In this document: piece after piece, positions 1 to 36,624 of the stretch
Layout: each line of letters begins with the position of its first letter
Numbering within the stretch: position 1 is the stretch's first letter
IMG/VR virus record: IMGVR_UViG_3300045125_000087
Span: 1 to 36,624 of that record
DNA length: 36,624 bases
Source of the DNA: a virus
Reading direction: 5' to 3' (one strand)
Made by a program: the position numbers and the translations under genes
Notes under the pieces: model-generated
What the model saw: the letters and a program-made list of their open reading frames with translations, nothing else
Databases searched by the model: none
What the model was told of the DNA's origin: nothing

Positions 1-187
1 GTGCTGGTCTGGCCGAGCCGGAGGACGATGAAACCGTGCTTCGAGGCTCCCGCCGAGGGCGGCATGGCCCTGATTGACGTGCGGCCGATGGGCATGGAGC
101 CGGAGCCGACCGAGCCGGAAGCACGCATCAGCGTCAAGGAGGACGAGCCGTCGCCGTTCGCCAAGGCACGGTTCGCCGCTGTCTGAC
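1..187 (+). CDS. portal protein, 3' end (redundant copy)
   Basis: This is the C-terminal end of the DUF935-type portal gene that starts at 34923, present again because of the terminal redundancy. It encodes the acidic Pro/Glu-rich tail (for example MGMEPEPTEPEARISVK) and then reaches a stop at 184-186. The right-hand copy lacks that stop in the same frame, so the stop may be an indel artefact. It should be counted once together with the portal entry. Confidence 0.7.
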
Positions 188-387
188 GTTGACCTGACCC
201 CGACCGAGGAGATGGCGAACGCAGCCCGGCGTGGTCTGGAACTGCGGAAGAAGCATGGCCGGGGCGGAACCGAGGTCGGCGTCGCCCGTGCCCGCGACCT
301 GTCGAACCGCAAGACGCTTTCGCCGTCCACCGTGCGGCGAATGAACTCGTACTTCGCTCCGGCATGCCGTGGACAAGCAGGGCGAGG
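1..387. repeat. terminal redundancy, left copy
   Basis: Bases 1-387 match 36238-36624 along their whole length. The copies differ at about seven places, nearly all single-base indels, for example near positions 8, 42, 138, 165-176 and 357. Both lie inside the portal/head coding region and the reading runs from the right end into the left end. This fits the overlap of a circular contig or a permuted genome better than a classic direct terminal repeat, which usually sits near the terminase genes. The indel-only differences point to read error rather than biological divergence. Confidence 0.97.
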
Positions 388-1410
388 GATGGGGCAAGGA
401 CTCGGCGGAGCGGATCGCGTGGCTGCTTGTGGGCGGGGACGCCGGCAGCTCGTGGGCCAAGCGGAAGGACAAGGAACTGGATCGGGCCGAGGGCAAGGAC
501 GAGAACGCGGCGGATGACGATGCCGTGAGCCGCAAGATCAGCCTGCTGCGTGACGAGGGCTACCCGCAGGATCAAGCGGTCGCCATCGCCCTGAGCATGA
601 AGCGTCGGGGCGAACTGCACGCGAAGCGCTGGATTCAAGATCCGATTCGACAACTGCGGCATCGGTGCGGAAGGACTTTCAGCCCGGCAACACCTGCGGA
701 AAGGGCGATGGAAGCGGTGCAGCCGACAAGCCATCAAGCGGCGAGCGAACTGCATCGCCATAAGAAGGAGCGCGCAGGGATCGCATCGAGGGCACGAATG
801 CGGAAGTCCGCGACGAGGTGAAGAAGATCAATCGGCAGATCGCGTCGATCAAGGCACAGCGGGCAAAGATCGCGGCTGGCATGAAAGGCTCCAGTCGCCC
901 ATTTCCGATGAGCAATGGAAGCAAACGGTCGATGCCGCAGTCGAGAAGGCCACCAGCGAGCGGGCGAAGGAAATCACTGCCGCATCTCGGCAAGGAGTAC
1001 GCGGACAATCGAAGGCCATCGCCGCCAAGTTCACGCCGATGATCGAGCAGGCTAACGCTGAAGCACAGAAGCATTCGGAGAAGGCTGCGGAACTGGCGAA
1101 GCAGATCGAGGAAAGCAAGGATCGCCAGCGAAAGATGATCCTGGATTACCGAAAGAAGTACGGCAAAGACACTCGATGCCAAGGCAGCCAAGAAACCGGC
1201 ATGGAGCCGTTCAAGTCTACGAATGCTTCGACGGTCTGGAATGCGTGCCATGTTCGACATGGCGGAGCAGAAGATGCGGTCGGCATTCGCTTGATCTGCT
1301 GAAGCGATTCGGCAAGATGCAGGAATCCGCCAAGGCGACCGAGGAGCGGCGGCTGAACCCACGGCCATGCTTGGAGGCGATTGCGGCCATCGTGTGCTAG
1401 TGTCCAGTGA
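188..1410 (+). CDS. head-module protein: GRGGTEVG domain plus long coiled coil
   Basis: The N-terminal part carries a block often seen in phage head genes: GLELRKKHGRGGTEVG, then RARDLSNRKTLSPSTVRRM, YFARHAVDKQGEGWG-like, and IAWLLVGGDAG. A second motif follows near 545-620 (DEGYPQDQAVAIALSMKRRG). From about 800 to 1170 the product is highly charged and helical (KKINRQIASIKAQRAKIAA; QANAEAQKHSEKAAELAKQ), a predicted coiled coil. Frame changes are needed near 360, 640, 755, 890 and 1170. It lies between portal and minor head protein, so a role in head assembly is likely; no enzyme motif was seen. It may be a C-terminal extension of the portal. The probable true stop at 1408-1410 overlaps the GTG start of the next gene. 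Confidence 0.6.
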
Positions 1411-2462
1411 CCGAGATCGAACGCATCTATCGGCAGGGCATCGCGGAGGCGGGCCGCTGGTATAGGCCGCCGCGGCCACGCAGGTGCGGCAGGAGCCGGA
1501 GGAGGCCGCCGAGGCGTGCGGAACGCTACGGGGAGGCCCTGGGCCGAGTCGCTGACGCTCTCGGCCCTAGCAGGTCAGGCACAGGCCCACGCGGCCGCCA
1601 GGGCACAGGGGGCGACGTGGGAGGCCGAGGACTGGCCCGAGGACAAGCCGGATGACATTCGCAGCGGCTATGCCGGAGTTCACGGTGGGGACATGGTGGG
1701 AGGCCGTCCGGAAGTTCCGCACCCGTATCCCGAGGTCGTGGGACACGGTGCGGCGCATCCGCCGCGAGGCCGAGCGGCTGGCCGGACCAGATCGCCCGGA
1801 CAGAGAGCAAGACCGCCATCCGCGACCTGACCAAGCGGCTGGAGGCCCTGCGGGATGCCATGCAGGGACGTTCCGCATCAAGGGAGCGACGGCTGCACGA
1901 GGCTCGCCGGATACAGGAACTCATCGCCCAAGCCATCGAGAGCAAGACCACGCCGAAGGGCCTGCGGACGGGTGCGCTCAGCAAGATCATCCGCCGGGCA
2001 CAGGTCGAGGGCATCGTCGGCCTGACCAACGCACGGATGGAAACCGTGTACCGCACGAACGTAGCGGCTGCGTTCAACGATGCGACCGTGGACGCGATGA
2101 GCGGCGAGGCGGTCGAGCGATGGGCGCCCCTGCTGCAGCTGGTCGAGATCCATGACCGGCGAACCCGTGGTGCTCCCGGCGGCGTCTACCGTGGCAAGGG
2201 CCAGAGCCGGAACCCCGGCTCGCACTGGCAGATGGATGGCTACATCGCAACGGCTGAGGACTTCAGGCGGCAGGGATCGTGCCGCCGAACGGCTTCAACT
2301 GCCGTGGCTCAGCTGGAGCCTGTGACCGTTGACGAGGCCCGCGACATGGGCTTCGTGAAGCGGGACGGATCACTAGATCGGCGTGCGTTGGTGCGATATA
2401 ACGCAGCACGGCAACGCATCATCGACCGAGGCGAGTACCCGGATCAAGGATTCAAACGATGA
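1407..2462 (+). CDS. minor head protein, Mu F / SPP1 gp7-like
   Basis: Putative head morphogenesis protein that joins the portal-capsid complex. It starts at GTG 1407 (TEIERIYRQGIAEA). A helical middle part (IQELIAQAIESKTTPKG, RTNVAAAFNDA) leads to the diagnostic C-terminus: the LVEIHDRRTRG region, the HWQMDGYIA region and, after a one-base correction near 2275, GIVPPNGFNCRG. This matches the aromatic/PP-x-x-NCR motif of the Phage_Mu_F family. The C-terminal DEARDMGFVKRDGSLD frame ends at 2462. Breaks are evident near 1480, 1540, 1650, 1790 and 2275-2310. The position directly after portal genes is standard for this family. The stop overlaps the next ATG. Confidence 0.82.
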
Positions 2463-2703
2463 AGCGCAGAGGACAAGTTCTACTTCGGCAAGCCCGGCAA
2501 GCCTGAGCTGTCTGTGTGCGACGTTCGGTGGTCGATCGTGTGTCCAAGGAATGCGATATGCCACGCTGATCAGCCGCAAAGCCGAGAGCAGAAGCCAGCT
2601 GTATGCGAGCTATGACGGACCGAGGTGGGACAAGCGAATAGCATGCCGAGCGTGCAAAGCGGAAGCAGCGTTCGAGATTCGTGAATATCACGATCGAACC
2701 TGA
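2459..2703 (+). CDS. small Cys-containing protein, unknown
   Basis: Starts at an ATGA overlap with the minor head gene. Following the most protein-like frames gives DKFYFGKPGKPELSVCDVR, then YASYDGPRWDKRIACRACK and a stop at 2701-2703. The CxxC and the earlier cysteine hint at a small metal-binding fold, but this is weak. Three frames are needed in 245 bases, so the exact protein is uncertain. I do not recognise the family. Confidence 0.4.
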
Positions 2704-3013
2704 TTTCGCAACACGAAGCTTCTCCCGCGGCGGCAAGCCCGACACGCTTCGACGCTTCCAGCCTGAACCGTGGCGACTTCGCCGAGGCCAGCACGTCGCC
2801 CATGCTCGGCAAGTTGCTCGCAGCCAAGGCGATGCCCGAGGGCGGATGGCGGGCCGTGCAGGTGGGCAGCGACACGCTCGTCATTTCGTTTGAGGATGCA
2901 GACCTGGCCCGTGATTTCGGGCGCCGCGTGGCGACGAAGCTGGCTACAGCGCAACCAGCCCGGTGGCTACCACTGGCCGCTACTGGAATGTGGAGGTGAA
3001 GAATGGCAAGTGA
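2700..3013 (+). CDS. small conserved-looking head-module protein, unknown
   Basis: The best block is MLGKLLAAKAMPEGGWRAVQ followed by VGSDTLVISFEDADLARDFG (2802-2935), then a one-base change and YWNVEVKNGK before the stop at 3011-3013. Upstream, an open stretch back to 2700 has no ATG, GTG or TTG in the same frame; GTG 2681 is a possible start if an indel lies between. It is a compact alpha/beta-looking protein of about 100 residues, sitting between minor head protein and protease. Function unknown. Confidence 0.5.
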
Positions 3014-3338
3014 TGCAGACGCATACGAACGCGGTGTCAAGATCGCGCAGACCAGCGTCTGACTCAAACTTCCGCGAGGAGTGCAGTCGAATCCGTGGTT
3101 CCAGTTTGAGCTATCAAATGGGTCTAAAGCTATGGCCCGCGAGCCGGCTGGAATGATGTCGCAAGCCAAGATGCGAGTTTCCGACGTCGCTGCGCGGATC
3201 ATCGCCTCCCGCCCCGGCGCGAAGGCGAATGTTTGCAGAAGGAATACATCCTCGGCTGGGCATTGCCGAAGGTGAGACCGACCGACTTCACGAACGACCT
3301 ATTGTTGAGGGCATCAAGACCCCGAGCTCAAATGGATG
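3003..3338 (+). CDS. hypothetical protein in head module
   Basis: Begins MASDADAYERGVKIAQTS inside the end of the previous gene. It continues in other frames as SNPWFQFELSNGSKAMARE, MSQAKMRVSDVAARIIASR and LQKEYILGWALPKVRPTDF, ending at TGA 3336-3338, which overlaps the next ATG. At least three indels are required. No family is recognised. Position and size suggest a minor virion or head-assembly factor, which is only inference. Confidence 0.42.
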
Positions 3339-3470
3339 ACGCGAGCGCAAGGCCGCTTCGCAAGGATGGCACGGATTCCGAGTGCAGATCGCCGACATGA
3401 GCAAGCCATTCCGGATGGATGTCTCGTCCCCGGCGCGAAGGATGTGATGGCCGTTGAGGATCGGCTCTGA
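3335..3470 (+). CDS. very small protein upstream of protease, unknown
   Basis: ATGA start overlapping the previous stop. Frames with natural composition read MTRAQGRFA, FRVQIADMSKPFRMDVSSP and PGAKDVMAVEDRL, with a stop at 3468-3470, about 44 residues. Two single-base changes are needed. It is followed by a clear ribosome-binding site for the protease gene. No function can be assigned. Confidence 0.38.
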
Positions 3471-3499
3471 CTTCGGCAGAGGCGACGTAAGGAGACGAT

Positions 3500-4797
3500 T
3501 TGACTACGACCATGCCAGCCTCCCACACCGTCGAGCAGACTCCAGAGGGCAAGGTTCGCATTCGCGGCCTTGAACTCTTCATGGCTTACGACCCGCCATC
3601 GACTCCGGCGAGGACGAGGCCATGCAGCAGTACGACAATGACCGCGTGCGGAACATCGTTTCCCGCACCGGCAAGTTCATCTGCGCGCGGCAGCCGTCCG
3701 AAACTCGTCATCGAGCACGAGAAGGACGGCAAGCCCACCCGGCCCGAGGCCGTGGGCGATGTCGTGAGCGTGCAGTACCAGGAGCGGAACGGCGTCGGCT
3801 ATGTGGTCGGCGATGTCGAGATGCCGAAGGAGGCGTTCGATTTGCTGCTGGCGTCCAACGCCTACCCGCGACGCTCGGCGGAAATCTGGAAGGACAATCA
3901 TCTGTCGGAGGTGGCGTTGCTCGGTCGAGACACACCGCGCCGTCCGCTGCCCGACACCCGATTCACCAAGCTGCGGCGAGAAGGCCGTCTTTGAGAGGCC
4001 GATGGGCACCGTGCGCATAACTCTTGACTCGCCAGACCAATTTGCGGAGATTGGCGTCGGCGGTGGACTCAACACTTTCATCCCCTCCGCAGGAACAGGA
4101 AAGAAGCAAATGCCGAGCAAGATGAAGAAGAAGATGGAAGCCGAGATCGAGGACGAGAAGTCCAAGGTCGCCGCTGCCGCTATGGAGTGCGAGGCCGAGG
4201 ACGAGGCCAAGGATGAGCAGGAGGCCGACGCCGAGGCGATGGCCGCAGGCGGCATGGAGCTCGCCGGCCCCATCGACGGCGATGAGGATGAGGAGAACTT
4301 CGGCGACGGCGTGCATGTGGACATTGGCTCGCATCACGGGCGAGGAAGAGGAAGAGGACGAGGAAGAGATGGAGGCCGCCTACGGCGGAAAGGCAAAGAT
4401 GAGCAAGACCGTGAAGGCCGAGAAGGCCCTGTTCGCCCGCGTGCAGGCTGTGAGAGCTGCCAACAAGACGCTGGAGCGTCAGCTGCGCCTGGAGCGGTTC
4501 GGCCGCGAGGTCGATTCGATGCTCTCGGGCGGCTACCGCTGCGGCAAGTTCCGCAACCAGATGGTCGAGGAACTGGCTGACAGCAGCCGTCCCGAGGCCA
4601 AGATCGCCTTCTGGAAGGCCACGATGGCCAGGACCCGATCAACGTTCCGCTCCGTCGCGCGCTCACGCTGTGACCGACGAGGGTGGCGCGGAGATGGATG
4701 TGAAGGCGGCGACGGCTCGGGCCGTGGCCGAGGCTAGGGCGACCTCGCCAAGTTCAAGAGCTCGTTCGCCAAGTACAGCGGCCAGAAGGCCGTCTGA
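3500..4797 (+). CDS. head maturation protease fused to scaffold
   Basis: TTG start at 3500, six bases after AAGGAG (3489-3494). Residues 1-165 form a protease-like domain: KLVIEHEKDGKPTRPEAVGD gives a candidate catalytic His, and YPRRSAEIW followed by HLSEVALLGRDTPRRPLPDT gives a candidate catalytic Ser, as in prohead serine proteases. After one correction near 3970 the frame continues into a very acidic and then basic scaffold-like region (4110-4600), ending TDEGGAEMDVKAATARAVAE ... SSFAKYSGQKAV at 4797. A second start, ATG 4110 (MPSKMKKKMEAEIEDEKSK), could make a nested scaffold, a common phage arrangement. Residues at 4053-4085 repeat the capsid N-terminal peptide. Further breaks lie near 3600, 3690, 4340, 4640 and 4735. 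Confidence 0.72.
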
Positions 4798-4814
4798 AAG
4801 AAGCGGACTGACAC

Positions 4815-5287
4815 ATGGGATCGTTCTCTGATACTCCGGCACTGATCGCGGGCGGCGATGTTTACCCGTACCGCTTCATCCGCGTCGATACCACCGGCCC
4901 GACTGCCGTGACTGATGACAACACCGGCGTGCAGGTCGACGCTGCTTCTGACAATGTGATTGGCGTTGCCGATGGCAGCACCAACGGCCCCTGAGCCGGC
5001 AAGCACGCTGCAGACGGCGATCCGATCACCCTTGCAGGGTGGCGATGTCGTTCTCGTGGAGTGCGGCGGCGCTGTCTCTCGTGGCGGTCGGGTGCAGGCC
5101 GACTCGGACGGCAAGGCGGTTTCGGCCGTCGTTACCTGCTGGCCCCGCGTTCCGATATCAGGGCTATGTGGCCCTGGAGGCCGGCGCATCTGGTCAGATC
5201 ATCCGCGTGTGCAAGAATGGCGGGATGGTCTACTACCCGACCACCGCTCTGATTCAACAGCCAACCCCCAAACACAAGGAGCAATGA
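4815..5287 (+). CDS. capsid decoration/cement protein, DUF2190-like
   Basis: Starts MGSFSDTPALIAGGDVYPYR and continues as a Gly/Val-rich beta protein: NVIGVADGSTN, HAADGDPIT, GGDVVLVECGGAVSRGGRVQ, GYVALEAGASGQIIRV, ending at 5287. Small beta-rich proteins with repeated 'GDxV ... AGxxVxxxxxG' patterns directly before the major capsid gene are typical of DUF2190-type capsid cement proteins. Breaks occur near 4992, 5030 and 5145. The assignment rests on pattern and position. Confidence 0.65.
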
Positions 5288-5290
5288 GCA

Positions 5291-6328
5291 ATGGCTGAGT
5301 ACGGAATTGGCGGTGGGCTGAATACCTTCATCCCCACGCTCTCGGCTGCCACTGGGCAGATCCAGATTGAGTTCACGCGAGCCGTCAATCGGTTCCCGAT
5401 CACGCAGTACGCGCAGATCGTGCCCGTGCAGCAGATGAGCCGGCTACTACCTCGCATCGACGAGGAGGAGACTGCCCGCGTGGTCAACACGCAGGATCTC
5501 CAGTGGCTTCTCGGCGAGGATCGTCCTACCGGCATCAACAGCGATATCGACTGGACGCAGTTCACCTGCCAGCGGTTCCAGACCTCGTTCGCCATCCCGC
5601 AGGAGACTGCTCGGCGAGTCCAGTGGGATGTCGTGGCGAGTCATGCCCGCATCGCTGCGGCCAAGATGATGACCGCTCGCTCGTACCGCATGGCGACGCA
5701 GTTGACCACCTCGGGCAACTACACCAGCGGCAGCAACTACTTTGCCACGGCCAGCCGCTCTCGTGTCGGGTGTGAACTTCACCAGCACCGATGGCGTTCA
5801 GCAGATCATCCGCGCGTCGATTGAGAAGATCATTCAGAACACGGTCGGAGCGGTGTCGCCAAGGACATCATCCTCGTGGTGAATCCCATCACTGCCCGAT
5901 TGATGGCGGGTTCTGCCGGCGTGGTTGACTATGTGAAGAACTACCCTGCGGCGTTCTCGTACCCGAAGGGAGATGACACCTTTGCCGCTTACGGTCTGCC
6001 TCAGACGCTGTTCGGTCTGGGCGGCGTGGTGGTCGATGACACGGTTCGTGTGACCACCCGAAAGGGCAACAGCAGCCCGGCGCGTGGCTTCTTCTACGGT
6101 GACGCGACTTCGCTCCCGGCATGGTGTTCGTGAGCCGTCCGGGCGGTCTGGTCGGCAATGAAGGCCCGTCCTTCAGCAGCCGCGACCATCTTCGCCTACG
6201 AGGACATGACGGTGGAGACTCTGGAAGATCCGTGGAACCGCCGAATCCGTGGCAGTGTGACCGACAACAGCGCGACCGTTCTCACGGCTCCGCTGGCTTC
6301 GCTCTACATCGCAGACGGCAACTCGTAA
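5291..6328 (+). CDS. major capsid protein
   Basis: Starts MAEYGIGGGLNTFIP three bases after the decoration gene. About 345 residues, matching HK97-fold capsids, with the expected helical and beta pattern: ARVVNTQDLQWLLGEDRPTG, FQTSFAIPQETARRVQWDV, SHARIAAAKMMTARSYRMAT, then VVNPITARLMAGSAGVVDYV, LPQTLFGLGGVVVDDTVRVT, YEDMTVETLEDPWNRRIRGS and LYIADGNS. Breaks lie near 5440 (compensated), 5757, 5850, 6115 and 6180. Location after protease-scaffold and decoration protein, followed by a terminator, supports the call. The region around residues 45-50 probably reads SGYYLR in the true sequence. Confidence 0.88.
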
Positions 6329-6350
6329 GCGGCCCTAACGGCAGCAACTC

Positions 6351-6383
6351 AAGGGCCGCTCGGCTAATCACCGGGCGGCCCTT
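6351..6383 (+). terminator. hairpin terminator after capsid gene
   Basis: AAGGGCCGCTCGG (6351-6363) pairs with CCGGGCGGCCCTT (6371-6383) through 13 positions with one G-T wobble, around a 7-base loop, and is followed by CTTCTT. It lies 22 bases after the capsid stop. The next gene has its own ribosome-binding site (GGAGG, 6390-6394). It probably attenuates transcription so that head genes are made in excess over tail genes. Confidence 0.85.
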
Positions 6384-6402
6384 CTTCTTGGAGGATTGAC
6401 CC

Positions 6403-6898
6403 ATGCCCATGGCACAACTGCTGAGCAACGCCAACGCCATCCTGCACATTGATGAGCGGCTGTTGAAGCGAGCTGACCAGTGACACGAACAGCGATGCCA
6501 CGATTAACGGCAGCAACACCATCCTCACCGAAGCCCTGCCGAGGGGTGGCGAGGAGGTGGCATCGGCTGCCACCCGGTCCCAGCGCCTACACCGTCACGG
6601 AACTGGAAACGCTCGCCACGGACGGGAATGCCCTCCTGCGGGGCTGGTGGCCGATCTGGCCCTGTGCTACCTGTTTGAGCGTCGCGGTGGGGAGGTGCCG
6701 GAGAGCGTCAAGGCGAAGGCCAACCGGGCTCAACAGATGCTTGGCGACCTGAGGACGGCCGGCGGGTGTTCGCGGTCGATGCCAACCGGGAGGCCGGCAC
6801 CGCGTCCATTTCGGTGATTACGGCGTCCGCACGGGGCGGCTCGACCGCTCGTGAGCGATTCCCCGTTCTACCCTACCCGTAAGACCCAGACCTACTGA
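6403..6898 (+). CDS. head-tail connector, DUF1320 / Mu gp36-like
   Basis: Follows GGAGG with 8 bases spacing. Starts MPMAQLLSNANAILHIDERL and continues in corrected frame as TNSDATINGSNTILTEAL, YTVTELETLATDGNALLRG, LVADLALCYLFERRGG, VPESVKAKANRAQQMLGDLR and REAGTASISVI, then a stop overlapping the next ATG (6896-6898). The 'LVADLALxxLxxRR ... A..A...L..L..G' pattern is characteristic of the DUF1320 family encoded just after Mu-type capsid genes. Breaks near 6478, 6540, 6570, 6645 and 6765. Confidence 0.72.
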
Positions 6899-7426
6899 TG
6901 AGCCTCAGGGAAACGCTCCTAGCCCGTCTGGCGGCCGCCAACATCAGCTCGCATCGCTCGTGAAGCAGGCCCGTTGCCGCATCCGCGAGCGGGGCCGGGA
7001 TATCGGCGGGTACGCGGCCCTGTGGGCCGACACGGCCCGGCTGAAGGTTGGGAAGGGCAAGCGGGCCCGGTTCATCGACCACTACCGCAAGGGCGGCACC
7101 CCCTATACGACACCGGCGAACTGTTCCGTGGGCTCTCCAGCGAGCAGCAGCCCGTGGAAGGGGGTGTGAAGCTGATCCTGAAGGGACCGCTGCACGCTCT
7201 GTTCCATCAGCACGGGTTCAAGACCAGCGGGCCGAATCGCATTCCGTTCACGCGGCGAGCGGTTCGCGGTGACGCGAAGGGCAAGCGGGAGGCTCTGTAC
7301 GCCAAGAAGGGTGTGACCGTGCCCGCCCGGCCGATCTTTGCCATGCCCATTGAGGCACGCCGGGAGGTGAAGCTCGTGCCATCGCCCGAAGCCCTGGGGC
7401 TCGTTAGAATCAATTTGGAGGACTGA
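6898..7426 (+). CDS. tail completion / virion morphogenesis protein, Mu G-like
   Basis: ATG overlaps the previous stop. After an N-terminal helix (MSLRETLLARLAA) the product reads RDIGGYAALWADTARLKVGK, IDHYRKGGTPYYDTGELFRG after correction near 7110, then LKGPLHALFHQHGFKTSGP, IPFTRRAVRGDAKGKREAL, PARPIFAMPIEARREVKLVP and a stop at 7424-7426. The 'DTGxLxxS/G ... HQ.G.......PARPF' pattern is that of phage virion morphogenesis/neck proteins that cap the tail at the head junction. The PARPIF box is well preserved. Confidence 0.72.
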
Positions 7427-7429
7427 TCT

Positions 7430-7969
7430 GTGGCAACGGCTATCGAAGTCACTGGCCCCCACACCATCAAGTGGAGCGACGCATCCGGCAGCCGGCAACG
7501 ACCGAACTCGGCCGTGGAGACAATAACGGCTTGTTTCGCATTGAGGTGACGAACCGATACGCGGACATCCAGACGAACGAATACGGCGAGATGGCCGCGC
7601 GAAGCGTCATGGTCGGTGCGACGGCTACCAGTGAACTTCGGCCTCGTTTCATTCGACAGGGACGAGGCGTTGAAGTTGCAGCGGCGAGCAGGAGGCAATG
7701 CCGCTGGCACAGGTTTGGCCGCTCCTACCCTGTGGTCGGTGCATTGACCAATGCAGGCCACGGAGCTGCTGGAAACGATAACACGATCAAACTGACAGTC
7801 GATCACTGACATCGCCAACCGATTGGGCATCAAGTGACCCGCGTGCGTGACGAGCCTCAGCTTCACGGACTTCGGAAACCGGGCGACCCGGCTTGTGTTC
7901 TCAGGCGAGATCCTGCCCGACTTTGACACCACCGGTGGCGGCACCTTCTACACAATCACCACAACCTGA
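7430..7969 (+). CDS. putative tail tube protein
   Basis: GTG start at 7430 (ATAIEVTGPHTIKWSDA) after GGAGG at 7417-7421. Corrected frames give RGDNNGLFRIEVTNRYADIQ, TNEYGEMAARSVMVGATAT, VNFGLVSFDRDEALKLQRR, LSFTDFGNRATRLVFSGEIL and GGGTFYTITTT, with a stop at 7967-7969. About 178 residues and beta-rich, following head completion genes and preceding a chaperone-like gene, as for tube or tube-like subunits. Breaks near 7485, 7630, 7740, 7800 and 7835. No signature motif was seen; the call rests on order, size and composition. Confidence 0.5.
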
Positions 7970-7980
7970 CAGGAGACATC

Positions 7981-8490
7981 ATGACCGCAGACACCACACT
8001 TCATCCACGAGTTCAGCGTGGGCGACAAGACCTTCCGCCTGGACGCCTTGCTCGTGCTGTCCGAATTGACCGCTGCCGGTGCCGAGCAGGAGCCGACCAA
8101 GGACAGCTGATGTCCGCCGTTCGTGCTTCCATCCGTCCTCAAGAGATGGCGGCAGGCCTCAGCGACGCCGAAGCGGCTCGCCTTGGCCGCTTCGCGTCAC
8201 CATGAGCCGCGAAGCACTTTGGGAAACGCTGGCGCGCCGTAGCGGTCTTTACGGCTGTCTACGGCGCTACCCCGTGGCAGATGCCACATGATGTTGCAGC
8301 TGGTCTGATGCTGAATCTGACCACGGCGAACGAGCTGGAAAACGCTCCCCATCGTGCAGGGTGTTGGTTTGGCATTCTCCAACAAGCCCCACATGGCCGA
8401 GCTTCATGTCCACACTAGTGGGACGCAGCCCTAGCATCAAAGATCAGATTTCGGCACACTTCACCATGCAACCGGAGCAGAGGAGCAACG
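7981..8490 (+). CDS. tail-assembly-chaperone-like gene
   Basis: RBS AGGAGA (7970-7975) precedes MTADTT, then FIHEFSVGDKTFRLDALLVL and SELTAAGAEQEPTKDS, MSREALWETLARR, TAVYGATPWQMPHDVAAGL, MLNLTTANELE and VGLAFSNKPHMAELHVHTSG in other frames. The size and the place between tube and tape-measure region suit a chaperone. Real phages often use a programmed frameshift in this gene, but the density of indels makes that impossible to judge. The end is uncertain. Confidence 0.38.
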
Positions 8491-8491
8491 C

Positions 8492-9806
8492 ATGGCATCA
8501 GCCTGACAGACCTGTACGCACGGCTTGGGAAAGCTCTTTGGCATCGCCAAGGCACAAGTGGACGCCAGGAACACCTTCGTCCAGCAGGTCAACGGCAGCG
8601 GTGCGTTCTCCGGCGTCGGCGCTTGACGGCCAATACACCTCCAGCACTCGCTACATGATTTCGCAGGTGTTGGATTATTACGCTCGCCCTGTATAACGCG
8701 GCAGATCCCAGTGTCAGGCAGACCATCGCGGGCGGGGTCAAGACTCTGACGGAAATGGTGACGGCAGACAATGCCAACATTCCGAAGCAGACCATCGCGG
8801 CTCTGAATGAGTTGAACCGGCAGATGCGGTCCGCGACCCAGACGCTGCTCCAGAACACGATCACGCAGAGCCCGTGTCATACGCGGGGTCGAATGTCGGC
8901 AACGGGAAGATCATCGCCATGGAACGCCGCTCCCAGATGTCGGCCAGCGAGGCGCCTGGCATTCCAGTGCATCAGTGACACCACGACCGGCACCACATCG
9001 GGCCGCGAGGTGTTCCCGCGTGACCGGAGCTCTGAGGACATCTGATCCGACCTCTACCTGTGGCCGGGCGGTAGCGGGGCGAACTTCACGGCTTGCCAGC
9101 AGCGACTACATCAGCACCGACAACACGCCGACGAACGGCGGCTTCGGCCAGCTTTCGCGGCGGCGTTCCGGACTCGTGGACAGCTCACCACAGGTGTGTC
9201 GAATGTCTCGCAACTTTCCTCCGGCACCTTCCGTGGTGGATCAGCCCTGAGCGTCAACGGAGCCACCCAGACGATTCTGACGCAAACGGGATCGAATCGA
9301 ATCCTGGGCCCCAACCGGCGAATCATCTTCGGGTTCTGGGCAAAGCGGGTCAGTGGATCGGCGTCACCGACCACACCGATCGTTGAAATGAATCTGCTGA
9401 ATGCCTCAACGGGTGCGAGCATCGCTACCGTAGACACGGATACGGGTGGCCCGGCAATTTCCAGCTCGTGGGCGCTCTATACCGACGCCATGCTGAATTC
9501 GTACTACGCCCCGGTCGCAGACATCACGGTGCAATTCGACATCAATCCGGGTGTCGCCAATGTCTACGCCATCGATTGTGCGCTTTGTCTATGCACCCAC
9601 GCAGGCCGGCGTGAACGGCCAGTGGCTACAGATCATCGGCGGAAGCGCGGACAGCGCATCGGGGACTATGCCACGGTGCAGATCACGAACAACTACGCCA
9701 GCACAGTCCTGGAACTTACACCGAACGATTCTTCGCACCGTTTTCCAGCGGAATCGAATTGCCGACTTCGGGTAGCCCGACCATTACGAACAGCGTCATC
9801 CCGTGA
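8492..9806 (+). CDS. modular virion appendage protein A
   Basis: RBS AGGAG (8481-8485) and start MASA.TDLYARLGKLFG (one extra A near 8530), then an alpha-helical part (IAGGVKTLTEMVTADNANIP, KQTIAALNELNRQMRSATQ). A domain with GREVFPVTGA and LYLWPGGSGANF follows, then a jelly-roll-like carbohydrate-binding domain: NGGFGQLS..FPDSW, GGSALSVNGATQTILTQTG, RRIIFGFWAKRVSG, PVADITVQFDINPGVANVYA. The C-terminus reads DYATVQITNNYASTVL and GSPTITNSVIP; the stop at 9804-9806 overlaps the next GTG. The same domain order is seen in the protein at 16918-18287. It probably forms a tail or neck fibre that binds surface glycans (inference). Confidence 0.62.
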
Positions 9807-10269
9807 GCGTCAACGACTCACCAACCACGATTGGCGACTCTTCTGGCCGTCCGAACTCGGTTGCAGTCGCAACTGTCGGTGAGCTGAGAATCGTGTGTTC
9901 GTGGTGGACAAGTTGCAGGCTCATCGACCCAAATGTGCCCAACTTTCAGATCGAGCCAGTCAGCATGAACATCATCGCAGACGAGAGCGGCACGAACGCT
10001 TTCTATCTGGATTTCCGAGTCCATGCAGTGACCAAAACGGAATACGACTACAGCGACAAGCCCACGCAGAAACTCATTCGTGCAACCCCGCAGAAGGGCG
10101 CGTTCCAATACGCGACAGATGCGGCCAGTGCCTTGAACAAATACGAGGCCACGGGAGCCGCGAACATCGTCATCATGTCGATCATCAACGGCGGAGTGGA
10201 CACGACCACGGGTATGTCCCACGCTACGGCAACCTTCCGCACCTATGTTGAGGGTGTTCGCAGATGGCT
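9803..10269 (+). CDS. tail-module protein, unknown
   Basis: GTG start in a GTGA overlap. Product: SVNDSPTTIGDSSGRPNSVA, VATVGELRIVC, then VSMNIIADESGTNAFYLDFR, VHAVTKTEYDYSDKPTQKLI, KGAFQYATDAASALNKYEAT and ANIVIMSIINGGVDTTTGMS. After a final shift it ends at a TGA (10267-10269) overlapping the next gene's ATG (10264). About 155 residues with mixed alpha/beta character. It sits between an appendage protein and the tape-measure-like gene, so it is probably virion-associated. Family not recognised. Confidence 0.5.
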
Positions 10270-11266
10270 GAGGATCTCGGCGAAATCACGATCAAGTTCG
10301 GAGATGACGAGGGCAGTAGACGGCCGGCTCAACCGACGCGAACGGATTCCAGAGCAGTTTCTGACTCGACCAAGGCGGCGATGTCCGGCATCTTGGCAAA
10401 CCTTCCCGCGATCACACGGGTGGCGCAGGCTGGCGTGCAGGGCTATGGACTTGGCGGCGTGGTAAGTGCCACAAGGATGGCGGCATCCGGATTGGCCGGG
10501 GCGGGGAAGCTGCGCAGCATCAATCCTGCGCCGGTGCTGGCTATCGCCGCAGGCGTCGGTGGGATTGCAGTGGCCGCATACGCCATCAAATCCTTTCGTG
10601 GGCAAGATCACGGATCGAATCAGCGAACTGGCGGCGGTCAGCGGCCCGATGGCGATGCAGGAGGCCATGACCAAACTCAGCGAGATGCGGAGGGATATGC
10701 GGGAGAGCCCAAGTGCTTGGCCCCATGTATATCCAAGTCTCGCAACTCGTGAACAAGATCAAAGACCTGCTCCAGCCACTTCCTGATGGCAGTTCGGGCG
10801 GCTCTGTTGTCCATCATCATTCCGATCTTGGAGAAGATCGCGGAACTGCTCACTGGACCTGTTCAACATGATCCCACAGATCGTGCAATTCCATGAACAA
10901 CTTGGCTGCAGCCATTCAAGCCTCTGGTGGCGTCGGTCAGGCCGCAGGAATCGCTGGTGCCGCTTTGCCTGGTTCCATGGCGGGACTGGAGCGCATCTTC
11001 GGAATCATGTCATGGCTGTTCCCGGCGAGTCAGACATCACACACCGCCAACACGCTCAGCCGCCATCGCCTCGACTCTTGCTCAGTTCTATCAGGCATTC
11101 CAGTCGCAGCAACCGCAGGGTGCCAACGGTTGGGCTCTTGAACACGCTCAACGCACTTGCTACCGGCGGCGTCATGGTTCAGCAACCAAACCTGCCCGCA
11201 CCCATCTTCGTCCCCGTGCGTAAGACGCCTTCCCGCCTTCGCAGGACATCGAGCCCGACGCCATGA
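10264..11266 (+). CDS. short tape-measure-like / tail interior protein
   Basis: Starts MAEDLGEITIKFGDD. Then follow a strongly Ala/Gly-rich hydrophobic helical stretch (GLGGVVSATRMAASGLAGAG; VLAIAAGVGGIAVAAYAIKS), helices (KITDRISELAAVSGPMAMQE; AMTKLSEMRRDMRE), a hydrophobic stretch near 10795-10860 and another Ala/Gly stretch (GGVGQAAGIAGAALPGSMAG). The Ala/Gly hydrophobic segments within a helical protein and the position resemble tape-measure proteins, but about 333 residues is very short for that role. Breaks near 10300, 10595, 10715, 10790, 10860 and 11015. It could instead be a tail-tip membrane-active protein. Confidence 0.45.
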
Positions 11267-13051
11267 AACTTCGATATACCACTCGCGGCACTACCGGGAC
11301 GAACGGCACCGCAATCACGCTGGAGAATGTTCGCCTCACGGGGTTCTCTTCGGAGAATCAATACGACGGCGACTCCTTCAACCGTTCGGGACGACGGGAA
11401 ACGATCACGGGGACGGCGATCATCTCAGGCAATCCGTTGACCAGCAGCACGGAGCCATAGATGTCATCCGGAACTCGTTGAATTCGCCGCGCGGGAAGTT
11501 GGAATTGCAATTCGACAGTGCGAACTGGCACTTGGTACACGCTAGTCGATGGTCGCGGTGCGGACAATAGCCAGACCCCATTTGATGCCCGCAACGGTCC
11601 CTTGCCGCATGTGACCGTGAGCAGGATTGAGGGCACGCATTCGGCAGCGGTCACCTTCGTAGCGTTCTCGTACACCTACTTCGGCTGCGGCGATACCCGC
11701 ATCCAGAAGTTTGAAATGTCGAGTGACTCAATCGCTAGACGAGGCTGGATTCATCACGATGACGCGATCCGGCTCGCTGAAGGTGTCGGCGGGTTACAGG
11801 CGAATTCTGCGATCTACATACCATCGTGCCACCACCGTCATCCTGGCCGCATATGGCGTCGATACGGGTTCCAGTCCCGACTTGTATCGCAACCTTGTGG
11901 CGGGCCGGCCCGCACCATTCTTCCGCCGAACGCGACAGGACTACACGCTGGATTCTTCGCTGACCACGTCTCGTTCACCATCGAAGATCGGATGGTGTTC
12001 CGGGAGCTGAGCGTATCCGGTGATGATGGGCGATGCGTCGTTCGGATACGAGCGATCTTTGGGAAGCTGGTGCCCAGATGCTTGGCACCAAGACCTTCTC
12101 GGCTCAGCTTGAGGGTGGGCCAGACACCCCGCCAAACGAACTGCTGAAGGTGGCTATTGAGGCTGCGTCTGCTCGCATCGACTTTGAAAATGGATCTGAT
12201 CCAGCCGATCAGTGCGAGAGAGCCGAACATCTACAGGCCGGAACAAGATTGACCTTGACGGTGACGGCGATGGGTCAAAGCAATACCCCCATCGACCTGT
12301 CTGTGGTTCGGCAGATGTTTACTGATCCGCACCCAGCCGGATCGACTGCGTAGTGTGTCTGCGTATGGATCTGGCGGTGTCTATGTCGATACGGTCAGCG
12401 GACTGAGCTGGGATTCTTGCCAGACCCCTACGGTCATCGCAAATGTCATCCAGAACAATCCCGATGACGAGGCTCCGCAAAGCACACTTACGGTTCTCGG
12501 CGTCAATCCAGATGCAGAGTTAGAAACGGCAGAAGGCACACCAATCACAGAAGGCACCGACATCGGGGTGCTCCAATCCTGAGAACTGCACGAGCCACCT
12601 CGATGGTTCTCAGAGTTCGACGACACGCAAGACAGCGGCATGCACTTCATTGAGGCCACGGGTGGAATCTTCCAGTCGGCCTATTCAGTTGCGGATGCCC
12701 GTCGTGATTGTGACGCAGACGGTTCGATACATTTCCAACACGCAAAGTGCAGCGGTGCCTTATCCGCAACTGGCGGACCCGTTCATCGTGTTGAATGAAA
12801 AGATCACGGTGAACAATGCCCCGCCGGATGTCACAGGCAAGCCGGTGTTTGCGGTGCTGGCTACGCGGCAGATTCAGGTGCAGACATCTTCCAGCCCCAA
12901 CATGACGAGCCCTAGCGACGATCTTCCACGGCGTGTCTGGTCACCCAATTCCGTGCCGCAGGCTCGTGGTCTGTATTCATCCAACAATACGATCAACGCA
13001 CGACAGTTGACCGATTCAGGTGAAGAAACCCAAACCGACTACATTGCCTGA
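11263..13051 (+). CDS. large tail-tip/baseplate protein
   Basis: ATGA start. Beta-rich throughout: MKLRYTTRGTTGTNGTAITL, ENVRLTGFSSENQYDGDSF, TWYTLVDGRGADNSQTPFDA, VTVSRIEGTHSAAVTFVAFS, RATTVILAAYGVDTGSSPDL, YTLDSSLTT, FTIEDRMVFREL, MLGTKTFSAQLEGGPDTPPN, LTVTAMGQSNTPIDLSVVRQ, then GGVYVDTVSGLSWDSCQTPT. One stop appears at 12580-12582. The sequence that follows (FSEFDDTQDSGMHFIEATGG, TQTVRYISNTQSAAVPYPQL, PFIVLNEKITVNNAPPDVTG) has no evident start, so it is treated here as the same gene ending at 13051; two genes remain possible. Likely a distal tail or baseplate structural protein, by position only. Confidence 0.5.
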
Positions 13052-13053
13052 CC

Positions 13054-13484
13054 ATGGGCCAGATCACGGGTCATATCCCGCTAGACGGCACGATAGCCGG
13101 GCATATCTGCAGCCGATCAGAGCAACCGGATGAAACGATTCGGCGTGCCGGAATCGACCCGGATGCGGTGAATGTTGCCACCACGCCGCTGATCGGTGCA
13201 TCGCGGACTGCGGAGATCGTGGTACTGGCTTTGATGCAGCCCGCAGCGCGACGGGATTTCGTGCGTTCTCCGATGGCGTTGCCAAAGACATCCTAAACAA
13301 TTCGGCGACTGCTGGTTTTGCGGTTCATCCGTGGGAGCCAGCGGCCGGATCTGGTGGTGGTTCCGGCACGGGCACGGGAGCACAGCCGGGGCCAGTGACC
13401 GGCCCTGACATCACAGATGTTCCCGTAGCTGACGGCCCACCTCCAGACATTGATGAAGCGCCCAGCGCGGCCCGCAGGAGATAA
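13054..13484 (+). CDS. tail-tip protein with Gly/Pro linker
   Basis: Begins MGQITGHIPLDGTIAGHI two bases after the previous stop. After frame changes near 13110, 13190 and 13270 it continues as FSDGVAKDILNNSATAGFAV, then a low-complexity linker (GSGGGSGTGTGAQPGPVTGP and an Asp/Pro-rich stretch) to TAA 13482-13484. A flexible linker between folded parts suits a tail-tip or fibre-anchor protein. It may be the N-terminal part of the next gene if the stop is an artefact. Confidence 0.42.
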
Positions 13485-13504
13485 AGCGGAGCAGGCGATC
13501 CCGT

Positions 13505-14814
13505 GTAGAAGATCATCTGCGTCCGCAACACAGCCGCCGCACCTGCAACGCTGCAGAAAATGACGCTCGGGCGGCAGTTGCTCTGGGGCACGCTTACCAT
13601 CGTGAGCGCTCGGGAACTGCTGGCAGCGTCGGTGCTGGGAACGGATATATCCAGGCCGATCCTGGCAATCCAAACGCTGGCGGATCTCTGTTCGTACTCA
13701 CCTTCGCAGATGCGAGAACGAGGCTCAACGGCCAGACCGTCTGGAGCATGGATACGGTCGGCCAGAAGGGCGAGACACGCGACCAGTGGAACATGATCGC
13801 GGACAATCCGCTGCACTTGGTGGCATCGACCGTCAACGGCATCGACCTATCAGCTGCGCCGCCGGTGTCTGGTCCTGTCTATCGCGGCACGGGAACGATG
13901 ACGGTTTCCGCCATGAACGGCATTCCTGCTCCAAGCTGCGTGGCAGACGGAAAACCTGCTACTCCGCGAAGGAAATCATCGACGCTTATGTATCGCAGAT
14001 CGGAAACACCTTCCTAGATCGCGGCGGCATCACATACACATATCAGGCCGTGGCTTTAGCAGCCGGAGAAGAAGGGCGACATGCTCAACCTCGACCTGCG
14101 TGGCCGAACGATTGGCGAGGCGCTGGACGAGGTGGCCGGCCGGATCGGTTGCGTGTGGGTGTGGAACCGATATGCCTCGCAACTGATTCTCAGGCCGAAC
14201 GACTACGGAATCACCGGCGGTTCGGCGTCGCCATCAAATGTCCCTTTGTGGATCTTCTGGAACGGGCCGTTCCGAACCGGCGGCGGGTTCAATCAAGCTT
14301 CACGAACGATCTGCCAGGTCGATGGGCTACAGTGCATCCTGTCCGGTATGTGAGCGTCTACGGACGGTCTGATGAAGATGCCGTGTATGTCGATTGGCGG
14401 TCTATGGCGACACCGGAGGGCACGCGGCACATCGACATCGCATCTTCGGATCGACCGCCCCTCTGGTATCAGATCGGAGTGGTACAGGCCGCACGCAGTT
14501 CGTGGGCGACCATGTTCCCGTGCGTACTACGGATTCGAGGGATCAAAGAACACGCTGCCGATTGGCAATGTGGCGTCATCTGCTGGCTGGAACATCTGGA
14601 ACGAGAGGAAGCCGACTACCACGACAACAGCATCACTCTGGTGGGCCAGTCCTGGGCCGTGTCTTTGGCCGAAAGTGCCTCCACGATTGAGCAGCGATAT
14701 GTGAACACCCGGCGACTGATCGACGGCGAGGTGGTGCTTGGCCGCATGCCGGCATATGGCCTAACGCAGCTCGATGATGAACGAGTCTCCGTGTCCGGGC
14801 CTTCAATGGGATGA
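13505..14814 (+). CDS. tail hub-like protein with STN/N0-like segment
   Basis: Frames rebuild to KIICVRNTAAAPATLQKMTL, GAGNGYIQADPGNPNAGGSL, LTFADARTRLNGQTVWSMDT, GTMTVSAMNGIPAPS, AKEIIDAYVSQIGNTFLDRG, then LDLRGRTIGEALDEVAGRIG plus CVWVWNRY (14087-14175). This last part resembles the secretin/TonB short N-terminal fold ('v.l.l...tl.eaL..l....g....') and its use in phage tail hubs. The end reads VSVYGRSDED,DYHDNSITLVGQSWAVSLAE and GEVVLGRMPAYGLTQLD. Breaks near 13615, 13745, 13940, 14060, 14260, 14350, 14480 and 14560. Stop at 14812-14814 as seen, but a shift near 14775 would end it at the next gene's start. Confidence 0.45.
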
Positions 14815-15325
14815 GGTGCGTTTCGGAATGGGCGGTCAGCCGTTGCAGTATCGCCTCTGGGGCAGCAACACGGACACGCTGATCTTCCCGCATCTTGTGC
14901 AACCGAGCAGGGTGAAGGCGTTGGGCTTGGGCTCGTCGTATCAGCGCCAACGGGTATGTGAACCTCCAGCGGCTTGAAAAGCGGCAGGGCATCGTGCGGA
15001 CCTTCCTCGCGGATGTTCAAGCAGCAGACGGCCTTGAGCGGGATACGACTTCAAGCGATCCTCATGTCTGGCTGTATGCGTTCAAAGAGGTGGTGCCGAA
15101 CAATCTGGCGGACGGTTCATTCTTGAAGGGCAACCCGTGGGGTGAAAGCAACCTCGCGGCGGAAGTGACGGGCGTTGAACTTGTGCGAGTTGGCGGGTGG
15201 CGGCTTGACCGTAGCCCAACACGCCAACCACGAATTTCGATGGCGGCACACTGCGATATAACCCGACCGGCTCTCAGGTGAAGACAGCGCGAGCCGTCGG
15301 TGCGTGGCATCTGTCCGTGTTATGA
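14774..15325 (+). CDS. tail-tip protein, unknown
   Basis: Starts MMNESPCPGLQWDEVRFG, then QPLQYRLWGSNTDTLIFPHL, VQPSRVKALGLGSS, ISANGYVNLQRLEKRQGIVR, SDPHVWLYAFKEVVPNNLAD, GESNLAAEVTGVELVRVGG and, after a change near 15195, VKTARAVGAWHLSVL with a stop at 15323-15325 in an ATGA overlap. Roughly 180 residues. Order suggests a tail-tip subunit. No family was recognised. Confidence 0.5.
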
Positions 15326-15588
15326 ATACATCACGCCGTCCGGCATGACCGTGTATTTCATCGCCCAGAATCCTGGCGTGCAGGTCATCTGCTCCCGGAA
15401 GCACCACGCCGTTGCTGGGCACTGGGTGGCAGAACAGCGGGGCCAGTGGTTCGGCGTTTGCCGACAGCGTGCCTCTTGCTGGTATCGTTTCGGAGCAGCC
15501 GGTGGCGGATCGGAATGTTCCGATTGCCAGCGAGCTCGATGGAGCAGGCACCATGAGCTCAGAGTTTGCTGTTGAGGAATGGCGTTGA
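15322..15588 (+). CDS. small beta-rich virion protein, unknown
   Basis: ATGA start; product MNTS..PSGMTVYFIAQNPG, VQVI, then APGSTTPLLGTGWQNSGASG, SAFADSVPLAGIVSEQPVAD and GAGTMSSEFAVEEWR with a stop at 15586-15588, about 88 residues. The stop lies within the next gene's first codons (ATG 15579). Gly/Ser/Ala-rich beta composition is typical of exposed virion proteins. Breaks near 15340 and 15395. Confidence 0.48.
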
Positions 15589-15873
15589 CCACGGACGAGG
15601 CTCCGCTGCTGATTGCGGCGGGCTCGTCTTACTCTTCCGTCGCATCACAATCTGCAACCAGAACAACAGCACCGTGCATGTGTTCCTCGCGGTCACGGCT
15701 GGACGGGCTTTCGCGGAGAAGGTGACTGGGTGCTGTACCGCTATGACATCACGGGCTATGGCATCGTCACTATCGACAATCTGCTGGTGCCAGACGGTCA
15801 CGAGTTGCGGGGCTACGCTGGCGCGGCGTCCTCGCTGTCGATTGTCGGCTCTGGCATTACTGAGGCGGTCTAG
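15579..15873 (+). CDS. small virion-like protein, unknown
   Basis: Starts MALTTDEAPLLIAAGSSYS, then ITICNQNNSTVHVFLAVTAG, WVLYRYDITGYGIVTIDNLL and VPDGHELRGYAGAASSLSIV, stop at 15871-15873; about 98 residues after corrections near 15645 and 15705. Compact 'N.s...v.v.l' beta patterns ending with 'a.........l.v.v.G.e' occur in small phage tail-fibre or decoration subunits. No motif allows a firm family. Confidence 0.52.
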
Positions 15874-15875
15874 TC

Positions 15876-16640
15876 ATGTCCCAGGTCATCGCTGGATGCT
15901 GTTGCACGCCAGCCTCTCCTCAGACTTGCACGCTTCCATGCAATGATCCGAACATTACTCCGCCGCGCATTTTCGTGCAGGTCGGACATCTCAGAATTGG
16001 TCCGGGTTATTCTGAAGAATACTGTATCAATCCGCTAGTGGCATATCCCATGCCAATCAGCCAAATTGAATTGGCACTTGTGCGAGAAGCATGCAACGGG
16101 ACACGCAGTTGGCAGTATGTGGGTACGCCGATCAAAGTTGCCACCCAATCCGGATCGGTCCTTTGTGTCCCTGCTTTTGGTTCTGTCGATCTCTTGATAC
16201 CTATTTAGCCGCAAGCGTGCAACAAGAGTGCGGCATCGGGGCTGCAAACGAGTTCAACCACTGGACCTTGAACATCACCACAATTCAACAATGGAAAGCC
16301 GATCCGGTCGGTTGTGGAGTTGGTCGATTCAGGTGCGACATGAGGCCGAAAGACCTGCTTTCAAACCCTTGTCCAAGTTCCATTCGGACCAGATGTGCGA
16401 GACTTGTTTGATGGACTTGCTGCGTGCCAAGAACTTCCAGATGCCAGTTGGTTCCTTGATCCAGTGAGCTGCCGCCCGACCTCGAGTGATGGAAGATACG
16501 GTCGCATCTATGGGGTTCATAGTCGCTGGGCCTATGACCCGACTCCAACGCCCAACTGTGACCCTCGCGGCCAGTACTTCTACACCCGTGGCGATCCAGC
16601 AGAGGGTTGGCCGATTGAAACCATCACGGTGACTGGATGA
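15876..16640 (+). CDS. cysteine-rich structural protein, unknown
   Basis: Starts MSQVIAGCCCTPASPQTC with six cysteines in the first 23 residues (three adjacent), then IFVQVGHLRIGPGYSEEYCI, SQIELALVREACNGTRSWQY and VGTPIKVATQSGSVLCVPAF. A stop appears at 16206-16208, but further frames continue naturally: QECGIGAANEFNHWTLNITT, GRYGRIYGVHSRWAYDPTPT and FYTRGDPAEGWPIETITVTG to TGA 16640. It may be one protein of about 250 residues or two. The cysteines suggest disulfides or metal binding. Confidence 0.48.
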
Positions 16641-16908
16641 CGGCGCCAGAGTTGCTCAGGTGCGCTTCTATACCGGCGTCTGCAATCTGTTGCGGACCGG
16701 GCCAAAACATGGGCAGCAGCAGCCCGTGAAAATGACGCAAGCAATTTGCGAACCGGAAAGCGACATGAGCCGGAGGAGGCTGGACATCTGCCGAGCCTGC
16801 GACAAGTGGAACGGCTCGACTTGCTCCATCTGCGGGTGTTTCACGGCCCTGAAGGTGCGGCTGAAGGCCGAGGCTTGTCCTATCGGAAAGTGGCCTGCCG
16901 AGGAGTAA
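16637..16908 (+). CDS. small zinc-ribbon-like phage protein
   Basis: ATGA start overlapping the previous stop. The C-terminal half is clear: MSRRRLDICRACDKWNG followed by STCSICGCFTALKVRLKAEA and CPIGKW (16766-16900). The spacing C-x2-C-x7-C-x2-C-x-C plus a later Cys before PIGKW is that of a small Cys-rich protein common next to tail genes in many phages. A Zn-ribbon is likely. The N-terminal part needs one or two indels. Confidence 0.68.
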
Positions 16909-16917
16909 GATGCCCTC

Positions 16918-18287
16918 ATGGCATGGAGCAGCAGCGATTTCTCGACCCGATTGGGCAAACTGTTCGGGTATCAGAACAGCGTCAAGACGCAGGTGAGCGC
17001 TCTTTACAACGCGAACCTGACCAGCATCTTCACCACTTTCGCCTCGACCAGTGACCGTGCGAGCGTTGGCAATCTAGCCGACTTGAGCATTCCGGAACGC
17101 GGCCTTCCGAGCAGCATTGGAAGCAACACTTACGGATATGAATACCAGCATCCAATCCTTCGTCGTGGACTACGTTCGCCGGGAGACTGGCGTGTACGAC
17201 GGCACGGTGCCCACGGCCCTGCGGGAAGTGTTCTCGCAGTTGACTGCGGCCAGCGACACCTATCGCTCAGTCGGAACCAGCAGCATTTCCTCTCGGCCAC
17301 GGCTGGCAATCAGGGCAACGGCACTGCATGCTGGTGCGTGGGTATCGCCCGGCATCTTTCGACTGTGTTCCTCCAGGAGATGTTCACGGAGTCCATCGGC
17401 CTTCGGTGCATTGAAGGAGGCACCGTTGGCAACTTCGGACAGGGCAATTTCCAGTTGACCGGCGTGGCCTCATTGCCGAGCAACAACACCGAATGGCCGT
17501 CCGGTTCAGACACGAGCCTGCAGGTTCAGGCGACGAGTGCGGCCGTCACGGCTAGCGTCGGCACTCCCGGCGTCAGCGCTGCTGGCGAACGGAGACTTCG
17601 AGAGTTGGACGAGCAACACCCACGAGGGCTGGACGATTGTCACAGGCACGGCTGGCACGCAGGTGCTTCGCGGCACGACGCCGGCCCGTGGCTCGTACTC
17701 GCTCCAGTTCACCGGCGACGGTGCGACCCTCACCCGTATCCGCCAGCAGATTGCATCCGCCAGTGGTGCCCCCACGCAGGTGTCCGCTGAGGCTGACTAC
17801 GCCCTCGATTCTGTACGCCCGCGTTGGTGCGGCCACTACCGGCACGGTGGTGGTGGCACTGCGAGATGCGTCGGGCACCACCGTGGGCTCGGCGGTCACG
17901 CTGAACCTCGCCAGCCTGACCACCTCCTACGCGATCAGCAGCGCGACCTCAGCATCGCCAAGTCAGCACTGCCGACCACGCTCGTACCGTCGACATCTAC
18001 AGCACGACGGCGATTGCGAACACGGGCATCCTCTACATTGACGAAGTGGTGCTGGCCCCGATGACGCAGATGTATCCCGGATCGGTTGGTCCCAGCATTC
18101 TGATCTATCCTGGCTCCACGGATCTGGGCGGTAGGGGACCGAGGGACCATAGCGTGACCAGCGACGGCAGCACCAACGGCCTTGTTTATGAAGGGGCTTT
18201 CAGCGGTGGCTGCAACCTGAGCGATACGGCATCTATCTGCCTGTGTCTGCCACCCCGACGATTTCTGACACCCTCGTGACCGTCTAA
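16918..18287 (+). CDS. modular virion appendage protein B (paralogue of A)
   Basis: Starts MAWSSSDFSTRLGKLFGYQN after GAGGAG. Order of parts: N-terminal LGKLFG helix; helical TLTDMNTSIQSFVVDYVRRE and LREVFSQLTAASDTYRSVG; a Cys-containing domain TESIGLRCIEGGTVGNFGQG, NFQLTGV, WPSGSDTSLQV; then NGDFESWTSNTHEGWTIVTG, SYSLQFTGDGATLTRIRQQI, ARVGAATTGTVVVALRDASG and LYIDEVVLAPMTQMYPGSVG, a carbohydrate-binding-like jelly roll; last GIYLPVSATPTISDTLVTV. Stop TAA 18285-18287 abuts the minus-strand gene. Breaks near 17060, 17150, 17280, 17575, 17635, 17815, 17960, 18130 and 18200. Likely a receptor-binding or glycan-binding fibre. Confidence 0.62.
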
Positions 18288-18572
18288 CGGACGCGGTTGG
18301 ATCTTCGCCCGGCGCTCCCGGCGGCGACCCTTGTTGGGGTCGGCGTCCGTGCCGCGTCGTGGCCTCAGGCAATGCTTGACCCCGAGGATGTTTCGGAGTT
18401 CATCACCGAACAGGCAGTCGCCGAATCGGGTGAGATTGAGGATGACCACGAGGCAGTCACGAGCGGCCTCGACATCGCCAGCGAGGCCGGCGAGCCCGGC
18501 ATCGCGGAGATCCCACGCTACATCTTGCAGCGCGTCTAGTTGGTTGATGGGTTGCGGTGGCTTCCTTGCCAT
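18284..18572 (-). CDS. small minus-strand protein, unknown
   Basis: Starts MARKPPQPINQLDALQDVAW, then DLRDAGLAGLAGDVEAARDC, LVVILNLTRFG and FGDELRNILGV. A one-base change near 18360 gives a Thr/Pro/Arg/Ser-rich tail ending at TAG on bases 18286-18284. That stop overlaps the TAA of the convergent appendage gene. About 95 residues. It is the last gene of the minus-strand set. Function unknown. Confidence 0.5.
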
Positions 18573-18603
18573 GCGCGGAAGCGTATCACCTAGAAAGGAA
18601 AGA

Positions 18604-18629
18604 CCCCCGCCATCCGAGGACAGCGGGGG
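18604..18629 (-). terminator. hairpin between minus-strand genes
   Basis: CCCCCGC (18604-18610) and GCGGGGG (18623-18629) form a perfect 7-bp GC stem with a 12-base loop. Read on the minus strand it is followed by TCTTTCCTTTC, a pyrimidine run like an intrinsic terminator. It lies in the 112-base gap between two minus-strand genes and could partly terminate the operon before its last gene. Confidence 0.5.
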
Positions 18630-18684
18630 CCGAGACACCACAACGCGAGGCACAGTAGCGGGGGGCGGCCCCGCGTTGCGATAG

Positions 18685-19178
18685 TTATGCCCGGTCGCCC
18701 CAGATGTCGAACAGGGCAGCGTCACGGTGCCAACGAGGAAGCCATTTCCGGCCAGACCACCAGCGTTGGTTCCCATCGGCGTCGATCTTCACCACGCAGA
18801 AACGCAGGTCGCCTGCGGTGCGACATCCACGGGCCTGCAGATCATCCTCCAACTGGATCGCCTTCTGGATCGGCGGATCGGCCCACGAGACAGCCCGGCG
18901 AACCTCCCGTTCCGCATCCTCAATGGGCTGGACGCTAAGGCTGTAGACCGATCCGTGTTCCGTTTCTCCCATCATCACGAACGCGACATGCGTCGCATCG
19001 TCGGGCAACGGGAGCGGGTAGTACGGGATGCGTGCGGCCTGCCGAGGCTCCGGCAGGCAGTACCCCGACCGGCGTGGTGCGAGAGCCCGGCAGAGGCCCG
19101 GCCGGCCCGTGGCACCAGCGTGACAGCACAGAGGAACCCGAGGGCGAGCAGGATGCCAGCGAGGAGGATGTCAGTCAT
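18685..19178 (-). CDS. membrane-anchored small protein, unknown
   Basis: Starts MTDILLAGILLALGFLCAVT, an N-terminal hydrophobic segment (about residues 4-21) with the first charges after it. After one frame change near 19060 it reads LPEPRQAARIPYYPLPLPDD, then ATHVAFVMMGETEHGSVYSL, EREVRRAVSWADPPIQKAIQ, CRTAGDLRFCVVKIDADGNQ and RWWSGRKWLPRWHRDAALFD to TAA. Probable N-in/C-out membrane anchor with a soluble domain of about 130 residues. The start is inside the end of the upstream gene. Role unknown; lysis or superinfection control are possibilities without direct evidence. Confidence 0.55.
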
Positions 19179-19509
19179 TCTCCACCCCAGCCTCGCCTCG
19201 ACGGACAGCAGCAGTTCCTTGGCGGACTGTAGCGGCTCCTCGCTGCGTGGGTGCGAGCTTTCCGCCAAGAGCGGCGTCTGCGTCGGCTTGGACTGGCAGC
19301 GGATGACATGCTCGCGGATGACGCCCCGGCACCGAGCGAGGATGCGGCACACACACTCCTCTTCGTCTGCGGCGTTGGCGGCTGCGGTTCGGAGAGCGTT
19401 CAGCGTCACCATGCTGACCTCCTGCATGCCCGCTGCCGCAGCAGTCCGAAACAGACGGGATGGTGCTGACGAGATCCGCGATGGTTTGGACAGGAGTCAC
19501 GGCCAGCAT
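19171..19509 (-). CDS. small protein, unknown
   Basis: Starts MLAVTPVQTIADLVSTIPSV. The frame from this start stays open to the stop at 19171-19173, but its middle is Arg/Pro/His-rich. A second frame from about 19445 to 19190 reads more like protein: MVTLNALRTAAANAADEEEC, VCRILARCRGVIREHVIRC, QSAKELLLSVEARLG. Two compensating indels, one in the GGGG near 19190, would join start, middle and end. About 112 residues. The ATG overlaps the previous stop and the stop overlaps the next start. Confidence 0.42.
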   Translation of the reverse strand: MLAVTPVQTIADLVSTIPSVSDCCGSGHAGGQHGDAERSPNRSRQRRRRRGVCVPHPRSVPGRHPRACHPLPVQADADAALGGKLAPTQRGAATVRQGTAAVRRGEAGVEND

Positions 19510-19610
19510 AGTACCTCCCGCGAGAACGCCGCCGCGAAGAATGCCGCCACGCCGAAGGCTCCGAAGGCAAAGCCCATCCAAAACTCGTGGTAGTGCTTCG
19601 ACGGCTTCAT
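19497..19610 (-). CDS. 37-residue single-pass membrane protein
   Basis: Intact short frame: MKPSKHYHEFWMGFAFGAFG followed by VAAFFAAAFSREVLCWP. Residues 11-29 form a Gly/Ala/Phe-rich transmembrane segment with a basic/His-rich N-terminus. ATGA overlap with the upstream gene at 19607-19610; the downstream ATG (19509) lies inside its end. It needs no frame correction. Its size and topology suit a holin-like or regulatory membrane peptide, which is only inference. Confidence 0.6.
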   Translation of the reverse strand: MKPSKHYHEFWMGFAFGAFGVAAFFAAAFSREVLCWP

Positions 19611-19810
19611 GCGTTGCCTCCAATGAACAGGTCATCCGTGTGCGCCCATGTCCGGCGCTCCGGGGCGGTCTGGATCATCTGGTCATGGATTCGCTCGGCC
19701 ATCGCAGCGTCGTGGCCGCGTTCGTTCATCGCGGCGGATCGGAGGTGGCTGCGGAGCCATCGGGCTTCCGCTTCGGTCAGGTGCAGGTGTGTCATGGTGT
19801 TCTCTTTCAT
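19607..19810 (-). CDS. small soluble protein, unknown
   Basis: Intact frame: MKENTMTHLHLTEAEARWLR, SHLRSAAMNERGHDAAMAER and IHDQMIQTAPERRTWAHTDD, ending at TGA 19607. The start at 19810 is in an ATGA overlap with the upstream stop; a second ATG at 19795 is also possible. Highly charged and helical, about 67 residues. No family recognised. Confidence 0.62.
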   Translation of the reverse strand: MKENTMTHLHLTEAEARWLRSHLRSAAMNERGHDAAMAERIHDQMIQTAPERRTWAHTDDLFIGGNA

Positions 19811-19989
19811 TGCAGGCGTTCCCGTTCCCGGTTGGGCAACTCTGCCCACGCGGCATCGAAATCTCCCCAGTCGCCTGTCGTGCGGGCCTTCCAGGCTGCA
19901 CGGATCAGGTCACGCATTCCATCGGCTCTCCCGCTCATCGGACATGAGAAAAGGGTGTCGGGTTCGACCGCGATATAGACCGCTGCCAT
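19807..19989 (-). CDS. 60-residue protein, unknown
   Basis: Intact frame: MAAVYIAVEPDTLFSCPMSG, RADGMRDLIRAAWKARTTGD and WGDFDAAWAELPNRERERLQ. Balanced amino-acid composition and the downstream ATGA coupling support a real gene. A short GGGG lies about seven bases before the ATG. Mixed beta/helical, no recognisable motif. Confidence 0.62.
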   Translation of the reverse strand: MAAVYIAVEPDTLFSCPMSGRADGMRDLIRAAWKARTTGDWGDFDAAWAELPNRERERLQ

Positions 19990-20067
19990 CGACCCCGTGC
20001 GGGTTGCCCGCCGCTTGTCTGTCCGCAGCAGCAGCGCCGCGACGCTCCAAGCGAGGTGAAGGCCGGG

Positions 20068-20230
20068 CTAGCGGACTGGTGCGGGAACTCCGGTGGTGGC
20101 GATGAACTCGTCGCAGGTCGAATCCGCTGGCGGATCGCCGTGACATACGCCATCACGCGGGCCTCGTTCTCGCCAATCGGCGGCGGTCTGGTAGGCGCGC
20201 TCGAGCGGTGTCGCGGTAGGTCATGGCCAT
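20068..20230 (-). CDS. small helical protein, unknown
   Basis: Starts MAMTYRDTA and, with corrections near 20200, 20175 and 20115, reads ERAYQTAADWRENEARVMAY, VTAIRQRI and TCDEFIATTGVPAPVR, stop TAG at 20068-20070; about 53 residues. The start ATGGCCATGA overlaps the previous stop. The 78 bases between this stop and the next start hold no clear gene. Confidence 0.48.
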
Positions 20231-20376
20231 CCCGTTGCGTTGAGCTCCGAGCTCATCCGAGCGCGTCGTCGCTCAGCTCTCAAAATCGCGCCGCCCGAAA
20301 TGCCGGCGAGGCGGTGCGTCATCGGGGTTCTCGCGTTCCCCAGAACGAATCGAAACCGGCCGGATAGATTGCTCAT
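20221..20376 (-). CDS. 51-residue basic protein, unknown
   Basis: Intact frame from ATG 20376 (ATGA overlap): MSNLSGRFRFVLGNARTPMT, HRLAGISGGAILRAERRRAR and MSSELNATGWP. A GGTGGAGG stretch lies upstream as a ribosome-binding site. Arg-rich in the centre, so nucleic-acid contact is possible. No family recognised. Confidence 0.5.
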   Translation of the reverse strand: MSNLSGRFRFVLGNARTPMTHRLAGISGGAILRAERRRARMSSELNATGWP

Positions 20377-20630
20377 GGCTGCACCTCCACCACGAGCGAT
20401 CCGCAGTGCAGCAGGAACGCGGCGCTCAGGCCTGTGCACCGGCTTGTCTGCGAGCTGCATCCAGTTCGTCCTCGGCACTCCGCGATCAGGGTCGCGCTGC
20501 CGGTGCCAAGGGCAGCTTGCCGAGAACGCGATGGCATGTCAGCCGCCGTGGCGATAGGCCCGAGCTCAGGGTTCAGGCCGCGTCCAACTGGATGCGGGTC
20601 AGGGCTGATGACCTGGGCGGGTGCCAGCAC
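20373..20630 (-). CDS. small protein(s), frame uncertain
   Basis: One frame is open from ATG 20630 (MLAPAQVISPDPHPVGRG) to TGA 20373 (LSAAFLLHCGSLVVEVQP). A different frame gives a convincing C-terminus AEDELDAARRQAGAQA with a stop at 20426-20428. So either one 85-residue protein or two shorter overlapping ones are encoded. The start overlaps the end of the upstream gene. Low confidence in the exact product. Confidence 0.35.
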   Translation of the reverse strand: MLAPAQVISPDPHPVGRGLNPELGPIATAADMPSRSRQAALGTGSATLIAECRGRTGCSSQTSRCTGLSAAFLLHCGSLVVEVQP

Positions 20631-20748
20631 CGCGTCGAGGCATGCCCCGGAGCATCCGGCTCCACGGTGGGCGCTGCCGTCGCCGGTTGGCGTTGCTGCT
20701 GCGGTCGTTCACGAGTTGGGTAGGTGCCGTTCACGCCGCATCGCTCAT
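20573..20748 (-). CDS. small Pro/Gln-rich protein, unknown
   Basis: ATG 20748 (ATGA overlap) gives MSDA and, after one shift near 20733, NGTYPTRERPQQQRQPATAA, PTVEPDAPGHASTRCWHPPR and SSALTRIQLDAA. About 58 residues with a Gln/Pro/Ala-rich middle, likely disordered. Unknown function. Confidence 0.42.
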
Positions 20749-20932
20749 TCAGCAGCTGTTGCGGATCGCCTGCTCGCGGGTTTCGCGTCGGACGCGACCG
20801 TGGGCTCGAGGAACAGATCGTGCCCACGGACAGTTTCCACACCGCAGACCGGGCCTGATCAGCGTGCGAATCGGCTCGCAATGGCCTTCCCCCAGGATTG
20901 AACCCGTGACCTCGTACAGTTGGCTCGGCCAT
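20745..20932 (-). CDS. first gene of minus-strand set, unknown
   Basis: GAGGAGA lies seven bases before ATG 20932. The start is MAEPTVRGHGFNPG; after one shift near 20890 it continues HCEPIRTLIRPGLRCGNCPW, and a second shift gives GHDLFLEPTVASDAKPASRR to a stop at 20745-20747. Three cysteines (C..CGNC) hint at a metal site. About 62 residues. It lies immediately downstream of the control region, so it is likely the promoter-proximal gene. Confidence 0.48.
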
Positions 20933-21027
20933 TTCGGTGTCTCCTCGAAGCCATCCGGGCCGGCGTGTGGTCATCCCCGCCCACGCATTCTGATACCCCA
21001 TTTTCGGCGCAGGTGCAAGAGGGGAGC

Positions 21028-21160
21028 ACGGAGGAAATCCGAAGATTCCGAAATAGTGCGAACCCCCGTTTCGCAGCTCCCAAGGCACATTTCGGAAATC
21101 TGGAGGAAATCTGCAATGTGGAGAGCTGCATTCCTTGCCGATATCGCGTACAGTGATGAC
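21028..21160. promoter_or_regulatory. candidate control region with repeats
   Basis: This interval separates the minus-strand set from the plus-strand early genes and is visibly poorer in GC. It holds a 10-base direct repeat GGAGGAAATC (21030-21039 and 21102-21111), an 11-base palindrome ATTTCGGAAAT (21089-21099) and an inverted near-copy ATTCCGAAAT (21045-21054). Together these look like operator sites around divergent promoters. No repressor gene was recognised nearby, and exact promoter elements cannot be fixed. Confidence 0.4.
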
Positions 21161-21357
21161 ATGCCAGCCGGGGCGGCGGCGAGACACCCAAACGCGGCAC
21201 TGGCCGCAAGGCGACTACCTAAATCAAGGCCCGTACCAGCACGCTTCAGGATCTGTCTCCGCACGGACGGCGACGCATGGTCTCTGCCACGACGCTGTAT
21301 GCGTGCGGCGAGATGCACACCGCAACGCTCCGGCCCCAGCACACGCTGGATGGCTAG
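21161..21357 (+). CDS. small basic protein, first plus-strand early gene
   Basis: ATG 21161 follows the control region. The frame that reads best after one early shift is SRGGGETPKRGTGRKATT, then (after TAA at about 21220, probably an indel) IKARTSTLQDLSPHGRRRM, VSATTLYACGEMHTATLRPQ and a TAG at 21355-21357. The same frame continues to 21453 (FPELALNDGESGPLHDHDE), so the TAG could also be an error. Basic N-terminus, unknown function. Confidence 0.33.
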
Positions 21358-21580
21358 TTCCCAGAGCTTGCCCTGAACGATGGTGAGTCGGGCCCGCTGC
21401 ACGACCACGACGAAATCGCGGGCGGTCCGCATCACGCCGCAGCTAGAATCGACTGAGTCTGCCGGACATGCCCATGTAATCATCGACAACACCGCGACGG
21501 TTCGGCGGCTGACGATGCCCGAAACCGCCGCCCCTCCAGGGCGGCCTGCCAGCATACACTGCCAGGAGAAACGAGACACC

Positions 21581-21868
21581 ATGACAGAAGCAGTCGGCTC
21601 GCCAGCGGCGTTGGCTGGCCGCACAGCAAGCCCTTGCCGAGCGTCGGCAAGGACAGCCAGTTCAAGAGCCAGTCTTACGGCGTACGCCTCCGACAAGCAG
21701 CGAAACCATGATCGCGGCATGCCGGAGAAGTCCCTGCACGCCGCCAGTGCGACCGGCCTCGCCGGACACGGGCGGAAGTTCGACGGCACGCCGGAAGGCA
21801 GCGAGCTCGTCACACAGCCAGTTCATCCTGACGCCACGCATGCGCAGCCGGCGAGGCGTGGCGGATGA
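21581..21868 (+). CDS. early protein, unknown
   Basis: CAGGAGAAACGAGACACC precedes ATG 21581, a good ribosome-binding site. The direct frame reads MTEAVGSPAALAGRTASP ... GLAGHGRKFDGTPEGSELVT to 21868. An alternative in the middle (PSVGKDSQFKSQSYGVRLRQ) looks more natural, so two compensating indels are likely. No family recognised. The stretch 21358-21580 upstream contains no clear gene, and 21869-22099 is likewise unresolved. Confidence 0.38.
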   Translation: MTEAVGSPAALAGRTASPCRASARTASSRASLTAYASDKQRNHDRGMPEKSLHAASATGLAGHGRKFDGTPEGSELVTQPVHPDATHAQPARRGG

Positions 21869-22099
21869 GGTGGCCTGGGTAGCGGTGCCGCGGGGCCAGC
21901 AGCCCATCGACAAGGCCGTGGCCGGAGCGCTGACGGCCAGCGCGGTACTGCAGCTCCGCGATCTCCTGCTCGTACCCCGCGAGGACGAGAACGAGATGGA
22001 CAAGCGGGACGATTCGAGCCTGCAGCCCCGGAAGGCGCCCGCACGCCCGGCTCGGCCCCGAAGACGCACTGCTGGGCGATTACGCGCACCCAGCCCGCC

Positions 22100-22213
22100 A
22101 TGGCGAAACGCTCCCAGCCCGCCAGACGCAGCAGGATGCCCCACGGGCGGTTCCGTGCCACCCAAGGCGGCTCCGACCCCGCGCCCAAGGCCACGGAATC
22201 GGCCACGGCGTAG
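22100..22213 (+). CDS. 37-residue basic protein, unknown
   Basis: Intact short frame MAKRSQPARRSRMPHGRFRA followed by TQGGSDPAPKATESATA. Its strongly basic first half and Ser/Thr/Ala tail resemble small DNA-associated phage peptides. It could also be the end of a longer frameshifted gene. Confidence 0.35.
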   Translation: MAKRSQPARRSRMPHGRFRATQGGSDPAPKATESATA

Positions 22214-22220
22214 CGGCCCC

Positions 22221-22569
22221 ATGCGGAGGTTATCGGTAGCCGTCCCCGAGCGGCGCGCGTGGCGATCCGGCAGCCTCCGCATCCGCGAAGGCGGTCAAGA
22301 GCGACAAGCCGACGAAGGACGGAAGCCGACCCGGTGGGCGATCCTGTTCCAGACTCGGCAGCGAGGACACATGGGCAGCGACAGCTCGACGGCGATGTTG
22401 CCGACGCGGCCAGCGAGGCCGCGATGCGGCGGTCATGGTCGAGCGCTGGTGGCCGATGGTCACGTACGAGCCGGACGCTGCTACGAGCTGCGCGTTGGCC
22501 CGAGGTAGCATCGACGCGCGCACCGGCACCGCAGCCTGTCGAGGTTGCCGAGGAACATATCCATTCTGA
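22221..22569 (+). CDS. early protein, unknown
   Basis: From ATG 22221 (MRRLSVAVPERRA) one shift leads into a continuous frame with natural composition: SASAKAVKSDKPTKDGSRPG, RDAAVMVERWWPMVTYEPDA and TAACRGCRGTYPF, with a stop at 22567-22569. The central part may need compensating indels (QLDGDVADAASEA is an alternative). The CRGC pair is near the C-terminus. It ends just before a promoter. Confidence 0.42.
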
Positions 22570-22590
22570 GCCCCCGGAAGGGCTGGGCGG

Positions 22591-22619
22591 TTGACGCAAG
22601 TCCCGCCGAAGCCTATGTT
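22591..22619 (+). promoter_or_regulatory. sigma70-like promoter
   Basis: TTGACG (22591-22596) and TATGTT (22614-22619) are separated by exactly 17 bases in an otherwise non-coding gap of 79 bases. They lie about 30 bases upstream of ATG 22649. The -35 matches the consensus at 5 of 6 bases and the -10 at 4 of 6. It probably drives the Gp157-like gene and the replication genes. Confidence 0.62.
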
Positions 22620-22648
22620 CCAGTTCACCCACAACACGAAAGGACACC

Positions 22649-23170
22649 ATGAGCGCACTACACGCATCACACGAGGCAACGGAAGCCACGCGCGAGATCG
22701 AGGATCTGATCGCGGCCAGCGAGGAGAACGGCGGCGACATCAGCGAGATCGTCAGCGGCTGGACGAGCCTGGCACGCACGGCGGAATCATCCACCGCCGC
22801 GATTGACGATCTGTTTCGACTCACGCGGGAGATCGAAGTCCGGGCCGAGGCCCGCAAGGCGGAAGCCGACAGGCCGGCAGCGGGCGAAGCGCGACGAGGC
22901 CATCGCCGCATGGTTCAAGTCGCAGGTGTTGCGGATCATGCAGGCCGAGGGCTGAAGTTGGAGACAGCGGCGGCGGAAGGCGACGGTGGCGACGCCCGGC
23001 GGCAAGCCCGCGATGGAGGTGTTCGATGATGTGCCCGAGGAGTTCATGCGGGAGATCGTCACCCGCGAGATTGACAAGGACGCGATCGGCAGCTGGAGGA
23101 GCTCGGCAAGCGACAGCCTGCCCTTCGCCCGGCTGGTCGAGAAGTTCCGCACGCGAGGGATTTCCGCTGA
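22649..23170 (+). CDS. Gp157-like phage protein
   Basis: Starts MSALHASHEATEATREIEDL. A long charged helical N-terminal half (IAASEENGGDISEIVSGWTS; FRLTREIEVRAEARKAEADR) is followed, after corrections, by AWFKSQVLRIMQAEG, LETAAA, VATPGGKPAMEVFDDVPEEF and MREIVTREIDKDAI. The plan 'coiled coil ... K..L...M...g..K.et....ati......v.vdd...iP.ef' is that of the siphovirus Gp157 family, linked to phage resistance and recombination genes. Breaks near 22880, 22955, 22985 and 23085. The stop (23168-23170) overlaps the next ATG. Confidence 0.7.
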
Positions 23171-23504
23171 TGTATGCCCAGAAGCAGGCACCGTCAAGGC
23201 GGCGGTGTTGGCGAGTGCTCGCGCAGCGTGGATCCGCGTGGCCGGAGGACGGAGCCAAGGACAAGGACAGCGTGGCAGCCCTGGCGTGCCGCGTTCGCCG
23301 CGATGTGCCGCTGCACTCGGAATGAGCCGGACGGCGGTGGCCGAGGCGGTCGGCAGCAGTGCGGCCAACGCGCCAAGGCGTTGCAGGAAGGCGTGCGAGG
23401 CCGCGTTCAGGCAGCCACAGGAGCGGCAGGCGTGGGCGGATGACGTATCGAAGGCCATCGCGGAAAGGGTGGCAGGCCGGCGCGCAAGAGCTCCCACGCG
23501 GTAG
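23170..23504 (+). CDS. early protein with helix-turn-helix-like segment, unknown
   Basis: ATG at 23170 overlaps the previous stop: MYAQKQAPSRR, then AWPEDGAKDKDSVAALACRV, and after a shift near 23320 GMSRTAVAEAVGSSAANA and QPQERQAWADDVSKAIAERV to TAG 23504. The 'MSRTAVAEAVGSSAAN' stretch is reminiscent of a helix-turn-helix recognition helix, but this is weak. Unknown function. Confidence 0.4.
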
Positions 23505-23506
23505 CC

Positions 23507-23609
23507 ATGATCGTTACAGTAAGCGAAACGGCCGCGCTGCGTGGACGGCGAGCCGCTTCTACGCAACCCCGTAGCGGCGTCGACGGCCGCAGAGAGGGAA
23601 ACTCGATGA
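23507..23609 (+). CDS. 33-residue early protein, unknown
   Basis: ATG 23507 lies two bases after the previous stop: MIVTVS, then after one shift CVDGEPLLRNPVAASTAAER and ETR with a TGA at 23607-23609 overlapping the next ATG. Very short; supported mainly by tight packing and amino-acid balance. Confidence 0.35.
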
Positions 23610-24117
23610 GTCACCACAACACAGACGCAGGGCGCAAGCGGACGACCGATGGGATTCATGCCGTTCACCACCAGCGTTTCGCGTGGTGCGCGGGGATGGC
23701 CCGCCGAAGCCGCGGCCTGGCGTACATCTTACCTTGTGCGAGCAGTACGCGGCGGGCAGCCTCGACCCCAACACGAAGTGCTGGAGGAGATCGCTCCGGC
23801 ACGGTCGCGCGTGGGATCGCATCAAGAGAAGAGTTCGGCGTAGGCCCGGACGGTCGCCTGCGAAATCAACGGTGCGAGGACATCCGCGCTAAGGCGTGGC
23901 CGAGGGAGACAGGCGAAGGCACCTCGCCCAGCAGGCGGCGGCAAAGCGGTGGCGGAACAAGCAGTGCCGGCAATGCGTCCGCATAGCGTTGGCATTGCAG
24001 ACGCAATGCGGATCGATGCCAACGATAACGAAGACGAAAACGAGATCGAAACCGAGATCGAGAACGATCCCTGCCAGAAAACACATACGCTCGGCGGTGC
24101 CGAGCATGTGCCGATAG
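23606..24117 (+). CDS. DUF1376-like replication-associated protein
   Basis: AGAGAGGG precedes ATG 23606; an alternative start is ATG 23649. Rebuilt frames: MPFTTS (family MPFHTS-like start), LTLCEQYAAGSLDPNTK, then VGPDGRLRNQRCEDIRAKA, EGDRRRHLAQQAAAKRWRNK and the Asn/Glu-rich tail ADAMRIDANDNEDENEIETE. The order 'short N-terminal beta-helix domain, CEQY.ag.lp, R...E....A....r...aa...RW.., poly N/D/E tail' is typical of DUF1376 proteins, usually fused or adjacent to replication initiator/helicase functions. A probable stop at 24115-24117 follows ARKHIRSAVPSMCR. Confidence 0.62.
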
Positions 24118-24130
24118 CTCAAGGCCAAAG

Positions 24131-24390
24131 ATGCGGATGCCGGACGGGCGCTGGATCGACACCGAGAACCGCTGTTCCCACGCAAGGTGGGCAGAAGCCG
24201 GAAAGGCGGCTCGCCCATAGCGGAGAAGGAAGTCGGGCCATACGCCGACGAATGGGAGCTGCCAGACCTGACCGACGCGGTAGAGGTGTTCCGCGAACAC
24301 ATCGTTCGCATGGCGACCGCGTACCGCAACCTGTGGAGGAACGATTCATCCACGCAGCGACTAGCAAACTTTCCCAAGGCCGCTTGCTGA
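24131..24390 (+). CDS. early protein, unknown
   Basis: MRMPDGRWIDTENRCSHARW, then WAEAGKAARP and, in another frame, GSPIAEKEVGPYADEWELPD, LTDAVEVFREHIVRMATAYR and NLWRNDSSTQ to TGA 24388-24390. The second half is a convincing amphipathic helical domain. It may encode one protein of about 85 residues. No family recognised. Confidence 0.42.
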
Positions 24391-24394
24391 CCCC

Positions 24395-24651
24395 GTGGAA
24401 CACAATGACACCCAGAAGATGCTCGGCAATGGCGGAAGCGTTCCCGACCACGCCGTGGGCGAGAGCAAACAGAAGTACAGGCGGGCAGCTGGCAGCGCCG
24501 TCGACCTTCAACGATGTCGAGGTAGCCGATGAAGTCGCTGCGGCGAACCCTGTTCCGATCACACCTCACCACCGACGAGATCGTGGCAGAAGTTAGCGTA
24601 CGCCGACGGCTTCCGACTATCGTGGCAAAGGGCAGGGCGGACAGCTTATGA
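24395..24651 (+). CDS. early protein, unknown
   Basis: GTG 24395: EHNDTQKMLGNGGSVPDHAV, GESKQKYRRAAGSAVDL, then after two shifts DVEVADEVAA and TDEIVAEVSVRRRLPTIVAK ending at TGA 24649-24651 in an ATGA overlap. About 85 residues. Unknown. Confidence 0.4.
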
Positions 24652-24854
24652 ACGAAGCGGAGGTGCGAAGGAACGCGAGGACATCCGGCGGTCCTGCGCT
24701 TGGCATCACGCGAGGACATCGCCGCAGGCGTGGCGGAAGCCAGCAGCATCGGTGTCCTCTCGCCCGAACCATACGACCCTCGGATCGAGGAATGGATAAC
24801 TTACGCCCGTGGAATCGTGTACGCCGCGATGGAGCGGCAGGAGCATTCAGGTGA
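24648..24854 (+). CDS. early protein, unknown
   Basis: Starts MNEAEVRRNAR (ATGA overlap); in the next frame it reads REDIAAGVAEASSIGVLSPE, PYDPRIEEWITYARGIVYAA and MERQE. The stop at 24852-24854 overlaps GTG 24851. Acidic helical protein of about 68 residues. No family recognised. Confidence 0.45.
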   Translation: MNEAEVRRNARTSGGPALGITRGHRRRRGGSQQHRCPLARTIRPSDRGMDNLRPWNRVRRDGAAGAFR

Positions 24855-24913
24855 CCGACGAACCGGCAAGCATCGATGGGATGCACCGGGTGATTCGATT
24901 GGGCACTCGTTGA
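24851..24913 (+). CDS. 20-residue micro-ORF, weak
   Basis: GTG start in a GTGA overlap: TDEPASIDGMHRVIRLGTR, stop 24911-24913. The first residues resemble MTDEP at 25490. It may instead be the start of a longer frameshifted gene running into 24948-25146. Confidence 0.28.
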   Translation: MTDEPASIDGMHRVIRLGTR

Positions 24914-24947
24914 ACGACTACTGGCCCCGTGGGGAGGAATGGGCGAC

Positions 24948-25146
24948 ATGGCGAACCAGCAGCGGGCCGAGGCAGCCGTGCAGATCCAAAACGATGATGG
25001 ATGGGATCAACGAGTGGCACAACCGATGCGCCGGAAATGTTGGTCAACGAGACAATGCAGAGGAGGAGCGGGACGAGGCGAGGCGTGAGCATGTGTTGCT
25101 GGTGGGATTACACCAAACGCCGTTGGAAATTCCGAAATGGACATAA
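24948..25146 (+). CDS. small coiled-coil protein, unknown
   Basis: GGGGAGG precedes ATG 24948: MANQQRAEAAVQIQNDDGWD, then INEWHNRCAG and QRDNAEEERDEARREHVLLV to 25146. The ERDEARRE helix is shared with the gene at 25490, suggesting related short helical proteins. One alternative frame at the end (CCWWDYTKRRWKFRNGHKN) is also plausible. Confidence 0.4.
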
Positions 25147-25210
25147 GAATATCCACAGCTGTTGAATGGGCCGACATAAGTGGTTGGGACGCAAATTTCA
25201 AGGAGAAGCC

Positions 25211-25350
25211 ATGATGAAAACAGAACTCGATATCCGACCTGTGTTTCTGGTGATGATCACGAGGAAAATCCATTGCGATCTGGTGTAGGTTTTGCAGAGC
25301 GTGGCACTGTCACGGCAGGGACAGGAAACAAACGAAATCGGAGACAATAG
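25211..25350 (+). CDS. small protein, unknown
   Basis: AAGGAGAAGCC precedes ATG 25211, the same leader as at 25490. MMKTELDIRPVFL then, after one shift near 25250, DDHEENPLRSGVGFAERGTV and TAGTGNKRNRRQ with TAG 25348-25350; about 45 residues. It lies in a visibly AT-richer patch (25130-25480). The 139 bases that follow show no convincing gene. Confidence 0.48.
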
Positions 25351-25489
25351 ATCCGCCTGCAAAAGTCAGATTCGCCATGGGAATCAGACTGCACACATCA
25401 CCAAAGATCCAAACAGGGTCAACGCAGCCATGCCATTCGAGCAGCGGCGGAAATCATTGACCTTGCGGCAATAACGAGAAGGAGAAGCC

Positions 25490-25694
25490 ATGACCGACGA
25501 ACCGACCGCACAAGGCTGCCGCACCTGTCGAGCGTTCTCCAGCAGCGAGAGCTACAGAACGCACGCAGGAACGCGACGAGGCACGGCGAGAAGTGTGCCG
25601 GTGGCTGGCCGAAGCCGAGGGCGGGACGCCAGAGGAACATGCAGCCGATCAGGGGCTGGGCCATGGCTCGACGAGGACGAAAACGGTACGATGA
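25490..25694 (+). CDS. small coiled-coil Cys protein, unknown
   Basis: Strong ribosome-binding site AAGGAG then ATG 25490: MTDEPTAQGCRTCRAFSSSE, and after one or two shifts ERTQERDEARREVCRWLAEA, EGGTPEEHAADQG and KTVR with a stop at 25692-25694 (ATGA overlap with a possible short frame at 25691). CxxC near the N-terminus followed by a charged helix. Similar small proteins occur in many phage early regions; role unknown. Confidence 0.52.
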
Positions 25695-25734
25695 ACGCAC
25701 CACAGCCCATAAGGGAGGGGGTTTGGAGCGCGCT

Positions 25735-25925
25735 ATGGACATCGACCCGCTGGACGAAATCAAAGACACTTGCCCGCGATCCTGCTCAACCGGGCGAACA
25801 ACATCGGCGGTCCATGCGGCGACCCTGCTCGGCTCGCCGCTGGCCGGATCGAGAAAGCTGGAACACCGCATCCGGCACGAGGACTGGCCCAACCGCCGCC
25901 GCCGGAGCTGGAGGAGGCTGGGTGA
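25735..25925 (+). CDS. small early protein, unknown
   Basis: ATG 25735: MDIDPLDEIKD, and after one shift near 25770 LPAILLNRANNIGGPCGDPA, RLAAGRIEKAGTPHPARGLA and QPPPPELEEAG, stop 25923-25925 overlapping the next GTG. About 64 residues, helical with a Pro-rich end. A gene start is supported by GGAG seven bases upstream. Confidence 0.52.
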
Positions 25926-26168
25926 CCGTACCCCGCGAGCGGTTCGCAGCCATCGCAAAGGCTCGGCACCTGCTGGGGCGGCTGTTGACCCCAAGCGCAC
26001 CGGCGGTGCCCAAGCCCATCCGGGACGAGGCCAGCCGGTGCGTGAAGCACTTACCCGACGGCGCTGGACATGGAGGAGCCATCCACGAGCTCGAGCGCGG
26101 CTGCCCGCGTGTGGGCCGCAGTCGAGCCGATCCCGAGACACAGAGAGCGACCGCCGCCGGTAGGCTGA
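25922..26168 (+). CDS. BPSL0761-like small protein
   Basis: GTG start in a GTGA overlap: TVPRERFAAIAKARHLLGRL, LTPSAPAVPKPIRDEASRCV, KHLP, then after one correction near 26050 PTALDMEEPSTSSSAAARVW and a stop at 26166-26168. The 'P.ER..A........L..L......P..iR.eA...l.hyP....' pattern matches the BPSL0761 family of small phage/bacterial proteins of unknown function. Confidence 0.58.
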
Positions 26169-26246
26169 TCGCACGCGAGATGGCAGACGGCCAACGGACG
26201 GCCCGATGCGCTTGTATCGCGGGGCTCTGGGAGGCAGCATGCACGC

Positions 26247-26610
26247 ATGGCTGCGGAAGCGTTGCTGGTGACCGTGGCGATCCCCTCGCGGGTTCTCAGT
26301 CCCAACGCACGCGCTGCACTGGTCGATGATTATGAAGGCCAAGCGGGCCGCCCGCGTCGAGGCGTGGGCAGCGGTTCAGGTCGCCATGCACGAACAGAGC
26401 GTGACCGGCAAGTGGAAGTGCGGCCGAGTGCCGCGTGGTCTGGTTCGCACGCGACTCACGACGCCGAGACCGTGACAACCTGCTCAGCCACGCCTCAAGG
26501 CCACACTTCGACGGGCTCGTAGACGGCGGCGGCTGCTCGCTGACGACGCCGGCACTGACCCACCGCTGCCGCTCGCCGTCGAGGTGGACAGCAAGCGGCC
26601 CCGCGTATGA
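26247..26610 (+). CDS. RusA-like Holliday junction resolvase
   Basis: Endonuclease that resolves four-way junctions during phage recombination or packaging. MAAEALLVTVAIPSRVLSPN, then HWSMIMKAKRAARVEAWAAV, VVWFARDSRRRDRDNLL, KATFDGLVDGGLLADDAG after corrections near 26310, 26415, 26505 and 26560. The acidic residues in RDRDN, FDGL and LADD match the conserved RusA catalytic Asp set ('D.DN....lkd.l.g....DD'). About 120 residues, the usual size. The stop overlaps a following ATG (26607). Confidence 0.78.
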
Positions 26611-26632
26611 GCTCCACGCTAGAGGCAGACCG

Positions 26633-26716
26633 ATGGCGAAGCGTAAGACAAAGCCGAAGCCGCCAGCCTTGCACTGCTCAAGGTGTCGTAGGAAGCCCGG
26701 AACATCCATGTCGTGA
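26633..26716 (+). CDS. 27-residue basic Cys protein, unknown
   Basis: Intact short frame MAKRKTKPKPPALHCSRCRR followed by KPGTSMS. Lys/Arg/Pro-rich with a CxxC. It follows the resolvase by 22 bases and ends at 26714-26716, just before the phosphoesterase start. It could be a real micro-protein or part of a frame from ATG 26607. Confidence 0.38.
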   Translation: MAKRKTKPKPPALHCSRCRRKPGTSMS

Positions 26717-26719
26717 GAC

Positions 26720-27591
26720 ATGAGTCTCGACTGCTCCAGGCAAGTGGGAGCAGTGGTTCCTGCTCCGGTCGGACGCTCACCCGACAACCCGCACAGCGAT
26801 CACGCAGCTTGAAGAAGCACCTGAACGAGTGCGAGGAGCGAAACGCGAGCATGGTCGACATCGGTGATTTCTTCTGTGCAATGGGTGGCCGGGCCGACCC
26901 CGGCGAGTCAAGCATGGCATCGCCCGTCCCGAGCATGCACTAGCCGAACGAGCTACGCTCGATTCCGTCGTTCGTCATGGTGCCGAGTTCCTTGCCCCGC
27001 ACGCTCAACGCTGCATGCTGTGCCGGGCGCGGAAATCACGAGCAGACCGTTCTTCAAGAATCAGGAAACGGATCTGACCGAACGGAGCACAGCCGAACGG
27101 TGCGGATCGATGACCGGAGCCACCGTGTTCGCCACGGGCTACGGCAGGTTCGATCCAGTTCCGAGCCCTGTATGGGAAAACGCCTCTTACACCTTGACGA
27201 TGGCCCTGTACCACGTAGCGCGGGCGGTGGCGGCATGATGACCTTCGACACAGCCTCGGGTACGGCGTCAGAGCGTCCTTCCAGCCGGATGCGGATGTCG
27301 CTGCCTACGGACATGTCCACGAGCGTTGGTGAAGCCAGACAGCACGACTACCGGCACGCGAACGACGAACGAGAGCGTATACGGGTCAGCGTCGAGCCGC
27401 AGTGGCATGTTCGCACGGGCACCACAAGCAGGAACATGAGGACGGCTATGGGGGATTCAGCCGTCGAACGCGGCATGCCGCCGAAGCCCATCAGGGCCAT
27501 GTGGATGCGGCTGTACATGCAGCATGTCGAGAAGGTCAGGGGCAATAGCATCGCGGAGAGGCTCGCATGCGGCTTCCACGAGGCGTCGTAG
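26720..27591 (+). CDS. calcineurin-like metallophosphoesterase
   Basis: Rebuilt across about eight frame changes. Motifs in order: GKWEQWFLLRSDAH (metal-binding D-x-H, near 26755), KKHLNECEERNASMVDIGDF (GD motif, near 26865), GRGNHE (GN-H/D-E motif, near 27025), then SAGGGG, QPDADVAAYGHVHERW (GHxH motif, near 27290) and EPQWHVRTGT with VERGMPPKPIRAMWMRLYMQ at the end. This set and order is that of the metallophosphatase superfamily. The C-terminal HVRTGT/PPKP boxes are familiar from phage-encoded members. The usual length of about 290 residues fits. Substrate unknown; nucleic-acid or nucleotide phosphoesters are possible. Confidence 0.75.
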
Positions 27592-27937
27592 AGAAACGAG
27601 GCTCGGCAGACCATCAACGGCCGGCGATGGCGAATCCGTCTGGTGCCGGCCCGCGAGATGCCACGCGACGCGGCTGGGCGATTGTGACCATCCGCCGGGC
27701 CCGCACCCGACCATCCGCGTGCGGCGGAACCTGACGCAGCAACGGCTGGCCGAGGTGGTATGCCATGAACTCCTCCACGCAGCCCTTCCGCAACTTTCCG
27801 AGGAGGCTTGTCACGGACACGGCAGCCGTTGCTCGGCCGCGCTCTTTCTCTTGAGGCTGGCGTCGCAAGTCGCTAGCATCCCGGCAGGTGTCCCGATGAC
27901 TGAGCAAGCCAAAGAGCCAGATGACCAAAGGCGGTGA
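27567..27937 (+). CDS. minimal HELLH metallopeptidase-like protein
   Basis: Starts within the end of the phosphoesterase (MRLPRGVVEKRG), then RRWRIRLVPAREMPRDA, HPTIRVRRNLTQQRLAEVV, CHELLHAALPQLSEEAVTDT, AAVARA.LFLLRLASQV and a stop at 27935-27937. HELLH is the HExxH zinc-binding motif, and the later Glu in LSEEAV could supply the third ligand. Similar 100-130-residue SprT-like or gluzincin-like proteins are common in phage early regions. Breaks near 27625, 27690 and 27810. Activity is not proven. Confidence 0.62.
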
Positions 27938-28179
27938 GCGTTCAGACCGTGTCTGCAAGGCGTGCAGACCCTCGTGCTGCTCGGCAGCATCGCCGCCGTG
28001 TTCCTGACCGTGGGCCGACGCGGACGCCATGCTCGACGGTCACGGCGAGCGGATCAGGAACTGGCCGCAATCACCTCCGACCTGGCTCAAGCACCGTTGG
28101 CACACTGTCCGCGACCGACCGGGAGTTCGGCGCTCGCATCGACAGCATCCTCCTCCGCATCGACCGACTTGAAAGCTGA
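27921..28179 (+). CDS. membrane protein with coiled-coil tail (lysis-related candidate)
   Basis: ATG 27921 lies within the end of the previous gene: MTKGGERSDRV, then LQGVQTLVLLGSIAAVFLTV (one membrane segment), DAMLDGHGERIR, LAAITSDLAQ, STVGTLSATDREFGARIDSI and LLRIDRLES to 28179. One N-terminal membrane helix followed by heptad-like helical sequence resembles XhlA- or Rz-type lysis accessory proteins. About 85 residues; breaks near 27950, 28010, 28065 and 28095. Confidence 0.5.
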
Positions 28180-28186
28180 CGCCCTA

Positions 28187-28836
28187 ATGGCAATCGTCCA
28201 TCATCTCCACCGCACAGCCAAACCTTCAGCCGACTCGCCCTTGCATCGGTGTCAGCCTCCTACGCGCAGCATCGTGCCATCTGGCACCGCAGCAAAGCCG
28301 ACCACCGGCGTTCTCTACGATCTCAGCAACAACTACCCGAGCCTCATCCGCATCATTCCCGTGAGCGATTCCAGCACGGCACTAAGCGTGGGCATGCGGG
28401 TCATCGGCTGGGTCCGTTCGTGGACGGTGCGGACGAAGCACTGGCTCCCCACGGTTCTGCGCCGACTTCACCCTCGGCCTACACCTCGGGCACCGTGCCG
28501 TACATCACGGCCGGAAGCACCGGCCATTACTTCTACAACTTCGGCCACGCAGTGTAAGCGGTACGCCTACGGCGAACATGTATAGCCCGGCGAACAGCGG
28601 CCGGCTCAAATGTCGAAATCGCCAGCAGTCCTCGTGGATACCGTGGGCTCCATGCTCGTGACCGTTCAGGCGCGAAGCGGCGGCTCTGATGCGCTTCTGG
28701 CACAACAATCTGACCTATGCGATCTATCCGAACACGACCGATCTACGATTCGGGCTTTCCGCAAATCGCATTCGGAAGCGGTGGAGCGTTCATATCAACG
28801 ACCGAAACCGTAGCGGGATCGCCACATGTTAGGTGA
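28187..28836 (+). CDS. virion appendage protein C, N-terminal module
   Basis: MAIVHHLHRTAKPSADSP, GVLYDLSNNYPSLIRIIPVS, DSSTALSVGMRVIGW, APTSPSAYTSGTVPYITAGS, TGHYFYNFGHAV, MYSPANSGGSNVEIAS, VDTVGSMLVTVQARSGGSDA, WHNNLTYAIYPNTTDLRFGL and GGAFISTTETVAGSPHVR with a stop at 28834-28836. Beta-rich, Ser/Thr/Gly-rich and with frequent aromatics, like exposed fibre or collar proteins. Breaks near 28410, 28560, 28600, 28620, 28690 and 28765. About 215 residues. Function by composition and neighbours only. Confidence 0.5.
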
Positions 28837-29766
28837 TGCCGAGTTGCCGCGCTCTGGCGGAGAAAGATCGCTACCAATTCTTGATTGATGGCGACAGCTT
28901 TGGAAAACGCCTACGGCGATGGATACTCGACGCGAGGCGCAAGAAACATCTGCGCTCTTGCAACGCAGGATGCAGGCCTTGTTCGATTCGGGCTTTGTAC
29001 CGCTTGGATTTTCGACATATACCACAACGATTCCAGTACGCACCGAGCCGCATCCAATGGAAACAATCTGACTGCTGGATCTGGGAACGAATCCGCGCTT
29101 CGATAGTCAAGAACTTGAACAAGCCCGTGGACAGCAGATGCAAGCGGATCGGTCCAGTGGGCTCCAACGCGAACAAATAACGACGACACCGCTCCTGATG
29201 GAACGCAAACCGCGACTCGCATCCAATTCACTCGTGGAGCGTCTGGATTTAGTCGTGTGCAGCAAACGCTCACATCTACGGCGAGCCAGTCCGCACACGA
29301 TGTCGGTGTGGATGAAATTGAAGCCGGGAAGCACATCAAGCTGGTGTTGGCTTTGAGAATTGCGTGGTGATGGCACTTATGTGACGAATCACACGCGACC
29401 AGTACATGGCAGAGATTTTCGTACACCGTTCCTGCCGTGGACAGCCAGACACGAATGTAACTGCTCAGATCATGCTGTGGTCCAACATCGCTGGAAACAG
29501 CACTTCCGCAGACATTCTGGCTTGAAGCTGTCAGCTGGAACGAACAACCGTCGCGTAGTTCTCTACATTCCAACGACTACCGCGACGGGAACACATCTTG
29601 CAATCTTGCAGCCACTATTGCCCGGCTTCGTGGTTGGATGCGAATTCTCATCCCATCTATTCTGTTCCATCGGGCACCAGCACTGCGGTGCGGATTCGCT
29701 AGTTTGCAGTCGGGAACTCATGCTCATCCTGGCCTTGGTGTTGCTGCTGGTGGTGAAACGCCATGA
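28836..29766 (+). CDS. virion appendage protein D with carbohydrate-binding-like domain
   Basis: Starts MPSCRALAEKDRYQFLIDGD directly at the previous stop. Later frames read GTNPRFDSQELEQARGQQM, DDTAPDGTQTATRIQFTRGA, SGFSRVQQTLTSTASQSAHD, EIEAGKHIKLVLAL, FSYTVPAVDSQTR, NVTAQIMLWSNIAGNSTSAD and FAVGTHAHPGLGVAAGGETP with a stop at 29764-29766. The 'APDGT.TA.r......g......q.lt...s.....v..eAG' pattern is typical of phage fibre jelly-roll domains that bind glycans. Many breaks; extent approximate. Confidence 0.5.
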
Positions 29767-29962
29767 CGTGGTCGCAGACGGATGGCGAAACACTCTGCGA
29801 CATCTATCTGCTCAAGCAAAACTGGATGGGTATGGAGCAGAGTGTAACGGTCAGGGTCACGGCCACGGACACTCTTGCGTGGCTTCGCGTAGCGTCAATG
29901 CCGTGCAGACATACACGAGCGGAAGCGGGTGGTCTTTCTCGGCTTTGATATCTGAACGCTGA
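29763..29962 (+). CDS. small virion-like protein, unknown
   Basis: ATGA overlap with the previous gene: MTWSQTDGETLCDIYLLKQN, WMGMEQSVTVRVTATDTLAW, LRVA, then VNAVQTYTSGSGWSFSALIS and a stop at 29960-29962; about 66 residues with one shift near 29890. Beta-rich. Probably another small appendage subunit. Confidence 0.48.
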
Positions 29963-29963
29963 C

Positions 29964-30665
29964 GTGAATACACGACTGGCACGGCTTGCAGCCATTCGCA
30001 TCCCGATTACATTCAAAGATTCTGGGAACACGACGCGAGGCTTGCATCGCAACTCAACATCACGGAACGTATGGTAAGGTTGCTGTCTGTCCGTGGTTGA
30101 GTTTGTGCGACCAAACTTCAGCTGGATTGGCTTTTTCAACCATCTCTGGGCGATCTGAGTACAAACTTTCGGATTATGTGAACTCGCACGGCAACGCTGG
30201 CCGGCATACAACGCGATTGCAGATCAAATCCGTTCTGATGGTGGCGATGCTGCTTATATGCCACGGGCCGGAGTGAATGATTGTTATGTCGCGCCAACAA
30301 GCTTACGTGGGCAACACAATTTGCCACGACTGTGCAGGATCGCATTACTCAAATCAGAGCCAATTCGTGTCTCGGCGCAAATACCTCCAATCATTTTGTG
30401 TGCCCCGACATATCGGGATAGCAACACCAACTCGGCGGATGCAAATGATGCAGAGTATGATAACGTATGCGTCGGTCTTGCGAAACATCGCAACGCATCG
30501 ACTTGGCAACATTCTGGCTCTCAACTTCGAAAGTATTCCCACAAGATGGGATTCAATCGCGGAAGCAGAAAACTGTTCTTGTCGGGATCGTTGTGGACGA
30601 TTCCAACATCTCGCTGGCGCGGCGGTGTGTTGCTGGCATTGAAGGCGTGGATCAATGGCGACTGA
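29964..30665 (+). CDS. probable SGNH/GDSL esterase on virion appendage
   Basis: GTG start: NTRLARLAAIRIPITFKDSG, NTTRGL. The FKDSGNTT block resembles SGNH block I (FGDSNT) with probable errors. About 85 residues later come YNAIADQIRSDGGDAAYMPR and AGVND, the GxND block, then TWATQFATTVQDRITQIRA. About 178 residues after block I, DGIQ occupies the place where DxxH is expected. The spacing matches a complete SGNH domain. The end reads LKAWINGD, stop 30663-30665. Such phage enzymes deacetylate host surface polysaccharides. The catalytic Ser is visible, but the final His is missing as read. Confidence 0.45.
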
Positions 30666-31004
30666 ATGGCTTGAACCCAGCCACGACGCTGTGGATTACA
30701 GTTATGCCTCGGGAACACTTGGCTTCGTTCTCGGGTGCTGGAAATATGGTCGGTCGTCTTCTGCCGCCGAGGCGAGCGATCATCCATTCGTTTCTGGGAA
30801 TGCAGCTGGTATGCGCAGGCAATGGCTCATCGTTTCTGGAGCAGCGGGAATTACGGAACCAGCCAAGACAGCAACCGATTCGATTACGAACATTGCATCG
30901 CCGGATCAAGCTTCACTATTCAGGCCGAGCCAATTTCTTGGCGTGCATGGCAGAATTGCAACTTGTTGATCCAAGCCGCATCAAATCTAGCCACGAATGT
31001 TTAG
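30655..31004 (+). CDS. virion-like protein, unknown
   Basis: ATG 30655 overlaps the end of the previous gene: MATEWLEPSHDAVDYSYASG, TLGFVLG, then after a shift near 30740 SIRFWECSWYAQAMAHRFWS, SGNYGTSQDSNRFDYEHCIA and GSSFTIQAEPISWRAWQNCN, LLIQAASNLATNV, TAG 31002-31004. Rich in aromatic residues and beta-like, about 115 residues. It closes the appendage module and its stop overlaps the lipoprotein start. Confidence 0.48.
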
Positions 31005-31515
31005 AAGCGTGGGTCTTCCTGCTCCTCGTCGGCTGCTCGGCTAGCGAGCGGATCGCAGCCGAGGCCAACACCATCGGCGAGCGGGCGGAAACCATCCACC
31101 GGCTCGCGACTCCGCATCGGTGAGCGGTCGCAGGACCGCCGACACCGTGGCCGACGCTGCGACCATCGCGGCCGAGGCTGCTGCCATCGGCAAGTCCATC
31201 GGCAGGCGATCCACACGGCCCTTCCTGGCGTGACCGACCGGACGCCGTGGTGGGCGGACCTGCTCCGCGGTGGCTCGCCATCGCCGCCGCCGGTGCGGCC
31301 GCCGTGTGGCTTCTGACGGCCAGCGGCATCCTTGGCCGCCGTCCGGGCCGCTCTGGGCTGGATTCCGGCACCGAAGCGACGGGCCGCCAGCCCTGCTGGC
31401 CGCTGCCGTCGATGACGCAAGGCCGGAAACCACACGCGAGGCAGTGGCTGCGATGCGAGCACAGGACCCAGAGTTCGATGTAGCGTGGCGGAAGGCTGTT
31501 ACAATCCAGCCTATC
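30997..31515 (+). CDS. spanin-like lipoprotein with second membrane segment
   Basis: ATG 30997, with one shift near 31015, gives MFRSVGLLLLVGCSASERIA, a short lipoprotein signal with lipobox LVGC (Cys about residue 13). A helical heptad-rich domain follows (AAEANTIGERAETIHRL; DTVADAATIAAEAAAIGKSI), then VTDRTPWWADLL, a clear membrane segment (IAAAGAAAVWLLTASGIL, near 31275-31330) and a C-terminal helical part (ALGWIPAPKRRAAS; DDARPETTREAVAAMRAQDP). A lipidated N-terminus plus a C-terminal membrane helix is the layout of unimolecular spanins that fuse inner and outer membranes. The extra C-terminal 65 residues are unusual. Exact stop unclear. Confidence 0.55.
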
Positions 31516-31530
31516 GAAAGGAGCCTCGAC

Positions 31531-31644
31531 ATGGATTCGATTCTCGGAACCGTTTGGTGGAGTGCCCTCATGTTCGTGGCCGGAGCGTGGATTGGCCGCC
31601 CGCTGTTCTCGTGGGTGTGGAAGAAGTTGCCCTTCGGCTCGTGA
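31531..31644 (+). CDS. 37-residue membrane protein
   Basis: AAGGAG lies 7 bases before ATG 31531. Intact frame: MDSILGTVWWSALMFVAGAW followed by IGRPLFSWVWKKLPFGS. Residues 5-22 are a membrane helix with Gly/Trp, followed by a basic amphipathic end. Such tiny Trp-rich membrane proteins with a K/L-P-x-G end occur next to lysis genes in other phages. It could be a holin or a regulator; unproven. The 142 bases that follow hold no evident gene. Confidence 0.65.
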   Translation: MDSILGTVWWSALMFVAGAWIGRPLFSWVWKKLPFGS

Positions 31645-31786
31645 ATGACCCACGGTGGCGGTACGGGAAACCGACCGTCCCCGTTTCACATCGCAGGCCG
31701 CCCGGCGTGTCGGAGCGCTTGGGCGGCTTGCTAGGATGCACGCATCCGCAGGTCGCTGGTAGCGGCCCACGGAGGGTGGAACGCAC

Positions 31787-31816
31787 AGACCCCTAGGAGT
31801 CATGGCCTAGGGGTCT
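31787..31816 (+). terminator. intrinsic terminator
   Basis: AGACCCCTAGG (31787-31797) and CCTAGGGGTCT (31806-31816) form a perfect 11-bp stem with an 8-base loop, followed by ATTATTCT. It lies between the lysis-like genes and the ParB/methyltransferase gene, 15 bases before that start. It separates the early/lysis unit from the packaging and head unit. Confidence 0.9.
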
Positions 31817-31830
31817 ATTATTCTCAGGGC

Positions 31831-33089
31831 ATGAACACCGACACCGTACCCATCTCGACGCTCACGCTCGACCCCGCAAACGTGCGTCGGCATCCGGCGA
31901 AGAACCTGGACGCGATCAAGGCGAGCCTGACGCGGTTCGGTCAGCAGCGGCCCGTGCTGGTCGATGACAAGGGCGTGGTGATCGCTGGCAACGGCACGGT
32001 GATGGCTGCGAAGGCTCTGGGGTGGCCGAGCATCAACATCGTCCGCACGAACCTGAAGGGCAGCGAGGCGACCGCCTACGCCATCGCCGACAATCGGACG
32101 GCGGAACTAGCCGAGTGGGATGACGAGGCGTTGGCTCAGCAGTTGGCCGCGTTGCAGATCGAGGACGCGGCACTGGCCGAGGCTGCTGGCTTCACGGACG
32201 CGGAGATCGCCAAACTGGCCGAGGCGACGGTGGAGGTGCAGGAGGACGAAGTACCTGGAGGCTCCAGCCGACCCAATCACGAAGCCGGGCGACCTGTGGC
32301 TTGCTTGGCGACCATCGGCTGCTGTGCGGGGACAGCACGAAGGCCGAGGATGTGGAGCGGCTGATGGATGGCGAGCAAGCGGCGTGCGTATTTACATCGC
32401 CTCCATATGCGGTCGGACTGGACTACGGAGACACATATGAAGATTCGATAGAGAGCCTTCGTGCCATGCTTCCCAAACTCTCAAAATATGGATTGACATT
32501 ATAGACGCGGATGGATTCGCAGTCATCAACTTTGGCGACATAGCGGCAGCGTCAAAGATTGTCGAAACAAATCTACCGTGCGAATATCCGATGGGCGCTT
32601 GAGTATTGGCCTGTTTTCCGTCGCGACGGATGGAGACTATGGTCGCGTCGTGCATGGTGCAAGCCAAATGCGCGTCCATTCATTACATGTGCATCGCAAG
32701 CAATCGCGCCGCGACAGACTGGGAACATATTTGGACATGGACAAGAGGCAACAAGCCGCGTGTGAAGCCGGCGTAGATGGAGATATGCGTTCGTGTCTTG
32801 GATGGTGCGATACAACGGCGATGCATGGCGTGGAGATTGGAACAGTCCATACATGGTGCCGGAATGTCAATCGCAATCGCTGCTTGGATGCTAAACGTGC
32901 ACTCAATCGGTTGGCGATATGGCGCATGAGCCATTCTGCGGAACTGGCACCACGCTCATCGCCGCCGAGCAACTGGGCCGCAAGCGTTACGGTATGGAAA
33001 TCAGCCCCGCCTACTGCGACGTGATCGTGAAGCGTTGGGAAACCCTGACCGGCAAGAAGGCCGTGCTGGATGGCCAAGCGAAAGCCTAA
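31831..33089 (+). CDS. ParB-like nuclease domain fused to DNA methyltransferase
   Basis: Residues 1-140 are a ParB/Srx-like domain: VPISTLTLDPANVRRHPAKN, GQQRPVLVDDKGVVIAGNGT and AYAIADNRTAELAEWDDEAL. After shifts near 32258 and 32310 follow GDHRLLCGDSTKAEDVERLM and CVFTSPPYAVGLDYGDTYED, where TSPPY (32394-32408) is the catalytic motif of N4-cytosine/N6-adenine methyltransferases. FCGTGTTLIAAEQLGRKRYG (from 32934) is the SAM-binding motif, placed after the catalytic motif. The C-terminus GKKAVLDGQAKA stops at 33087-33089. Breaks near 32500, 32560, 32600, 32780 and 32860. Probably an orphan methyltransferase that modifies phage DNA before packaging. Confidence 0.85.
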
Positions 33090-33435
33090 ACCCAACGGGC
33101 ACCTGAAGCCGTCAGGCCCGCCTGAGCCAACACCGGCCCCTGTGGCGGCTCCTGTGCCCCTTCCCCTACCGGCGGCCCTAGACGAGCCGCCAGCCCGCCA
33201 GAAGGCCGCCCTGCGGCTCCTACAGCGTGCCGTATCCGAACGGCTGGCAGATACCCGAGGCCGTGTGGGGCGCGGCCCCCGCATCTGCACCCGCATCCTC
33301 GCCGACGAAGCCGCGTCGCCTCGTGACCGCCTCCGGGCGACCGAGGTGCTGGCCGCGATGGCACGCGACAAGGTCAACGCAGCCATTGCTCTGGACAAGA
33401 TCGAGCGGCTGGAGGGTGGTGACGGCAACCGATAG
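33070..33435 (+). CDS. terminase small subunit-like protein
   Basis: Intact frame overlapping the methyltransferase end: MAKRKPKPNGHLKPSG, a Pro-rich linker (33110-33190), then RQKAALRLLQRAVSERLADT, RGRVGRGPRICTRILADEAA and SPRDRLRATEVLAAMARDKV. A basic N-terminus, Pro/Ala linker and helical C-terminal domain directly before the large terminase suggest the DNA-recognition subunit. No family motif was identified; the call is positional. Confidence 0.6.
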   Translation: MAKRKPKPNGHLKPSGPPEPTPAPVAAPVPLPLPAALDEPPARQKAALRLLQRAVSERLADTRGRVGRGPRICTRILADEAASPRDRLRATEVLAAMARDKVNAAIALDKIERLEGGDGNR

Positions 33436-34926
33436 GATCGTCATTACCCCGGAGATCCGCGAGCGTGCCCGACAGATCATCGCAAGACGGCTCGGAACCG
33501 ACCGACAGCCTTGACCCGGAACTGACCGCCCTGATCGTGGCGGCACGCCAGGACGCCGACGCCTTCGCGGAAACGATGGGCTTCGATCAAGCCGAGATTC
33601 ATCGACGGCTGCAGGCGTATCTTGACAACGAACCCGACGCGACCATCGGCATGCCCCGCGGCCACGGCAAGAGCGTGCAGGCCGGGCTTCGTGAGGCATG
33701 GGAGATCGGCAAGAACCCCGCCATCCGCATCAAGCACATCTGCCAGACGGATGACAAGGCCAGCGAGCAGGTGCGGTTCGTGTCTGCCATCCTCCAGCAC
33801 CTCTCTACGGGCTGGTATTCCCCGACATCCAGACCGAGCAGGTATCAGCGACCGCCATCGTGGTGAAGCGGCCACGAGCGAGCCGCGACGCGACAATGCA
33901 GGCCAGCGGCATCTTTGGTCGAGCGGGTGGCCGTGCCGACCTCCTCGTCGGCGATGACGTGTGCGACCTGCGGAACAGCATCCTCGTGCCCGCTGAGCGG
34001 CAGAAGGTCGAAGAGGCGCTGGTTCAACAACTGGCTGCCCATGCGAGCCTTCGCGGACGGCAACCCGAGGACGTGGCGACTGTTCACCCCGTACCACACC
34101 GATGACCTGACCGCCGACTGGAAGCAAGCGGGCAAGCGAGGACGGGAACCTGTTCTGGGAACCCTGCGCCGGCAATGTGTCGCCGTGGCCGGAAGTGTGG
34201 ACGCCGGACCGGCTGGACGAGCAGCGACGCGAGATGGGGCCGCTCGCGTACGCCCGTGCCTACGAGCTCGTTCCGATCAGCAGCGACAGCCTGATCTTCC
34301 GGCCCGAATGGCTAGAGGCCGCGTACTACACCGGCGACCCGCCGCGAGTACGCGCACGCCACGGGCCGACTCATCGCGGCCATCGACTTGGGCATTCACG
34401 GCGAAGGCCAGCCCGAGCGGCGACTACAGCGTGTGCATCATCGGGCTGGCTGGACGCGAAGGGCGTGGTCTGGGTGTTGGAGGCGCTCGCATGCAGGCGA
34501 CCTTCCCGACTTCATGCGGCGGGCCGTCGATGCGTGCGAGCGTCTAGGCGTCGCCCAGATTATTGCCGAAGGCAACGGCCCGCAGGCGGGCCTGTGCCAG
34601 CAACTCGCACAGCGCGACCCGTATCCCCGTCAATCAGATGGCCCGCACGAAGGACAAGATCACCCGTGCCAGTGAGGCGCAGCCCGCTGTTGAGCAAGGC
34701 AAACTGCGGCTTCGATGCAGACCGGACGGCGGGCTGGAACCGTCCATGCAGCCAATCCGCGATGAGATGATCGCTTTCCCTGCTGCCGAGCATGATGACA
34801 CCGTGGATGGCGTGGTCGATCTTCTAGAGCATGCACGAAGCCGCCGATATGATCCACAGTCAAAGCCAGCGACCGTGAAAGACTCACGCGAGCGACTGTG
34901 GCGAATCTACGGAACGGCCCCGATGA
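33419..34926 (+). CDS. terminase large subunit
   Basis: Packaging ATPase/nuclease. Starts at GTG 33419 (TATDRIVITPEIRERARQI). Walker A GMPRGHGKS at 33648-33674, followed by VQAGLREAWEIGKNPAIRIK; Walker B ADLLVGDDV near 33935 followed by CDLRNSILVPAERQKVEEA. Then YHTDDLTADW, WTPDRLDEQRREMGPLAYAR, SLIFRPEWL, the nuclease start LIAAIDLG (34370-34392), DAKGVVWVLEAL, AQIIAEGNGPQAGLCQQLA and DDTVDGVVDLLEHARS with conserved acidic residues. About 500 residues, the normal length. Breaks near 33505, 33830, 34020, 34145, 34355, 34415, 34490, 34600 and 34670. The stop overlaps the portal ATG. Confidence 0.9.
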
Positions 34927-36624
34927 GCGACCAATCGAAGCAGGCAGCGGCAGACACCCAGGGCGGCGACCAGATGCACCCTGCGCCCGTGTGGCAGGCC
35001 GATGCGTCACGCCTGTCGAGATGCAGAGCGCTCGTACTACCTGAGCGTCAACAAGATTCTGCGGCAGGGCAGCGCTCGCGTTCCGGCCATGATCGGAACC
35101 TCCAGCGGCAGATGCGCTACGACCCCGACATCATGGGGCCGCTGCTCATGCTGCAACTCTCGGTCGCGTGCAGCGGAGTGGGCGTGCAGACGCCCGCCGA
35201 CTTCATGCGAGGACGAGGATTCGGTCGGAGCAGGCCGCGTTCATCGAGAAGATCGCTGAAGTCCACGCCGCGACTGACCGACCTCATGCGGCATCTGCTG
35301 GATGCCCTGTGGTACGGGCGGCCGGCGGTGAACATGGTTTTCGGCAAGACGGATGAGGTGGTCTACATCCGCGACTGGCTGCCGATCCACGGCGACAGCC
35401 TGACCATGACCGAACTCGGGCAGCTGGGCCTGAAGGTCGGCCCGCGCTACTACACGCAGACCATCGGCGGCAGCGGCCCTCGACACCGACAAGATCAACG
35501 GCACGGTGATCGGATGGGATAGCCGCGTGCTGCCGCTGGACGATCAGCAGCGTGCGACGATTGCCCTGCACACCTACCAGCCGCAGGGCGTCGACTTCGA
35601 TGATCCCTACGAGGCCGAGAACGCCTATCTCGGTCGTGGCATGCGCGACCTGTGCTGGTACTACTGGTCGCTCAAGCAGGCCGCGCTCCAGAACTGGGCC
35701 ACCTACATCGAGCGGTATTCAGCACGGCATCCGCGTGGGCAACTACCCGGTCGGGCAACGAGCAGGCGAAGGCCGACATGCAGCCGGCGATGCAGAACCT
35801 TGCTCGGCGACGTGTCGGTGCTGATCCCGAAGAATGCGGACGGCACGGACGCTGGCTTCGACCTGAAGATCATGGAGCCGAACGGCGGCAACGCCGAGGC
35901 GTTCGCCAAGATGGTCGAGTACCTGACGGAGAACATCAAGGAAGTGATCCTTGGTCAGACGGGGACGAGCCAGGCGGTGTCAGCGGACTGGCAGCAGCAT
36001 CGGCGACCAGCACGCCGCAGACGCTCAACCGTCAGCTGACCTATGTGGCGAATGCTCTGGCGGAGACCATAACCCGCGAGATCGTCACGCCGCTGTACCG
36101 GATGAACTTCGGCGACGAGGGCGTGCCACCGCAGTTCACCGTTCAGCATCAGCAAGCCGAACCCCGATGAATACATGAAGGCCATCGAGGCGTTCACGAA
36201 GTTGGGCGGTCGCGTGTCCGAGCGTGAGGCCCGGAAGGTGCTGGTGCTGGCCGAGCCGGAGGACGATGAAACCGTGCTTCAGGCTCCCGCCGAGGGCGGC
36301 ATGGCCCTGATTGACGTGCGGCCGATGGGCATGGAGCCGGAGCCGACCGAGCCGGAAGCACGCATCAGCGTCAAGCGAGGACGAGCCGTCGCCGTTCGCC
36401 AAGGCATCGCTTCGCCCTGTCTGACGTTGACCTGACCCCGACCGAGGAGATGGCGAACGCAGCCCGGCGTGGTCTGGAACTGCGGAAGAAGCATGGCCGG
36501 GGCGGAACCGAGGTCGGCGTCGCCCGTGCCCGCGACCTGTCGAACCGCAAGACGCTTTCGCCGTCCACCGTGCGGCGAATGAACTCGTACTTCGCCCGGC
36601 ATGCCGTGGACAAGCAGGGCGAGG
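34923..36624 (+). CDS. portal protein, DUF935 / Mu gp29-like (continues at base 1)
   Basis: ATGA overlap with terminase. Starts MSDQSKQAAADTQGGDQMHP, then AERSYYLSVNKILRQGSARV, QMRYDPDIMGPLLMLQLSVA, HLLDALWYGRPAVNMVFG, LPLDDQQRATIALHTYQPQG, RGMRDLCWYYWSLKQAALQN, WATYIERYSARH region, GNYPVG, LIPKNADGTDAGFDLKIMEP, KMVEYLTENIKEVILGQTG, AETITREIVTPLYRMNFGDE and AIEAFTKLGGRVSEREARKV. The LW.G.......W and 'ILGQT' boxes are typical DUF935 features. About 500 residues to the stop near 36421; the sequence then enters the GRGGTEVG domain, possibly fused. Breaks near 35010, 35075, 35210, 35260, 35480, 35720, 35755, 35985 and 36150. Confidence 0.88.
36238..36624. repeat. terminal redundancy, right copy
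   Basis: Right-hand copy of the 387-base redundancy at 1-387. Comparing the copies lets some errors be corrected: at the portal end the best consensus reads through, giving an FALSDVDLTP-like junction. The portal and the following GRGGTEVG domain may therefore be one protein, although each copy alone shows a stop at this point. Confidence 0.97.

Follow-up and report, generated by a model that had tools for sequence, protein, structure and literature searches.

The window analysed here, a virus record from IMG/VR that is 36,624 bases long, carries on its plus strand a run of head genes in which a protease-scaffold gene (3512..4797; protease domain, motif and scaffold, starting at ATG 3512 or TTG 3500) is followed by a probable decoration or cement gene (4815..5287) and by the major capsid protein (MCP) gene (5291..6328). 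These frames are broken by many small indels, with 40 gap openings in a 2.2-kb alignment to the closest relative, L004, and the genes were delimited by alignment to intact relatives (protease-scaffold), by the match to relative L135 (decoration/cement) and by a match at 1e-142 to the L022 MCP. Over the whole record the indel pattern resembles that of an uncorrected long-read assembly, and relatives have intact head genes. Because the window genes are broken, all protein work was done on these intact relatives; a PHROGs search with the window fragments gave no match, and matches were obtained only with the relatives. The relatives' MCPs match PHROG 1005 (major head protein) and have the HK97 fold (3bjq, Z 14.1, with more than 200 chains at Z of at least 8 and both capsid and encapsulin shells among the matches listed), the MCP model being of low confidence over the N-arm, residues 1–48. 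The L135 segment corresponding to the gene in between (3557–3961) matches PHROG 673 (1.4e-8) and, weakly, Phage_cement_2 (0.041). Around the protease and MCP genes lie Mu-like head neighbours, identified by Phage_Mu_F (8e-11, L089) and Phage_Mu_Gp36 (2e-6, L135); apart from these two families and the weak cement-protein hint, Pfam matches were below the cut-off and chance-like, and were discarded.

Two near-identical 11-residue peptides, both untouched by the indels, are encoded in this block. Copy 1, GVGGGLNTFIP (4053..4085, plus strand), lies between the protease domain and the scaffold, and copy 2, GIGGGLNTFIP (5303..5335, plus strand), forms residues 5–15 of the MCP, in its N-arm. Retranslation of the window reproduced exactly the positions and translations given in the initial annotation, as well as the codon differences it had reported; seven of 33 bases differ, five being silent third-position changes and two falling in the V/I codon. 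In a six-frame search of the whole window both copies scored 59–60 with BLOSUM62, with the runner-up at 24, and a degenerate DNA pattern for the motif matched exactly twice, with no match in the reversed control. The same pattern had exactly two matches in each of 13 long records from the two lineages that we call clades 1 (that of the window) and 2, again with none in the reversed control, and a Ser version of it likewise gave exactly two per record in five records from clade 3, so that all 18 long records of the three clades have exactly two copies. No third copy was found in the six frames of the window or in these 18 records. A further S/T-A-x-T-G extension, initially described as common to both copies, lacks conservation in the relatives' protease genes.

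Finding both copies in independent genomes had been proposed as a check, and every IMG/VR relative that we found does carry both. An MCP search of IMG/VR yielded 36 loci, all 36 with the two copies, and scans with MCP and protease-scaffold protein alignments reached further lineages, for a total of 89 pairs after duplicate removal. A search for exceptions revealed none, the motif being present in 91/91 distinct protease-scaffold proteins and 80/80 distinct MCPs. The last scan was not motif-seeded, all of its patterns lying in the protease domain away from the motif; here too, the motif was present in all 80 protease-scaffold proteins and all 76 MCPs. Identity among these motif-bearing relatives goes down to about 34–35% for the protease-scaffold protein and 46–49% for the MCP. 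In tblastn searches at useful E-values, neither protein matched cultured phages (INPHARED) and the MCP had no match in PLSDB plasmids. The sole match to a bacterial genome was L140 (OMJK01000020.1), a 6.5-kb contig in a Nitrospiraceae metagenome bin, which could be phage sequence placed in the wrong bin or point to the host. Judged from these sequence comparisons, the two-gene motif is real and has been deeply conserved across an uncultured group of phages. Separately, L022 shares protease-scaffold genes that are 97–98% identical with those of L025, L027 and L030 and MCPs that are 68–70% identical, a pattern of mosaic exchange between these genes, both of which retain the motif.

That the 11 residues recur within 1.3 kb of one indel-rich record could in principle reflect a functionless recent duplication, a gene conversion or an assembly artefact. 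However, at the residues identical between the two copies, codons differ in 414 of 638 cases compared to 381 expected if codons were drawn independently according to each genome's codon usage. Such a degree of difference shows that the copies are not recent DNA copies of one another and that the match is held at the protein level, as initially claimed. Together with the presence of the motif in every relative across several deep lineages, this rules out such an origin, to which we give next to no credence.

Nearly every copy conforms to the consensus G-x-x-[NS]-x-[FY]-[IV]-P, usually with GGG in front, on which each lineage has its own variations. Clade 1 has G[VI]GGGxNTF[IV]P, at times APGGGxN[TA]F[IV]P in the MCP, and in clade 2 (L087–L095, L200) both genes encode a version shorter by one residue, [AS]PGG[SG]NTFVP, with Gly changed to Pro at position −9 of both genes in L087–L095. 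In L088, a stretch of fourteen residues, EVSPGGSNTFVPTF, is identical between the two genes. Clade 3 has VGGGxSx[FY][IV]P in the protease gene and mostly [VA]GGGLSTY[IV]P in the MCP, with Ser in both genes, as opposed to its relatives L281 and L310–L389, with Asn in both. In clade 4 (L134, L147–L174), drift has turned the protease copy into PG[VA]GNVF[IV]P, and the MCP copy is still GGGL[NS]TF[IV]P. Because the genomes share ancestry, we take the joint changes to represent a handful of events, rather than a formal test of co-variation. Within clades, single-position co-variation was mostly not significant, and a significant case, position −6 of clade 1 with 29 matches in 38 pairs compared to 22.6 expected, is confounded by that ancestry. 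As a separate observation, the MCPs of L006, L008, L014 and L015 begin MPN[VT]SSYAVAPGGGNNAFIP, with a few extra residues before the motif and two core residues changed; the protease copies of these four remain GVGGGLNTF[IV]P.

Copy 1 lies about 180 residues into the protease-scaffold protein (L022 numbering). For residues 4–140 of the model, the best solved match was T4 gp21 (5jbl; Z 6.9, below 8, over 114 residues at 3.5 Å), followed by the herpesvirus assemblins of VZV, PRV, HCMV and HSV (Z 3.4–4.5). Since Z is below 8 and Foldseek with the same model gave no significant match (E 1.5), the gp21/assemblin-like appearance of the predicted domain is suggestive and not proof; a profile search of the sequences of solved structures gave no match. 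His69 and Ser122 (L022 numbering), invariant in 28 diverse proteins, are candidate catalytic residues. Beyond this domain, the junction with the scaffold is variable and predicted to be disordered (pLDDT below 50 at 119–201 of the L022 model), with the motif outside the protease fold. The motif is the sole strongly conserved stretch of this junction, with G184, N187, F189 and P191 invariant in the same 28 proteins. The scaffold part that follows has helices at 299–362 and 388–414 of the model.

A conserved Met stands directly after the motif in nearly every lineage. In 86 of 89 non-redundant pairs, the corresponding ATG, 7–12 codons after the motif, is preceded at 5–10 bases by a Shine–Dalgarno-like AAGGA, AGGA, GAGG or similar, in the window by the AGGA at 4097–4100 upstream of ATG 4110–4112 (4097..4112, plus strand). 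These bases are encoded through varied amino acids (KGK, KRK, GKK, KKE, TKD), and their preservation across such differences points to selection on the DNA. The acidic scaffold part with its helical C-terminal half (4110..4797, plus strand) is thus probably also made alone from this internal start, as judged by the conserved start and the L022 model. Because the start is downstream of the motif, the peptide would be part of the protease-containing product and not of the free scaffold. The peptide does lie in the linker of the protease-scaffold gene, as initially placed, but in the part that comes only with the protease, and the scaffold as such would not carry it. Moreover, with the internal ATG so near the motif, a cut at the motif and initiation at the internal start would define nearly the same scaffold.

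Of the roles initially suggested for the peptide (protease site, self-assembly tag, or mimic by which scaffold and capsid arm bind one partner), we favour the first, and a mimic borne by free scaffold would no longer apply. Our reading, to which we give about an even chance, is that the phage's maturation protease recognizes the peptide and would cut both proteins there; most likely, this would be a new and unusually long version of a known shared maturation-cleavage site. A cut in the disordered junction would free the protease and leave a scaffold almost identical to the product of the internal ATG. The MCP copy, at the tip of the N-arm and inside the procapsid, would be the second substrate, and its cleavage would trim roughly 12–15 residues, with the arm then free to rearrange at maturation. 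One guess for the scissile bond would be after the invariant aromatic residue. In line with this reading are the conservation of the motif within an otherwise variable, disordered junction outside the protease fold, the near equivalence of the two scaffold ends, and the joint lineage-level changes in both genes (Asn/Ser, the one-residue deletion and Pro at −9). Capsid proteases commonly cleave themselves from a scaffold or propeptide. There are also precedents: in SPN3US, a single motif marks where the protease cleaves both the MCP and its own C-terminal propeptide (PMC7411985), the 80alpha capsid and scaffold proteins lose 13 and 14 residues at one common N-terminal sequence (PMC5744158), and T4 gp24 loses 10 residues (PMC9958956).

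Several points weigh against cleavage. Eight to 11 conserved residues are long for a phage protease site, and there are only two copies per genome, though such proteases often cut several head proteins. The protease copy of clade 4 has drifted away from the MCP copy, the gp21 fold match remains below Z 8, and in Mu, the phage best known for this gene arrangement, there is no shared peptide and, according to the annotation, amino acid sequencing has confirmed the start of T. The main alternative, possible though unlikely, is that the protease peptide copies the capsid N-arm for docking, binding its groove on a neighbouring subunit inside the shell and keeping the protease at the wall up to maturation, at which point the arms of the capsid would take its place. 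This rests on an N-arm role like that in the Mu-like phage JBD30, where the N-arm hooks over the neighbouring capsomer and residues 2–14 refold at the portal (PMC11445458), and it predicts the same sequence pattern as cleavage. The location of the MCP copy at the N-arm, the confinement of the motif to the protease-containing form and the exact number of two copies per genome are all as expected for docking, and the joint changes would fit one common groove. Nevertheless, we prefer cleavage because the protease, brought in by its attached scaffold half, needs no second anchor, and because the resemblance mostly ends at the proline; TFSxATGxIQxEFTR, a stretch conserved in the capsid protein, is not copied. 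That the arm copy serves as a placeholder in the arm-binding groove, coupling protease release to shell locking, is put forward with slightly greater reserve.

It is improbable, though a precedent exists, that both peptides bind a third protein, such as a chaperone, the portal or the scaffold itself. This was suggested earlier for the 80alpha N-terminal sequence, which in the scaffold is required for assembly although its cleavage is not, and for which a common chaperone was proposed (PMC5744158). Here, no candidate partner is visible and the free scaffold would be without the peptide; with its start after the motif, partner sharing would apply only to the protease-containing form.

Set against known systems, cleavage at the shared peptide would most resemble the SPN3US/phiKZ-type and T4 gp21 proteases, with one motif in both the protease itself and the MCP, and it is gp21 that provides the best solved match for the protease domain (Z 6.9). 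The motif of SPN3US and T4 is, however, short (AXE or [IL]xE), as opposed to the 8–11 residues with Gly, Asn, aromatic and Pro, and no xxE, found here; unlike those systems, only two copies occur per genome, and the part removed from the MCP would be about 12–15 residues compared to 65–130. As in 80alpha, one peptide is common to capsid and assembly protein and marks a short N-terminal capsid stretch, but 80alpha relies on a host protease (Prp site) and has both copies N-terminal, whereas the present phages encode their own protease, which carries its copy internally. A protease gene with an in-frame internal scaffold start is likewise found in Mu I/Z, where Z starts inside I as a nested gene, in lambda C/Nu3 and in herpesvirus UL26/UL26.5, and in herpesviruses the release site is also upstream of the internal start. 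The likeness to Mu extends to the F-like and gp36-like neighbours. Nonetheless, Mu I has no detectable sequence homology with the protease-scaffold protein (hhalign probability 0.6%, on a chance stretch only), Mu T has no detectable sequence relation to the MCP, and Mu and JBD30 were rejected as carriers of a shared peptide, having none common to protease and MCP. Short peptides common to shell-associated proteins are also known from the T4 capsid targeting sequence and from encapsulin cargo-loading peptides. The T4 sequence, however, is N-terminal on internal proteins and absent from the MCP, in contrast to the internal copy 1 and the MCP copy 2 described here, and encapsulin cargo peptides bind the shell without copying its N-arm. 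In the literature on peptides shared between protease and capsid, we found no closer case.

One peptide kept alike in two places provides a sequence handle on capsid maturation in a large group of uncultured phages. If it is a cleavage site, protease specificity and the mature MCP N-terminus could be read from metagenomes, and substrates of the protease could be recognized by the motif; a docking mimic, on the other hand, would amount to a new way of timing protease release and shell locking.

A second motif, GVH[VI]DIxSHxGE followed by an acidic run, occurs amid variable sequence in the scaffold region of clade 1 and clade 3 proteins. It is absent from a few members (L010, L023 and L027) and is found in the window as GVHVDIGSH (4308–4334) and also in L239, L253, L262 and L274.
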